From the NCBI GenBank assembly GCA_025449845.1, contig JANWIP010000019.1, positions 1-64,000 of the forward strand: a stretch of 64,000 bases of DNA. Reading direction: 5' to 3'. Below the pieces are notes generated by a model. The model was not told where the DNA came from. It searched no databases and saw only the letters and a program-made list of their open reading frames with translations. This document shows positions 1-64,000 of this stretch, in pieces. The stretch is from Solirubrobacteraceae bacterium. GTDB lineage: Bacteria; Actinomycetota; Thermoleophilia; Solirubrobacterales; Solirubrobacteraceae. A program made the position numbers and the translations under genes. The stretch's first letter is position 1; each line of letters opens with the position of its first letter.

Positions 1-77
1 ACGCGACCCCGCCGGTCGACGCATCTACCTGCGCCACAACGCGCCCCACAGCACGACAAAAAGCCCGGACAGACCAG

Positions 78-1466
78 ATGCACGGCCCTCCGGGTGCTGT
101 GCGATCACTGTGCCCTCGGAGCGCACCCTCGAGCATGGATCAGCACCTCAGCAACCTCGAAGAAAGCTCGCGCAAGCCCTTGACTTTTCATCCGCAGATG
201 CACGTTGAGCAAAAGCAGACAACGGTCTGCGAATCAAAACTCGTTGGCCGGTTTGGGGGGTTCGCGGTCAGTAAGGGGCATGGTGATGTGACCGCCTCCA
301 GCATCCCTGCGGACCGCGCCGGCGGCTACGCCCGCTACCTGGAGTCAAAGACGGTGGAGCCCGACCGCGGGGACTACTACCTCACGCCGGAGGGCGACAT
401 GGTGCAGGCCCCCGGCCGGTGGCTGATGGACAAGGAGACGATGGAGCGCCTCGGGGTCAACACCAGCGGCACCGTTGAGGGCGAGGACTTCATCGCGTTG
501 ATGGAGGGCCGCCACCCCACAACCGGCGAATGGCTACGTGCCGTCGGTGCGGGCGGCGGCCGCGGCGGCGGGATCGACGTCACCTTGATTGCCCCGAAAT
601 CCGTGTCCGTCGTCTGGGCGCTCGGGGAAGCGTGGCAGCGCGAAGGGATCGAACAAGCCCACGCCCGGGCGGTGGAGCAGACGATCCTCTATCTCCGCGA
701 GCAGGTGCCCGTGGTGCGTCGCCGCTACGGCGAGGAGGTGATCGAAGAGCAGGCGCGGGATGTGATCGCCGCGGAGTACCGCCACACCACCGCGAGGGGT
801 CTCAGCGGCCACGCCCCCGACCCCCAGATCCATAGCCATGTCGTGATCACCGGCGCGATCCGCCAGGACGACCGCGTAGTCGCGGTCGCGTCGCGTCCGG
901 TGTTCCGTGCGGCGCGGGAGCTCGGCGCGTTCTACCGCTCCACCCTCGCCGATGAGCTGACCCACGAGGGCTATGTCATCGAGCGGGGCACCGGGAAGGG
1001 CGGCCGGTACTTCGAGATCCAGGGTGTCCCTCGTGAGCTGCGCGAAGCGTTCTCGGGGCGCACCCATGAGATAGCGAAGGCCGCGGAGCGGTTCCGTGCC
1101 CGTTACGGTCGCGCACCCCGGGACGGGGAGCTGCGAGGCCTCGCGTTGGAGAACCGCCGCGCGAAAAAGCCCGCGACCCGCGGGGACCTCGCCCGCGCCT
1201 GGCGAGAGACTGCGGAGCCCTCCGAGTTCGGCCCCGGCGAGGTGGTGGGCCTCCTCACACAGCCGGCGCCGCCCGCCGCGGAGCGGGGTGTGCAGGAGCG
1301 CATCGAGGGTGCCCTGACAGAGCAGCACGCGATCTTCACCGCCCCGGAGCTGCGCGCTGTCGCGCTGGAGCAGACCACGGGGGAGATGCCGCCCGACATG
1401 GCGCTCACCCTCGTGCGGGACATGCTCAGCGACCGGCAGATCCTGACCCTTGTGGGCGTCACATGA
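78..1466 (+). CDS. MobF-family (TrwC/TraA-like) conjugative relaxase domain protein; true start may be downstream of 78
   Basis: Protein contains RGDYYL...GRWL...RGGGIDVTLIAPKSVSVVWAL and the His-rich metal motif DPQIHSHVVITGAI typical of MobF/TrwC relaxases. Confidence 0.85.
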   Translation: MHGPPGAVRSLCPRSAPSSMDQHLSNLEESSRKPLTFHPQMHVEQKQTTVCESKLVGRFGGFAVSKGHGDVTASSIPADRAGGYARYLESKTVEPDRGDYYLTPEGDMVQAPGRWLMDKETMERLGVNTSGTVEGEDFIALMEGRHPTTGEWLRAVGAGGGRGGGIDVTLIAPKSVSVVWALGEAWQREGIEQAHARAVEQTILYLREQVPVVRRRYGEEVIEEQARDVIAAEYRHTTARGLSGHAPDPQIHSHVVITGAIRQDDRVVAVASRPVFRAARELGAFYRSTLADELTHEGYVIERGTGKGGRYFEIQGVPRELREAFSGRTHEIAKAAERFRARYGRAPRDGELRGLALENRRAKKPATRGDLARAWRETAEPSEFGPGEVVGLLTQPAPPAAERGVQERIEGALTEQHAIFTAPELRAVALEQTTGEMPPDMALTLVRDMLSDRQILTLVGVT

Positions 1467-2887
1467 CCACCTTGAAGGTCCGTGCGCAGGAGCAGGCAAT
1501 CGAACGCCGCGCCGCCACGCTCGCCAAACCAGCCGGAAGGGATGTCGGGGACACCGCCCGCCGGAACGCCAAAAGGGAAGTCGCTGAGCGGATCGGAGCA
1601 CCACTCACCCGGGAGCAGCAGGACGCGCTGCGGACGCTCACCGGCCCTGAGCGTGCCGTCGTGCTCGTCGGCCCCGCCGGGGCGGGGAAGGGCATCGTGA
1701 TCGACGCCGCCGCGCGTGCCGAGCAGCTCGCCGGCCGCGAAACCCTTGGCGTCGCCGTCTCCGGTTCGACCGCGGAGCTTCTCGGCGCAGGAAGCCCAGC
1801 CCTGACCGGGCAGACGACGACGCTCGTCGCGCGCGCCGAGAGCGGCGCCGTCCACGTAGGCTCGGACACCGTCGTGATCCTTGATCAGGCAGGGATGAGC
1901 GATCACACCCGCCTGGACCGGCTCACTGACCTGGTCGAGCGGACGGGCGCAAAGCTCGTCGCGGTCGGCGACGGCAAGCAGCTCCCCTCGATCGGCCCGG
2001 GCGGGATGTTCGACCGCATCACCGCGCACACCCCGACCGCGGAACTCCACGACATCAACCGCACCAACGACCCCGAGGAGCGACGAGCCTGGCAAGCACT
2101 ACGCGCCGGCGAACCAGAGCAAGCAATGGCGCACTACCACGACAGGGGCCAGTTGCAATACCAGGACACCCGCGATGAGGCCGGTGAGCACGCCGTGGAG
2201 CGCTGGCACACCCTCACCCAAGAACACGGACTCCGGGAGGTCGCGTTGATCGCGGACGCCTCAAACCAAGAGATCGACCGCCTCAACGCCCGCGCGCAAC
2301 ACGTCCGCACCCAGCACGGCGAACTCACCGAACACGAGATTCCCCTCCAGGCCGTCCACTACGGGCTGCGCAAAGGTGACCGCGTGGCGTTCACCGCCCA
2401 GCACCGCCCACCCCAAGCACCACGCGTCGAGAACGGCACCCGCGGAGAAATCACCCACATCGACCCCGAACAAGCGCAGGTGACGGTGACGCTCGACGGC
2501 AGCGACCGCCAGATCACCCTCGACGGCGACGACCTGGAGACTCTCCGTCTCGCCTACGCCCAACACATCTACCGCCAGCAAGGCGCGACCGTCGACCGCG
2601 CCGTCGTCGTAACCGGCGGTTGGCAGACCAGCAAAGAGTCCGCGTACGTCGAGGCGTCCCGCACGCGCCACGGCACCGACACCGACTGGTACATCGCCCG
2701 CGAAGACCTCGGCACCCAGGGCGAGGACACCGACCGCACCACACGCCTCGCCGAACGCATGCGCCAAACCCGCCCCCAAACACCCAGCCTCACCTACAAA
2801 GAACTACCCGACCCCACACGCCCAGACTGGCCCCAGCCCACGAACGCCCCGAACACGACCACGAACGCGCACGATGACGAACGATAG
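1463..2887 (+). CDS. TraA/RecD-like helicase portion of a MobF relaxase, encoded as a separate ORF
   Basis: GPAGAGKG Walker-A-like motif, VVILDQAGM Walker-B-like motif, AVGDGKQLPSIGPGGMFDRI; ATGA overlap (1463-1466) with the upstream relaxase ORF. Confidence 0.85.
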   Translation: MTTLKVRAQEQAIERRAATLAKPAGRDVGDTARRNAKREVAERIGAPLTREQQDALRTLTGPERAVVLVGPAGAGKGIVIDAAARAEQLAGRETLGVAVSGSTAELLGAGSPALTGQTTTLVARAESGAVHVGSDTVVILDQAGMSDHTRLDRLTDLVERTGAKLVAVGDGKQLPSIGPGGMFDRITAHTPTAELHDINRTNDPEERRAWQALRAGEPEQAMAHYHDRGQLQYQDTRDEAGEHAVERWHTLTQEHGLREVALIADASNQEIDRLNARAQHVRTQHGELTEHEIPLQAVHYGLRKGDRVAFTAQHRPPQAPRVENGTRGEITHIDPEQAQVTVTLDGSDRQITLDGDDLETLRLAYAQHIYRQQGATVDRAVVVTGGWQTSKESAYVEASRTRHGTDTDWYIAREDLGTQGEDTDRTTRLAERMRQTRPQTPSLTYKELPDPTRPDWPQPTNAPNTTTNAHDDER

Positions 2888-2901
2888 GCCCTGCCGCCCG
2901 T

Positions 2902-3192
2902 CTACGGCTGGCGAAAGATGCCGTGCGTGCCGATGCGTCGCCAGATGATGTGCTGCTCGCCCGCCCGCAGCTCATCGCCGTATTCGAAAGTAGCGCGTCC
3001 GTCGGGAGCCCAGGTCATCTCCCAGACGCCTGGGTAGCCCTGGACACGCTTGACGCGCAGGCTTGGCTCGAACCTACCGCGCCGCAGGCAGGCGATGAAC
3101 AGGTCGAGCGCCTTCTCCCAGGCTGCCACCTGCTCGGAGGTTAGGTTCTTATGGTCGCGCAGGAACCGGCGCCGCGCCTGGTAGGTAGGCAC
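2902..3192 (-). CDS. RelE/YoeB-like toxin
   Basis: 96 aa, RVKRVQGYPGVWEMTWAPDGRATFEYG...IIWRRIGTHGIF; GTG start overlaps the stop of the upstream antitoxin-like ORF. Confidence 0.65.
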   Translation of the reverse strand: MPTYQARRRFLRDHKNLTSEQVAAWEKALDLFIACLRRGRFEPSLRVKRVQGYPGVWEMTWAPDGRATFEYGDELRAGEQHIIWRRIGTHGIFRQP

Positions 3193-3440
3193 TAATCCTG
3201 GCGTGCGGCCCGCAGGGCGGCCTTGAGGGCGTCAGCGTCCTCGTAGATCTCGCCAGGATCGCTCGCGGCCTCCCGGTCGGCTTCAAGCTCGCCGGACAGC
3301 CAGTCCGGTGTCCAGAACCACGCCTGCTCCGGATCGATCCGGCCGTCCGAGAGGCTGCGCAGCAACACCCCGGCGCCGTCGACCGTGCTCTCCGGCAGAT
3401 CCTCCACCAGCTCGTGCAGCTCCATCTTCGTCATGCACAT
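3192..3440 (-). CDS. Small acidic antitoxin partner of the RelE-like toxin
   Basis: ~82 aa acidic ORF (MCMTKMELHELVEDLPES...), one-base overlap with the toxin ORF (TAGTG). Confidence 0.6.
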   Translation of the reverse strand: MCMTKMELHELVEDLPESTVDGAGVLLRSLSDGRIDPEQAWFWTPDWLSGELEADREAASDPGEIYEDADALKAALRAARQD

Positions 3441-3575
3441 ATTCTCGCACGCCGGGCGGGGGAGGCAAGGCGACTCTCCCGACGTGCTCTGTCGAAGGCT
3501 GCACCCCAGAAACCGTGTCCCGAAACGTGTCCCCGACTCGGCAGATATGTGGCCACCGGACCCCACCCAACCCGA

Positions 3576-3661
3576 CATTATTTGGCTCTAGAAAGTCAAA
3601 TCGGCCGCCTGAGGCCCATCTACGGAACCGAAGGTCGGGAGTTCGAATCTCTCCTGGCACG
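3576..3661 (+). other. Candidate attachment-site scar: CATTATTTGGCTCT signature plus tRNA 3' half (anticodon loop CTACGGA to acceptor/discriminator)
   Basis: 3620-3661 CTACGGAACCGAAGGTCGGGAGTTCGAATCTCTCCTGGCACG has a T-arm and 3' acceptor strand but no matching 5' half upstream; looks Arg(ACG)-like. Confidence 0.6.
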
Positions 3662-3888
3662 TTCATCGTCGTCTTGTCGTAGATATACGGGGCCCGCTGG
3701 CCCTCGGATTAGCTTAGCTGGAGGAAGCGCGCCCTGAGCCTGAGCGCGAGGCCGCAGACCGCGTAGAGGATGGCGATGCCGATGAGCGTGAACTTGATGG
3801 CTGAGCAGGCAGCGGCGAACGGCGGGGCGAAGCTGCCGCCTTTGCCGGCGAGCGTGAGTAGCAAAGCGACGTTCGGTCGCCCGGCTAT

Positions 3889-3914
3889 ATACATACCGGC
3901 CGGCCGGTATGTAT
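3889..3914. promoter_or_regulatory. 26-bp perfect palindrome ATACATACCGGCCGGCCGGTATGTAT, probable TetR operator
   Basis: Perfect dyad ending 9 nt before the TetR start codon at 3924. Confidence 0.7.
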
Positions 3915-3923
3915 GATGGGGAT

Positions 3924-4568
3924 ATGACGTCGCCGGAAACGGGGGCACAGCGTCCCCGCCGCACCCAGGCCGAGCGTCGCGCGGCGACCCGCACGGCCCT
4001 ACTCGACGCATCGATCACCTGCCTCGTGGATGAGGGATACGCAAACACAACGAGGCGGAAGATCCTCGAGCGAGCGGGCGTGACTGCGGGTGCTTTGCAT
4101 CACCACTTCGCAGGGATGTCTGAGCTCCTCAGCGAAGCGGTGCGCCATCTCAGAGCGCAGATCACCCAAGAGATGCTCTCACAGGGACCTCCCGATGCTC
4201 CATCGCTCAAGGGACGCTTGGAGCAGCTCCTGGACCGGATCTGGGCGATGCGCACCGGGCAGCTGTTCCAGGCGCAGGCGGAGCTGCTCCTTGCGGCTCG
4301 CACAGACCCGGAGCTCCGCGCGGTACTCGTGGAGGTGCAGCACGAACTGGCCAGTCTCAACACGACAGCCACCGCCGTCCTGCTCCCCGAGATGAGCGAC
4401 CAGTCCGGTTTTATGCAGGTGATCGACACAGCCCAGGCAGCGATGCGCGGCCTCGCGCTGCTCGCGATCCTCGACGAGGACGAAGCAGAGCGAGCATGGC
4501 CGATTACGCGCCGTCACATCATCCAGCTCAGCGCCCCATTCATCGCCGCCAGCAAGGACTCGCTGTGA
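3924..4568 (+). CDS. TetR/AcrR-family transcriptional regulator
   Basis: N-terminal HTH RTQAERRAATRTALLDASITCLVDEGYANTTRRKILERAGVTAGALHHHFAGMSELL. Confidence 0.85.
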   Translation: MTSPETGAQRPRRTQAERRAATRTALLDASITCLVDEGYANTTRRKILERAGVTAGALHHHFAGMSELLSEAVRHLRAQITQEMLSQGPPDAPSLKGRLEQLLDRIWAMRTGQLFQAQAELLLAARTDPELRAVLVEVQHELASLNTTATAVLLPEMSDQSGFMQVIDTAQAAMRGLALLAILDEDEAERAWPITRRHIIQLSAPFIAASKDSL

Positions 4569-4597
4569 CACCGGACGTTCGCGCTCCGGGAGGACAA

Positions 4598-5065
4598 ATG
4601 TCTCAGGGGTCTCCGTCGAACACCGGCCAAGGCAAGCCGTCGGTCCGGTTCCTCAGGTTGCGGAGGATCTTGATACTGATCGCGACGACGCTTATCGCGA
4701 TCAACATATGGACGGGCGCTCCGATCGCGGCGCTGTGGATCGGCTCGCGGGTCGTGGGACAGCGCGCGCTCAGCATGATCGCTGTGTTCGTCGTCGTCGC
4801 ATCCCTCGCCGTGTTGCTCGGAGCTATGGCGCTTGCCCTGACATGGCTCAACGCGCGCTATGACCAGCTCATCGGGCGTCCTACCGGCGAACGCCGAACG
4901 CCCCCATGGCTGCGCAGTATGCGCGCCGAAGAGGCTGAACTGCTCCGCAAGAAGCACGGCACTACCGCCTTGGAGATGATCGTGGTCGCGAACACCGTCA
5001 CCGCGGTCATCGCGCTAGAGATCTGGTTCTTCTTCTTCGCTAGAAGTCCGCCCCCGGGAGCCTGA
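4598..5065 (+). CDS. Small integral membrane protein of unknown function
   Basis: Several hydrophobic segments (ILILIATTLIAINIWTGAPIAALWIG; MIAVFVVVASLAVLLGAMALAL; MIVVANTVTAVIALEIWFFFFA); same orientation as upstream TetR. Confidence 0.5.
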   Translation: MSQGSPSNTGQGKPSVRFLRLRRILILIATTLIAINIWTGAPIAALWIGSRVVGQRALSMIAVFVVVASLAVLLGAMALALTWLNARYDQLIGRPTGERRTPPWLRSMRAEEAELLRKKHGTTALEMIVVANTVTAVIALEIWFFFFARSPPPGA

Positions 5066-5152
5066 CGCCTACCTCCGATGCCAGGCGGTGCTGGGTAATG
5101 GACTCGTGCCCTATTTGAGCGATCGCTTTGAGCATCTGCTAAAGTAATTCTC

Positions 5153-5797
5153 ATGAACAAACGCGCATTGAGCGAGGCAGCAGATAAGGAGGCGGGACTG
5201 AGCGGCACGAAGCTGCAGATTGCCGAAGCCGCCTTGCAGACCCTGAAGACGAAGGGCTTTGCCGGCGCCAGCGCGCGCGCAATCGCTGGCGAGGGGAGCT
5301 TCAACCAGGCGCTGATCTTCTACCACTTCGGCAGCGTGCGAAATCTGCTGCTCGCGGTGCTGGATCTGATCAGCGAGCGCCGTATGGAGGAGTACGGGCC
5401 GACGTTTGAGCGTGCCCGAACCGCCCCCGAGCTTGCCGACCTGGCGCGCACGATCTACGCCGAGGACCTCGAGCGCGGATACATCACGGTTCTCGGTGAG
5501 ATGGTGAGCGCAGGCGTCACCGATGCCAGTCTCGGGGCCGAGGTGGCCGCGCGCATCGAGCCGTGGATTGAGATGGTGCAGCGCAAGGTCGAACAGCTGC
5601 TGAACGGCACGCCCTTTCAGGCGCTGGCTGCCCCGAGGGATCTGGCCTTCGGACTTGTCTCGCTGTATTTCGGCATCGACATGCTCAGCCACCTACAGGC
5701 CGACCAGTCGCGCGCCCAGTCACTACTCGACCTTGCCACGCGCCTCTCGGTGCTTGTGGACGCGGTCCTGCCATCACTACGAGAGGAAATGCCATGA
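5153..5797 (+). CDS. TetR-family regulator
   Basis: HTH KLQIAEAALQTLKTKGFAGASARAIAGEGSFNQALIFYHFGSVRNLL. Confidence 0.8.
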   Translation: MNKRALSEAADKEAGLSGTKLQIAEAALQTLKTKGFAGASARAIAGEGSFNQALIFYHFGSVRNLLLAVLDLISERRMEEYGPTFERARTAPELADLARTIYAEDLERGYITVLGEMVSAGVTDASLGAEVAARIEPWIEMVQRKVEQLLNGTPFQALAAPRDLAFGLVSLYFGIDMLSHLQADQSRAQSLLDLATRLSVLVDAVLPSLREEMP

Positions 5798-6732
5798 GCG
5801 ACCATACGCCGATTGATCTCGTCACCGGAGCATTCAGCTATTCCGGGAGCCACATCGCCCGCGGACTGCTGGACCGCGGACATCGTGTGCGGACTTTGAC
5901 TTTTCATCCTGACCGCCCACATCCGCTGCAAGAGCGCGTTGAGACATTCACCTATCGATTTGATGACCCTGCCGCGCTGACGCGCAGTCTGCAGGGCGTG
6001 GACACGCTCTACAACACCTTCTGGGTCCGCTTCGATCACGGGCAGACGAGCTTCGCCAACGCGATCGAGAACTCGCGCATGCTGTTCTATGCCGCCAAGG
6101 GCGCCGGGGTCAAGCGCGTCGTGCACGTCAGCATCACCAACCCCTCAGTTGAGTCGCCGCTGCCGTACTTCCGCGGCAAGGCGCTGGTCGAGTACGCCCT
6201 AGCCCAGTCGGGCCTGCGCTACTCGATCATCAGGCCCACCTGGATCTACGGTGGCGAGCGCGATGTGCTGGCCAACAACATCGCCTGGACTCTGCGCCGC
6301 ATGCCCGCTTTCGCGCTGCCTGGCGATGGCGCCTATCTCGTGCAGCCGGTTCACGTCGAGGACCTGGCGCGGATCTGCATCGAGGCCGCCGGTACGGCGG
6401 AGGACGTGGTGCTCGACGCGGCGGGACCCGAGACGATGCCCTTCGGTGAGCTCGTCGCGTTGGTTCGAGAGGCCGTAGACGCGCGCTCGCCGATCATTCA
6501 CATGCCGCCGTCCTTGATGGCCGCGGCGGCGCGTGCGCTTGGTCTGTTCGTGCGCGACGTCGTGCTCACCCCGGATGAGATCAAGGGTCTAACGGCGGGG
6601 CTGCTGGTCTCACACGATGCTCCACTCGGTCAGATCGCCTTCAGCCAGTGGCTTGAGGAAAACAGGACGTCGGTCGGTCGCTCCTACGCCAACGAGCTGG
6701 ATCGTCACTTTGCCATCGAGGCAGCCGCGTAA
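5794..6732 (+). CDS. NmrA-like / NAD(P)-dependent epimerase-type oxidoreductase
   Basis: Rossmann start LVTGAFSYSGSHIARGLLDRGHRVRTLT; ATGA overlap with the TetR ORF. Confidence 0.8.
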   Translation: MSDHTPIDLVTGAFSYSGSHIARGLLDRGHRVRTLTFHPDRPHPLQERVETFTYRFDDPAALTRSLQGVDTLYNTFWVRFDHGQTSFANAIENSRMLFYAAKGAGVKRVVHVSITNPSVESPLPYFRGKALVEYALAQSGLRYSIIRPTWIYGGERDVLANNIAWTLRRMPAFALPGDGAYLVQPVHVEDLARICIEAAGTAEDVVLDAAGPETMPFGELVALVREAVDARSPIIHMPPSLMAAAARALGLFVRDVVLTPDEIKGLTAGLLVSHDAPLGQIAFSQWLEENRTSVGRSYANELDRHFAIEAAA

Positions 6733-6777
6733 TCACGCTTCAGTCCGCCGAGCCCGCGGTCAGCACCGAGCCAGCAA

Positions 6778-8067
6778 TCAGCCGACATCAGCCCCGAGCA
6801 CACGGTCGTAGGCGGCGGCGAGGCGCTCGGCGGCAGCGAGGGTCGAGTAACGCCGCACCAGCTCGGGAGGATGGGAGACCCGGGTGGCCGGAGGTCGGCT
6901 GAGGGGGCCGAGGGCTAGGGCCCGCGCGATGCCCAGCCAATCGCCGGGAGCTACAAGATCCACGGGCGCCTGGCCCCCGGCCGAGGAGGCTTGCTGCTGG
7001 AGGTCGCTCCCCGGCTGGATGTCCCCTTCTGGCTGCTGTAGATCGACCCCAGACTTGGGGTCGTCTTTTGGCGCTCCCACGCCCGCGAGGACCTCGGGGA
7101 TGGCTCCGTTGGTGGTGGTGACGATCGCCAGCCCTGCCGCCATTGCCTCGGCGAGGACCATGCCGAACTGCTCCTCCCAGAAGGCCCTGGGCAGATCGAA
7201 GGGGTGGAGGGCAGCGGTGGCCGAGGACTGACTGGCGAGCACCATCGCCGAAGCCGAGGCGAACAGTGCGGGCATCTGCTCGTAGGGAACACTGCGGATC
7301 TCCACGAACTCGGCGAGTCCGAGCTCAGAGGCATGCGTGCGCAGGCGCATCTCCTCGGGGCCGTTGCCGAGGAGCAGCAGGCGTGGCTGGCAGTGGCCGC
7401 CGCCCGGCAAAGTGACGATGCCTTTGTGTAGCGCGGCCAGCGCTCGCAGCACGTCGTGGTGACCCTTCTCCCACACGAGGCGCCCGGGGGAGATGATCGT
7501 GTGCTCGGTGGGCGCAGGCGCTGGTGCGGGCACGGCGAAGCGCTCAATGTCGATCCCAGGAGCGCATACCTGGATGCGCTCGGGTGCCACTCCCTCCAAG
7601 CGCAGCGCCAGCGCGGCGCGCTCGGTGGCGGGGAGGAAGAGATCGGTGTGCGCCAGCACCTCCTGGCGGTAGCGGCGCGCGTGCGCAGAGCGGTAGGCAT
7701 CCATGTGTGGCAGGGTCTCCCAGACAGTCTGCACGAGGCGAAAGCCGTGACGCGCCTTGCGCCGCGCGGCCTCGGCAGCGAACCAGTAAGAGAGCTCCTC
7801 GGCGTGCACGATGTCCGCCGCGGCAAAGCTCTCCCGCCCTGACAGGTAACGGTCGCCTAGCGCCACGGCACCCACCTCTCCGACGGCCCCACGCGGCAGC
7901 AGATCGCGCAGCGCCCGCACTGGCACCGCCCGTAGTCCCGTGGGCGAGGCGAAGCGGTTGGAGCGCGTGAGCAAATAGGAGACCGCAAAGCGCTCAGGCA
8001 GCTCCCGCCAGGGCGCCAACTCCCAGGGCGTGGCCTGGTGGCCGCGCACGATCAGCACTTGGGGCAC
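6778..8067 (-). CDS. GT4-type glycosyltransferase
   Basis: HTIISPGRLVWEKGHHDVLRAL ... FGMVLAEAMAAGLAIVTTTNGAIPEVLAG. Confidence 0.85.
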   Translation of the reverse strand: MPQVLIVRGHQATPWELAPWRELPERFAVSYLLTRSNRFASPTGLRAVPVRALRDLLPRGAVGEVGAVALGDRYLSGRESFAAADIVHAEELSYWFAAEAARRKARHGFRLVQTVWETLPHMDAYRSAHARRYRQEVLAHTDLFLPATERAALALRLEGVAPERIQVCAPGIDIERFAVPAPAPAPTEHTIISPGRLVWEKGHHDVLRALAALHKGIVTLPGGGHCQPRLLLLGNGPEEMRLRTHASELGLAEFVEIRSVPYEQMPALFASASAMVLASQSSATAALHPFDLPRAFWEEQFGMVLAEAMAAGLAIVTTTNGAIPEVLAGVGAPKDDPKSGVDLQQPEGDIQPGSDLQQQASSAGGQAPVDLVAPGDWLGIARALALGPLSRPPATRVSHPPELVRRYSTLAAAERLAAAYDRVLGADVG

Positions 8068-8078
8068 GGCGCCGCAGG

Positions 8079-9230
8079 TTAGCGCTCGGCGAGCGCGCGA
8101 CGGTAGCCCGCGAGGGTGGCGGCGCCGGTGCGCTGCCAGGTGAAGCTCGCTGCGCGCTGATGGCCGCGCGTGCGCAAGTCCCGGGCCAAGGCGGAGTCTG
8201 CCAGCAGACGGCGGATCGCCGCGTCGATCTCCTGTTGGTTTGTGGGATCGAAGAGCAGCGCGGCGTCGGCGGCCACCTCGGGTAGGGCGGAGACGTTGGC
8301 GCAGGCCACGGGCAGTCCGCGCTGCATGGCCTCAAGGATGGGCAGGCCGAAGCCCTCGATCAGCGAGGGCAACACGAAGGCCGCGCTCAACGCGTAGAGG
8401 CCCTCAAGGTCGGGCTCAGAGAGCCAGTCAGGGAAGCGCACACGCTCGGTCACTCCCAGCTCTGCGGCCAGCGCGCGCAGCTCGGCCTCATGGGCGGTGG
8501 GGGCGCCAGGCAGCACGAGGGTGACCTCCGAGGGCAGTGCGGGCAGTGCGCGCACGAGCGTGTGCAGGTTCTTGTAGGGGCGTTTCTGGGCGACACAGAG
8601 CACGATGCGGGCGTCGCCGAGGTCCAGTCGCGCGCGCAGCAGCGCCTCTGGTGTCGGCTCTACGCGTGGCGGATCGGTGGCGAGTGGGGTGACGTCGATG
8701 CGCCCCGACGGCACGGCCAGGGTGCGCGTGAGGTCCTCGGCTGAGGCCTGCGAGATGGTGAGGATGCGGTTGGCGTGGCCTACGGCTCGTCCCACGCGGC
8801 GACGCATGGTGCGGTGCACGCGTGGGCTGGCCTCCCATTCCTCAGGTCGGTGCAGCCAGATGAGGTCCATCAGTGACACCACCGTGGCCACCCCTGGGGC
8901 GATCGCCGGTCCTGTGTTAGCGGGACTGTGCAGCACGTCCAGGCGACGAGCGGCGGCGAGGACGGGAAGCGCGCCGTACTCCGCCGGCAGGTGCAGCGGC
9001 GGGCCTTGCAGGCGGATCGGCAGCGTCGTCCAGCGAACCTCGCCGGCCCACGGCTCATGGCGCAGATCCTCGGGGGCGTCGCGGGTGACGAACAGGTGCA
9101 GCTCGGTGGCGGGCTCGGCGGCGAGCAGGGCGCCGGGCAGGCGACGCGCGTAGCGCCCTACGCCTCCGGCGCGCTCGCCGAGGAAGATCAGGTTGAGGCC
9201 GACGCGCAGCGGGCGCTCACGCTCAGGCAC
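8079..9230 (-). CDS. GT4-type glycosyltransferase
   Basis: VLCVAQKRPYKNLHTLVRAL...VLPSLIEGFGLPILEAMQRGLPVACANVSALPEVA; start assigned to GTG at 9230, overlapping the flippase stop. Confidence 0.85.
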   Translation of the reverse strand: MPERERPLRVGLNLIFLGERAGGVGRYARRLPGALLAAEPATELHLFVTRDAPEDLRHEPWAGEVRWTTLPIRLQGPPLHLPAEYGALPVLAAARRLDVLHSPANTGPAIAPGVATVVSLMDLIWLHRPEEWEASPRVHRTMRRRVGRAVGHANRILTISQASAEDLTRTLAVPSGRIDVTPLATDPPRVEPTPEALLRARLDLGDARIVLCVAQKRPYKNLHTLVRALPALPSEVTLVLPGAPTAHEAELRALAAELGVTERVRFPDWLSEPDLEGLYALSAAFVLPSLIEGFGLPILEAMQRGLPVACANVSALPEVAADAALLFDPTNQQEIDAAIRRLLADSALARDLRTRGHQRAASFTWQRTGAATLAGYRRALAER

Positions 9231-10788
9231 TGGGCGCTCGGCGAGGCAGGCGCGGGTGGGGGACCATCTCGGCAATCTCACTGGGCACCGCGCGGGTGGC
9301 TGCGATGACCAAGCCGAAAACAGCCAGCGAGAGCAGCGCGCGTGCGAGCGAGGAGAGGTCGGTCGCCAGCGCAACTGCAAGTGCGGGAACGGCGGCAAAC
9401 GCCACTTTGGGGATGATCGCAAGGCGGGGCCGGAATGCCGGGTGCCCGCGCACGAGCGCCACGAGCAGGCCGGCGGCAAGCGCGGTCTCGCCGCAGACGG
9501 TGGCGATTGCCGCGCCCTGCGCGCCGTCGGAGGCTGTGAGGGACAGGGTGAGGATGCAGCTGACCGCGAGTGCGCCGGCGTTGGCGGCGAGCAGGCTGCC
9601 GTAGCGCCTGATGGAGATGAGACCAAAGCCCCAGGCGGCGATCAGAAAGGAGGGGATCATGGCGAGACCCTGGATGCGCAGGACCGCCGCGGAGCCCGCG
9701 AAGGGAGGGCCGGCAACGAGGTGGATGATGAACTGCGCCCCTGCCAGCAACCCCAGGGCGGTAGCCACGCCGAGGATCAGCGAGACCTCGAAGATCTTTT
9801 GCAGCGCATAGGCCAGGCGCTCGCGATCGTCGCGCGCCGCGCGCGCCAGCAGGGGCAGGGCGCCGTTGACGAGCAGCCCGGGCACGGTGGCGAGCACCAT
9901 AAAGACCCGGAAGGACGCTGCGAAGAGCCCGCTCTGATGGGTGCTGGCCACGAGGCTCGTGAGAATCTGGGCGGTGTAGACGTAGATAGTCCCAACTGCC
10001 GTGGCGAGCGAAAAAGCAACAGTCACCCGCAGCAGCGACACCCACTGACGCGGGCGCAGCTCCATGCGCATCGAGATCTTCCCGCGCACGAGCAGCGCGG
10101 TGACGGGTATCAGCAGCAGGTAGACGACGAGCGTTACGGCCAGCAGCGGGAAGACACCGGCGCCGAGCGCCACAAGCACGACGATGGCCGCCACGGTGAG
10201 CGCCTGGCGGGCGAGGTCAAGCAGTGAGAGGGTGCCGAGGCGCAGTTCGGCGGAGAGCGGGATGGAAAGGGTGTGGCCCAACACCAGCGCGACGGTGGCC
10301 AGGCCGGCGACGACGGTGCCCGCGAGCAACGCCGGGTCATAGCCGGCGGCGAGCGCGAAGAGGGTGGCCAGCACTACGCCCGCGAGTGTGAGCACCACGC
10401 GCAACCCCAGCAGGTCGCGCATCAGCCGCTCGCGCTGGGCACCGTGGCTCACGGCGTACTCGCGCGTGCCCAGACTGGACATGCCGGCGTCTGTGACCAG
10501 AGCAACGACGCTGACAAGCGAGATGACCGTTGTGTATTCGCCAAAGCGTTCCACGCCAAGATGGCGGGCAAGCAGAATGAAGGAGATGATTGAGAGAGCC
10601 ACCACGCCGGCGTAGCCGGCGATCCGCAGGATGCCCCCGCGGATGATCATGCCGCCGGCTGCGGCGCTGTCGAGGACGTCACTGTCACCGCCCGTCCCTG
10701 CGCCGGTCCCGCCTGTCGGCTTGCCGTCCCCGCTGGTCGGTGTGCCCTCGCCGTCTATTGGCGCGCTGTCAAGCACATCGGGGCTCAT
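9223..10788 (-). CDS. Wzx-like polysaccharide flippase (oligosaccharide translocase)
   Basis: 521 aa, many TM segments, GGMIIRGGILRIAGYAGVVALSIISFILLARHLGVERFGEYTTV N-terminus typical of Wzx/MATE-like proteins. Confidence 0.8.
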   Translation of the reverse strand: MSPDVLDSAPIDGEGTPTSGDGKPTGGTGAGTGGDSDVLDSAAAGGMIIRGGILRIAGYAGVVALSIISFILLARHLGVERFGEYTTVISLVSVVALVTDAGMSSLGTREYAVSHGAQRERLMRDLLGLRVVLTLAGVVLATLFALAAGYDPALLAGTVVAGLATVALVLGHTLSIPLSAELRLGTLSLLDLARQALTVAAIVVLVALGAGVFPLLAVTLVVYLLLIPVTALLVRGKISMRMELRPRQWVSLLRVTVAFSLATAVGTIYVYTAQILTSLVASTHQSGLFAASFRVFMVLATVPGLLVNGALPLLARAARDDRERLAYALQKIFEVSLILGVATALGLLAGAQFIIHLVAGPPFAGSAAVLRIQGLAMIPSFLIAAWGFGLISIRRYGSLLAANAGALAVSCILTLSLTASDGAQGAAIATVCGETALAAGLLVALVRGHPAFRPRLAIIPKVAFAAVPALAVALATDLSSLARALLSLAVFGLVIAATRAVPSEIAEMVPHPRLPRRAPSA

Positions 10789-12014
10789 CGTGTGGTTGCC
10801 CAGGCGCGTGCGTAGCTATCGAGTGTGCCCTGTGCAGTGGCCTCCCAGGTGAAGCTGGCCTCGCGTTTCACGCCCAGCGCGGCAAGTCGCTGAGCCAGCG
10901 AGGGGTCCTCCAGCAACTCGTTGAGCGCGAGGGCGATGTCGGGAACGCTATGGGGATCGAAGTAGCGCGCCGCCTCTCCCGCCACCTCCGGCAGCGCCGA
11001 GGCGTTGGCGCAGGCCACGGGTACGCCGCGGCGCATCGCCTCGAGGATGGGAATGCCAAAGCCCTCGTTGATGGAGGCGAACGCGAAGCACTGCGCCAGC
11101 CCGTACAGACCCTCCAGGTCCTCGGCGTTGACGTAGGCAGGGAAGACCACATTTGCGGCGATCCCCAACCGTTGCGCCAATTCGCGCAACTCGTCCTCGT
11201 GGGTGGTGGGGTTGCCCGGCAGCACGAGCATGGCGTTGGGGTGGCGCTGCACGACTGCCGCCATCGCCTGCACGAGCCGCGAGAGGTTCTTGTGCACCTT
11301 CTTGGCGGACACACTGAGGATCACCGGGCCCTGGCCGAGTGCCAGGCGGGAGCGCAGCTCCTGGGCGGGCGTGGGAATTACCCCATTGTCGCTGTGCGCC
11401 GCGCCAGCACTGTCCATAACGGCCCTGCCTGCCGCGCTGGCACGGACCAACGCGCCGTCGCTGCCCGCCGCGAGGGGCACCACGTCGATGCGCTCGGCAG
11501 GCACTCGTAGGTGCTTCACGATGTGCTCCGCACCTGTCTGTGAGAGCGCGATCAGACGGTCGGCACGGCGTGCCACGGGCGGCACCACCGCGCGCCACAC
11601 GCGCACCGTCCCCATCTCGCCCGGGTCGGGGGCCACGATCCAGGTCACATCGGCCAGTGTGACGACGTTAACGGCGCGCGTGCGCAGCGGCGCTGTCATT
11701 GCCACGCTGTGCAACAGATCCACGCGCCGGCCGGCGATGGCCCCCAGCACCGTAAGCTCGCCGACGGCCTTCAGGCCACGCCGGCCCAGCAGCGGGTGGG
11801 TCACGAGCTCCACCTCCTGGCTCCACGGCTGTCCCCGCAACTGGCCCTCCAGGTACTCGTGACCACCGGGGCTGCAGAACACGCTGAAGCGCACCTGTGG
11901 CGCCAGGTGCACCAGTTCGGGGAGTAACGCCCGCAAGTAGGTATCCAGCCCGCCCATGCGCGGCTCCAGGAACAGTGCGTTGATCCCAATGCGGCCGGGC
12001 AGAATGTTGCTCAT
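10785..12014 (-). CDS. GT4-type glycosyltransferase, paralogue of 8079..9230
   Basis: ILSVSAKKVHKNLSRLVQAMAAV...ASINEGFGIPILEAMRRGVPVACANASALPEVA; start ATG 12014 overlaps upstream stop (ATGA). Confidence 0.85.
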   Translation of the reverse strand: MSNILPGRIGINALFLEPRMGGLDTYLRALLPELVHLAPQVRFSVFCSPGGHEYLEGQLRGQPWSQEVELVTHPLLGRRGLKAVGELTVLGAIAGRRVDLLHSVAMTAPLRTRAVNVVTLADVTWIVAPDPGEMGTVRVWRAVVPPVARRADRLIALSQTGAEHIVKHLRVPAERIDVVPLAAGSDGALVRASAAGRAVMDSAGAAHSDNGVIPTPAQELRSRLALGQGPVILSVSAKKVHKNLSRLVQAMAAVVQRHPNAMLVLPGNPTTHEDELRELAQRLGIAANVVFPAYVNAEDLEGLYGLAQCFAFASINEGFGIPILEAMRRGVPVACANASALPEVAGEAARYFDPHSVPDIALALNELLEDPSLAQRLAALGVKREASFTWEATAQGTLDSYARAWATTR

Positions 12015-13867
12015 CGCAGCGCTTGCCCCAGCAGCGAGCGGTAGGCGCGCGCCTGGCGCGTGGCTGTAGTGCGTTTGCCGGGCAGGCAGGCGATCAGGCA
12101 AAGAGTCGCCCACGAGGCCGCCAGCGCCAGTGCCAGCACGGTGCGGGATGCGACCATCGGGACTCCGCGCAGGCGCAAGTAACGCAGAGCGCCGGCGAGG
12201 AAGTGCGGAGAGGGGGCGAGCGCATCGTCGCCGCCGCCGCGCACCAAATGGCAGACGCGCGCCGCGGGCAGCACCTCGATCCCCCAGCTCTGTTGTGCGA
12301 TGCGCTGTTGCCACTCGGTCTCCTCTAGGTACAGGAAGAAGCCCTCGTCAAGCGGACCGGCCTGGGCGTAGGCGCTGCGCCTGATCGCCATCGCCGCGCC
12401 GCACACATGGGCAGGGCGTGCACCCGCCTGAAGTGCTGCGGGGGAGAGGGCGTAGGGATGCAGGGATGGGGCGTAGCTCAGCGCGTAGCCGAGCGGCAGG
12501 CAGAGGTCCAGCCCGAGCGTGAAGAGGCCCGGGAAGCGCCGGTAGCCGTTGGCCGCCAAGTGCCCCTGGGAATCTTCGAGCAGCGGCGCAACGACGCCCG
12601 TCCGCGGATTTCGGCGCAAATGCTCCAGGAGCGCCTGCAGCGCGCCTGAGCGCACCTCGGTGTCGGGGTTAAGCACCACCACCAGCTCGGCGTGGCTGTG
12701 GCGAAAGCCGGCGTTGACACCCGCCGCGAAGCCACGATTCTCTTCCATCGCCACTACCTTCGCCGAAGGTAAAGCCGCGCGCAGCCGCTCCACGCTGCCG
12801 TCCCGCGAGGCGTTGTCCACGACCACGGCTTCAAGGCTCAGCTCGGCGGCGGTGACGCGCACTGACTCAAGGCAGCGCTCGACCAGTTCGGGGGTGCGGT
12901 AGTTGACGATCACTACGGCAGCGTCGTGGATCGCAGGGTCCTCGCCGGTGCTCGGATGGTCAGCGGGAATCGCCGCGGCCCAGCCGGCTCTCGCTGGGAC
13001 AGCAGGGTTGGGGTCTCCCCAGGCATCGCGCGAGAGCTGCTGGCGCAGACGTGGCGAAGCCCGCTGCCAATCTTCCGTGCGCCTGTCGGCGACAAGCAGG
13101 TTGTGCTGATCCCCAGAGCGGTAGGTGCCACTCTGCGCCCATTCGCCCACCTCATAAGTTTGCCCGTCGCGGCCCACCACGAGGGCTCGCTGCCCTTGCT
13201 CCTTGAGCCTGCGGGTGATGCTGCTCTTGCCACTCTCGAGCAGGTATGCCGCGCGCTTGTCGCCAGCCTCGCTCAGGCCCGCCTCCAGTGCGGCCTGCCG
13301 GCGCAGCATGAAGGCCGTGGTGCGGATGTGAGGGTTGGGGAAGCGCGGATAGTCCCGCCGCGCGGACCGTATCGCCGAGAGCTGACGCAGCCAGGTTCTC
13401 GCCTCGCCTCTTGTCCACTGCGCCTGGCTCTCCCAGCTGCCGCTCGCTCCCGCGATGCCAACCCCAGGCAGCTGGACAGCGTGTGCCAGATGTCTCAACC
13501 AACCGTCGGTGAGGATCATGCTGTAGGAGTTCACGAAGCACAGCCACTCATGCTCCAGCTGCTTTGTGGCCTCGTCATATGCGGCCAGATCGATCAGTGG
13601 TTGCTCGAGCACGATCAGCCGGTGTCTTGTGTGCTCCAGCTCGGCCAGCAACTCCTCGCGCGAGGGTGTCTTGGCGTCGCAGTTCGCCGATGCATCGTGT
13701 GACAGCGCCTTGGTGCTGGCGCCAGTCGAGGTGTCATGTGCGGCGCCATTCAGCACGATTACAAGCTCGTGATCGGCTTGTGCCGGATGTGCGTGGTAGG
13801 AGCGCAGGAATGCTCGCAGCGGCTCGGGCCCCAGGGGCGCCCAGACGAGGTAGACGAGGCCGATCAT
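12011..13867 (-). CDS. GT2-family glycosyltransferase with N-terminal extension
   Basis: AAVVIVNYRTPELVERCLESVRVTAAELSLEAVVVDNASRDGSVERL...NRGFAAGVNAGFRHSHAELVVVLNPDTEV. Confidence 0.85.
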   Translation of the reverse strand: MIGLVYLVWAPLGPEPLRAFLRSYHAHPAQADHELVIVLNGAAHDTSTGASTKALSHDASANCDAKTPSREELLAELEHTRHRLIVLEQPLIDLAAYDEATKQLEHEWLCFVNSYSMILTDGWLRHLAHAVQLPGVGIAGASGSWESQAQWTRGEARTWLRQLSAIRSARRDYPRFPNPHIRTTAFMLRRQAALEAGLSEAGDKRAAYLLESGKSSITRRLKEQGQRALVVGRDGQTYEVGEWAQSGTYRSGDQHNLLVADRRTEDWQRASPRLRQQLSRDAWGDPNPAVPARAGWAAAIPADHPSTGEDPAIHDAAVVIVNYRTPELVERCLESVRVTAAELSLEAVVVDNASRDGSVERLRAALPSAKVVAMEENRGFAAGVNAGFRHSHAELVVVLNPDTEVRSGALQALLEHLRRNPRTGVVAPLLEDSQGHLAANGYRRFPGLFTLGLDLCLPLGYALSYAPSLHPYALSPAALQAGARPAHVCGAAMAIRRSAYAQAGPLDEGFFLYLEETEWQQRIAQQSWGIEVLPAARVCHLVRGGGDDALAPSPHFLAGALRYLRLRGVPMVASRTVLALALAASWATLCLIACLPGKRTTATRQARAYRSLLGQALR

Positions 13868-13893
13868 CAAGGGAATGCTATGAACAGGACCAC

Positions 13894-14691
13894 ATGGCAG
13901 TCGCCATCCGCCGAATCGTGCCCGCCGCGAAAGAACGCCTGCGCCTCGCATCCGCTCGCCGGGACCCCGCTCTGCGGGCGGTCGCAGCGAAGCTGCAAGG
14001 TGCCGTGGCGCTTGAGCCAGGAGGCCCGAGTAGCCTGTTCGGTGCCCGCGGCCTAATACCCATCTACCCGCGACTAGCGGCGCTGGATACCCTTGATTAC
14101 GCCGAGCGTACGCTCTGGTCACATGCTGCGAACCGGGAGATCGAGCCTCGCCGGCAGCTGATCGCGGAGGCGGGGAAGTTGGGAGAGGTTCCCGACGGTG
14201 CCTACGATGCGGTGCTGGCCTCGCACGTGCTGGAGCACCTCGCCAACCCGCTCGGGGCGCTTGCTGAGTGGCGGCGGGTAGTTGGCCAGGACGGTCACAT
14301 CTTGCTGATCGTGCCCGAGCGCGAGGGGACGTTTGACCACCGGCGCCCCGTGACGACGCTGGAGCACGTGCGCGAGGACGCAGAGCGCGATACTGGCGAG
14401 GACGACCTCACCCATCTGCCGGAGATCCTGCGACTCCATGACCTTGCACGCGACCCCGGGGCCGGCAGCCGTGAGTCCTTCGAGCGGCGCTGCCATGAGA
14501 ACCTCGAGCATCGCGCCATGCACCACCACGTGTTCGACGCCCGCTCGATCGTTGAGGTCTGCCATGCTGCCGCTCTGGATGTGCAGACGCTCTCAGTCAA
14601 ACCTCCCTTCCATATCGTCTGCTTGTGCCGCGTGGCCGCTCACCGCTCCAGCACTCCCACGACGTTTGAGGAGCCCGCCAAGAAGGGATAG
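13894..14691 (+). CDS. SAM-dependent methyltransferase (class I-like)
   Basis: VPDGAYDAVLASHVLEHLANPLGALAEWRRVVGQDGHILLIVPE. Confidence 0.75.
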   Translation: MAVAIRRIVPAAKERLRLASARRDPALRAVAAKLQGAVALEPGGPSSLFGARGLIPIYPRLAALDTLDYAERTLWSHAANREIEPRRQLIAEAGKLGEVPDGAYDAVLASHVLEHLANPLGALAEWRRVVGQDGHILLIVPEREGTFDHRRPVTTLEHVREDAERDTGEDDLTHLPEILRLHDLARDPGAGSRESFERRCHENLEHRAMHHHVFDARSIVEVCHAAALDVQTLSVKPPFHIVCLCRVAAHRSSTPTTFEEPAKKG

Positions 14692-16424
14692 TCCGCCTCG
14701 AATCTGCTCACCACGCGGAAGCTGTAGGGGACGGGGCCGGGGAGGCGGAAGCGGTAGGAGGCCTTGAAGGCGCCCTGTGCATTGGTGCGGATCACGTTGA
14801 ACTGGATCCAGTTGTTGCCGGGTGAGCGTGCCTCCAGCACGAGCTGCTTACCGCCGCGCGGGATTGCTCCGCCCAGCAGGCGGCCTTTGAAGCGGATCGT
14901 GTGGCCTGGTGCGCTCACCTTGGGGGTCACGTGCAACTGTGCGGCCACCTGCACAGCCAGCGTCAATGTTCTGGTTGCTACTGGGGTGGTGTCGGCCAGG
15001 TGACTGCGGTAGCCCAGGCGCAGCGTTGCCGAGGTCAGGCCGCGGGGGACGCTTAGGGTGAAGTGGCCTGTGGTGTTGGTGTGTGCTGCGGACAGTCCCG
15101 CGGCGCGCGCCCCCACGGATGCGGGCATGTCGCTCACGTCGATGCTCGCGCCGGCGATCGCTGCACCGCCGGGGGCCGTCAGGCGGCCTTCCAGGGTGTG
15201 GGCTTTGCCGTAGGCGCTCGTCAGGCGCACGCCGGCGCCTTTCCAGCGTGCGCTCAGCGTTGCCTGATCTGAGGCGCCGCTGCCGTTGGCTGCGCCTCGG
15301 TCCTGGGGCTGGGCTTGTGCGGTCGCGGGATTGGTCGTTCCGAGTGTGGAGCTCGTGGGGTTCTGGGTGCTTGGTGGCGTTGCCCGGTTGGCCACCGTGA
15401 CCTGCTTGTCCATTACGGGCGTCGTATTGCCTGCCGCGTCCGTCACGCTCACCAGCAGGTGATGGGTGCCGTCGGGTATGGCCGTTGTGTCGAAGGGGAC
15501 GTCAACGCTCGCCGAGGGTGGGCAGGGGCGGGTGTAGAGGAAGGCGGGCAGGCCGTCGGTCGTCTCGCCTACGTCGTGGCACTTGCCGCCGTTCGTATCG
15601 AGCACTGACCGCTGGACCGTTTCGCCGTCTACTTGGAACATGGCCTCGTATACGCCGGAGCCGCTGTCGCTGGCTGTGAAGGACACGTCGGTTGTGCCGC
15701 CTACCGTGGGTGCTTCGGCCAGTCGGCCTGCCACTTCTTGGACCGTCGGGGGGCTTTCGTCGTTGAGGACCAGGTCGGCGGCGAAGAGCTCCACGGCCGC
15801 GGCATATCCGTGTTCGTCGCCAGGACTGGCTGAGCATTCCGACCCAGAGATCAGTGATCCGCAAGATGCATTCAACGAGAGATATGGACTATGTAGTGCC
15901 TTGTCTGGTACTTCAACGCGATTATTTGCTGCGAGGGGGTTCTGGCTACTGCCCTCGCTAGAGCACCCCTTGAAGGCGTTGCATTTGTCGAAGAGGACTG
16001 TGCTTTCGCCACTGTTGGCGACGCCCGCCAGCCAGAAAAAGTAGGAGTCGTTTGCATCTCCGCCACCGGCGGTGTCCCCAGCACGCCAAACCGTTGCCGC
16101 CCCCAATGTCTCCCCCGCCGGCGCGTTGAAAGCCCAAGTCGCCAAATCCGTGTCTGCTGCATGACTGTGCCCGGCATTCAGCGCTGCCACGAGGCCGCCT
16201 TCGCTGGAGCAGCTATTTGCCGTGTGGTCATTGGCCTGCGACACCGATTCGCTCCACCCATCCACTGGAGCCACCTGCCCATCCGGAGTACGGCACGAGT
16301 AGACGTGATACTGCCCCGCCTGCGCGCCCGTGCAGATGACGCCGCCTAGCAGCGCGCCCCCCACAAAGACCCAAACCACCAATGTGATCCCCCAGCTCCG
16401 GCTCAGTTTCATGAGAGGTCCTTT
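14640..16424 (-). CDS. Secreted protein with Ig-like/Big-type repeats; start within 16410-16484
   Basis: Signal peptide MKLSRSWGITLVVWVFVGGALLGGVICTGAQA; VSFTASDSGSGVYEAMFQVDG, VSVTDAAGNTTPVMDKQVTV modules. Confidence 0.65.
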   Translation of the reverse strand, partial: KGPLMKLSRSWGITLVVWVFVGGALLGGVICTGAQAGQYHVYSCRTPDGQVAPVDGWSESVSQANDHTANSCSSEGGLVAALNAGHSHAADTDLATWAFNAPAGETLGAATVWRAGDTAGGGDANDSYFFWLAGVANSGESTVLFDKCNAFKGCSSEGSSQNPLAANNRVEVPDKALHSPYLSLNASCGSLISGSECSASPGDEHGYAAAVELFAADLVLNDESPPTVQEVAGRLAEAPTVGGTTDVSFTASDSGSGVYEAMFQVDGETVQRSVLDTNGGKCHDVGETTDGLPAFLYTRPCPPSASVDVPFDTTAIPDGTHHLLVSVTDAAGNTTPVMDKQVTVANRATPPSTQNPTSSTLGTTNPATAQAQPQDRGAANGSGASDQATLSARWKGAGVRLTSAYGKAHTLEGRLTAPGGAAIAGASIDVSDMPASVGARAAGLSAAHTNTTGHFTLSVPRGLTSATLRLGYRSHLADTTPVATRTLTLAVQVAAQLHVTPKVSAPGHTIRFKGRLLGGAIPRGGKQLVLEARSPGNNWIQFNVIRTNAQGAFKASYRFRLPGPVPYSFRVVSRFEADYPFLAGSSNVVGVLER

Positions 16425-16497
16425 CGTCGTACGTGACATTGCTTCCTCATGTCGGTACACGGCGTCCCTCGACCCCCCTCCCAATTTTGTGGCCTTC

Positions 16498-17742
16498 CTA
16501 CTGAGCGGTGAAGCGCACGGGCAGCGCAGATAAACCGTAGATGCCCATGATGCTCTCGTAAACAGGCTCTCCGTCCAATGTCAATTCCGGCATCCGGGAC
16601 GGTAGGTAGGCCAGGGCCTCCTGCAGCTCTACGCGCGCGAGGTTGGCGCCGAGGCAGTAGTGCACGCCTGCGCCGAACGTCAAAGCCCGCGCCTTGCCGC
16701 GCTCGGCGGTGATGTCGAAGTCATCCCATCCGCTCGTGCCTGCGCCATCGCCGAGGTCGCGATTGCCCGTGAAGGCGCAGACCATCACCACGGTGTCAGC
16801 CGGGAAGGTCACATCGCGGAAGGTCAGCTCCTCCGTGGTGATGCGCGCTGTGAAGGGCGTTATCGGCTCCACCCGCAGCACCTCCTCGACCGCCGCTGCC
16901 GCCAGCTCTGGGCGTTCCGCCAGCAGCTGCCACTGCTCGGGATGCTCGGCGAACAGCCGCACCGCGTGCGCCAGCTGGCTCTGCGTCGTGTCCACGCCGC
17001 CGATCAGCACATTGAGAATCAGATTCACGCACTCCACGTCTGAGAGCTTTCCGTTCTCGCCGTTCTCGCCCTCCTCTTCGGCGGCTATCAGCTTCGAGAT
17101 CAGGTCATCGCCCGGGTCCTCGCGGCGCGTGCGCACCAGCTCGCCTGCGTACTCATAGAACTCCACCACCGCCAGCTCGATCCCCTCGCGCTCTTCCATC
17201 ATCGAAGCCGCATCGAACTGGCGCTGGATCCAGTTCGACCAATGGTGCAAGCGAGGGGCGTCTGTCAGCGGTGCGCCCATCACCGCCGCGATCATCTGTG
17301 AGGGATAGGGCTTGGCGAAGTCATCCACGAACTCGCATTTGCCCGCGCGCGAGGCGCTGGCCGCGAACAGCTCTTCCAGCAGTCCTCGCGCCAGCGGCCG
17401 ATAGCGCTCTACGGCGCGTGGCGCCAGCGCTGGGTTCACCAGCGAGCGCAGGCGCGTGTGGTCGGCGCCATTGATGTGCAGGATGTTGCGCCGCATCTCC
17501 TCATACAGCGGTCCTTCCGTGACGCCGAAGATCTCCGCGATCTTCATGCCGGGGAAGATCGCCGAGCGCGTGCGCAGGAACATCTCGCTGGCCTCGCGGT
17601 CCAGCACCACGTAGCCAAAGGGACCTGTGGCCAGCCAGCTCTGCTCGCGCAGCTCGCGCATGGCCGCGTGAAAACGCGGCCCGCGCAGCTGCGGATCGTT
17701 GTAATCGAGGTTCGGCAGCTCCAGTTCGCTGACCAGCGTCAT
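16498..17742 (-). CDS. Cytochrome P450
   Basis: Heme-binding motif FGAGVHYCLGANLARVEL; I-helix LNVLIGGVDTTQSQ. Confidence 0.95.
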   Translation of the reverse strand: MTLVSELELPNLDYNDPQLRGPRFHAAMRELREQSWLATGPFGYVVLDREASEMFLRTRSAIFPGMKIAEIFGVTEGPLYEEMRRNILHINGADHTRLRSLVNPALAPRAVERYRPLARGLLEELFAASASRAGKCEFVDDFAKPYPSQMIAAVMGAPLTDAPRLHHWSNWIQRQFDAASMMEEREGIELAVVEFYEYAGELVRTRREDPGDDLISKLIAAEEEGENGENGKLSDVECVNLILNVLIGGVDTTQSQLAHAVRLFAEHPEQWQLLAERPELAAAAVEEVLRVEPITPFTARITTEELTFRDVTFPADTVVMVCAFTGNRDLGDGAGTSGWDDFDITAERGKARALTFGAGVHYCLGANLARVELQEALAYLPSRMPELTLDGEPVYESIMGIYGLSALPVRFTAQ

Positions 17743-17869
17743 CCCGTGGGCGACGCTATCAGTGCGCCAGTGGCCTTACCAGCCTCGTGGGAGTGCGCCA
17801 GCGGCTTGCCGACCTCCTCAGCGGCCTTGCCAGCCTCCTCAGCGGCCTTGCCGGCCTCGTCAGTGTGCC

Positions 17870-18040
17870 TCAGCGGCCGTACCAGCCTCGCCTGCCGCCG
17901 GCAGTAGGAGCGCCACCGACGAAGAAGCCGATCAGCCACAGCAGGATCGCCAAGATCAGCACATACCAGAGCACATGTGCGGCGAAGCCGAGGCCGCCGA
18001 ATAGGGCCAGGATGAGTACGAGGGCAATCAGGGCAATCAT
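17870..18040 (-). CDS. 56-aa hydrophobic membrane protein (Lmo0937/DUF5670-like)
   Basis: MIALIALVLILALFGGLGFAAHVLWYVLILAILLWLIGFFVGGAPTAGGRRGWYGR read from the minus strand; below the supplied ORF length cutoff. Confidence 0.7.
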   Translation of the reverse strand: MIALIALVLILALFGGLGFAAHVLWYVLILAILLWLIGFFVGGAPTAGGRRGWYGR

Positions 18041-18184
18041 GGGTCTCCTCCATGTGATGGCGGTGCACTATTGCACTGCCTGTGGTGGAGATCTACCCGC
18101 CCTTCCTGCCCCCGAATCCTCCCATCTGCTGCGACCGGCGCTCTGCCGGCCGCAAATACTGCGCCCCCCCGGAGGGGGACTCAG

Positions 18185-18469
18185 CTATTTCTTCTTCGGG
18201 CTAACGCTCTGCTTCAAGCTCGCGCCGGCCGTGAACTTGGGGGCCTTTGAAGCCTTGATCTTGACCTTTTCGCCCGTGCGCGGATTGACACCCACGCGTG
18301 CCGCGCGCTTGACGACGGAGAACTTGCCAAAGCCCGTGATGGCGACCTCGTCGCCCTTCTTCAGGGTCTTGTTGATGACGAGGACGTATGAATCGACGGC
18401 CCGTCCGGCGTCGGCCCGCGTGAGGCCGCTCTCGGCGGCGACGGCGTCGACCAGTTCGCTCTTGTTCAT
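18185..18469 (-). CDS. hup: HU-family DNA-binding protein
   Basis: MNKSELVDAVAAESGLTRADAGRAVDSYVLVINKTLKKGDEVAITGFGKFSVVKRAARVGVNPRTGEKVKI. Confidence 0.95.
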   Translation of the reverse strand: MNKSELVDAVAAESGLTRADAGRAVDSYVLVINKTLKKGDEVAITGFGKFSVVKRAARVGVNPRTGEKVKIKASKAPKFTAGASLKQSVSPKKK

Positions 18470-18593
18470 CGATGCTTCCTTTCAGTAGAGAGGGTGAGGC
18501 GAGCGCGCAGAGTAGCGCGATTGTCGGAAAGACCGCTTGTCTGAGCGATACAGGCCTTCCGCTCCGCTCCCTGCTTGGGCGTCACGGGCCTCC

Positions 18594-18616
18594 GGGGGGC
18601 GCTCTCCTCGCCCCCC
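18594..18616 (-). terminator. GC-rich hairpin GGGGGGCG-7nt-CGCCCCCC, candidate terminator of the RmlD-like gene
   Basis: 8-bp perfect stem just downstream of the minus-strand stop at 18629. Confidence 0.5.
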
Positions 18617-18628
18617 TTCCCCGGGTCT

Positions 18629-19618
18629 TTATATGGTGACGGCCTGGGCCGGATCGGCGCCCGAAAGCACGCCGCGCAACTGGCTGCGCATCAGGTGATG
18701 GCCCGTGCGCGCATCCACCGCATGGCGGCCTAGAACGAAGCTCGACTTATCGTCGCTGAGCGCCGTATTGGAAGGCATCGCCAAGTGCGGGTCCTCGCCG
18801 CAGGCCTCCAAGAAGCCTGCCGTGGTGCCGTCGCGCACCAGCGCCGGATCGCAGTCAAAGGAGCGCGCCAGCAGGCGCAGATACTCACGGCGGTTCAGCG
18901 AATCGGGGCCCGCTGTGTTGTAGACGCCCGCGCAGTCCTGGGCGATCAGCTCGCATACGCGCTGCGCGTAGTCCCACACATACGTCGGCGAGCGGTAGCC
19001 ATCGGCTGGCGCCGGCAGCGATTGGTCGTGGCGCATGCGGTCCACCAGGCGCAGCGGCAGGCTGCTGTGCGTCCACACGTGCTCTGAGAGCTCCCCCGAG
19101 CCCTGCGGGCGGGCCAGGTTCACGCCGTAGATTCCCGCGGGCCGCGTTATCAGCCAGGTGCCGTTGTAGTCCTGCGCTGCCAGCTCGCACGCCTGCCGCG
19201 AGCGGCCCCAGGCGTTGATCGGTTCCGGCGGATCGTCCTCGCTCCAGCGCTGATGCGGCGGCAGCATGCCGCTGAAGACCCAATCGCAGGACACCAGCAC
19301 GTAGTGCGCGCGCACCGTGCGCGCGGCGGCCAGCGTGTGCACCGTTCCCACTTGCGCCATCTGCGCCGCATAGGGCTCGCGCTCAAGGCGCGTGGGCTGC
19401 ACGCTGCCTGCCGCATGCACCACCACGTCCGGCTCGAAGGCCATTGCCGCCTCCACGCAAGCGTGTCGATCGGCCATATCTAGTCCTTGTGTCTGGGCGC
19501 CAGTGATGTCTACGGGGGTGTCGCGCCATGTGCCCAACACCTCCCAACTCTGCTGTACAGCGGCGGCCGCGAGGTTGGAGCCGACCAGTCCACTTACGCC
19601 AGTGATGAGAAGTCGCAT
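18629..19618 (-). CDS. RmlD-like NAD(P)-dependent sugar reductase/epimerase
   Basis: MRLLITGVSGLVGSNLAAAAVQ; VLVSCDWVFSG; GRSRQACEL. Confidence 0.8.
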   Translation of the reverse strand: MRLLITGVSGLVGSNLAAAAVQQSWEVLGTWRDTPVDITGAQTQGLDMADRHACVEAAMAFEPDVVVHAAGSVQPTRLEREPYAAQMAQVGTVHTLAAARTVRAHYVLVSCDWVFSGMLPPHQRWSEDDPPEPINAWGRSRQACELAAQDYNGTWLITRPAGIYGVNLARPQGSGELSEHVWTHSSLPLRLVDRMRHDQSLPAPADGYRSPTYVWDYAQRVCELIAQDCAGVYNTAGPDSLNRREYLRLLARSFDCDPALVRDGTTAGFLEACGEDPHLAMPSNTALSDDKSSFVLGRHAVDARTGHHLMRSQLRGVLSGADPAQAVTI

Positions 19619-19631
19619 GTGAATCTAGCTA

Positions 19632-19650
19632 TCAAGCGTACCACGCTTGA
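19632..19650. promoter_or_regulatory. Inverted repeat TCAAGCGT-ACC-ACGCTTGA
   Basis: Perfect 8-bp arms, ~14 nt upstream of the start codon at 19618. Confidence 0.4.
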
Positions 19651-19789
19651 CGATTTCGTAAACAAAGAGATACGTATTATCACACCATCGATAGTGGAGG
19701 GCGCCGTATCGGCTAACCAGCGCGGCAGGGGGGGACCTCAAAACGAGGCCGCGGGGGCGGGCTCCCAGCGGCGCTGGGGGAAGGGATGC

Positions 19790-20788
19790 TCAGCCGCTGC
19801 TGGTGCCGTAGCGCGCGGGAGTGATCGGCGCGTGGATCAGGCCGTTGTGCAGCATCCACGCCGAAAGCCCTTCGATCCTCGCCGCGCGCAGCGTGCCGAA
19901 AGGCACCTTGCCCTGTTCGCTGAACAGCGGCATGTACGCCGCCAGCGACGCGTTCGTGAACCTGCCATCCAGCCCTGGATTGAGGCGCAAGAGGTCTTCC
20001 ACGCTCTGCGCCGGCGCGCGCAAGGTGTCTTCGTATCCCTGCTTCGTGGCTGTCACGAAAGCCTTGACCAAGGCGGGATTGGAGGCGATCAGCCGCTGCG
20101 TGGCGAAGGCCACCAGCCCCGGATAGCCCGGACCGCCGTATTCGTCGAGCCGGAAAGGCGTGATCGGATGGCCTTGCACCTGTAGCTGCACGCCGTCTGC
20201 CGGCACGAACCCCGTGAAGGCCGCGATGCGCCCCGAGAGCAGCGCCTGCGCGCCGTCGAAGCCCACCGTCACCACGTGCACCTTGCGCGGATCGCCGCCC
20301 GCCGCGCGCACCTCGGTTTCGAGCACCACGCGATCGGAGGGCACGCCCGTGATCCCTACCGTGCGGCCTTGCAGCTGTGCTGGTGAGTGCAGGCCCTCCG
20401 AGCGCAGCGCAATCAGGCCGCCTAGCGGCCGCTGCGCGATCGCCATCACCGCCTGCGCATCGCCGCCGCGATCGATCTGCGTCGCCACATCGCTGCCGTC
20501 CGCCAGCCCAAACTGCGCCCGCCCGCCGTCTACCAGGCTGAGCGGGTCCTGCGTGGCCCCCGGCGTCACCACGTGCAGCTCGATCCCATGCGCGCCGTAG
20601 TAGCCGGCGGCCAGCGCGCGATAGATCCCTGCATGCACCGCGTTGGGCACGAAATCGAGCACCAGCGTGGCCTGGGTTGGTTTTTTGGAGGGGGATGGGT
20701 CGGTCGCTGCGCTCCCGCCGCAGGCCGCGAGGAGTAGAGCGCAGAGCAGCGCTAGCGCGCAGGCCGCGGCGGTTCGGGCACGGTGCAT
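19790..20788 (-). CDS. ABC transporter substrate-binding lipoprotein (NMT1/THI5-like)
   Basis: Lipobox ALLLAACGG; ATLVLDFVPNAVHAGIYRALAAGYYGAHGIELHVVTPGATQDPL. Confidence 0.85.
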   Translation of the reverse strand: MHRARTAAACALALLCALLLAACGGSAATDPSPSKKPTQATLVLDFVPNAVHAGIYRALAAGYYGAHGIELHVVTPGATQDPLSLVDGGRAQFGLADGSDVATQIDRGGDAQAVMAIAQRPLGGLIALRSEGLHSPAQLQGRTVGITGVPSDRVVLETEVRAAGGDPRKVHVVTVGFDGAQALLSGRIAAFTGFVPADGVQLQVQGHPITPFRLDEYGGPGYPGLVAFATQRLIASNPALVKAFVTATKQGYEDTLRAPAQSVEDLLRLNPGLDGRFTNASLAAYMPLFSEQGKVPFGTLRAARIEGLSAWMLHNGLIHAPITPARYGTSSG

Positions 20789-20800
20789 GCGGGGTGAATA

Positions 20801-21517
20801 TCAGTTGCTGTCTCCGAAGCGCAGTCTCAGCCACTCCCAGGCGTGCTGTGACTCGGCCTCATAGTGGCGTGCCCGCAGCACCGCCTCGCTGTCGGTCAAG
20901 GCGCGTGCGCGGCGGGCGTGCTCGGCGACTCTTGAGCGCTCCTCCAGATACCAGGCCCGCACCACCGCTTCGGGCAGCTCCGCCGCTGTGCAAACGGCAC
21001 CGTTGGCGTGCAGCAGCAGGCAGTCATACGCGCCCAGGTCGCCCGCGGCCGCGCGTCCGGCCTCGGTCGAGGCCACCAGCTGGGGCTCGTGGTGGAACGT
21101 CACCACACCGCTGAGGCCGCCCAGCCCGTGCACCAGCGGCGGCACCTCGCCGCGGCTTGCCCACACCTCTGCCGCCTGCGAATGCGTGCGGCAGATCGCG
21201 CCTACGTCATGGCACGCGCTGTAGATCGCCGCGTGCAGCGGGGCCTCCGGCGGGCACAGCGCCTTCTCGCCGCCCATCACCCGACCGGCCAGGTCGAGAT
21301 GGATGATGTCTTTGGGCTTAACTTGCAACAGCGGCGTCGAGGGCGTTAAGAGGAAACCGCCCTCGGGTCTGCGTGTAGAGACGTGACCAAACGCCTCTAC
21401 CAGGCCGGCGCGGGCTATCAAGCGCGCAGCGTAGGCCACCTGCTGGGTTAGATCGGGATCATGATGGGCCCGGCTCGCCGGCCTTCGGCCGGCTGCGCCA
21501 CCCTCAAAGTCGCTCAT
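20801..21517 (-). CDS. Class II aldolase/adducin family protein
   Basis: LIARAGLVEAFGHVSTRRPEGGFLLTPSTPLLQVKPKDIIHLDLAGRV...HAAIYSACHDVGAICRTHSQ. Confidence 0.85.
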   Translation of the reverse strand: MSDFEGGAAGRRPASRAHHDPDLTQQVAYAARLIARAGLVEAFGHVSTRRPEGGFLLTPSTPLLQVKPKDIIHLDLAGRVMGGEKALCPPEAPLHAAIYSACHDVGAICRTHSQAAEVWASRGEVPPLVHGLGGLSGVVTFHHEPQLVASTEAGRAAAGDLGAYDCLLLHANGAVCTAAELPEAVVRAWYLEERSRVAEHARRARALTDSEAVLRARHYEAESQHAWEWLRLRFGDSN

Positions 21518-21632
21518 GGCATCAACCTCCCATGGTTGCCATGTGGGTTGAGCTTACTATACGTCGGCAGCCGTCGCAGACAAGAGGAAACTTTGCGGCA
21601 AAGCCCGCGATAGGCGCGAGTAGACTCCTGCA

Positions 21633-23240
21633 ATGGCCACAACTCCCGCCGCTGCGGGCAGCCAGCAGCAGCATCGAACGCTGTCAGGCGAACCCGTGCG
21701 CGAGCTCTACACCGCCGCTGACTTGCCGCCCGAGGAGACCATCGGGCGGCCCGGCGAGTACCCCTTCACGCGCGGCGTCTACGAGTCGATGTATCGCGGG
21801 CGCCTCTGGACGATGCGCCAGTTCGCCGGCTTTGGCACCAGCGAGGAGACCAACGAACGCTTCCGTTATCTGCTCGACCACGGCCAGACAGGTCTCTCCA
21901 CTGCTTTTGACATGCCTTCGCTGATGGGCCACGACTCCGACCATGCCCGCGCGCTTGGTGAGGTCGGCCGCGAGGGCGTCGCCATCGACACGCTCGATGA
22001 CATGCTCACGCTCTTCGACGGCATCGACCTGGGGGAGGTCTCGGTGTCGATGACCATCAACGCTCCCGCCGCGATCATGCTGGCCTTCTACGTGGCCGCC
22101 GCCGAGGCCAATGGCATCGGGCCCGAGCGCCTCGCCGGCACGATCCAGGCCGACATCCTCAAGGAGTACATCGCCCAGAAGGAGTGGTGCTTCCCGATCG
22201 ACCCCGCCATGCGGCTCTGCGGCGACATGATCGAGTGGTGCACCTTGCGCATGCCGCGCTGGCATCCCATCTCGATCTCCGGCTACCACATCCGCGAGGC
22301 CGGCTCCACCGCGCAGCAGGAGCTGGCCTTCACGCTCAAGGACGGTCTCACCTACGTCGAGCAGGCGATCGAGCGAGGACTCGACGTCGACGATTTCGCG
22401 CCGCGCCTCTCCTTCTTCTTTAACGCCCAGGTCGACTTCTTCGAGGAGATCGCCAAGTACCGCGCCGCACGGCGCATCTGGGCGCGCGAGATGAAGGAGA
22501 CCTACGGCGCCAAGAACCCGCGCTCGTGGCTGATGCGCTTTCACTGCCAGACTGCCGGTGTCTCGCTCACCGCACAGCAGCCGCTCAACAACATCGTGCG
22601 CACCGCCATCGAGGCGCTTGCCGGCGTGCTCGGCGGCGCGCAGTCGCTGCACACCAACAGCTACGACGAGGCGCTCGCGCTGCCTACCGAGGAGGCCGTC
22701 AGGGTCGCCTTGCGCACACAGCAGGTGATCGCGCATGAGACCGGCGTCACCAACACCGTCGATCCGCTCGGCGGCAGCTACTTCGTGGAGGCCCAGACCG
22801 ATGAGATGGAGCAGCGCTGCTACGAGTATTTCGCCAAGATCGACGAGCTAGGGGGGATGGTGGAGGCCGTCAAGCGCAACTTCCCTCAGCGCGAGATCGC
22901 CGATGCTGCCTTTGAGTTGCAGCTGGAGATCGACGCGGGCGAGCGCATCGTCGTCGGCGTCAATCGCTTCCAGCAGCAGGACGAGCTGCCGATCCCCACG
23001 CTGCGCGTCGATCCCGCGCTTGAGCGCAAGCAGCTCGACCGCCTGCAGGGCGTGCGCGCGCTGCGCGACGGCGCTCAGGTCGAGCGAGCCTTGGCGGGGC
23101 TACGCGAGCAGGCCGCCAAAGAGGACGCCAATCTGATGGAGCCGCTGCTTGACTGCGCCCGCGCGCACGCCTCCGAGGGCGAGATCGTCGAGTCGCTTCA
23201 GCGCGTCTTCGGTGACTACACCGAGACGCCCGTCTTCTAG
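21633..23240 (+). CDS. Methylmalonyl-CoA mutase-family acyl-CoA mutase, large (substrate-binding) subunit
   Basis: [63 protein letters not shown]; 535 aa without a C-terminal B12 domain. Confidence 0.9.
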
Positions 23241-23385
23241 GGTTTCGCGGCCCGCTGCGTTAGCACCTCACGGCCTGTTGCCTCCTGCCGCCTAGCCTCC
23301 TGCTCGTGGCACGATGCCCCACCCCTCAAAAAATAATCGCCTCATTCCACCGCGCGCCTCGCTACCCTCGCAACTTCCTCCGATC

Positions 23386-25269
23386 ATGAATGTTTCCTCA
23401 CGCATGCGCCGGTTCTTCACCTGGTGGAACGCCCTTGCGCTATCTGCGGCCCTCGCGGCTGCTGGTTTTGGCGGCTCGCCGATCGTTGCTAGCCACGCCT
23501 CCTCGGCGCCTCCCTCCAGTCCGCGCTGTATGCCTTCGACGCTCAATCGCTCCGACATCCTGCCCGGCACTCCCCTGCAGGTCGCGCCGCTGCCCGAATC
23601 GCTCGATGCCTCGCCGCGCGCGCAGATCAGCCTGCTCGGCGCCACCCCCGCGCAGCTCACTCATGTGCTGGTCTCGGGCTCGAGCTCCGGCTTGCACTCC
23701 GGGAGCCTGCGCTCTTACTCACAGGGCGATGGCGCCAGCTTCGTGCCTGCCAAGCCTTTCACGGCCGGCGAGATCGTCACCGTGCATGTGACCGTCGCGG
23801 GGCGTGCTGTCTCCTACCGCTTCACCGTCGCCCACACCGACCCCATCAAGTACGTCGCCCCTGCCGGCGCCGCCGCCACGCTGAAGCCGAGCGAAGTGCA
23901 GCGCTATCACTCGCGTCCCGAACTGCAGCCGCCTGCGCTGGCTGTCACCACGCACGCTTCGCCTGCCACGGCGCCCGGCTACATCATGTCCACGCCTTAC
24001 TCCGGCCCTGGCCAGGATGGGCCCTTGATCTTCGATAACTCTGGGCAGGTGGTCTGGTTCGATCCAATGCCCCACGGTGCCGAGGCCACCAACTTGCAGG
24101 CGCAGCAGCTCGGCGGCAGGCCGGTGCTCACCTGGTGGCAGGGCTACATCCCGGAGCAGGGCTTTGGCGAGGGGGTGGAGAGCATCGCCGACAGCTCCTA
24201 CCACCTCTCGCACGTCTACGCCGGCAATGGCTATTGGGCGGATCTGCACGACTTCCGCATCACTGCGCAGGGGACCGCTCTGCTGACCGTCTTCGATCCC
24301 CTCCGCTGCGATCTCTCCTCTGCCGGGGGTTCGCGCTCGGCGGCCGTCACCGACGGGGTGCTGCAGGAAGTGGACCTCGCCACGGGCCTCGTGCGGCGCG
24401 AGTGGCACTCGATCGATCACGTCGCCATGAGCGACTCCTATGCCTCGGCCCATTCCGCTTCCTATGAATGGCCTTTTGACTACTTCCACATCAACTCCAT
24501 CGACCTGCACGCCGATGGCAGCATCCTCATCAGCGCCCGCAACACCTCCACGCTCTATGAGCTCGATGGCCACAGCGGCCAGATCGTCGAGCGTATTGGC
24601 GGCAAGCACAGCACCGTCAAGCTCGGCCATGGGGCCGAAACCGCCTATCAGCATGACGCCACGCTGCAGCCCAACGGGCAGATCAGCGTCTTTGACAACG
24701 GCGCCGTGCCCAAGGTGCACCCGCAGTCGCGCGGCGTCCTCCTGGCCGTCAATCCGCAGAGCGGCACCGACACCCTCATCGCCCAGTTCACCCATCCCCA
24801 GCCGCTCTCCTCCGGCTCGCAGGGCAACATCCAGGGGCTGCCCGGCGGCGACTACTTCGTCGGCTGGGGGCCCGTGTCCTACTTCTCGGAGTTCTCGCCT
24901 TCGGGGCAGCTGCTGTTTGACGTCCACATGCCCAGTCCCGACCAGTCCTATCGCGGCTACCGCTTCCCTTGGGTCGGCACTCCCACCGAAGCGCCCGCGA
25001 TCGCCGCTGCCACCACCTCCGCCACTAGCCAGGCCGGTGCTTCCGGTGCCCTCACTACCGTCTATGCCAGCTGGAATGGGGCCACGCAGGTGGCCTCCTG
25101 GCGTGTGCTCGCGGGGGCATCCTCGCATGTGCTGGCCGCCGTCGCGGCAGCACCGCGCGGTGGCTTTGAGACCGCCATACCCACGCCGGGCGCGCAGGCC
25201 TACGTTGCCGTGCAGGCGCTCGATGCATCTGGTGCCGTGCTCGGCACCTCGCGCACCATCAAGGGGTGA
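23386..25269 (+). CDS. Secreted arylsulfotransferase (ASST)-like protein
   Basis: Signal peptide; GPLIFDNSGQVVWFDPMP, FHINSIDLHADGSILISARNTSTLYELDGHSGQIVERIGGKHS. Confidence 0.75.
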   Translation: MNVSSRMRRFFTWWNALALSAALAAAGFGGSPIVASHASSAPPSSPRCMPSTLNRSDILPGTPLQVAPLPESLDASPRAQISLLGATPAQLTHVLVSGSSSGLHSGSLRSYSQGDGASFVPAKPFTAGEIVTVHVTVAGRAVSYRFTVAHTDPIKYVAPAGAAATLKPSEVQRYHSRPELQPPALAVTTHASPATAPGYIMSTPYSGPGQDGPLIFDNSGQVVWFDPMPHGAEATNLQAQQLGGRPVLTWWQGYIPEQGFGEGVESIADSSYHLSHVYAGNGYWADLHDFRITAQGTALLTVFDPLRCDLSSAGGSRSAAVTDGVLQEVDLATGLVRREWHSIDHVAMSDSYASAHSASYEWPFDYFHINSIDLHADGSILISARNTSTLYELDGHSGQIVERIGGKHSTVKLGHGAETAYQHDATLQPNGQISVFDNGAVPKVHPQSRGVLLAVNPQSGTDTLIAQFTHPQPLSSGSQGNIQGLPGGDYFVGWGPVSYFSEFSPSGQLLFDVHMPSPDQSYRGYRFPWVGTPTEAPAIAAATTSATSQAGASGALTTVYASWNGATQVASWRVLAGASSHVLAAVAAAPRGGFETAIPTPGAQAYVAVQALDASGAVLGTSRTIKG

Positions 25270-25378
25270 TCCACGCGGCCTCCCGCTCCGTAGAACTGTG
25301 CAGAGTAGTAAGCAGATCCCCCGGATAGGTCCGTCCGCAGGCGTGGGTAGCTTGAGGGGTGATCTTCAGGAGGTTGCG

Positions 25379-25924
25379 ATGCTTTCAAATGCCCACATCC
25401 ACACCAACAGCACAGCGCCTCCGCTGATCGCCACGATCGGCGTTGGCTACAACGGCTCCAGCCGCAGCGCCCAGGCGCTTGCCGTTGGCCGCGAGCTGGC
25501 GGCTGCCCACGGGGCTCGCATTCGCGTCATGGAGGTGGTCTGCCCACCTCGCGCTGTCTACGCTCCGCGTGCAGCTTTTGATGCTGCTCTCGAGTTGGGC
25601 GTCTGCGTGGATCAGCTGCTGCGTCAAGCGCGCGAGCGCCTGGCGAAACTCGATGGCGTCGATAGCTGTGCGGTCTATGGCATCGCCGTAGACGAGCTGG
25701 CCGCCTTCGGTGAGGAAGTCGATCTGCTGGTGGTCGGCGGCAGCCACGGCGGTGCACGCCACCCGCATATGCGGGCCAGCACCTCCGAGTACCTCCAGCG
25801 CCATGCGCCTTGCCAGGTGCTCGTGGTGACGCGTGCGCGACCTACCTGTGCGGGGCTGGGTGCGGTCGCTGTGGGCGGCGGCTCTTGGCGCTCATTGCGC
25901 AGGGCACAGTTGTGTGCACGGTGA
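25379..25924 (+). CDS. Universal stress protein (UspA-like)
   Basis: IATIGVGYNGSSRSAQALAVGRELAAAHGARIRVMEVV ... VDLLVVGGSHGGARHPHMRASTSEYLQRHAPCQVLVV. Confidence 0.85.
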   Translation: MLSNAHIHTNSTAPPLIATIGVGYNGSSRSAQALAVGRELAAAHGARIRVMEVVCPPRAVYAPRAAFDAALELGVCVDQLLRQARERLAKLDGVDSCAVYGIAVDELAAFGEEVDLLVVGGSHGGARHPHMRASTSEYLQRHAPCQVLVVTRARPTCAGLGAVAVGGGSWRSLRRAQLCAR

Positions 25925-26654
25925 CGTGGGTGCCGTCTTCGAAGCTGAAATCACCCGCGAAGGGATAGCCGCCGCGCGGGCACTTCGCGGGGGTGGTGAC
26001 GCCGCGCGGGCGGAAGTATTCGAGTTCGCCGTTCACTTCACGTTCATAGATCAGGTCCTTCGGCCCGAAGGTCGACTGGAACTGCACCACCGACACGTTG
26101 GGGCCGCCGGGCAGGCTCGGTACGAGCGGCACCTGCGTATTGATGCGGCCACTGAAGGGCATGCTGTCCTCCAGTAGCTGACCTGGGAAGACAAGGTCGG
26201 CGAATACCGGCGTCAAGCCTTCGGCGAAGAACAGGATCGTGAGGTGTTCTCCTTCAGAGGTCCCTCGATAGGCATGTATGGTGGCCTGCTCCTGCACCGT
26301 CTTTGGTCCGTAGGGGACCTCCGCGAGGGCCGCGCCAAATCCGACCTCCGAGTTGGCTGGACAGCCTCGGGGGCCATGCGCGTAGAGGTAGATCGGTTCG
26401 CATATGGCCGTGCCGAGCGTATTGCGCGCCAGACCGATGCCGCCGGGCAGGTGCAGATCGACGCCTTGCAGCGGTGAAGGGACCTGCCCATCGGTGCTTG
26501 AGATGTCAAAGCCGAAGGTGATGGTCGTGCTCACCTCGGGCTGATTGGGGCTGAAGTTGGCGAACAGATTGACCTTCTGCGCCGCCTGCCCGCTCGCCGT
26601 CAGCGTCAGGCTCGCACAGAGCGCCAGTGCAAGGACCGATATTCCTCGCCGCAT
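25842..26654 (-). CDS. Secreted protein of unknown function, basic C-terminal tail
   Basis: Signal peptide MRRGISVLALALCASLTLTASGQAA; LHLPGGIGLARNTLGTAICEP...CPANSEVGFG; tail AKSRRPQRPHPAPHR; start ATG 26654 chosen. Confidence 0.65.
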   Translation of the reverse strand: MRRGISVLALALCASLTLTASGQAAQKVNLFANFSPNQPEVSTTITFGFDISSTDGQVPSPLQGVDLHLPGGIGLARNTLGTAICEPIYLYAHGPRGCPANSEVGFGAALAEVPYGPKTVQEQATIHAYRGTSEGEHLTILFFAEGLTPVFADLVFPGQLLEDSMPFSGRINTQVPLVPSLPGGPNVSVVQFQSTFGPKDLIYEREVNGELEYFRPRGVTTPAKCPRGGYPFAGDFSFEDGTHVTVHTTVPCAMSAKSRRPQRPHPAPHR

Positions 26655-26676
26655 TGTCAGGCGCCCTTGGACACCT

Positions 26677-27243
26677 TTAGAGGTGCAGCTGTCCGATGAC
26701 CTGCACGGTGGCGTTGTCGGTGTTGCGGTTGATCGTGCCATATACCTGTCCAGTGCCTTTGGCATGCGCATAGTGGCCGCTGCCGTGGCTGACGCTGATC
26801 GACCCGCCGAAGCTTGCAAATTCGCCCTGCCCGGCGTTGAATTTCGCCGTCCCGCGCCCTGTGATCGTGCCGCCGTGCAGGTAGATCGTGAACCCCACCT
26901 GCACCGTGCTGGTGCCGATCGTCAGGCTCGCCCGCACGCTTCCTGGCAGCGTCCCCGTGATCTTGCCTTCCTCGATCAGCGTACTGCTCGCGCTATTGGG
27001 ATTGGCCAGATGCAACTGGCCCTTGTCGCTCACCTGGAGTGTCTTCGCCGCGCGTGCAGTGGCTGAGGCGCTCGCCATCCTGGCGGCCAGCGCCGTGGCT
27101 GGCAGTGCCGCGGCGCCTAGCGCGAGGCATGCCGCGACGGCGAGGGTCAGCAAGCTCGCGGTTGGCGGCTTGCGCCTATGCCACGGTTCATCCTCAGGCT
27201 GCCCCAGCTCAGCGGAATTGCATATACGTTTCCACAAACTCAT
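26677..27243 (-). CDS. Secreted hypothetical protein
   Basis: Signal-like segment LLTLAVAACLALGAAALPATALA; Gly-rich GGSISVSHGSGHYAHAKGTGQVYGTINRNTDNATVQVIGQLHL. Confidence 0.6.
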   Translation of the reverse strand: MSLWKRICNSAELGQPEDEPWHRRKPPTASLLTLAVAACLALGAAALPATALAARMASASATARAAKTLQVSDKGQLHLANPNSASSTLIEEGKITGTLPGSVRASLTIGTSTVQVGFTIYLHGGTITGRGTAKFNAGQGEFASFGGSISVSHGSGHYAHAKGTGQVYGTINRNTDNATVQVIGQLHL

Positions 27244-28000
27244 ACTGTCCCTATCATCTCATAGAAGCCTTTTGTCTGCGGCCCGGGCGACCCGGTCGTG
27301 TCCCGGCCCTTTGTAGCGTATCGGCTACATAGAGCAAGCGTGGCAGTTGGCTCGGACGGGCCCAGTTGATGGCCGCGAGCAGCGCTCCGTAAGGCGCAAA
27401 TCACGGCCCCGGCTCGCATCTCGCCGGGGCCGAGGGCCTGCAAGCAGGTGTTTCTGACTGCTCAGCCGTTGCGCTGACGCAGGCGCTCGCCTGGGTGCCG
27501 CGACGCTGTGACGTCGGCTCCTTCGGCGTGCCCGCCTCGCGCGATGCTCGCCAGGCGATAGCGACGAATCGGCTGCTGCCGTCCGCCCTCCTGCCCGGTC
27601 TGCTCCGGCAGCAGCAGGAAGCGCCGCTGGGGCTGATCGTCGTGGCTTGAGAATGATGGGCTCATAGTTGAGCATCTTTGCGCTTGATCCCCCGCAAGGC
27701 TTTGGCCTTCAGTCCAAAATGTCGACCCCGCGGGTGCCTGGGATGCGTTTCGCTGGTCGCCATGGTCTGGTCTCGACTCGCTGAGATCTGCGCCTGCACG
27801 GATCGAATGTTTTGCCTCATCTGAACTTTATACGAGTAGGCCGGCGTAAAGGTCCAGGCAGACGCTCACCGTTGCTGCTCTTGCGCATATTGCGATTGTC
27901 ACGTTGGCCATCTCGACGTCGATTGCGCTCGCTTGAAGCTCAGCGTAGGGCAAGACCCCTCAAGTCAACCGCCATCGTCGTAGGTACCAGGATTGGTGAT

Positions 28001-28396
28001 CTAACTGTACAGCCGCAATGGAGTGCACTTCGCAAGACGATCGAAGTCGGTGTCGGCGTGCAGAAGCGGTGCGCCCGTTCGCACACAGGGCGCCGCGATT
28101 AGACAGTCGAGGGTCTTACGAATCGTCTCACCCGCATGACGCGCCATGCGATATAGATCCGCAGCCAGGACAAAATCATCGAGACCGTCCAGGCGCAGTA
28201 TCGGGAAGGACCTCAGATGGCGCTCGACGAGACGCGCCTCTCGATCGGAGCGAAGCCCCTGCAAGATCTCCGTGACCACGATGTCGGTGAGGGCGATCGG
28301 CTCCCCTCCCTCAATCAATTCGATGCAACGTTCGGCCTGCGGGGTGTCCCGCTCGTTGAACACGTCTATCCAAACGCTGGTGTCGACGACGATCAC
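28001..28396 (-). CDS. vapC: VapC-like PIN-domain toxin
   Basis: VIVVDTSVWIDVF...ALTDIVVTEILQGLRS...RKTLDCLIAAPCVRTGAPLLHADTDFDRLA. Confidence 0.9.
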   Translation of the reverse strand: MIVVDTSVWIDVFNERDTPQAERCIELIEGGEPIALTDIVVTEILQGLRSDREARLVERHLRSFPILRLDGLDDFVLAADLYRMARHAGETIRKTLDCLIAAPCVRTGAPLLHADTDFDRLAKCTPLRLYS

Positions 28397-28590
28397 GGGC
28401 GCCCGCGACGACTCTCCTGCAGGTCGCCTTCCCAACGGACTCGCCCGCGTAGGTCCAGTACGCCTATACGCCTGTGGCGGGCAACCAGCTCGCGTAGCGC
28501 CACATCGACGGCTTCGCGCTTCGTGCGAGCCCCAATCAGCTCCTGGGCCTCCTGCAGCACGCCGTCATCAATCTCGATGTTAGTGCGCAT
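28393..28590 (-). CDS. vapB: VapB-like antitoxin
   Basis: MRTNIEIDDGVLQEAQELIGARTKREAVDVALRELV; GTGA overlap with vapC. Confidence 0.9.
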   Translation of the reverse strand: MRTNIEIDDGVLQEAQELIGARTKREAVDVALRELVARHRRIGVLDLRGRVRWEGDLQESRRGRP

Positions 28591-28738
28591 GCACTACAGC
28601 ATACACATCCGCAGGTGTATCCTGAGTGCCTCCCAGCAAGGGCCTCGGGCGGCAGATCGAGGGGCTGTGACGGGGCACCATCACTACACAGACTAAGCCG
28701 CTGCGCCCGTCAGGGTTCGAATAACTAGAACTAGACCT

Positions 28739-29524
28739 GTGGTAGGCTCCGAATTCGTGAACGGTGTGAGTTTTGTCGCCCGCGCTGCGAGTCTGGTTGC
28801 TCTTGGACTGGTAGCCGCTCTGCTAGCGGCTGGGTGTGGGACGAGCAGCGTCGATGCTGCCGGCGACGCCAGTGGGCCTATCAGCATCGGCTCGACTAGC
28901 GGGCTCAGTAAGTCGCAGCTTTACCGGGTACCGTCAGGGTCGATGGAACCGACGCTACCTATCGGTACGAGGGTCGTCGTGCAGAAGGGGCGGCCAACCG
29001 TGGGAGCCATTGTGGTCTACCACCCGCCAGAAGGCGCCGAACGTGAGGAGTGTGGGCCTAAGCCCCACGTCATCAGACTCGGCGAGGCCGCTTGCGATGC
29101 GCCCATTCCTGAAGAGTCCAAAATCGAGTACATCAAGCGCGTCGTCGCCGGGCCCAACGACGAAATCTATGTTCGACGGGGCCACGTCTATCGGAAGGCC
29201 AATGGTTCAGGCGAGTTCGTACGCGAGAGTGATTCCTACATCCGCGCTTGCGGCGTCAGCCCAGAGTGCGATTTCCCGGTCCCGATCAAGATTCCAGCCG
29301 GGCACTGGTTTTTGATGGGAGACAACCGTGGAGAGTCCGACGACAGCCGCTTCCATGGACCCGTGCCGACGGCGTGGATCGTTGGCATGGCAACCTGGAT
29401 CACACAGCATGTGCCCCACTTGCATCCGGGACAAGTCCCGGCGCTAACGACGGAGCTACGACGCCGGGGGTGGACAGACACGGATATCGAGCAGCGCGTC
29501 ACGCCATACGTTCCTAGCCACTGA
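28739..29524 (+). CDS. Signal peptidase I-family protein with a lipobox-like N-terminus
   Basis: YRVPSGSMEPTLPIGTRVVV (Ser), IKRVVAGPNDEI (Lys), FLMGDNRGESDDSR; N-terminal SLVALGLVAALLAAGC. Confidence 0.85.
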   Translation: MVGSEFVNGVSFVARAASLVALGLVAALLAAGCGTSSVDAAGDASGPISIGSTSGLSKSQLYRVPSGSMEPTLPIGTRVVVQKGRPTVGAIVVYHPPEGAEREECGPKPHVIRLGEAACDAPIPEESKIEYIKRVVAGPNDEIYVRRGHVYRKANGSGEFVRESDSYIRACGVSPECDFPVPIKIPAGHWFLMGDNRGESDDSRFHGPVPTAWIVGMATWITQHVPHLHPGQVPALTTELRRRGWTDTDIEQRVTPYVPSH

Positions 29525-29730
29525 GCCCGACTGCCCTCAGCGCGACCTGCTGGCGGCGTTACCCCCAGTTGCCGGCAGATCTTGCGCGCAAGGCCGTAGT
29601 CGATCTCTCTATGACGCGGCACGACTGAGCGTGCTCCTTGCGTGCCGGCCCATCGTGCATGGTTCCCGCCCTCGTCTACTTGGCGGCAGCCATGAGCGCG
29701 CAAGTGGCGCTCGAGGTCGCGTCGCTTCAT
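29236..29730 (-). CDS. hicA: HicA-like mRNA interferase with unusually long C-terminal read-through
   Basis: MKRRDLERHLRAHGCRQVDEGGNHARWAGTQGARSVVPRHREIDYGLARKICRQLGV; remaining ~100 aa are antisense to the SPase gene. Confidence 0.75.
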   Translation of the reverse strand: MKRRDLERHLRAHGCRQVDEGGNHARWAGTQGARSVVPRHREIDYGLARKICRQLGVTPPAGRAEGSRAQWLGTYGVTRCSISVSVHPRRRSSVVSAGTCPGCKWGTCCVIQVAMPTIHAVGTGPWKRLSSDSPRLSPIKNQCPAGILIGTGKSHSGLTPQARM

Positions 29731-29948
29731 GCAGCGATCGTAAGATGCAGCGCTTCACGCTCGCGCCGATCGTCGGCGTTGCCGGGCTCCGGGGAGAGCA
29801 TCAGCCGCAACGCATCGATGACGTTTGCGCGCGCCTCCCCCCGCGTACGGCCCTGGCTGAAGACACCGTCCACCTCAGGGATCGACGCGATAACCCAGCC
29901 TTCATCTCCGGGCTCATAGACGATCGTCAAATCAAGCTGCTCAGGCAC
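29727..29948 (-). CDS. hicB: HicB-like antitoxin
   Basis: LDLTIVYEPGDEGWVIASIPEVDGVFSQGRTRGEARANVIDALRLML; 4-nt overlap with hicA. Confidence 0.8.
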   Translation of the reverse strand: MPEQLDLTIVYEPGDEGWVIASIPEVDGVFSQGRTRGEARANVIDALRLMLSPEPGNADDRREREALHLTIAA

Positions 29949-30190
29949 AAGCCAAAAGGATACCGTCCCTGGAGGGCACCACAGACGGGCAGCCTCCACC
30001 GTCGAGGGAACCCGAGAGCCGCGGATACGCGTGGTGGCGCAACAGAGGGGACGGAGATGGCGGGAAGATTCTCGAAATCTCCGTGGCCTCTGATCAGACA
30101 GCTCCATGAGGAGCGGTTTGGATCGCGAGACGCCTCAAGCCCCGATGCGCGCTGATAGGGCGCCCACCAAACCTCGCCGCGTCTCACCAC
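29948..30190 (-). pseudogene. MazF/PemK-like toxin remnant (frameshifted)
   Basis: Intact N-term MVRRGEVWWAPY; interior-like RHLRPLCCATTRIRGSRVPSTVEAARLWCPPGTVSF appears in another frame. Confidence 0.5.
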
Positions 30191-30390
30191 GGCTCGTGCC
30201 CGGCTGCCCGCTCCTCCTTGGCGAGCCTCTGCATCGTCTCTTCGAACGCAACCTCATGAAGCCCGGATATGTCGCCCCACTCGTCGGCGCCGTCGCCCGC
30301 GTGATCACGCTGAACGGCCCTCAGCGCGATCTCGGCGTCGTGCTCGCTCCAGCCCGATGCTTCTTGCAGAAGCTGCTCCTTCGCGGTCAT
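30184..30390 (-). CDS. MazE-like antitoxin
   Basis: MTAKEQLLQEASGWSEHDAEIALRAVQRDH...; overlaps the GTG start of the MazF-like remnant. Confidence 0.5.
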   Translation of the reverse strand: MTAKEQLLQEASGWSEHDAEIALRAVQRDHAGDGADEWGDISGLHEVAFEETMQRLAKEERAAGHEPW

Positions 30391-30468
30391 GGGGAGTTCG
30401 ATGATAGTTCATGGTGCCGACCCGACTGGCATAGAGATTTCGAGCTATGCCCACGTAGACGGCGAAAA

Positions 30469-30557
30469 CGGAGAGGGAGGGATTCGAACCCTCGAACGAG
30501 GTTTCCCCCGTTACGCGATTTCCAGTCGCGCCCGTTCAACCGCTCCGGCACCTCTCC
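30469..30557 (-). tRNA. tRNA-Ser(GGA)
   Basis: Reverse complement GGAGAGGTGCCGGAGCGGTTGAACGGGCGCGACTGGAAATCGCG...GGTTCGAATCCCTCCCTCTCCG; anticodon loop CTGGAAA, long variable arm. Confidence 0.95.
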
Positions 30558-30672
30558 GGGCACTGCGATGCTATGAGAACCCTGTGCGGTGGATATCCAC
30601 CGTCGTGAGCTCCGAGCGGCAGCCACAGGCTACGACACAAGCGGGGAGAGGCGCTGCTAGGCTGCGCTGCCT

Positions 30673-30837
30673 ATGTTGCTCCTCGCCAGCGCAGCCGTTT
30701 CCAAGGACATTGGCCTCATCGTCACCTTCATCGGGATCGGCATCGTCGTCAACATCATCGTCATCTACATCGCCGTGCAGGTGAGCGGCGAGCGCCATCA
30801 GAACCAGGAGCACCTCTCGCGCCGCTCCGGCGTCTGA
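30673..30837 (+). CDS. 54-aa single-pass membrane protein, unknown function
   Basis: MLLLASAAVSKDIGLIVTFIGIGIVVNIIVIYIAVQVSGERHQNQEHLSRRSGV. Confidence 0.5.
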   Translation: MLLLASAAVSKDIGLIVTFIGIGIVVNIIVIYIAVQVSGERHQNQEHLSRRSGV

Positions 30838-30918
30838 GCTTCAGCTCCGGGGTCTCGGTGCTTGTCGGCCCCGCCTGCCAGACCGTGCGGTGTCTGACCG
30901 TCCGCCGCGGCGTCTGAT

Positions 30919-31971
30919 TCAGGCCACGAAGACCGGCGTGCCCACGGGGGTGCGGCTGTAGAGCGCGATCACGTCGGGGATGCGCATGCGCACGCAGCCG
31001 TGCGAGGCGTCGTGCCCGATCGAGGAGTACTCCGAGGGGTCGATGCCGTGGATTCCCGCGCCCCCGTTAAAGGCCATGAAGCGCGCCTTCAGCGGGTCCT
31101 GGGGGCCGGGGGGGATCGTCTTGCCCGCCAGCGAGCCCGCCCACGCCGAGTTGGGGACCAGCCAGGGGGGGTCCACCTCCTTCCACTGGATCGCATACAG
31201 GCCCGGGGAGGTTTCCAGGCCCTGCATGCCTACCGCGATTTCGTAGGTCGAGGCCAGCTTGAGGTGTTCGTAGAAGCGCAGCGTGAAGGCATTGCGATCG
31301 ATCACGATGTAGGCGGGGTACTTGGTTGCCAGCTGCGCCGTCGTCACGGCGGGGTGGACGATGTGCGCGGGCGCGCGTACCGAGCTTGCCACGAGGGCCC
31401 CGGTGAGGGCCCGTCCCACGCGGGCGCGCAGCAGCTTTGCGTCGAGCACCACGCCGCTGTGGCCCTGCACCTCGCTGAGGCCCGTGGCGGTCGGCTGCAC
31501 GGAGGCGTTCACCGCCGGGTGGTCTACCTCCGAGCTCACGCGTTCGGCGAATTCGCGCACCGCCACGTGCGAGTAGTGGGCGTGCAGCGGGATGTTGCGG
31601 TGCACACTGCCGCCGAACAGTCCACGCGCGGTGCGCGCGAAGATCGATCCTTCGCGGCTCGCGCTCACGGCCTGTTCCACCAGGCTCGCCGCGTCGACCG
31701 TCAGGCCAGCGTCGCGGCCCGTGATGTGCCATGTGCGCGTGCCGTAGTGAACCGTCACCGGCTGCCGCGTGCGCCTCGCCAGTTCAGCTCGCAGCTTCAC
31801 CGTCGCCGCCGAGGCGCTCAGGCCGCCCACGGGCACCCCGCCGATGCTCACGCCGTTGGCGATGTTCTCGCGGCGTGAGTGGTCATAGGCGTACATCGCC
31901 AGCAGCGCCACCACCAGCACGCCCAGCAGGCCGGCGATCAGGAACGTTGGAGTTCGGCGGGCGGTGCTCAT
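30919..31971 (-). CDS. L,D-transpeptidase (YkuD) with N-terminal peptidoglycan-binding-like domain
   Basis: PAYIVIDRNAFTLRFYEHLKL...GIHGID...SHGCVRMRIPDVIALYSRTPVGTPV; single N-terminal TM. Confidence 0.9.
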   Translation of the reverse strand: MSTARRTPTFLIAGLLGVLVVALLAMYAYDHSRRENIANGVSIGGVPVGGLSASAATVKLRAELARRTRQPVTVHYGTRTWHITGRDAGLTVDAASLVEQAVSASREGSIFARTARGLFGGSVHRNIPLHAHYSHVAVREFAERVSSEVDHPAVNASVQPTATGLSEVQGHSGVVLDAKLLRARVGRALTGALVASSVRAPAHIVHPAVTTAQLATKYPAYIVIDRNAFTLRFYEHLKLASTYEIAVGMQGLETSPGLYAIQWKEVDPPWLVPNSAWAGSLAGKTIPPGPQDPLKARFMAFNGGAGIHGIDPSEYSSIGHDASHGCVRMRIPDVIALYSRTPVGTPVFVA

Positions 31972-32171
31972 CGGCTTCTCAGGGCGGTGCTCATCGGCTG
32001 CTCAGGCTGGCTCCACGTGCGAGACGACCCTCCACGAGGCGGGGGACTCCAGACCACTGGCCGAGCCTCGACGCACCCGTCCCCCGCGCGAGACGCGACT
32101 CGATCGTCCCAGTCTACCCTCGGATTGAACGTTTCAGTCCCCATGCAAGAGGACTTTCTTCAGAGTACGCC

Positions 32172-33512
32172 CTAGACCTGCTGATAGATCAAAAAGACGT
32201 TCAGGGCCGTTATCAGGGCGGCCAGCCCACCGGCCGCGATCGTCGTGGGCAGGCGATTCACGTGCACGCCCATCACGCTGCGCCTGCTGGTCAGCAGCAC
32301 CAGCGGGATCAGCGCCAGCGGAATACCGAACGACAGCACCACCTGGCTGAACACCAGCACTTCCGTGGGTCCGAAGCCGAGCGCCAGTACGAGGATCGCC
32401 GGCAGCATCGTCAACAGCCGCCGCAGGAACAGGGGAATGTTGAAGCCTACGAAGCCGCGCATCACCAGCTGTCCCGCATATGTGCCCACCGAGGAGGACG
32501 AAGCTCCCGAGGCCAGCAGCGCCACCGCGAACGCCAGCGCCGCGCCGCCGCCTACCAGCTGCGCGAAGCCCGCGTGGGCCTCGCTCAGCGTGCTTACTTC
32601 CGTGTGGCCTGTGCCGTGGAAGAGCTTCGCTGCCACCGCCAGCATCGCCATGTTCACCAGGCCCGCCAGCCCCAGCGCCACGATCACGTCCACGCGCTCA
32701 TAGCGCAGAACCTTTGCGCGCTCGCGGTCATCGCGCACCGGCGTGCGTCCGTTCGTCAGCGCCGAGTGCAGGTAGATCACGTGCGGCATCACCGTCGCGC
32801 CAATGATCCCCACCGCCAGATACAGGCTGGAGGTGCCCGCCAGATGGGGGGACAGGCCGTCCAGCGACTCCCGCGCCGAGGGGCCGATCTTCAGTGCCTC
32901 ATACAGAAAGCCCATGAAGACGATGCCCAGCAGCGCCGACACCGCCAGCTCAAAGCGGCGGTGGCCGCGGCTCTGCAGGTGCAGGATCGCGAACGCGATC
33001 ACTCCCGTCATCAGCCCCGCCGGCAGCATCGGCACGCCGAACAGCAGATTCAGCCCCAGTGCCGCGCCTACGAACTCCGCCACATCGGTGGCCATCGCCA
33101 TGATCTCCGCCTGCACCCACATCGCCCACGACGCCTCGCGCGGGTAGCGCCGCCGGAACAGCTCTGGCAGGCTCGCGTCCGTCACGATCCCGAGCTTCGC
33201 CGACAGGTACTGGATCAGCATCGCCATCAGATTGGCCACCAGCACCACCCACAGCAGCAGGTACCCGAACTTCGCTCCCCCCTGGATGTTCGTCGCGAAG
33301 TTGCCCGGGTCCACATAGGCGATGGCCGCCACGAACGATGGTCCCAGCATGCTCAGCATCGCCCGCACCCGCCCGCGCGCGAACAGCGTTTCCAGTGCGC
33401 TAGGCGCGATGCCAGCGGTGGCGCTGCCGGCAGCCGCGCCGGGCGCGGGCAGCGCGGCCCCACCCACTCCTTCCAAAACAGGCGCCGTGCTCCGCGGCGG
33501 AATCGGCGTCAT
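32172..33512 (-). CDS. mntH: NRAMP-family Mn2+/Fe2+ transporter (MntH-like)
   Basis: GPSFVAAIAYVDPGNFATNIQGGAKFGYLLLWVVLVANLMAMLIQ (DPGN motif), MPHVIYLHSAL. Confidence 0.95.
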   Translation of the reverse strand: MTPIPPRSTAPVLEGVGGAALPAPGAAAGSATAGIAPSALETLFARGRVRAMLSMLGPSFVAAIAYVDPGNFATNIQGGAKFGYLLLWVVLVANLMAMLIQYLSAKLGIVTDASLPELFRRRYPREASWAMWVQAEIMAMATDVAEFVGAALGLNLLFGVPMLPAGLMTGVIAFAILHLQSRGHRRFELAVSALLGIVFMGFLYEALKIGPSARESLDGLSPHLAGTSSLYLAVGIIGATVMPHVIYLHSALTNGRTPVRDDRERAKVLRYERVDVIVALGLAGLVNMAMLAVAAKLFHGTGHTEVSTLSEAHAGFAQLVGGGAALAFAVALLASGASSSSVGTYAGQLVMRGFVGFNIPLFLRRLLTMLPAILVLALGFGPTEVLVFSQVVLSFGIPLALIPLVLLTSRRSVMGVHVNRLPTTIAAGGLAALITALNVFLIYQQV

Positions 33513-34264
33513 GCAACACCTTCGCGGGTCGGGGTCCGGGAGGGGGGCGAGGCGATGTGAGCTCGTTCCTGTCCCAGCTGATTCGGGCCCATCTCCACGC
33601 GCATCGCCTGTGCCAGCTGGCCGCCGAGCGCGTGCTCGGCGCCGCTTGCGCCGAAGCTCACCAGCAGTGGCCCGCCGAAGGGCTGGTGCTCGAGCACCTC
33701 AAACGCGTCGCCTGGGGAGATGCCCAGGCCCGCCAGGTAGCGCAGCATCTCGGGGTCCGCGTCGGAGACTCGCACGAACACCCCGCGCTCTCCTGCCGCC
33801 ATGCTGTCGAGCGCGCGCGTGGGGGTCTCCGCCAGCTCCAGCTCCGCTGTGGGGATCGGATCGCCGTGGGGGTCTGCCGTCGGGTTTCCCAGCTTCGCCG
33901 CGATCAGCTCCTCGAGCTCCTCGCTGAGCACGTGCTCCAGCACCTCCGCCTCGGCGTGCACCCGGTCCCATGGCATCTGCAGCGTCTCCGCCAGGAACAG
34001 CTCCAGCAGGCGGTGATGGCGGATCACCTCCAGCGCCACCTTGCGCCCTTTTGCCGTCAGCGTCACGCCGCGGTAGGGCACGTGCACGATCAGCTCTAGC
34101 TCGCCTAGTTTCTTCAGCATCGCCGACACCGACCCCGCCGTGATCTCCAGCCGCTCCGCCAGTGCGTTCGTGGAAACCGGCTCTTCGTGGCGCGATTCCA
34201 GCGTAAAGATCGCCTTGCAGTAGTCCTCCACCGCCGGTGTCCGCGTGATGTCTCGTGCCGCCAT
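33509..34264 (-). CDS. mntR: DtxR/MntR-family metal-dependent repressor
   Basis: VEDYCKAIFTLESRHEEPVSTNALAERLEITAGSVSAMLKKL...HRLLELFLAETL; C-terminal FeoA-like domain; ATGA overlap with mntH. Confidence 0.9.
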   Translation of the reverse strand: MAARDITRTPAVEDYCKAIFTLESRHEEPVSTNALAERLEITAGSVSAMLKKLGELELIVHVPYRGVTLTAKGRKVALEVIRHHRLLELFLAETLQMPWDRVHAEAEVLEHVLSEELEELIAAKLGNPTADPHGDPIPTAELELAETPTRALDSMAAGERGVFVRVSDADPEMLRYLAGLGISPGDAFEVLEHQPFGGPLLVSFGASGAEHALGGQLAQAMRVEMGPNQLGQERAHIASPPSRTPTREGVA

Positions 34265-34278
34265 TAAAAGAAGTTTAG

Positions 34279-34306
34279 CCATGCCAAGAATTTTGTCAAG
34301 GCATGG
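34279..34306. promoter_or_regulatory. Inverted repeat CCATGCC-14nt-GGCATGG upstream of mntR
   Basis: 7-bp perfect arms ~15 nt upstream of the mntR start. Confidence 0.4.
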
Positions 34307-34339
34307 GGTGGCGAGCGCTTGTGCTCATCGCCGCGGTAG

Positions 34340-35125
34340 GTGTCTAATAGGGGTCGCAACGCGCGCGTCCGTCCTTTTGTAAAAGATGCATCCCCAGTGG
34401 ACCGTGACTTCGAGCTCCAGACCCACCGCGCTGAGGACCGCCACTGGTGGTACAGCGGGCGCCGCCGCGTCCTTGACGTTGTGCTGCGCAGCCTCGCCTT
34501 GCCGCCGGCCGCGCGCATACTGGACGCCGGCTGCGGCTCCGGGCGCAACATGGTCGATCTGCAGCACTACGGCGACGTCACCGGCATCGAGCTCTCGCCG
34601 CCGAGCGTTCAGGCTGCTCGTGCGCGCCACGTGGGGGAGGTCGTTGAAGGGTCCGTGTTGGAGATGCCTTTCGCGGACGACAGCTTCGAGCTGGCCGTCA
34701 GTCTCGATGTCATCGAGCATCTCGAGGATGACGTCGGCGCGCTGCGCGAGCTACGCCGCGTCGTCGCTCCGGGGGGCCGGCTGCTTGTCACAGTGCCCGC
34801 CTACCAGTGGCTCTGGTCCCGCCACGACGTCGTCAACCATCACCACCGTCGCTACAGTCGTCGCACGCTTGTGGGGGCGGCCGAGAGCGCCGGCTGGGAG
34901 GCGCAGCGCACCACGCACTTCAACTTCCTCCTCCTGCCGCTCGCCGTTGGTATGCGCGCGCTTGAGCCGCTGGATCGCGGTAAGAAGGGGGCGAGCCTCG
35001 ATCTCTGGATACCTCCCGCCCCGCTCAACTGGGGTCTGCAGCAGCCGCTGAACCTTGAGGCCGGGCTGATCGCGCGCGGCGTCCGCATTCCCGCCGGGCT
35101 CTCGCTGCTTGCGCTCTTCGCCTGA
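34340..35125 (+). CDS. Class I SAM-dependent methyltransferase
   Basis: ARILDAGCGSGRNMVDLQHYGDVTGIELSP...FELAVSLDVIEHLEDD. Confidence 0.85.
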   Translation: MSNRGRNARVRPFVKDASPVDRDFELQTHRAEDRHWWYSGRRRVLDVVLRSLALPPAARILDAGCGSGRNMVDLQHYGDVTGIELSPPSVQAARARHVGEVVEGSVLEMPFADDSFELAVSLDVIEHLEDDVGALRELRRVVAPGGRLLVTVPAYQWLWSRHDVVNHHHRRYSRRTLVGAAESAGWEAQRTTHFNFLLLPLAVGMRALEPLDRGKKGASLDLWIPPAPLNWGLQQPLNLEAGLIARGVRIPAGLSLLALFA

Positions 35126-35129
35126 GCCG

Positions 35130-35216
35130 CCTTACGCGGGCTGCGTGCGCTTGTGCGGGCTGCGTCAGGCGGGCTGCGTGCGCTTACGCGGGCTGCGTTA
35201 CGCGGGCTGCGTGCGA
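35130..35216. repeat. Imperfect GC-rich tandem repeat of GCGGGCTGCGTGCGCTTAC-like units
   Basis: GCGGGCTGCGT recurs five times within ~85 nt between two convergent genes. Confidence 0.8.
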
Positions 35217-35632
35217 AAAGTCCAGGCGCGATTTGCCACGAAGGTCACCACGACCACGACCACGATCGCCACCGCCTGCCCCACCAGTTCGTCCATCCCC
35301 AGGCCGCTCACGCATAACGCCACGAGGCCCAGGTTCAGCAGCAGGCCGCCACTCTGCACCACGCCCCAGCGTACCGGTGTCAACGAGTCGCCTACGTGGC
35401 CGCGAAAGGTCCAGCGGCGGTTGAGCAGAAAGCCGTTCACCGCGCCGACGATGAAGCCGATCGCCGAGGCCGCCAGGTACCACACGCCGAAGCCCTTCAG
35501 CAGCACCGTATAGACCGCCAGGAACAGCAGCGTGTTGCTGACACCGACGATGCCGAACTTGACGAACTGCACCATCAGCGGCATTCTCAGCCTGCTTACA
35601 GGTTGGTTCTCTACTCTTCTCACAAGGGACAC
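35198..35632 (-). CDS. GtrA-family membrane protein
   Basis: FVKFGIVGVSNTLLFLAVYTVLL...GFIVGAVNGFLLNRRWTFRG...VTFVANRAWTF. Confidence 0.9.
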   Translation of the reverse strand: MSLVRRVENQPVSRLRMPLMVQFVKFGIVGVSNTLLFLAVYTVLLKGFGVWYLAASAIGFIVGAVNGFLLNRRWTFRGHVGDSLTPVRWGVVQSGGLLLNLGLVALCVSGLGMDELVGQAVAIVVVVVVTFVANRAWTFRTQPA

Positions 35633-35659
35633 TTAACCAGCTTCGCTCCTTCATCCCCC

Positions 35660-36697
35660 ATGTCCGCCACCGTAAGCCAACCTCACGCCCTGCGCTCGCT
35701 CGCGCTGCTCAGCGTCGTGGCGCCCGTCTACAACGAGGAACAGCTCATCGAGCTCTTCGTCAAGCGCACCTGTGCAGCGCTCGGGGACTACACCTTTGAG
35801 TTGGTGCTCGTCGACGACGGCTCAAGCGACGCAACCCCTGAGCTGCTTGATCGTCTCGCCGACCAGGACCCCCGCGTGCGCGTCATCCACCTCTCGCGCA
35901 ACTTCGGTCATCAGGCCGCGCTCACCGCCGGGCTTGAGCACGCCGTCGGTGATGTCGTCGCCATGATCGACGCCGACCTGCAGGACCCGCCCGAGCTGAT
36001 CCCCACCATGATCGAGCAGTGGCAGCAGGGCTCCGACGTCGTCTACGCCGTGCGCAAGCAGCGCGAGGGGGAGACCGCCTTCAAGCTCGCCACCGCCTCC
36101 TGGTTCTACAAGCTCTTCGACAAGCTCGCCCAGGTCGACCTCGAGCCCAACTCCGGTGACTTCAGGCTGCTCGACCGCGCTGCCTTGAACGCGCTCCTGG
36201 CCATGACCGAGCGCTCGCGCTTCCTGCGCGGCATGACCGTCTGGGTCGGCTTTACCCAGACCGCCGTCCCTTATGAGCGCGACGCCCGCCATGCCGGTGA
36301 GACCAAGTACACGCTGCGCAAAATGCTGCGCTTCTCGCTCGATGCCATCGCCTCCTTCTCGCACCTGCCGCTGCAGCTCGCCACCTACGTCGGCATCGTC
36401 TCCGCCGGCGTAGCCTTCATCGCCATCCCCGTCGTCATCGGGCTGCGTCTCGTCGATTCCTATCTGCCCGGCTTCGGCTCCATCACCATTGCCATTCTGC
36501 TGCTCGGCGGTATCCAGTTGATCGCCCTTGGCGTCATCGGCGAGTACGTGGGGCGCATCTATGACGAGGTCAAGCACCGGCCTCTCTACATCGTGCGCGA
36601 GGAGCGCAACCGGCCTCAGGAGAACCATCTCGGTCTGCCCGTAGGCCCCATCGAGCGTGCCGGGCTGCCCGCGCGCGTGCCGGACCACGTTGCTTGA
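35660..36697 (+). CDS. GT2 DPM1/ArnC-like polyprenyl-phosphate glycosyltransferase
   Basis: LSVVAPVYNEEQLIELFVKR...VLVDDGSSDATPELLDRLADQ...ALTAGLEHAVGDVVAMIDADLQDPPELIPTM; C-terminal TM helices. Confidence 0.9.
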   Translation: MSATVSQPHALRSLALLSVVAPVYNEEQLIELFVKRTCAALGDYTFELVLVDDGSSDATPELLDRLADQDPRVRVIHLSRNFGHQAALTAGLEHAVGDVVAMIDADLQDPPELIPTMIEQWQQGSDVVYAVRKQREGETAFKLATASWFYKLFDKLAQVDLEPNSGDFRLLDRAALNALLAMTERSRFLRGMTVWVGFTQTAVPYERDARHAGETKYTLRKMLRFSLDAIASFSHLPLQLATYVGIVSAGVAFIAIPVVIGLRLVDSYLPGFGSITIAILLLGGIQLIALGVIGEYVGRIYDEVKHRPLYIVREERNRPQENHLGLPVGPIERAGLPARVPDHVA

Positions 36698-36826
36698 GAG
36701 CACGTGTGCTTGAAAGCCGTGCTTGAGGGCTCCACCTCCTGGACATCATTGGTGTGGCACCGCTCCACTTGGGCTTCTGCTGTGTTCTTTTTGATGGCAC
36801 CCCACAAGGAAAGGGACTAACTACGC

Positions 36827-37486
36827 ATGCCACGCTCGCCTCAGCTCCATCCCCGCACACTTGCACTGCTCGCCACCCCCGCCGTCATCGGCGCCATGAC
36901 TGTCGCTATGCCGGCGCTTGCCGGCACCAATCTGCTGGGCAGCACCACGGCCCACACGGCCAGCAGCTCGCACTGCATCATTGCCATCGTCAGGCATCAC
37001 CACGTGCGTGAGTGCCTTATCGCCGGCTCTCGCGGCCCGCGCGGCTTCACCGGCGGACCTGGGCCTAAGGGTGACACCGGCGCCAAGGGATCCAGGGGCG
37101 CTACTGGCGCCAAGGGGCCCACAGGGGCTACGGGGCCACAGGGGCCGCAGGGAGTGCCCGGAACGGCGCGCGCCTACGCCGTGGTGCAGACGACCCCTGA
37201 AGTCAAGCTCATTGCTGGCCAGAGCTCCAACATCACGAGCGTCAGCATTGCCGCCGAAGGTGTCTACTGCATTATTCCCGCGGCTCCCATCGATGCTTCC
37301 AAGGAGACCATCGCGGTCTCGCCCGAGGTCTCCTACACCCCCTCAGGCACCCCCCCCGGTGTGATTGCCGTCAACGCGCAGCATCCCCACTGCTCATCCT
37401 CTCCCACCGCCTTTGAGGTCGATACCTACAAGCAGGGCGAAAGTACACCCAAGGGTGGGTATGCCTTCACGATCGTGGTGCCTTAG
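36827..37486 (+). CDS. Secreted collagen-like (Gly-X-Y repeat) protein
   Basis: GSRGPRGFTGGPGPKGDTGAKGSRGATGAKGPTGATGPQGPQGVPG, 15 consecutive G-X-Y triplets. Confidence 0.8.
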   Translation: MPRSPQLHPRTLALLATPAVIGAMTVAMPALAGTNLLGSTTAHTASSSHCIIAIVRHHHVRECLIAGSRGPRGFTGGPGPKGDTGAKGSRGATGAKGPTGATGPQGPQGVPGTARAYAVVQTTPEVKLIAGQSSNITSVSIAAEGVYCIIPAAPIDASKETIAVSPEVSYTPSGTPPGVIAVNAQHPHCSSSPTAFEVDTYKQGESTPKGGYAFTIVVP

Positions 37487-37499
37487 CAGGCTGTAAGCA

Positions 37500-37539
37500 G
37501 GAGCTCATGCGGTCAGGCCATAATGACCGCATGAGCTCC
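37500..37539. repeat. 16-bp perfect inverted repeat GGAGCTCATGCGGTCA-8nt-TGACCGCATGAGCTCC
   Basis: Read directly; right arm contains the ATG at 37531. Confidence 0.9.
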
Positions 37540-37842
37540 ACTGCACCAACACCCGCGGCCGCCTCTGGCGATGGCTCTGAGAATCTCGACCATCGCCAGG
37601 AGCGCATCCGCCTGGAGACCCCTCGCCACCGCATCGAAGGTCTCATGACGCTCGCCCGCGACGGCTACCGCAGTCGCGTCTCCGATGTGCTCAACGCCTC
37701 CGAGCGGGACTTCCTGACGCTCACCAGCGTCAGCTTGGCGCCGCTCGACGGGGGGCCCGTTGAGAGCCACTCCTTCCTGGTGGTGGCGCGCGCTCACATC
37801 GTGTTTGCCGTCAGCGCCGAAGAGCCGCCGCGCCAGGCGTAG
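37531..37842 (+). CDS. Hypothetical protein
   Basis: MSSTAPTPAAASGDGSENLDHRQERIRLETPRHRIEGLMTLARDGYRSRVSDVLNASERDFLTLTSVSL... Confidence 0.6.
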   Translation: MSSTAPTPAAASGDGSENLDHRQERIRLETPRHRIEGLMTLARDGYRSRVSDVLNASERDFLTLTSVSLAPLDGGPVESHSFLVVARAHIVFAVSAEEPPRQA

Positions 37843-39101
37843 TCCACCCGCCGCATCCCCGGCAGCAGCAGGCCCCCGAGTGTCGCTGCCGCGCCCAGGA
37901 TGCCGGCGGCGATCAATGTCGTTCTGACGCCTAATGTCGCGCTCAGCGGCCCCGTCAGCGCCAGCGACAGCGGCAGCAGGCCGATCGATATCAGCCAATC
38001 GAGGCTCGACACTCGCCCCAGTAGCTCGCCCGGCACGTGGCGCTGCTTCATCGTCGCCCACACGATCGTGCCTGCCGTCTCCAGCAGATTGAACGCGAGG
38101 CTCGCCACCATCAGCTGCCATATCGCTGTGGCCAGGCCATAGCCCGCCACGGCCAGCGTTGCCAAGGCCCACACTACGTAGATGAAGGTCATCCCTCGAC
38201 TTGGCAGTCCGCTGCGGGTCATCGCCAGTGCGCATGCCACCGAACCCAGTCCGCCTGCGCCCAGCACCAGGCCGAGCTGCACGCCGCTGCCCCCCAACAC
38301 GTTCTTCACCATGTATGGCAGCAGCACCTCCGCGGGGCCCATGAACAGCAGATAGGCCAGGCCTGCGCTGGCGAATGTGCCCCACAGCCATACGTGCCTG
38401 CGCACGTAGCTCCAGCCTTCGCGCAGCTCCTGCGTGGCCGTCGGGTTTGTCGTTGCGCTTGCTGTCGCCGTTGCCGTTGCATTTGTTGTCGTCCCCGCCC
38501 CCGTTGTCGCTGTCGCCCGCGCGCGCGCGGGGCTGTGGGTGGACATCGCCAGCAAGGCCAGCGCCGAGACCATGAAGGTGGTCCCGTCGGCCAGGAACGC
38601 CGCGCCCGGACCGATGGCGCCAATCAGTATTCCGCCCAGTGCCGGCCCGGCGAGGCGTAGGGCCAGCGGGCGCACGAGCTGCTCAAGCGCATTGGCTTCG
38701 CCCAGCTGCCGGCTCGGCAGCAGCTGGGGCACGATCGCGTCGCTGGCCGGATCGAAGAACGCCTGCGCCGCTCCATATACCGCGACGATCGCCATCATCT
38801 GCCACAGGCGCAGCATCCCGCTCAAGGCCAACGCTCCCATCGCCACCAGCAGCGCGGCGCGCACCGCGTCGGCGATCAGCATCACCTTGCGGCGATCGTG
38901 GCGGTCGCTGACGACGCCCCCCAAGAGCAGCAGCGCGATCAGCGGCATCGTCATCGAGATGCCGATCAGCGACAGCGCCGTGGGGGCGTTGCTGAGCGTA
39001 TAGGCCTGCCACGCCACGGCCACCAGAAAGGCGCCGTCGCCCAGCAGCGATACGCACCTGCCGATGAACAGCAGGCGAAAATCGCGGTTGTTACGCAGCA
39101 T
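37794..39101 (-). CDS. MFS transporter with a low-complexity Ala/Thr central loop
   Basis: [36 protein letters not shown]...[22 protein letters not shown]; start 39101 overlaps the upstream stop. Confidence 0.85.
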
Positions 39102-42100
39102 CGGGCGATGCCGGCGCCGGCTCGCCGGACTTCTGCTCCGGGGCCGTACCTGCCGCGGCCGCACCGGCTGCGGTTGCGCCTGCCGCGGTGGCGGCGGCTG
39201 CGGTTGCACCTGCCGCGGTCGCACCTGCGCCTGCTGCGGTCGCGGTTGCGCCCGTTCCCAAGGCCGAGCTGTCTGCTAGGTAGTCGAGCATCCGCTCGGA
39301 CTCCATTGGGTGCGCGAAATGGAAGCCCTGGCCGAGCTCGCAGCCGAGATCGCGCAGGCGGCTGAGCTGCTCGTCAAGTTCGATGCCCTCCGCTACCACC
39401 TCAAGCGCCAGCGAGCTACCCAACGCCACCACCGCGCTTGACAGGTCCACCGCCTCCGGCGTTGACTCGGGGCGCAGGAAGGAGCGATCCATCTTGATCA
39501 CGTCCACGGGGAAACGGCTGAGGTAGCTGAGCGAGCTGTAGCCCGTGCCGAAGTCGTCCATCGCTATGCGCACCCCCAGCTCACGCAGTTCATTGAGCGT
39601 CACCACCGCGATGTCCGGGTCATCGATCAGCATCGACTCCGTGATCTCCAGCGTCAGCAGGCCCGGATCGAGCTGGGAATCGACGAGCGCGTCGCGCACG
39701 TCGGCGATCACATCGCTGTGCTGCAGCTGCTTCACCGACAGATTCACGCACATGTAAAGCGGCGTGTCCTCGCTCCACAGTCGCTGCACCGCCACCGCCT
39801 GACGGCAGGCCTCCTGCAGCACCCAACGCCCGATCGGCACGATCAGGCCGGTCTCCTCGGCGAAGGGAATGAAGTCGCCCGGCACCACGAGGCCCCGCTC
39901 GGGGTGGCGCCAGCGCAGCAGCGCCTCCATGCCCGCCACGCGGCTGTCGATCAGCCTCACGATCGGCTGGTAGTACAGCTCGAACTGGCCGCTCTCAAGC
40001 GCCCGCTGCAGATCGGCGCGCAGCTCCAGACGGGCCAGCACGCCCGCGTGCATCTCCGGCTCGAACATGCGATAGCCGCCCTTGCCATCGCGCTTGGCGA
40101 TATACATCGCAGCATCCGCATCGCGGATCAGCTCATCGGCGCTCGCCGAGGAATCGCCCTCGAGGATCGAGATGCCGATGCTGGCGCGCAGCACCAGCTC
40201 CTTGCCCGCCACCATCAGTGGCGCGCGCAGATCCTCGAGCACCCTTTCGGCCACTTCCACCGCGGTCTGTGTGCCCTCCAGGTCCTCCAGCAGCACCACG
40301 AACTCATCGCCGCCGAAGCGCGCCGCCGTATCGCTTGAGCGAATGCTTGTCGACAGGCGCTTGGCCACGTCGATCAGCGCGGCATCCCCGGCACCGTGCC
40401 CGAGGCTGTCGTTGATCGTCTTGAAGTCATCGATGTCCAGGAAGATCACTCCCAGCTCGCGCCCCTCGCGTCGCGCGCGGCTGATCGCGTGGCGCACGCG
40501 CTCCACGAACAGCGCCCGGTTGGGCAGGTTCGTGACCGGATCGTGGAAGGCCTGATGGGCCAATTGATCCTCGAACGCCTTGCGCTCGCTGATGTCGCGC
40601 GCATTGAGCACGATCCCGCGCACGTGCTCGTCGTCGAGCAGGTTCGTGTGCAGGATCTCGAACTGGCGCATTTCACCATCGCGGTGGCGCAGCGTGCACT
40701 CGATCACCTCGCCGTCCTTGCGCGCATAGCCCGCGCCGTCGGCCAGCAGCCGCAGCAGGTGCCCCGCGTCATCAGGCGCCACCAGGCGATCAAAGCGCGT
40801 GCCCAGCAGCTCCTGGGGCTTGTACCCCAGCACGTGTTCGCTGGAGGGGCTCTGGTAGGTGATCGTCGCGTCCGAGCCCACCACCGTGATCAGGTCGCTT
40901 GAGTGCTGCACCAGCGAGGCGAAGCGCGCTTCGCTGCTCTGCGTGTGGATCTCCTCGGCCAGTCGCGCGCCCTCAAGCGCCAGCGCCAGCTGCGTCGTCA
41001 GAGCCTCCAGCGCCGTCTTGACCTGACGCGGCGTCGAGCGCGGGCGGACCACCAGCAACAGACCTGAGACGCCGCCGCGCACCGGCAGCGGCAGTACCAG
41101 CCCGCTGCTCCACTCCTGCCACACTTCCAGCGTCGAAAGTAGCCCCGACTCCAGCTGCACCTCGCGCGACGCCTTGCCGCCTGCCAGCTCAAGCAGCTTG
41201 GCGCTTATCTCCTTACTCAGCCGACGTGCCGGCCACACAGTGCTGCTCTGATCGCTGCGCGCCACCGCGCTCAGCGTGCGGACGGGTTGAGAGGAGGAGG
41301 GGGATGGGTCCGGCCTGGTCGAGTCAGCGCTTGGGTCCAGTAGGCACAGCACGCCCACACCGGCGCCCTCAAGCAGCGGCGCCATCACCTCAAACGCGGC
41401 CTTCTGCATCTCCTCGCGCGTCGCGCAGCCCACCAACGCCGCGCCGCAGGAGCTGAGCAGACGCTCGCGCGCCGCCGAGCGCTCCTGCTGGCGTACCAGG
41501 TCGACCATGCGCATCACCACGAAGCCAAACAGCACGATCGAGGCCACCAGGATCACGATCAGGTCCAGATCGCCGCGGCGCAACTCCTTCAGCAGCACGC
41601 ATATCGGCGCGATCAGCGAGGCTCCCGTGAGCAGCGTCAGGCGCAGCGGCGTCAGCTGCACCTCGCGCTCCTCCGCGGGCTCGTCCAGCGCCGCCATCGA
41701 GGGGTGCAGCGCCGCGGCACCCCACAGCAGCTGATAGGTGAGCCAGCCGAGGTCCAGCAGCAGCTGATGGTGGTAGGTGTTGTGCAGTGTCATCACGCCG
41801 TAGACGAAGTCCGTCACCAGCAGCGAGACGATGCTGCCGCTCAGCAGATAGAAGGAGGGCTGGTGCTTGCCGTTGTCGAGCGCCAGCCGAATCGCTGCCG
41901 CCAGCAGGATGACGTCGCCCAGCGGATAGGCCACCGACACCAGCTTGGGCAGCAGGCTCATGGTGGGGTCGTGCAGATAGGGGGCGATCAGCAGCACCCA
42001 CGAGAGCAGCGACAGGCCGAGGGTCAGGATCGCGCTGTCGATCAGACCGTTGCGATCCCCGCGCGGGTTGCGCCGGCGCACCAGCAGCAAGAGGCCCAGC

Positions 42101-42474
42101 ATCAGCGCCGGGTAGACCGTCAGGTAGATCGCATCGCCCGCCGAGGGAAAGGGGACTTCGGCGTGCAGCAGCTTGGGGTAGCTGTAGGTGTAGACATCGC
42201 CCAGCCAGTACAGCCCCAGGCCGATCGCGAACAGCCACCACGGCAGCGAGTAGCTGGGGCGGTTGCGGCGGATACCCACGACCACCGCAATCACTGCGCT
42301 CAGGCCCATCAGGTTCAGCAGCGGCGCGTAGCCCTTGAAAGGGGGCACCAGCTCGTACAGGAACGCGCCCAAGGCGCCCAGCGCCAGGTAGATCTGCCAG
42401 GCGTGCGGGCGCGCTGGTGAAGCGGACTTGCCTCCCTGCGCGGCTTCCCCGGCATCCGCCGCGATGAGGCTCAT
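39091..42474 (-). CDS. Multi-TM sensor GAF-PAS-GGDEF-EAL protein (c-di-GMP turnover)
   Basis: [50 protein letters not shown]-terminal ~300 aa of TM helices; Ala/Gly/Thr repeat tail. Confidence 0.95.
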
Positions 42475-43871
42475 AGGGCTGCCTCCGCCTTGAGGGCTGT
42501 TCGCGCCTTGAGGTCGGTTCCTGCTTTGAGGTCTGTTCGCGCCTTATGAGCTGTTCCCGCCGTGAGGGCTGTCTCGGCCTCGGCCCGCTTGGGGTCTGGA
42601 GAGGCGCCTGTCGGTTGCAGCTCGCCGCGCTGCGCCAGCTCGGTGAGCGCCGCGATCAGCGTGTCCACTTCGGCGTCGGTATTGATCGCCGTCAGCTGTA
42701 CGCGAAAGCCCACCTCGGCTTTGGGCACGAGTGGATAGGCCGCCAGCGTCACGTACACGCCGCGCTCGAACAGCAGCCTGCCCACCGCGTCGATGCGCTC
42801 ATGATCGCGTAGCGGCACCTCAACGATCGGCAGCTCGGAGCGGTTGGGGGTGTGTACGCCCAGCTCCTTGAGCGTCTGAAGGACGCGCAGCGTGTGACGG
42901 TGCAGCGTTGCGCGCAGCTCATCGCCGCGTCGTTCGTTGGCATCGAAGCCCGCCAGCACCGTCGCCAGCGAGGCCACCGGCGAAGGGCCTGAGTAGAGGT
43001 AGGGGGGAGCCGCGACCTTCAGCAGATTCTTGATCTCCGTGGGGCAGGCGATGAAGGCCAGCAGCGAGGAGTAGGCCTTGGAGAAGCCCCCCACCAGCAC
43101 GATGTCCTCGTAGCTCTCGCCAGCGTGGCGCACGATGCTGTTGCCGCGGCTGCCGTAGGGGGTGGAGTCTGTGGCGGAGCGCTCGCCGATCACGCCGAAG
43201 CCGTGGGCATCATCGACGTACAGCAGCGCTCCGTGGCGGCGCGTCACCTCCGCGAAGGCGCGCAGGTCGGGCGGGTTGCCGGTCATGCTGTTGACCCCGT
43301 CCATGCACACCAGCCGTGCACGGTCGTGGTCGGCGCTCAGCAGTTCATCCAGGTGCTCGGGGTCCTCGAAGCGGAAACGCCTTACAGCCGCGCCACGTCC
43401 GCGCGCCACTTGGCAGCCGTCGTACATCGTCTTGTGCGCCCTTGCGTCAAGAAAGATCGTGCCCGAGGCCGCCAGCACCGGGATCACCGAGGCGTGGATG
43501 TGGGTGATCGTCGGCAGCACCAGCGAGTCCTCGCTGCCCAGCAGCTCCGTCAGGCGCGACTCGATCTGCTCGTAGAGCACGGGGCTGCCCAGTAGGCGCG
43601 ACCAGCTTGGGTGCGTGCCCCAGGTCTCCAGGTACTCCGGGATTGCCTGGATGATCTCGCGGTCTAGGTCGAAGCCCAGGTAGTTGCACGATGCGAAGTC
43701 CGCCAGCCACTGATCGCCTACGCGGATCATGCGTCCATCGATCTCCTCGATGACCGCGTCCATCATCGGGTGCGCGGCGCGCAGTGACTCGATATCGCGC
43801 ACGCTGTCCAGCCAGTGGTCGATCCAGCGACCTCCGGTCTGGGGCGATTTGGATAGCAAGGCGGACGGCAT
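42471..43871 (-). CDS. Alpha-oxoamine synthase-family PLP enzyme (aminotransferase class I/II fold)
   Basis: [19 protein letters not shown]...[16 protein letters not shown]...[15 protein letters not shown]...[12 protein letters not shown] (PLP Lys); ATGA overlap with the GGDEF-EAL gene. Confidence 0.85.
42475..42577 (-). repeat. 18-nt tandem repeat encoding ~5.5 copies of a (R/G/E)T(A/D)LKA hexapeptide
   Basis: [34 protein letters not shown] at the C-terminus of the AOS-family protein. Confidence 0.85.
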
Positions 43872-44067
43872 CCGTCTCGATCATCGGATCTGGCGGGCCT
43901 TGGCTTGATAGCCGGGGGTCCAATTCGGCGTTTCTTGCAGCTTTGGGGCGGGTTGGGGGGAGCGCTGAACGGCGGCTTGCGGGGATAGAGATGTCCTCCC
44001 AGCGCCTTCCTGGCCAATTTGCGCCTTGGGTCGAGGGCTTACCGGGTCAGGCGCTTACAGCCGCCAC

Positions 44068-47000
44068 TCAAAGGTCTTCTCGCAGGCGCGCATAGACCTT
44101 GCGCAGATAGAATTCGCCGAGCGCGATGCGAAAGTCTTCATCGTCGAGGATCTTCTTGTAGATCTCTTCGTTGTCGCCGGCGCGGGTGATGACGGTCTGC
44201 AGAAACTTGCGGTCGAAGACCAAGCGGAAGTTCTCGATTGTGTTGTTGCGGGCCTGATCTGAGAGCTCGCCATCAGCGATCCAGCTCTCCTCTAGCTGAT
44301 CGAACAGCAGCTCATCGACGTCGCTCAGGTTCATCCCAAAGCGGTCGTTGAGGACCGCCACGATGCTTGAGAGGTGATCCACTTCCAGCTCCTGCTGGCC
44401 TCCCGTGCCCTCCCCCAGGAAGGTATGCACCTCGCCGACCTGCGAGGCCAGGGAGAGCGTGCCGTTGAAGGTGATCTGGTGACGCAGGTGTGTCAGCTCA
44501 ACCTCAGTGCCCAGGTCAAGGCGCTCGACGGTGCCCGCATCGCGCAGGTAGAGCGAGAGAGCTCGGCAGTAGACGTAGTCACGCTCGAGCGCTGCATCAG
44601 GGAAGGCCGCGATCTGGGAGACGAACGAGTAGGTCCGCACGAAGCGATTCAGGGCATCGCGGACCTCCAGACGCTGCTCATCATCCATTTCCTCGAAGCG
44701 AGCCTTGGCCGGCCCGAGGGCGGCGTAGGTCTCCGCCGAGCGCTTCTCATCGGACGCGCCGGCGCCGAGCAGCGCGGGCATCGCCGCCTCGATCTCCTCA
44801 GGCCGCAGCAGGTCGAACTTGTCGAGGCGCCGCCGAGCATCCCACAGGATATTGGGATCGGTTGGAGGCGCGACGGTGCAGCCGTGAAACTGCTCGAAGG
44901 CCGCGATGATGTCCTCGGTGTCGTTGCGGAAGTCGAGCACAAAGGTGTTTTCCTTCAAAGGATGGGTGCGGTTCAGGCGTGAGAGGGTCTGCACTGCTGC
45001 CAGCCCAATTAGCGGCTTGTCGACGTACATGGTGTGCAGCAGCGGCTGATCAAATCCCGTCTGGAACTTCTCCGCGACGATTAGCACGCCGTAGTCGGGC
45101 TCCCCGAATTCTTCGGCCGTGCGAGCCTCGGGAAAGCCATTCATGTTGGCCTCCGTCAAAGGCCTGCCGCTACCGTCGTCAATCTTGCCCGAGAAGGCCA
45201 CGAGGGCATTGATTTCCTCATAGCCCTTTGCCTTGATGTATTTGTCGATGCTCTGCTTGTATCGAACTGCGTGCAGCCGTGAAGAGGTCACGACCATTGC
45301 CTTGGCCAGGCCGCCCATCTCCTTGGCCGTGTGTTGAGAAAAGTGCTCGACGATAATCTCGGCCTTCTGGGCGAGGTGGTGAGGATGCAGGCTCACGAAG
45401 CGGGCAATCGCTTGGCGCGCCTTCTTAGCGTCATATTTGGGATCCTCCAGCGTCGCCTTCTCGATCTTCCAAAAAGTCTGGTAGGTCGTGTAGTTGACGA
45501 GTACGTCCATGATGAAGCCCTCCTCGATGGCCTGGCGCATCGAGTAGAGGTGAAATGGCTCGTGAACCTTTGACTGAGGGTTCAGGCGCCCGAACTTCTC
45601 TAACGTCCGTCCCTTGGGAGTGGCCGTGAAGGCGAAGTAGGACAGGTTTGGCTGCCGCCCGCCGCGTGCGCCGGCAGATTTCGCGAGCGCCTCCTCGACG
45701 GGATCGATGGCCGCCGAGAGCAGCCCGGCATCCTCGGCCTCCGCAGCGGTCAGCTCCTGCTCCTCGTTTGCCCCGAGGGCGATTCGCAGGTCATTGGCGG
45801 TTTCGCCCGTCTGCGATGAGTGAGCCTCATCGATCACGATTGCGTAGTTGCGTGTCGGGAGATCGCCGATCTTCTTGATGACGAAAGGGAACTTCCATAG
45901 GGTCGTGATGATGATCCGAGCCTGCTCGCCCCGCAGCGCCTCGGCGAGCTGGTCTGAGTCCTCGTCGATCTTCACCACGACGCCACGGGCGTGCTCGAAC
46001 TGGTAGATGGTGTCCTGCAGTTGGCGGTCGAGGATCACACGGTCGGTGATGACTATGACCTTGTCGAAGACCTTGCGATCCTCAGCCGTATGAAGCGTCG
46101 AGAGGCGGTGCGCCGTCCAGGCGATCGTGTTGGACTTGCCCGACCCGGCCGAGTGCTGGATGAGGTAGGAGTGACCTGCACCGTTTGCCGCTGCGTCGGC
46201 CTCAAGCTTCTTTACAGCGTCCCATTGGTGATACCGAGGAAAGATCACCTTCTCCGCCGCGCGTCGTGCCACCAGTGAGCCCTTCTCCGGGCGATCGACA
46301 TGGATGAAGCGGTGCAGGATGTCAAGCCACGCGTCCTTGCTCCAAACGTGCTCCCACAGGTAAGAGGTTTTGTGGCCGTCCGGGTTGGGCGGGTTTCCCT
46401 TGCCGAGGTCGTGGCCTAGGTTGAACGGCAGGAAGCGCGTCGACTCGCCATCCAGCCTCGTCGTCATCGCTACCGAGTCGGGGTCCACCGCGAAGTGCAC
46501 GATCGCGCGACGCGCCAGCGTCACGTTCTTCGCGTCGCGGTCCTCGCGATACTGCTTGATTGCCTGCTCGATCGTCTGGCCCGTCAGGTGATTCTTAAGC
46601 TCTGCGGTTGCCATCGGGATCCCGTTCAGGAACAGGCACAGATCGAGCGTCTTGTTCGAGTCTGGGTCGAACGGCAGCTGTCGTGTGACCGTCAGGCGAT
46701 TCGCGTCGTAGTGTGCCACCAGCTCGGGGGCCACGCCGAACGCCGGCTGGCGGTAGGAGAGCCGGATCTCCACGTTCTGGTCGCGGATGCCGTGTCGGAT
46801 CACGTCCACCGTGCCGTGCTCGTCGATCTGCCGCGCTAGGCGCTGCACGAACCGCTGGCGCGCTAGCGACTTGTCGCCGCCATGGGCTTTGACTAGTTTT
46901 TCCCACTGTGACTGCTGTGTCTCCTCGATGAAGGTGAATAGCTCTTTGGTGTCCAGGCCGAGGTTTGCGTCGAAGTCTTCACGCCACTTTGGATTGGTCC

Positions 47001-47085
47001 CGGTCTTGCAGGTGCGGTAGCCGCTGTGAGCGAGGAGGTGAGCCGTGATCTCGTCCTCTAACAGCTTCTCGGTAACGGAGCTCAT
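44068..47085 (-). CDS. hsdR: Type I restriction enzyme R subunit
   Basis: LPFDPDSNKTLDLCLFLNGIPMATAELKN; IQHSAGSGKSNTIAW; IVIDEAHSSQTG. Confidence 0.95.
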   Translation of the reverse strand: MSSVTEKLLEDEITAHLLAHSGYRTCKTGTNPKWREDFDANLGLDTKELFTFIEETQQSQWEKLVKAHGGDKSLARQRFVQRLARQIDEHGTVDVIRHGIRDQNVEIRLSYRQPAFGVAPELVAHYDANRLTVTRQLPFDPDSNKTLDLCLFLNGIPMATAELKNHLTGQTIEQAIKQYREDRDAKNVTLARRAIVHFAVDPDSVAMTTRLDGESTRFLPFNLGHDLGKGNPPNPDGHKTSYLWEHVWSKDAWLDILHRFIHVDRPEKGSLVARRAAEKVIFPRYHQWDAVKKLEADAAANGAGHSYLIQHSAGSGKSNTIAWTAHRLSTLHTAEDRKVFDKVIVITDRVILDRQLQDTIYQFEHARGVVVKIDEDSDQLAEALRGEQARIIITTLWKFPFVIKKIGDLPTRNYAIVIDEAHSSQTGETANDLRIALGANEEQELTAAEAEDAGLLSAAIDPVEEALAKSAGARGGRQPNLSYFAFTATPKGRTLEKFGRLNPQSKVHEPFHLYSMRQAIEEGFIMDVLVNYTTYQTFWKIEKATLEDPKYDAKKARQAIARFVSLHPHHLAQKAEIIVEHFSQHTAKEMGGLAKAMVVTSSRLHAVRYKQSIDKYIKAKGYEEINALVAFSGKIDDGSGRPLTEANMNGFPEARTAEEFGEPDYGVLIVAEKFQTGFDQPLLHTMYVDKPLIGLAAVQTLSRLNRTHPLKENTFVLDFRNDTEDIIAAFEQFHGCTVAPPTDPNILWDARRRLDKFDLLRPEEIEAAMPALLGAGASDEKRSAETYAALGPAKARFEEMDDEQRLEVRDALNRFVRTYSFVSQIAAFPDAALERDYVYCRALSLYLRDAGTVERLDLGTEVELTHLRHQITFNGTLSLASQVGEVHTFLGEGTGGQQELEVDHLSSIVAVLNDRFGMNLSDVDELLFDQLEESWIADGELSDQARNNTIENFRLVFDRKFLQTVITRAGDNEEIYKKILDDEDFRIALGEFYLRKVYARLREDL

Positions 47086-48269
47086 GCTGCCTCAGGGATG
47101 TCCAGTTGGCCGGTGACGGCTGCAGTGATTAGGGCTTGGCGGCGCTCTCGGAGTAGCATAATTTGAGTCTCCAGGCGGCTAGCAACCGCTTGCTGCGACA
47201 TGGTTCCCTCATCTAGCTGTTGCGCAATGCGACGCTGGTCGCCGGGGTTCGGAGTTGGAACAATGAGCTCAAGGATCTGTGCAATATTTACACGGCTAAA
47301 TGTTGAGCCGACCTTTTGTTCTTCGAGCTGGTCTAATCCTAACGAGTTCAAGAAGTATGTGAGAAAGAGCTGACTCGCATGATCCGACGAGATAAGGCAA
47401 ACATCTTGGCCCATGCAGACAGGTTTATCTGTGTCTACAAACGCGGCGATCCCAATAGAAGCGTTACGACTGTATATGACATCGCCCTTCCTCGGCTGGC
47501 GCCCAGCGCTGGTCAGATCCCGATAGTCGGCCTCACTTACAAATCGATGTGCACGCGAAACTTCGAGCCGCCCAGGAGTTGCGTCCCCCGGGCTGATTAC
47601 TGGATATCCTTGATCGACATATGTCGGAGTACGGTGCTTGCAGTCGACCACTCGCCATGTGCGTTTCAGTGGCTGCAATACATGGTCTGGGGACATTAGA
47701 AGCTGACGTCTGTAGATAGCCAGTCGCTCCTCCAGTAACTTCGCCATCCTCCGCTTCGCCGCAATGAGGACGTCGATCCGCGAGGTCTCACGGTCGAGAT
47801 AGTCCGCTATCGTTTGTTGGATGGCTGGAGATGGTACAACCAAAGGGAACGTAGCTAGAGCATCGCTCGACAGCTCGACAAATGTTGATCCCTGCCCCCA
47901 CGCATTGAGACGCTCGGTGAGAGAAGAGAGCTGGTAGCGAAAATACCTCACGTTTACTGGCACGGTAGGCACAAGCCCACGACAGCCCTGGTTGAAGGCA
48001 GTTCGGTTGGAGACTTCGGCGACGTATCCAATGGGAGCTCGCGTCGAAAGTAAGAGGGAGCCTGGAGGCACGGCGCGGCTTCCGGTTCTCAATCCATCCT
48101 CAGTGAGAGTCCGTTCAGTCGTTTTCAACACCCCGCCATTTACGTGTGCGAGGTCAACTGGCGTTGCCCATGCTACAGCTCCACCCCAGTTCCAGCCTTG
48201 GGTTGTAGGCGTTCCTCCGTTCACTATCGAGAATAGCCTACGAACCGAGAGCGTCGGCCAAACGCTCAA
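47082..48269 (-). CDS. hsdS: Type I restriction specificity subunit S
   Basis: AIQQTIADYLDRETSRIDVLIAAKRRMAKLLEERLAIYRRQ and second half ...DQRRIAQQLDEGTMSQQAVASRLETQIMLLRERRQALITAAVTGQLDI; 4-nt overlaps with both neighbours. Confidence 0.95.
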   Translation of the reverse strand: MSVWPTLSVRRLFSIVNGGTPTTQGWNWGGAVAWATPVDLAHVNGGVLKTTERTLTEDGLRTGSRAVPPGSLLLSTRAPIGYVAEVSNRTAFNQGCRGLVPTVPVNVRYFRYQLSSLTERLNAWGQGSTFVELSSDALATFPLVVPSPAIQQTIADYLDRETSRIDVLIAAKRRMAKLLEERLAIYRRQLLMSPDHVLQPLKRTWRVVDCKHRTPTYVDQGYPVISPGDATPGRLEVSRAHRFVSEADYRDLTSAGRQPRKGDVIYSRNASIGIAAFVDTDKPVCMGQDVCLISSDHASQLFLTYFLNSLGLDQLEEQKVGSTFSRVNIAQILELIVPTPNPGDQRRIAQQLDEGTMSQQAVASRLETQIMLLRERRQALITAAVTGQLDIPEAA

Positions 48270-50350
48270 CTTGACACCTGGCTCAATAACCGCTGGATCT
48301 CATCCTCCAACGCCTTGATCTCAGCATCGATCTCCTCCAGCGGACGCGGCGGCACGTACTTGTAGAAATGCCGGGTCAACGGGATTTCGTACCCGATCTT
48401 GGTCTTCTCATGATCAACCCAGGCGTCCGGGACGTAAGGCAATACCTCTTCGCGCATGTAGTCATCAACCGTAGTCCGATATGTCAGTGTGTCGAAACGC
48501 TCCGTGGGATCCTCGACGAACGAAACCGGTACCGAAGGCAAAGGCACGTTCTCGCTGTCGCGCAACTCCGGATCCGGCTCTGGATTCCCCTTGTGATCGG
48601 CGATGACGGGCGCCTCCTCGTCACGCACCGCAAGCGCCGCCCAGACGGCCTTCTGCGCCGGCGCGGCGAGATCAAGGCCGGTGAGGGAAGACCCAAAGGC
48701 CTTGATCACCTCTTTTTGCGTCGAGAACTGAGCATCCCGATTCGCCGCGAGCAGTTCACGCAGGACCATCCGCACATCCTCAGGCGTCTTCTGGATGGCC
48801 TTCGTGGCCAGCACGGCGGCGATAGTCTCGTCAGTGACCTCCCAACGCAGTCGAAGCGGCCGCTCGACCGTGATCCGCAGAAACCCAAACGCCTCGTTGG
48901 GAAAGATCTTGACCTGATTGCCCTCGGCGAACTCGCCGTATAGCCGCGTAATGTCCTCGATCTGCGCGGCGGAGATCTCCTTGCGCTTGGCCCCGAGGGA
49001 CTTGCGCATCTTGATGAAATACTCGCGCGCGTCGACGAGCTGCACCTTCCCCTGCCGCTCGGGCGCCTTGCGGTTGGTGACAATCCAGAAGTAGGTCGAG
49101 ATACCGGTGTTGTAGAAGAGCTGGTCGGGCAAGGCGACGACGGCCTCAAGCCAGTCGTTCTCGATGATCCAACGGCGAATCTCAGACTCACCGGAGCCGG
49201 CGGCGCCGGTGAACAGAGGGGAGCCGTTGAAGACGATGCCCACACGCGAGCCGCCATCCTCGGGCCGCTGCATCTTGGAGATCATGTGCTGGAGGAAGAG
49301 AAAGGAGCCGTCGTTGATGCGGGGCAGGCCGGCGCCGAAGCGGCCGGTGAAACCGTGCGTCTGGGCCTCCTTGCGCACCTCGTCTTCGACCTTCTTCCAC
49401 TCCACGCCGAAGGGCGGATTGACGAGGAGGTAGTCGAAGCGCTCGCCCTCGTGGTGATCTTCGGAGAATGAGTTGCCGTAGGCGATGTGCGAGGCGTTCT
49501 GGCCCTTCAGCATCATGTCTGAGCGGCAGACGGCGTAGGTTTCGGCGTTGAGCTCTTGTCCGTAGACCTCAAGCTGCGCGCGCGGGTTCAGGGCGCGCAG
49601 ATGATCCTCGGCGACCGAGAGCATGCCGCCCGTGCCACATGCTGGGTCACAGAGCGTCTTGACGATTCCAGGCTTGGTGAGGATGTCGTCGGCATCATCG
49701 ATGAAGAGCAGGTTGACCATTAGGCGGATGACCTCGCGCGGTGTGAAATGCTCGCCGGCCGTCTCATTGGATAGCTCGGAGAACCTGCGAATGAGCTCCT
49801 CGTAGAGGTAGCCCATCTCGATGTTCGAGACCACCTTCGGATGCAGATCGATCTCGGCGAACTTGCCAATGACCTGGTAGAGGACGTTGGCCCTGCGCAG
49901 CCGATCGATCTGGACGCTGAAGTCGAACTTCTCGATGATGTCCTTCGCCGCTTCAGAAAAGCCCCCGATATAGAGGTTCAGCGAGTCGGCGATCGTGCTG
50001 GGGTCATCGAGGAGCTTCGTGAAGGTGAGGGGAGAGACGTTGTAGAACTGCTCATTCGCGACGGCCTGCAACACGGGCTCGACATTCTCGATCTTGCTTG
50101 AGATCTCCTTGTGCTTGGCCAGCACGGCCTGTTTGGTCGGCTCAAGTACACAGTCAAGGCGGCGGATGACGGTCAGCGGCAGGACCACCTTGCCGTATTC
50201 GGACTGTTTGTAATCTCCCCGCAGGAGGTCGGCGACACTCCAGATGAAGGCCGCGTGATTGCGGATCGTCTCGCTCCGGGGACTGGGAGCACTAGCTGCT
50301 TCTGTTGCCATGGTCGGCAAGGGTACTGACAGGGGAGACGGCCGGGCCAC
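48266..50350 (-). CDS. hsdM: Type I restriction modification methyltransferase subunit M
   Basis: VKTLCDPACGTGGMLSVAEDHL; YLLVNPPFGVEW. Confidence 0.95.
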   Translation of the reverse strand: MARPSPLSVPLPTMATEAASAPSPRSETIRNHAAFIWSVADLLRGDYKQSEYGKVVLPLTVIRRLDCVLEPTKQAVLAKHKEISSKIENVEPVLQAVANEQFYNVSPLTFTKLLDDPSTIADSLNLYIGGFSEAAKDIIEKFDFSVQIDRLRRANVLYQVIGKFAEIDLHPKVVSNIEMGYLYEELIRRFSELSNETAGEHFTPREVIRLMVNLLFIDDADDILTKPGIVKTLCDPACGTGGMLSVAEDHLRALNPRAQLEVYGQELNAETYAVCRSDMMLKGQNASHIAYGNSFSEDHHEGERFDYLLVNPPFGVEWKKVEDEVRKEAQTHGFTGRFGAGLPRINDGSFLFLQHMISKMQRPEDGGSRVGIVFNGSPLFTGAAGSGESEIRRWIIENDWLEAVVALPDQLFYNTGISTYFWIVTNRKAPERQGKVQLVDAREYFIKMRKSLGAKRKEISAAQIEDITRLYGEFAEGNQVKIFPNEAFGFLRITVERPLRLRWEVTDETIAAVLATKAIQKTPEDVRMVLRELLAANRDAQFSTQKEVIKAFGSSLTGLDLAAPAQKAVWAALAVRDEEAPVIADHKGNPEPDPELRDSENVPLPSVPVSFVEDPTERFDTLTYRTTVDDYMREEVLPYVPDAWVDHEKTKIGYEIPLTRHFYKYVPPRPLEEIDAEIKALEDEIQRLLSQVSS

Positions 50351-50846
50351 GACGGACGATTTGCCGAGCCATGTGATCGGCTTGATCTGGCGATCCTTCG
50401 GGCTGGCGTTGATCCACTAGCCTTTGGGGCGTCATTGCTTGGCTCTACTAAGCCGTTTCCCGCATGGTTGAGCGGGATCTGCTAGATATGCGCTTCCCAC
50501 GCTGGGCACCCTTACGCCGCTAGGAGCCGCCTGAAACCGCACGATCCGTGCTTGGGCTGGCGCGGATTTGGCGCGAGTTGGGCCGGGGTTGGTTGAGGGT
50601 TTGTTGGGCCAGGTCGCCGCCGCGGGCCGAGCAGCCGAGCATCGTCAAAGAATTTGAGCGGGTCATGTAGCCCGCAATCCGGCTCATTTGCAGGCTTTAC
50701 GACGGGACTAACCGGAGTTCTATCGAACCACGATCTACAGGAGTCGTTGGGCCGTGTGGCCAAGAAGCTAGCGACCGTCCGGGACCAGCGGTGATCCTCG
50801 ACGGCAGGCTGTTGTCTGTCGGCAGCGGCCTCGCCGACCGGGTTGG

Positions 50847-51041
50847 GTGCTGAAGGCTGTCGTCCAAGTGATGACCGATCGGGGCGAGCCGATGCGAGCC
50901 AAGGACATCCAGGCATCTGTTGAGGCATTGGTAGGCGAGCCGGTTTCGTGGTCGTCGATCAGAGGCGCCCTGGCTGAACACGCCTCGGGCTCCTCGCGTC
51001 GATTCGTGCGGGTGTCGAGGGGACGGTACGTGCTGGCATAA
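50847..51041 (+). CDS. Small HTH/HARE-like winged-helix protein
   Basis: MLKAVVQVMTDRGEPMRAKDIQASVEALVGEPVSWSSIRGALAEHASGSSRRFVRVSRGRYVLA. Confidence 0.5.
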   Translation: MLKAVVQVMTDRGEPMRAKDIQASVEALVGEPVSWSSIRGALAEHASGSSRRFVRVSRGRYVLA

Positions 51042-51108
51042 GGCTCGTTGGTAGGGCGGGTGCGCCAGTCTGCGGCACACGTCCGCGCCGCGCCTCATGA
51101 TGGCGCCG

Positions 51109-51368
51109 TGCCCCGCGTCAGCTTCTTCTACGGCATCGTGATCACGATGTATTTCTACGACCACCAGCCGCCCCACTTCCATGCGCAGTACGCCGAGTAC
51201 CATGCGGCGATCGCGATTGACGGCGCGAAGGTGCTTGTAGGCGAACTGCCGGGCCGTGCGCTCAAGCTCGTGGCAGAGTGGGCGGCCCTCCACCGCGAGG
51301 AGCTTGAGGCCGATTGGGAGCGTGTATATGGCGGGACCATGCCCGAGTCGATTGACCCGTTGCCGTAA
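51109..51368 (+). CDS. DUF4160-family protein
   Basis: MPRVSFFYGIVITMYFYDHQPPHFHAQYAEYHAAIAIDGAKVLVGELPGRALKLVAEWAALHREEL. Confidence 0.85.
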
Positions 51369-51377
51369 GATGGAGCG

Positions 51378-51641
51378 ATGATGTTCGTGACCGTGACATC
51401 GGTCGAGGTGCTTGGCCACTACCGGCTTCGGCTCGGCTTCAGCGATGGGAGCCGGCGCGACGTCGATCTCACCGGAGAGCTGCATGGCCCGGTCTTCGAG
51501 CCGCTGGCCGATCCGGCCTTCTTCGCACAGGTGCGGGTGGACGACGAACTTGGCACTGTCGTCTGGCCCAACGGCGCCGATCTCGATCCGCTTGTGTTGC
51601 ACGGAGACTTCGAGCCGGCTTCTCGCCTCGTCCATCACTGA
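51378..51641 (+). CDS. DUF2442-family protein
   Basis: VTVTSVEVLGHYRLRLGFSDGSRRDVDLTGELHGPVFEPLADPAFFAQVRVDDELGTVVWPNGADLDPLVLH. Confidence 0.85.
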   Translation: MMFVTVTSVEVLGHYRLRLGFSDGSRRDVDLTGELHGPVFEPLADPAFFAQVRVDDELGTVVWPNGADLDPLVLHGDFEPASRLVHH

Positions 51642-52258
51642 TCGCAGAGGACGATCTCGGCCACCCTGGCAGCTGCGATGGGTAGTACGTCGTCCCAGCC
51701 TGCGGAAAGTGGGCGAAGCCTTGCGGACGCACAAACCAAGTAGGGACGGTGGCCCCTACGATGAGCGCCAGCTAGTCGCGTGCGCAAAGCGCGATGCCGC
51801 AGGCGAAGTCGTGAAGCACCACATCGCCGATCATGTGTCGATACTCCAACTGTCGAGCCTCTACGAGCCTGCGATGAGTCGCGTGGGTAGGCGACGTCGC
51901 GATGTGCGACTGAGTTACGCGGTGCTGACTCAATCGCCGCTGCAGTCATCTGCATGAGGGACTGCTTGCGGCAACTAGGCGGTCGTGTAGCTCAGAGAGC
52001 AGCGGCGCCGTATTACCCTCCGCGCCGCCCAGCGACAGCATCGCCCATCCTGCTTGCTTCACAAGGGCCCTCAGTGACGAGCCACGACAGCTCCGCCTCG
52101 GCCAGAGACCCTTCCTCGTCGTCACCGGCAGCCTTAGTCGAGCCAGGTCGTTGATATAGGAGAGGCGGGCCGCCCAGTCTGCGGGCATGTTGGCGCGCGT
52201 CGCTCTAGCACCTCAATTGCTCGGCTCGGGTCGGCATTGAGCACCGGGTTCTGTCTAT

Positions 52259-52540
52259 TTGAGCGCGGCCATATGGGCGATCGAGGGACGCGCGGCTACG
52301 AGCATGCAGGCAGAACGTCCGAGCCAAAAGCAATACGCGGCTCACGCGGGAATATTCAAGGCCGTGCACGGGCACCCGCTCGATGCCGGCTTGGCCACCG
52401 AGGAGGGCGAGCTGGCGCCGGAGATGTGCCTGGCCGCCCACGCTCCCTGGGTGGTCGGCTCCTCCTACTTCGAGCAGGATTTGATCGTCACCGAGGTCGG
52501 CTGCGAGGTGCTCGGGCGAGCGGTTGAGCGCCGGCGGTAG
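52259..52540 (+). pseudogene. Possible truncated M24-peptidase C-terminal fragment
   Basis: ELAPEMCLAAHAPWVVGSSYFEQDLIVTEVGCEVLG resembles the C-terminus of Xaa-Pro peptidases; too short for a full enzyme. Confidence 0.35.
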
Positions 52541-52578
52541 GGCCTGACTGGCAGCAAAATGCGAAGGCGAACAGGTGA

Positions 52579-52611
52579 TGTGAGGTGGGACAGATACAGT
52601 CCCACCTCACA
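52579..52611 (-). terminator. 13-bp perfect hairpin TGTGAGGTGGGAC-7nt-GTCCCACCTCACA
   Basis: ~33 nt downstream of the minus-strand stop at 52644; no U-tract. Confidence 0.65.
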
Positions 52612-52643
52612 GGGTCCTTGCCAAGGACAAGACTTCAGAGAAG

Positions 52644-53339
52644 TCAGACCGATTCGGCACCTTCCGCTTTGAATACTAAGCCTCTCAATTCATACTTTTC
52701 ACTCGCTGCGGGAACAGGGCATATCGGGTTTTTCCCGACCTTAAGCCCGAAGATTGCTTCTCCTTCGAGTTGCCCAATGCCGCCTTCCGTGACGTTGACG
52801 GTGGCTTTCATATTTGCGCCCGCGCCTAGTTCTGTTTTTAGGAGTCCAACGTTGATACCTTGATCTGTGGTTACTCCCGTTTCCATTCCAGCAGGAATTT
52901 GAATTTCACAGGTGGGTTCCGAGCCAGTTCCCACTTTTATCAGACAAGGACTCCCGACTCCACCACTCGCTAGGGTTGTTTGTCTCTGGACCAATCGGAG
53001 GTTGCATGCTTTGATCATTGTGGGAACACCAGCGCTACCACTTACTTTAGTTGTACAACTAGGTCCCCATTCTTTGACTTGGACCAGCATATCCGGACCC
53101 TGTGTAGTCTCGGTCTGTTGCGTTTTAATCTGCCCTTTTCCTTGAATATGCCATTGAGCTTTTATTTCGGCTGGAGGGCATACTACTTTTACCGCCGTGC
53201 CGAGAGTAAATTCACCAGATTCAATAACATTAATATTTCCTTGCTTTTGCCCGGATTTAAACGCAGCTGCCGGTGTGGCCGAGAATGCAACGATTGCGGC
53301 CAAGCCTACTAGGGCGCTCAGCATCTTGAGTCTGTACAT
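52644..53339 (-). CDS. Secreted protein of unknown function
   Basis: Signal peptide MYRLKMLSALVGLAAIVAFSATPAAA; 231 aa. Confidence 0.7.
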   Translation of the reverse strand: MYRLKMLSALVGLAAIVAFSATPAAAFKSGQKQGNINVIESGEFTLGTAVKVVCPPAEIKAQWHIQGKGQIKTQQTETTQGPDMLVQVKEWGPSCTTKVSGSAGVPTMIKACNLRLVQRQTTLASGGVGSPCLIKVGTGSEPTCEIQIPAGMETGVTTDQGINVGLLKTELGAGANMKATVNVTEGGIGQLEGEAIFGLKVGKNPICPVPAASEKYELRGLVFKAEGAESV

Positions 53340-53467
53340 TCGATGTTACTCCTTCTGAGGATTGCTGTTTTGGCGTTAGAGCTCCGTTTCCCTTGAAGCG
53401 CAAGGGCCTCGTGCTCCTCACCGCTCAAGCGGGGAGTTTGGGGCTACCTGTGCACTTCACTTGTGCA

Positions 53468-53502
53468 TGTGACCTATTTGGTCCGTGTGACCTCTTAGGT
53501 CC
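53468..53502. promoter_or_regulatory. Two tandem 17-bp repeats TGTGACCTATTTGGTCC / TGTGACCTCTTAGGTCC, each an imperfect palindrome
   Basis: 18-bp period in the intergenic region between the divergent ORFs at 53339(-) and 53711(+). Confidence 0.6.
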
Positions 53503-53710
53503 ACTGATCATCCTAACAAGATCTTTGATCCTAAACAAGCGATGTCTCCCATCTCTTAGAAGACCTACAAAACCGCTGTCCTGGCGTCGAGTGCAATCTG
53601 ATCCGAGAGTTCGCTCAAATAGGAGACAGAGCTTGCGAAGCCGCCACCAAAGAAGCAGACTTACTCTCTAGCTTCAGCTAGGCCTACTAGATTCGCACGA
53701 GGAATAGCCT

Positions 53711-55879
53711 ATGCTCGACGGACTCAGCGAGAGTGCGCGCTTGCTTGATACAAGCAGAGCATCTGTCACGCTGGTTGTCGCCTTGGCGATGCTTCTGGTT
53801 GGCGGAGGATCGCTTGTGTATGCATCTCCGCCTCTCCCGGATGGCCGGGCTTGGGAGATGGTCTCGCCGCTGGACAAGAACGGCGGCGATATCGTGGGCA
53901 TCGAAGGCGCTAACGGAGGCGGGGTCGTGCAGGCGTCCGCAGATGGCCAAGCCGTCACCTACGTATCTTACGGAGCATTTTCTGACCCGCGCGCGGCACC
54001 AATCGCCAGCCAGTATGCGGCGCGTCGCATCAATGGCAGTGGCTGGCTCTCCCAAAGCATAGACCTTCCGACAAGCAGTCAGACCATGCACTTCGGCGGC
54101 TCGGGCACCCCATATGACGCGTTTTCGACGGATCTTTCAATGGGGCTGGTGTTCGGTGGAAGTCGGGGGGGTTCAAACTTATCGCGGCCGGTCGAAAGCC
54201 CACCACTGGCGGGAGCACCGGCAGGATACGAAAACTACTACCTGAATAGCATCGCGAACGGTGGTGCGCTGCAACCACTACTGACCAACACTCCAAGCGT
54301 GCCCCCTGGAGAATTTGGCCTTGAATTCCTTGGGTCGACGCCCGATCTGAGCCACGTCATCGTGCGCAGCTCAGCGGCATTGGGTGGGCATCCATCAGAA
54401 GAACCAGGACATTTTAACCTGTACGAGTGGGGTGGGGCTACAGGAGCCTTCCAGCTCATCAACGTTCGCCCCAGCGGAGCCGTGGAAACGATATATCCGT
54501 TGTTCGGAGGCGGCTCTGACCGACAGGACGGGGCCATCTCCAAAGACGGCGCACGGGTGATCTGGAGAGGAGAATCCGCCCTCTACATGCGCGAAAGCAT
54601 TGGAACGGATTCGGCAAGGACGGTGCAGATTGATGCGCCCGGCGGAGAAGGCTCCTACCTGGCGGCCGATGATGCCGGGACAAGAGTGTTCTTTGGGGAT
54701 ACCCAGAAGTTGACGGCCACCGCAACTGCATCAAATGGCGGCGTCGGAAACTTGTACATGTATGAGCCTGGCGCCCCAGAAGGCGCAGGCTTGGTTGACC
54801 TGACCGAAGATCACATAGATCCACAGGGCGCCGAAGTGCAGGGTGTCCTCGGTGTGAGTAAAGACGGCTCGTACGCGTACTTTGTTGCAAACGGAGTGCT
54901 CGCCTCGGGCGCGTCCCCGGGCAACTGCTCGATCGGCGGTAATTCTGAAAGCAGGTGCAACCTTTATGTCTGGCATGAAGGAGAAGGAACGAGGTTCATC
55001 GCGACGCTTTCGGGCGACGATGAACGAAGCAACTCTGTCTACAATGCCCTGGGCGTGGCGTTTGACTGGAGCGCCAGGCTGGGCGTGCGGACCACGCGAC
55101 TGTCGCCCGACGGCAGAACTTTATTGTTCATGTCGAACCAGAGCCTAACGGGTTACGACAACAGAGTCAGCATCGGCACCAGCTGTGGAGCTGACGCTCT
55201 CGCACATCCTTTGCCAGCGGCGTGTGAGGAGGTGTTCTTGTATGAAGCAGGTGTGGGGCTTACCTGCATATCGTGCAATCCAAATGGTACGCGCCCAATC
55301 GGTCCCTCGAGCATCCCAGGTGCCACTAACTTCAATCTTGTAACTGGGCAGTATCAATCGCGAGCACTAGCGCAGGATGGGGCTGACAAGCGAGTCTTCT
55401 TTGATAGCGGAGATGCTGTAGTTCCACAGGACACCAATGGCAAGGAGGATGTATATGAGTACGAGAACGGCCACACCTATCTATTATCTGATGGCATCGA
55501 TGGCAACGGGGCGAGATTTGTCGACGCCAGTGCCAGTGGCGATGATGTGTTCTTCATCAGCCGGGCACAGCTCGTAGGTCAGGATACCGACCAGCTCGTT
55601 GACCTCTACGATGTACGTGCGCCCCACGTACCGGGAGAAGCAGTCGGCTTCCCGGCACCGGCTGTGACTGGCGCATGTGACGGAGAAGAGTGTCTGCCTG
55701 GAGCCCCGTCAACACCCGAGTACGCGCCACTGTCCAGCCTCCTGCTTACGGGCCCGGAAAGCGCTCCCTCTACCACCCCGCGGTCGGCTATAAAGGCGAA
55801 GCCGAAGAAGAGATCCGACAAAAAGCCGAAGAAGAAGCCCAAGAAGAAGAAGAGCGGCAAGAAAAGACGGGGTGACTGA
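53711..55879 (+). CDS. Large secreted beta-propeller-like surface protein with polylysine C-terminus
   Basis: PPLPDGRAWEMVSPLDKNGGDI; repeated ...DGTRVFFGDTQ / SKDGSYAYFVANG / SPDGRTLLFMSNQ blades; tail KAKPKKRSDKKPKKKPKKKKSGKKRRGD. Confidence 0.7.
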   Translation: MLDGLSESARLLDTSRASVTLVVALAMLLVGGGSLVYASPPLPDGRAWEMVSPLDKNGGDIVGIEGANGGGVVQASADGQAVTYVSYGAFSDPRAAPIASQYAARRINGSGWLSQSIDLPTSSQTMHFGGSGTPYDAFSTDLSMGLVFGGSRGGSNLSRPVESPPLAGAPAGYENYYLNSIANGGALQPLLTNTPSVPPGEFGLEFLGSTPDLSHVIVRSSAALGGHPSEEPGHFNLYEWGGATGAFQLINVRPSGAVETIYPLFGGGSDRQDGAISKDGARVIWRGESALYMRESIGTDSARTVQIDAPGGEGSYLAADDAGTRVFFGDTQKLTATATASNGGVGNLYMYEPGAPEGAGLVDLTEDHIDPQGAEVQGVLGVSKDGSYAYFVANGVLASGASPGNCSIGGNSESRCNLYVWHEGEGTRFIATLSGDDERSNSVYNALGVAFDWSARLGVRTTRLSPDGRTLLFMSNQSLTGYDNRVSIGTSCGADALAHPLPAACEEVFLYEAGVGLTCISCNPNGTRPIGPSSIPGATNFNLVTGQYQSRALAQDGADKRVFFDSGDAVVPQDTNGKEDVYEYENGHTYLLSDGIDGNGARFVDASASGDDVFFISRAQLVGQDTDQLVDLYDVRAPHVPGEAVGFPAPAVTGACDGEECLPGAPSTPEYAPLSSLLLTGPESAPSTTPRSAIKAKPKKRSDKKPKKKPKKKKSGKKRRGD

Positions 55880-55880
55880 C

Positions 55881-58721
55881 ATGAGTACGATGACCAGGGG
55901 AGCGCAACTGTCGTGGATGGTGCGCGGCATGTTGTGTCTAGGGAGTTTGCTTATGACTTTCCTCTTATCTGCCCTGCCGGCATTTGGCTCGTTCGGCTTT
56001 CAGCCTGGCAGCTTTGACAATGTGTTTGTCAACGAAAACAACTCTCCTGCCGTTCAGGCGGGATCGCATCCTTTTGCGATCAATACAACCTTCAAGTTCA
56101 ATACGACCCCGGGATCTACGGGTGAACTCATTCCTGACGGCGATGTGAAGGACGTCGAAGTCGCTCTGCCTGCCGGTTTGACGGGCGACCCTACGGCAAC
56201 TCCCAAGTGCTCCATCGCGTCGTTCAACACGCCCAACTCGAAGTTGGCGTTCGGCCTGTCTGGTGCCAGCTGTCCCGACGACAGCCAGATAGGGGTGGCG
56301 CAGGTGGAAATCACGACAACGGGAGAAGGCGAACCCGTGCCACTGACACTGGGAATCTACAATCTTGTCGCGCCCCCTGGTGTGCCAGCCGAGTTCGGGT
56401 TCAGCCCGAACTCGGTGCCAGTTGTGCTGGTTCCAAAAGTCCGCACGGGCGGAGACTACGGCGTTACGGTGGGCTCCATGCACACCAGCCAGGCACAGCG
56501 AGTGTTTGGGGTCAAGACGACGTTCTGGGGTGTTCCAGCAGCCTCCAGTCATGACGGCGAACGCGGTGAATGCCTGGGCGGCCTGGGAGAACGCTTTGCC
56601 TTGGGAGTTGAACACCCATGCCCGGTGGAAACAGCACAGAAGCCGTTCCTGACGCTTCCCACAAGCTGCATGCCGGGCGCGTTGGCGACAACGATTCGCG
56701 CGGACTCCTGGCAGAATCCCGTGCAGTCGGTCGAATTGGAAGGCGTGAGCGAAATCGCATTCAACCACGACGCCAAAGGTCGACCGATCGGTCTCGCCGG
56801 CTGCGGGCGCCTGGACTTCAGCCCGGCCGTAAGTATCGCTTCAACCAATAGGGTGGCCGACTCCCCGACGGGAATGGCAGTCGATGTGACGCTCCCGCAG
56901 AACGACAATCCAAGCGGCCTGGCAGAGGCGAACTTGAAGAAGGCAGTTGTCACACTCCCTGTGGACATGGCCATATCTCCCTCGGCTGCAACCGGCCGAG
57001 AGGCGTGCAGCGAAGCACAGATTGCGATCCACAGCGCGGCTCCCGCGGCATGCCCAGACGCATCAAAGGTTGGCGACGTCGAGATCGAGACACCCCTGCT
57101 CGAAGCTCCGCTCGAGGGCTCTGTCTATCTCGCAGAGCAGGAACACAATCCATTCGGGAGCCTCTTCGCTCTATATGTCGTGGCCGAAGGCTCTGGTGTG
57201 ACAGTCAAGCTCGCCGGTCTGGTGCTAGCGAACCCGAGCACGGGGCAGTTGAGCACGACGTTTGACAACAGTCCCCAGCAGCCCTTCAGCCATTTGAAGA
57301 TCTCGTTCTTCGGCGGCCCGCGCGCCGCGCTCGTGACACCCCGCGGATGTGGTTCCTATAGTGCCACCGGGGCCCTTACACCATGGAGCACTGACCTGTC
57401 TACAGCTTTTGCCAGCACCTTTACCATCTACTCCGGGTGTGTCGCCGGATTTGCCCCGGCACTCGAAGCCGGAACGGTCAACGCTCAGGCTGGAGGATTC
57501 TCCCCGCTGAGATTGACGCTGTCGCGCTCTGACCAGGATCAGCGTTTCCGGCAGCTCAGCGTTCGCACACCCCCAGGGCTGCTTGGGCTGATCTCCAAGG
57601 TGCAGCCGTGCGAAGAACCTCTGGTAGTGCAGCAGGCCTGTCCCACCGCCAGCCATATTGGACACGTCACAGTCGTGGCGGGCCCTGGACCAAACCCCTT
57701 GTCACTGCCACAGGTCGGCGGACGAGAAGACCCTGTCTACCTGACAGGGCCATACAAGAACGCGCCGTTTGGGCTGCTCACGCTCGTTCATGCCGAAGCC
57801 GGTCCCTTCGACCTTGGAACAGTACCGGTACGCGTGGCGTTGAACGTCGATCGTCGTACCTCTCAGATCACCGCGACGAGTGACACGCTGCCAACGATTC
57901 TCGACGGCGTGCCTGTCGATGTCCGAGCTATAAATGTTCTCCTGGATCACGAAGGGTTCGTCTTCAATCCGACCAACTGTCGCGCACAGCGATTTGAAGG
58001 CGCAGTTCTCTCAGACGAAGGCGCCACCGCGTCGATCTCAAGTCGATTCCAGGCAGCCAACTGCGCGAGCCTCCCGTTCCACCCCACGTTCAAGGTCTCG
58101 ACCGCTGCGCATCCCTCGCATGCAAAAGGTGCCTCGCTGGATGTCAGGATCGGCTACCCGCATGGCTCGCAGGCCAACATCGCCGCCGTCAGGGTCTCGC
58201 TGCCCAGACAGATGCCCTCGCGACTGACGACGCTCCAGCACGCGTGTCCCGAGGCGATGTTCGCCGCCAACCCCGCGACCTGTCCGGCCGAGTCGGTTGT
58301 CGGCGCGGCGATCGGCGTCACGCCAGTGCTGAACGTTCCTGTGAGTGGCCCCGCCTATCTGGTCTCCCACGGCGGCGCCGCGTTCCCCGACCTCGTCGTC
58401 GTTCTTCAGGGACAGAGTGTCACCGTCGAACTGATTGGCGGGACCAGCATCAGCAAGGCAGGCATAACCACCAGCACTTTCTCGTCGGTACCCGATGTCC
58501 CAATCTCGAGCTTTGACCTGAAGCTTCCTCAGGGACCGCATTCCGCACTGACCGAAAACCTGCCAAGAGCGAGTAAGGGTAACTTCTGCTCCAGCAAACT
58601 CTTCATGCCCACGACCATCTTTGGACAGAACGGAACACGCCTGCAGCAGAGCACCAAGATCTCCGTCACCGGCTGTTCCACGCGCAAGAGAGCCAAGGCA
58701 CACGCGCCCCGACGGAAATAG
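55881..58721 (+). CDS. Large secreted repeat protein, basic C-terminus
   Basis: Signal peptide; repeated CPDDSQIGVAQVEI / CPDASKVGDVEIETPLL / CPTASHIGHVTVVAG / CPAESVVGAAIGVTPVL modules; tail CSTRKRAKAHAPRRK. Confidence 0.7.
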   Translation: MSTMTRGAQLSWMVRGMLCLGSLLMTFLLSALPAFGSFGFQPGSFDNVFVNENNSPAVQAGSHPFAINTTFKFNTTPGSTGELIPDGDVKDVEVALPAGLTGDPTATPKCSIASFNTPNSKLAFGLSGASCPDDSQIGVAQVEITTTGEGEPVPLTLGIYNLVAPPGVPAEFGFSPNSVPVVLVPKVRTGGDYGVTVGSMHTSQAQRVFGVKTTFWGVPAASSHDGERGECLGGLGERFALGVEHPCPVETAQKPFLTLPTSCMPGALATTIRADSWQNPVQSVELEGVSEIAFNHDAKGRPIGLAGCGRLDFSPAVSIASTNRVADSPTGMAVDVTLPQNDNPSGLAEANLKKAVVTLPVDMAISPSAATGREACSEAQIAIHSAAPAACPDASKVGDVEIETPLLEAPLEGSVYLAEQEHNPFGSLFALYVVAEGSGVTVKLAGLVLANPSTGQLSTTFDNSPQQPFSHLKISFFGGPRAALVTPRGCGSYSATGALTPWSTDLSTAFASTFTIYSGCVAGFAPALEAGTVNAQAGGFSPLRLTLSRSDQDQRFRQLSVRTPPGLLGLISKVQPCEEPLVVQQACPTASHIGHVTVVAGPGPNPLSLPQVGGREDPVYLTGPYKNAPFGLLTLVHAEAGPFDLGTVPVRVALNVDRRTSQITATSDTLPTILDGVPVDVRAINVLLDHEGFVFNPTNCRAQRFEGAVLSDEGATASISSRFQAANCASLPFHPTFKVSTAAHPSHAKGASLDVRIGYPHGSQANIAAVRVSLPRQMPSRLTTLQHACPEAMFAANPATCPAESVVGAAIGVTPVLNVPVSGPAYLVSHGGAAFPDLVVVLQGQSVTVELIGGTSISKAGITTSTFSSVPDVPISSFDLKLPQGPHSALTENLPRASKGNFCSSKLFMPTTIFGQNGTRLQQSTKISVTGCSTRKRAKAHAPRRK

Positions 58722-58816
58722 GCCCCCGCCCACCGCTCATGGGCACCTCGCCTGTCCTCCGTTCCGCGCCGCCGCGGGTCCACTAGGACAGGCTCCGGCT
58801 GCGGCTCATCCCCGAG

Positions 58817-59560
58817 TTGGGGATGCACTTCATGAGCGACATCGAACGCCCCGACCTGCAGGCCCGCATCACCGTCTGGCAGTCCAAGTACAGCGCCAGC
58901 AAGGTCCACGCCTGCGTGAACGCGGCGCGGGTGCTGTGGGCGCGATTTCGACCTCGTTACCGGCACCCACAACGCGCTGCTGACCGACCCGCGACGAAGG
59001 GGCTGAGGCTTCCCGCCGTGCCGCTGGAGGAGGAAGACCAAGCGCTGTGGGGATGCGCGATATACGCGGGGATACGCCTCGGCGAGCTACGCGCGCTCCG
59101 AGCCGAAAAGATCGACTTCGCCCTCAAGCGCATCAAGATCCACGCCGGCTGGGATCAGTACGAGGGCGAATCGACCCTAAGACCGAAAAGGGCAAGCGCA
59201 CGACTGTCGTCATCGAGCTACTCGACCACCTGCTCGTCAGGCACCTCGAGTGCACCGGCCGAACCGGTCGCGACCTCGTATTCGGCCGGACAGCGAGCGA
59301 CCTATTCTGACCCGGCACCATCCACAAGCGCGCACGATGCGCGTGGGAGGGGGCACGGCACCGCGAGGAACGAAGAGAGCGTCATCCCCGAGGGCGAACG
59401 CATCCGCGCGATCGGCCTGCGCGACTCCGACACGGCCGTCTCGCACATGCTCGACGCCGGCATCACCATCGACAAGGTCAGCAAGTTCATGGGCCACGCC
59501 TCGATCACCGTCACGATCGACCGCTACTTACCGGACGCCCCCGAGTGGCCGACGATCTCA
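58817..59560 (+). pseudogene. Decayed tyrosine recombinase (phage-type integrase)
   Basis: IYAGIRLGELRALRAEKIDFALKRIKIHAGWDQYEGE, then frame change to DPKTEKGKRTTVVIELLDHLLVRHLE..., then MLDAGITIDKVSKFMGHASITVTIDRYLPD back in the first frame. Confidence 0.8.
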
Positions 59561-59701
59561 CGTCATATTTTTGTCGTCGGCCTGCTTATGGGATCCTGCC
59601 GCTTCGCGGCCGGGCGATGGCGAGAGGCGGCCGTGGGCGATTCGCCTGATCCCTAGGCTCTCGCGGGCGCAGCCGAATCGATTAGCCTTCGTAATCCGCG
59701 T

Positions 59702-59791
59702 GGAAGGGTGGCAGAGCGGTTGAATGCACCGGTCTTGAAAACCGGCAGGCGGGCAACCCCCGCCTCGGGAGTTCGAATCTCCCCCCTTCCG
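59702..59791 (+). tRNA. tRNA-Ser(TGA)
   Basis: GGAAGGGTGGCAGAGCGGTTGAATGCACCGGTCTTGAAAACCGG...GAGTTCGAATCTCCCCCCTTCCG. Confidence 0.95.
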
Positions 59792-59828
59792 TCTTATGCC
59801 AACCCTCAAGTAGCGTTTTCGCGAGGAC

Positions 59829-59946
59829 TGGCGCGAATTGTGGCGCGAGCAGTCATTATTTGGCTCTGTAGAGCCAAATGTTAACGGTCTCGGAAACTGT
59901 TGGACGGGCAACCCCCGTCCCGAGGGCTCGAATCCTTCCCTCTCCG
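59829..59946 (+). other. Candidate attachment-site scar: TGGCGCGA direct repeats, CATTATTTGGCTCT palindrome, tRNA-Ser 3' half
   Basis: 59886-59946 GGTCTCGGAAACTGTTGGACGGGCAACCCCCGTCCCGAGGGCTCGAATCCTTCCCTCTCCG has anticodon arm, variable arm, T-arm and acceptor 3' strand but no 5' half. Confidence 0.7.
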
Positions 59947-60157
59947 TTGCGGCTGCAGTGTGGTTGCGAAGGTCGCGGGCAGATACCCCGGCCACGCACG
60001 TATTGTAGCGCTGTTGCTACACAGACAAGACCAGTTCGCCTCGTGCTCTTTATCGCCCTTGTGGGGGGAGGATCCGAGCGTCACTGAAGCTGCTGCGGGC
60101 CGGCCGCGTAGTGCATGGACGTCGCGGGAGGCTTTACACTGGTGCCCCGACCTTCGG

Positions 60158-60246
60158 GGAGAGGTGGCCGAGTGGCTGAAGGCACTCGCCTGCTAAGCGA
60201 GTATGGGGGTTAAACTCCATCGCGGGTTCGAATCCCGCCCTCTCCG
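60158..60246 (+). tRNA. tRNA-Ser(GCT)
   Basis: GGAGAGGTGGCCGAGTGGCTGAAGGCACTCGCCTGCTAAGCGAG...GGGTTCGAATCCCGCCCTCTCCG. Confidence 0.95.
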
Positions 60247-60378
60247 TCCCGTTTGTTGGCAGACCTCGGGTGCCGAGTGGGGCCTTCGCCCGGTGACGCT
60301 ACCGCAGGCCCCGCCTTGCACAAGGGCAACTGATAGTGCCCACAGAACATAGGTGCTGGGCCGTTATACTCTTCAGGT

Positions 60379-60594
60379 ATGACAGGGCGGATCGGCGCGA
60401 AGGGGCAGGTCGTGATTCCGAAGGCGCTGCGTGATCGGGCGCATCTGCATCCGGGCGACGAGGTCGACTTCGAGTTGCGTGATGAGGAGATCGTGCTTAT
60501 TGCCCGGAGGGTTCCCGCCCGGCTCGGGGGTCGGTTCAGGAACACTGGGATGGCCGCGCGTCTGCTTGAGGATCGGGCGCGCGAGCCCCGGTGA
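60379..60594 (+). CDS. AbrB-family antitoxin (VapB-like)
   Basis: MTGRIGAKGQVVIPKALRDRAHLHPGDEVDFELRDEEIVL. Confidence 0.85.
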   Translation: MTGRIGAKGQVVIPKALRDRAHLHPGDEVDFELRDEEIVLIARRVPARLGGRFRNTGMAARLLEDRAREPR

Positions 60595-60980
60595 ACGTTT
60601 GCCTGGACTCATGGGCGATTCTCGCCTGGCTGGATGGTGAGGAGCCTGCGCTCTCGCGCGTTGAGGGACTGATCGACACACGGCCCATCGTGAGTTGGGT
60701 GAATCTAGTTGAGGTCTATTACCGCCTCGAGCGTGATCACGGGCGGATTGCCGCTGACGACACACTCACGTCCTTGCGGGCCGCCCTCTCACTGGACCTT
60801 CCGGGCACCGCGCGGATGATCGAGACCGCACGCCTGAAGGCTCGTGCATCGATCGCGCTCGGTGACTGCTTCGCAGTCGCGACTGCCGCCGCTCACGGGC
60901 TTGTGTTGCTCACCGGCGATCCCGAGATCCTCGAGCTACCGGACTCACCCTGCGTAACCGAGGATCTTCGCCCTAACTAG
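60591..60980 (+). CDS. PIN-domain toxin (VapC-like)
   Basis: MNVCLDSWAILAWLDGEEPA...VSWVNLVEVYYRLERDHG...IALGDCFAVATAAAHGLVLLTGDPEI; GTGA overlap with the antitoxin. Confidence 0.9.
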   Translation: MNVCLDSWAILAWLDGEEPALSRVEGLIDTRPIVSWVNLVEVYYRLERDHGRIAADDTLTSLRAALSLDLPGTARMIETARLKARASIALGDCFAVATAAAHGLVLLTGDPEILELPDSPCVTEDLRPN

Positions 60981-60991
60981 GTGCTTAGTGC

Positions 60992-61471
60992 CTACGCCGA
61001 GATCGGCGTTGTCGCGGCTCCGTCCGGAACTGGCGGCACGTCCGGCTCGGCGCCCTGCAGCGCGCGAGTGAGCAGCTGCCACAGGATCGCGCGTTCGCTC
61101 GGGTCGAGCGCTCGCAGCACATCGTCCTCGATCGTCTCCTGCGCGCGCTCGGCGCTGGTCAGTGCGCGGGATCCTTCGTCGGTCAGCTCGACCAGGTGGC
61201 GCCTGCGATCGTGCGGGTCACGACGACGGGTCACATATCCCAGGTCCTCAAGCTCGTTGAGTAACAGCACGACGTTGTTGGCGTCCATGCAGAGTGCCTC
61301 CGCCAGCTCCTGCTGGGGGGCATTGTCATGGTCTCGCACGTAGCTGAGCGCCATCAACAGGCGCATATGGATGCCTAGCAGCTCCTCGCTGCTGCGCCTG
61401 TAGACCTGCTTGGCCAGGCGGGTCAGCAGCACCATCGAAGTGGGGGCACATGCACGAGCCTCATCGTTCAT
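60992..61471 (-). CDS. MarR-family regulator
   Basis: APQQELAEALCMDANNVVLLLNELEDLGYVTRRRDPHDRRRHLVELTDEG. Confidence 0.9.
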   Translation of the reverse strand: MNDEARACAPTSMVLLTRLAKQVYRRSSEELLGIHMRLLMALSYVRDHDNAPQQELAEALCMDANNVVLLLNELEDLGYVTRRRDPHDRRRHLVELTDEGSRALTSAERAQETIEDDVLRALDPSERAILWQLLTRALQGAEPDVPPVPDGAATTPISA

Positions 61472-61584
61472 AACGGCACGATTATACCATCTTGCAGCAA
61501 TCATCACGTATAAATCGATGATACCTGTTTCAGTGATGATCCCTGCTATGGTGTTCCCTTCGAGCACCCTGGAAGGAGCATTCG

Positions 61585-63186
61585 ATGAGCACCACTGCCA
61601 CCCCATCCGATCATCCTGAGACGCTGGAATCGAGCGCCGCGCTGGAATCGAGCATCGCGCTGGAGTCAGGCGCCGGCGAACACTCTGACGCCGGCGCGGA
61701 CGCCCGCGGCGATGCGGCCAGCAAGCGCGAGCGTCGCCGTTGGATAGCGCTCGGCGTGCTCTGCCTCGGCCAGCTGATGATGGTCCTGGATGCGACCATC
61801 GTCAACGTCGCCTTGCCCGCCATCCAGCGCGAACTTCACTTCACGCAGGCCAACCTCACTTGGGTAATCGATGGCTACCTGATCACGTTCGGCGGCTTCC
61901 TGCTGCTGGCGGGCAGGTTTGGCGATCTGGTGGGCCGCAAGAAGGTCTTTCTCAGCGGGCTCGGCCTGTTCGTGGCCGCGTCCATACTGTGCGGGCTGGC
62001 CGACAGTCAGGCGATGCTGATCGGCGCCCGCCTGATCCAGGGGATTGGCGGCGCGATCGCCTCAAGCGTAATCCTGGCGATCATCGTCACCGAGTTTCCG
62101 CAGAAGGCCGAGCAGGCCAAGGCGATGGGCCTGTACGCGTTTGTGTCCGCCGGAGGTGGCTCCATTGGCCTGCTCGCCGGCGGCGCGCTCACGCAGTCGC
62201 TGAACTGGCACTGGATCTTCTTCGTCAACGTGCCCATCGGCGCGGTTGCGCTGCTGCTTGGCTGGATGCTGATCGAGGAGAACGTGGGCATCGGCCTCGC
62301 GGGAGGCGTCGATATTCTCGGCTCGGCCTTGATCACGCTTGCGACCATGTTTGGCGCGTTCGCGATCGTCAAGTCCAGCGAATACGGCCTGCTCTCGCCG
62401 CGCACGCTCGGCGCGGGCGGGGTCTCACTGGCTCTGCTGGGCGCCTTCCTGGCGCTGGAGGCGCGAGTGGCCAACCCGATCATGCCGCTGCGCATCCTGC
62501 GCCTGCGCACGCTGATGGGGTCGAGCCTCGTCCGCGGCCTGCTCGTCACGGGCATGTTCTCCGCGTTCTTCCTCGGCGCGCTGTACCTCGAGCGCGTGCT
62601 CGGCTACGACGCGATCGACACGGGACTGGCGTTCATGCCTCTGACCCTCGCCATCGCGGCGATGTCGTTGGGCATATCGGCACGCGCGGTGGCGCGCTTC
62701 GGCGCCGTGCAGACGCTGGCGGTCGGGCTGGGCGGCATCGTCGTCGGCCTGGTGCTACTGGCCCTGCAGGGTGTCCATGCAAGCTACTTCCCCGGCCTTT
62801 TCTTCGCCTTCCTCGCACTCGGCCTCTGCGCGGGCGCATCCTTCCTGCCACTGCTGATGATCGGTATGGCCGACGCGCCCCCGCGCGACGCGGGTCTGGC
62901 CTCGGGGATCATCAACGTCTCCGTGCAGCTGTTCGGCGCGATCGGCCTGGCCACGCTGGGCACGATCGCCACCGACCGCACCCAGGCGTTGAGTGCCGAC
63001 GGCAGCCCGTTGACCAGTGCGCTGACCGGCGGATACCACTTGGCGTATGTGGTCGCCTCGGTGTTCGTTGCGCTGGGGATTCTCGCGGCCTTCCTGTTGT
63101 TGCGCCCCCCGGCTTCCCAGCGGCAGGAGGTCGACCTGAGGCCGGAGGGAGTGAACGGCGAGCGCTTGGCAGCACAGGCCGCGTAA
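61585..63186 (+). CDS. MFS DHA2-family (EmrB/QacA-like) efflux transporter
   Basis: LGQLMMVLDATIVNVALPAIQRELHFTQANLTWVIDGYLITFGGFLLLAGRFGDLVGRKKVF; divergent from marR. Confidence 0.95.
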   Translation: MSTTATPSDHPETLESSAALESSIALESGAGEHSDAGADARGDAASKRERRRWIALGVLCLGQLMMVLDATIVNVALPAIQRELHFTQANLTWVIDGYLITFGGFLLLAGRFGDLVGRKKVFLSGLGLFVAASILCGLADSQAMLIGARLIQGIGGAIASSVILAIIVTEFPQKAEQAKAMGLYAFVSAGGGSIGLLAGGALTQSLNWHWIFFVNVPIGAVALLLGWMLIEENVGIGLAGGVDILGSALITLATMFGAFAIVKSSEYGLLSPRTLGAGGVSLALLGAFLALEARVANPIMPLRILRLRTLMGSSLVRGLLVTGMFSAFFLGALYLERVLGYDAIDTGLAFMPLTLAIAAMSLGISARAVARFGAVQTLAVGLGGIVVGLVLLALQGVHASYFPGLFFAFLALGLCAGASFLPLLMIGMADAPPRDAGLASGIINVSVQLFGAIGLATLGTIATDRTQALSADGSPLTSALTGGYHLAYVVASVFVALGILAAFLLLRPPASQRQEVDLRPEGVNGERLAAQAA

Positions 63187-63304
63187 CCGAAAGCAGAGCA
63201 AGCGGATCTCCACAAATGATCGATTGACAGCGTAAGTCTCAGAATGTAGAACTCTTTGTCTACGGCGGACATCCGCCACCTCACGCCGGCGAAAGGACCA
63301 TTTC

Positions 63305-63997
63305 ATGGCTCCAGATCACGAAGTCCATAAGGCTCGCCTGCACGAGCAGCCGATGGCGGGCATGCGCCTGGGCCGCCACGTCGAGCACGATCCCCGCTCG
63401 CGCGAATTCACGGCCAAAAGGGCTCCCAAGATCGTCAGCGTCAAACACCAGGCCACCGGGCTCCCGCTCGACCAGGGAGAAATTGGATCCTGCACCGCCA
63501 ACGCCCTCTGCGGCGCGCTTGATTCCGCGCCTGATTTCACCGGCAGCACCACTCTCACCGAGCACGACGCCGTCCAGCTCTATGAACTGGAGACGAAAAT
63601 GGAGGGCGAGCCCTACCCTCCCAACGATCCCGGAGGCAGCGGACTGATGGTCTGCAAGGCCGCCAAGCAGCTCGGCCTAATCACCTCCTACCGGCACGCC
63701 TTCGGCGTTGAGCACGCGCTTCAGGCGCTCGTCCTGCGGCCTGTCATCACCGGCATCAGGTGGTTCACCAGCTTCGATACCCCCGACTCGAGTGGCCTCG
63801 TGCAGATCGCTCCCGGTGCCACCGTGCGCGGTGGCCACGAGGTCGTCGCCGATGAGATCGACGCTGAGAACAAGCTCGTCTGGTTCTGGAACAGCTGGGG
63901 CACCAAGTACGCGCAGGGCGGGCGCTTCTGCATGAGCTGGGACACCTGGAAGACGCTGCTTGAAGAACAGGGCGACGTTACCGTGCCTCTCAAATAA
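63305..63997 (+). CDS. C1 (papain)-family cysteine peptidase, no evident signal peptide
   Basis: LDQGEIGSCTANAL (Gln/Cys), GGHEVVADEI (His), WFWNSWGTKYAQGGRFCM (Asn). Confidence 0.85.
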   Translation: MAPDHEVHKARLHEQPMAGMRLGRHVEHDPRSREFTAKRAPKIVSVKHQATGLPLDQGEIGSCTANALCGALDSAPDFTGSTTLTEHDAVQLYELETKMEGEPYPPNDPGGSGLMVCKAAKQLGLITSYRHAFGVEHALQALVLRPVITGIRWFTSFDTPDSSGLVQIAPGATVRGGHEVVADEIDAENKLVWFWNSWGTKYAQGGRFCMSWDTWKTLLEEQGDVTVPLK

Positions 63998-64000
63998 TCG

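What the first reader, a model, noticed from the sequence alone, without database searches (positions are those of the whole stretch)
59829..59946. Scar B: same CATTATTTGGCTCT motif and 12-nt-period repeats before a tRNA-Ser 3' half
Seen: TGGCGCGA repeated at 59829 and 59841, CATTATTTGGCTCT at 59854-59867 inside a perfect 10-bp inverted repeat (ATTTGGCTCT-GT-AGAGCCAAAT), then a tRNA-Ser 3' half with a disturbed anticodon loop. The 14-mer is identical to scar A although the tRNA types differ. Two elements with different tRNA targets sharing this flank would imply a common integrase-arm or attP architecture.
Basis: partly seen in the sequence, partly recalled or inferred. Interest (0 to 1): 0.7.

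Follow-up and report, generated by a model that had tools for sequence, protein, structure and literature searches.

The report
Shared palindrome at tRNA-integration sites
The spot is the worn-down end of a mobile DNA element that once inserted into a serine tRNA gene, and it carries a 20-letter palindrome that many different integrating elements in this bacterial order also carry, mostly a whole number of DNA turns from the crossover point, which suggests that they share one helper protein.

Summary
The conserved unit is a 20-bp palindrome, TTTGGCTYT-NN-ARAGCCAAA, on the element side of tRNA 3' halves.

Scar A is not a scar: it is the attR of an element whose attL (intact tRNA-Arg(ACG) plus tyrosine integrase) lies at the end of contig C29 (43/44-bp direct repeat). 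A third case, on C24, is a compact element in tRNA-Thr (44/44-bp repeat). Scar B is a remnant attR: P arm, palindrome and decayed tRNA-Ser 3' half, with the element interior gone.

In relatives the palindrome sits 5' of Arg, Ser, Thr, Met, Lys, Cys and Ala tRNA 3' halves, usually behind paired 11-13-nt-period direct repeats (arm-type sites) that differ between elements. Palindrome-to-anticodon spacers are mostly 11-12, 19-23, 31-33 or 41-42 nt: 1, 2, 3 or 4 helical turns. Its halves do not covary, so it is not an RNA hairpin. Its integrases do not group together.

Best reading: a site for a dimeric accessory protein, perhaps host-encoded, phased with the crossover. The binder is unknown. The phasing was noticed post hoc, then held in 5 of 6 new sites.

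The parts
58817..59656 (+). Broken tyrosine-integrase gene (frameshifted remnant) 5' of tRNA-Ser(TGA); its link to scar B is not shown
   Evidence: PF00589, E=2e-08; long isolated branch in the integrase tree
59701..59793 (+). Intact tRNA-Ser(TGA), the likely original target (attL side) of the scar B element
   Evidence: ARAGORN, Rfam RF00005; the relative G002:C42 has the same P arm fused to a tRNA-Ser(TGA) 3' half
59799..59813 (+). CCAACCCTCAAGTAG: outer part of the P arm, conserved in three relatives of the scar B element
   Evidence: alignment
59829..59848 (+). Two TGGCGCGA direct repeats with a 12-nt period: putative integrase arm-type sites
   Evidence: 16 of 23 linked sites have such a pair against 12% of random segments
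59858..59879 (.). Conserved palindrome ATTTGGCTCT-GT-AGAGCCAAAT: putative accessory-protein site
59885..59946 (+). Decayed tRNA-Ser 3' half (attR core remnant), from the anticodon stem to the 3' end
   Evidence: 73% identical to tRNA-Ser(TGA) over 63 nt
78..2887 (+). Element A: TrwC-type relaxase (78-1466) and AAA_30 helicase-like part (1463-2887)
   Evidence: PF08751 E=4.4e-61, PF13604 E=2.1e-39
3514..3533 (+). Element A: CGTGTCCC direct repeats, 12-nt period, putative arm-type sites of the P arm; TGTCCC repeats also follow tRNA-Arg(ACG) on C29
3580..3601 (.). Element A: the same palindrome, one mismatch (ATTTGGCTCTAGAAAGTCAAAT)
3619..3662 (+). Element A attR core: tRNA-Arg(ACG) 3' half, 43/44 identical to the intact tRNA-Arg(ACG) on contig C29

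Best explanation
Scar B is the attR of an integrated element that used a lambda/L5-type tyrosine integrase and a tRNA-Ser gene as attB. Its interior is gone; what is left is the P arm (two arm-type direct repeats and the palindrome) and a decaying tRNA 3' half. The palindrome is a double-stranded DNA site for a dimeric accessory protein, placed a whole number of helical turns (1, 2, 3 or 4) from the strand-exchange region at the anticodon loop, so that the bound protein faces the integrase-bound core and helps to fold or regulate the recombination complex. Elements of the order with different integrases, arm repeats and tRNA targets carry the same site, so the binder is more likely a shared, probably host-encoded factor (an IHF/Fis analogue in function) than the product of one element. 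Shown by sequence: attL/attR direct repeats, arm repeats on both sides in A and C24, conservation of the palindrome, mostly phased spacing, no base-pair covariation. Inferred: binding by a protein, its identity and origin, and its role in integration or excision.
For: attL/attR direct repeats from the anticodon loop to the 3' end: 43/44 for A, 44/44 for C24, 46/46 for G002 tRNA-Ser(CGA), 45/46 for G009 tRNA-Arg(TCT). Scar B's P arm is 82% identical over 149 nt to that of an element in tRNA-Ser(TGA) of G002. Linkage of the palindrome to tRNA T-arms, 16/108 against 3/493. Arm-repeat pairs upstream in 16/23 linked sites, 12% at random. Spacers of 11-12, 19-23, 31-33 and 41-42 nt (one site, L115, reads 32); Rayleigh p=2.8e-6 for 16 groups, 0.0025 for a conservative 10; six sites found after the idea: V-test p=0.0095. 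No covariation between palindrome halves. Palindrome-bearing integrases are scattered in the tree. The palindrome also stands before a LexA-box gene in several genera, which would fit a host regulator.
Against: No binding protein has been identified. Phasing was noticed post hoc; allowing any period the conservative p is about 0.02, and two sites are out of phase (35 in L210, 26 in L120). Many groups share the 21-nt spacer and may share ancestry. Phasing on the P' side is weak: p=0.03 for nine values, and a tenth (113 nt) fits worse. Two thirds of tRNA-Arg(ACG) att fragments lack the palindrome. The tree does not exclude a single origin of the trait.
Confidence: 0.5

Rival explanations
1. The palindrome is bound by the integrase itself, as an extra inverted pair of half-sites in the P arm.
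For: It lies in the P arm at integral turns from the core, and its tRNA-proximal half is the better conserved one. Inverted arm-type-like sites are known at integrase start sites in cluster J phages (PMC3706429).
Against: The same palindrome is kept by integrases that are deeply separated in the tree and that use different arm repeats; it differs in sequence from the arm repeats and from the tRNA cores.
Confidence: 0.17
2. The palindrome is an operator for an element-encoded regulator or directionality factor (Xis/RDF), controlling int or excision.
For: Element A carries an HTH_17 excisionase-like gene (PF12728, E=4.8e-11). RdfS of ICEMlSym(R7A) binds attP and also controls intS (PMC11963761).
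Against: Excisionases of this kind usually bind direct repeats or diffuse sites rather than a perfect palindrome (own knowledge; RdfS has no consensus motif). The palindrome also stands at chromosomal SOS-box loci without an element. A common element gene was not looked for systematically.
Confidence: 0.17
3. The palindrome has no present function: the elements share it by descent or by module swapping of P arms.
For: Many sites have the same 21-nt spacer, and related P arms are recognisable within groups. The integrase tree does not exclude one gain and several losses.
Against: Flanking P-arm sequence has diverged beyond recognition between groups while the palindrome is kept, and the spacer differs by whole turns between groups.
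Confidence: 0.1
4. The palindrome acts as an RNA hairpin or terminator in a transcript that runs across attP towards the tRNA half or int.
For: It is a perfect inverted repeat with a 2-nt centre at scar B.
Against: No U-tract follows. Paired positions 8 and 13 vary independently, and A-C mismatches (15) outnumber G-U wobbles (10). Spacing follows the DNA helical repeat.
Confidence: 0.03

Closest known systems
Mycobacteriophage L5-type and cluster J/K tyrosine-integrase attP sites (Omega, Boilgate)
   Same: Core of about 43-44 bp overlapping a tRNA 3' half, crossover at the anticodon loop end, tRNA rebuilt at attL, pairs of about 10-bp direct repeats as arm-type sites on both sides (PMC3706429; PMC10865867). 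L5 needs a host factor, mIHF (table in PMC4111918).
   Different: No conserved palindrome in the P arm is described in the passages read; these elements are relaxase-bearing or remnants, not phages, and are in another class.
Phage lambda attP with IHF and Fis sites
   Same: Accessory host-protein sites placed between arm sites and core so that the DNA folds around the integrase (PMC4111918).
   Different: IHF sites are not palindromic (own knowledge), and the palindrome here is not a Fis consensus (own knowledge). No binder is known here.
ICEMlSym(R7A) IntS/RdfS system
   Same: Tyrosine-integrase element with several arm-type sites and an accessory factor binding in attP (PMC11963761).
   Different: RdfS has no consensus motif; here there is a sharply conserved palindrome shared by different elements.

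Membership tests
tRNA-integrated tyrosine-recombinase element (lambda/L5-type attachment site) | Intact tRNA at one end and an identical tRNA 3' portion at the other | tested here: met
   C24 44/44 and A 43/44 (contigs C29 and C19; the join is inferred). For scar B the half is decayed, 73% to tRNA-Ser(TGA).
tRNA-integrated tyrosine-recombinase element (lambda/L5-type attachment site) | Tyrosine integrase gene next to the attachment site | tested here: met
   C24 433 aa and C29 414-codon frame, PF00589 E about 1e-32 with PF14659. For scar B only a broken PF00589 gene beyond tRNA-Ser(TGA), link not shown.
tRNA-integrated tyrosine-recombinase element (lambda/L5-type attachment site) | Arm-type repeats on both sides of the core | tested here: met
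   TGTCCC pairs after the tRNA and before the palindrome in C24 and A. For scar B only the P side survives.
tRNA-integrated tyrosine-recombinase element (lambda/L5-type attachment site) | Integrase binds core and arms and recombines attP with attB | not testable with these tools
   needs a bench experiment
Integrative and conjugative or mobilizable element (for A) | Relaxase gene | tested here: met
   TrwC relaxase at window 78-1466
Integrative and conjugative element (for A) | Mating-pair or type IV secretion genes | not tested
   the element is split over two contig ends and the missing middle is not held
RNA hairpin or intrinsic terminator (for the palindrome) | Base-pair covariation and a U-tract | tested here: not met
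   for covariation; no U-tract
Accessory-protein (IHF/Fis-like) site | Fixed helical phase with the crossover | tested here: inconclusive
   P side p=0.0025 conservative, about 0.02 if any period is allowed, new sites p=0.0095; P' side weak
Accessory-protein (IHF/Fis-like) site | A host protein binds it | not testable with these tools
   no candidate protein identified

The most novel reading that the evidence does not exclude
The order of this genome (that of Solirubrobacter) has an unrecognised, sequence-specific, dimeric host factor for integration that binds TTTGGCTYT-NN-ARAGCCAAA. Different integrative elements have taken up its site in a helically phased position, and the host itself uses it upstream of a LexA-box gene, which would tie element movement to the DNA-damage response.
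Probability: 0.2. Interest if true: 0.8.

Novelty: new variant of a known kind. Interest (0 to 1): 0.55.

Why it matters
Tyrosine integrases of the lambda/L5 kind usually need a host DNA-bending protein, and for most Actinobacteria that protein is unknown. A palindrome shared by different elements and phased with the crossover gives a concrete 20-bp bait with which to look for such a factor, and a sequence mark for finding element ends in poorly assembled genomes of this order.

Tried and rejected
14-mer as the unit: rejected; only two copies exist, and the palindrome is the unit. Wide spread: the strict palindrome-plus-T-loop pattern gave 4 loci in the 85,462-species collection and none in viral contigs; of the four, L121 and L123 show no tRNA fragment by eye. 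Scar B's half as a copy of tRNA-Ser(GCT), (GGA) or (CGA): matches to these are shorter or no better than to TGA, and the relative G002 points to TGA. Integrase clade as the carrier of the palindrome: labels are not clustered on the tree. RNA hairpin: rejected. TTGCA-pair plus TTTGGCT pattern across the order: only two hits, so the SOS-box locus is too variable for an exact pattern. Small SOS-box ORF: no Pfam or NCBIfam family. My first LexA regular expression was wrong and found nothing; corrected. An earlier report of such a palindrome: none found in the open-access papers searched. No structure prediction was run; it would not have identified the binder.

Full report
Check of the observation. 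All stated features are at the stated places: TGGCGCGA at 59829 and 59841, CATTATTTGGCTCT at 59854-59867, the perfect palindrome at 59858-59879, and a tRNA-Ser 3' half ending at 59946. The 14-mer occurs only at 3576 and 59854 in the whole 3.27-Mb genome and in none of 150 relatives. The shorter 9-mer TTTGGCTCT is found 24 times against 2 for its reversed control; eight of those sites were read and none has a tRNA gene near it, so the linkage belongs to the palindrome, not to the 9-mer.

What the two loci are. Scar A is one end of an element. Its tRNA-Arg(ACG) 3' half is 43/44 identical to an intact tRNA-Arg(ACG) on contig C29, next to a 414-codon tyrosine-integrase frame. Window position 1 is the end of contig C19, and the C29 integrase also faces a contig end, so the two are most simply the two ends of one element, with a TrwC-type relaxase and an HTH_17 excisionase-like gene. 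That they join is inferred, not shown. On C24 a compact element is complete: tRNA-Thr(CGT), a 433-aa integrase, what looks by eye like a relaxase-helicase remnant, a PIN-domain gene, TGTCCC repeats, the palindrome, and a 44/44 tRNA-Thr 3' half. Scar B keeps only the P arm, the palindrome and a decayed tRNA-Ser 3' half, just behind intact tRNA-Ser(TGA). In the relative G002 the same P arm (82% over 149 nt) is followed by a tRNA-Ser(TGA) 3' half, which makes TGA the likely target. A broken integrase lies on the other side of that tRNA; its link to B is not shown.

The shared unit. Scanning 151 genomes for TTTGGCTNTNNANAGCCAAA with up to 2 mismatches gave matches in 53, with few control matches. 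In the loci examined a tRNA T-arm follows the palindrome in 16 of 108 oriented sites against 3 of 493 control windows. Upstream of linked sites there is a pair of direct repeats with an 11-13-nt period in 16 of 23 (12% at random, 13% of unlinked sites). The repeats differ between elements (TGTCCC, TGGCGCGA, TTCCCTAC, CGTCGTCT, TGGCGA), and in A and C24 the same repeat occurs on both sides of the core, as arm-type sites do. Only the palindrome is common. With one mismatch allowed it is concentrated in this order; outside it, in the same class, only five genomes had a site, with two control hits there. One named carrier is Solirubrobacter phytolaccae.

A test that does not select for the palindrome. 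A 16-nt piece of the tRNA-Arg(ACG) core was searched in 232 genomes of the order and the fragments were read. About a third carried the palindrome, with its centre 29-33 nt from the anticodon; the rest had other flanks and no palindrome.

Spacing. Measured by script from the palindrome's end to the anticodon, P-side spacers are 11-12 (Ser), 19-23 (Arg, Thr, Lys, Met, Cys), 31-33 (Met, Ser, Arg) and 41-42 (Met, Thr), that is 1, 2, 3 and 4 turns of 10.5 bp. One site, L115, was not matched by that script and reads 32 from the matched string; I had typed 31, which changes nothing of weight. Exceptions are 35 (L210, tRNA-Ala) and 26 (L120, a distant genome). I noticed the pattern after 21 sites, so it is post hoc. 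Six sites gathered afterwards gave 41, 22, 31, 21, 11 and 35 (V-test p=0.0095). Rayleigh p is 2.8e-6 for 16 groups and 0.0025 for a conservative 10; allowing any period it is about 0.02. The grouping was mine. Palindromes 3' of an intact tRNA phase only weakly: nine values p=0.03, and a tenth of 113 nt, not included in that test, fits worse.

Nature of the site. Over 30 linked palindromes the paired positions 8 and 13 vary independently and A-C mismatches outnumber G-U wobbles, so it is not kept as an RNA helix. The tRNA-proximal half is the better conserved. The integrases that come with it are scattered: L181/L038, L048/L055, L103/L031 and L118 do not form one group, though a single origin is not excluded. 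Together this fits a dsDNA site for a dimeric accessory protein used by several integrase lineages. That the protein is host-encoded is my preferred but unproven choice.

A second context. In several genera the palindrome, preceded by a TTGCA-type pair with a 12-nt period, stands 74 or 84-85 nt before a LexA-type box and a small ORF: 6 of 72 sites against a 0.8% background. These loci look orthologous and so count roughly once. If the same protein binds there it is host-encoded; this is the main, and weak, support for that choice. The phasing of these offsets has only two distinct values and should not be leaned on.

Comparison. The architecture is that of L5/cluster J attP sites: a 44-bp tRNA core and paired 10-bp direct-repeat arm sites (PMC3706429; PMC10865867), with a host factor in the L5 case (PMC4111918). 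I found no report of a conserved palindrome shared across different integrases in the open-access papers searched. I therefore file the loci as ordinary tRNA-integrated tyrosine-recombinase elements and remnants, and the palindrome as a new variant feature of that kind.

Noticed in passing
L049 (G000:C31, near contig end), L030, L033, L074, L080, L084, L132, L214, L219: The palindrome, behind a TTGCA-type pair with a 12-nt period, stands 74 or 84-85 nt before a LexA-type box and a small ORF of unknown family; no tRNA is involved.
   Followed up: partly
L020, L073, L129, L209 (one genus): A palindrome with up to 1 mismatch lies between an upstream gene and the leader of a 16S rRNA operon; one conserved locus, possibly chance or a terminator.
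   Followed up: partly
L130:1501 (G168:C222): A tRNA-Arg(ACG) 5' half is followed by the palindrome, with no 3' half: it looks like a broken attL.
   Followed up: no
L048, L070, L090, L106: just 3' of the intact tRNA: A second recurring motif, roughly AAAAGCCCTGTAAATANGGGCTTTT, follows the intact tRNA at attL, and similar GCCCTGCAAAT stretches flank palindrome-less attR fragments; perhaps a terminator or another protein site.
   Followed up: no
L174, L177, L183, L186, L190 (palindrome-less tRNA-Arg(ACG) fragments): These att fragments share an ACCAAA motif about 90 nt 5' of the anticodon, apparently the arm of another integrase group; in some (L174, L177) the integrase lies next to the fragment instead of the intact tRNA.
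   Followed up: no
L078 (G026:C37), L178 (G018:C114): Several tRNA-Arg(ACG) 3' halves in a row on one contig, consistent with tandem element arrays.
   Followed up: no
L120 (MAG PMG_196): A distant genome has the perfect palindrome 26 nt 5' of a tRNA-Ala(TGC) 3' half, out of phase; chance or an independent case.
   Followed up: no
L048:11020-11469: A PIN-domain (PF10130) gene sits inside the compact C24 element.
   Followed up: no
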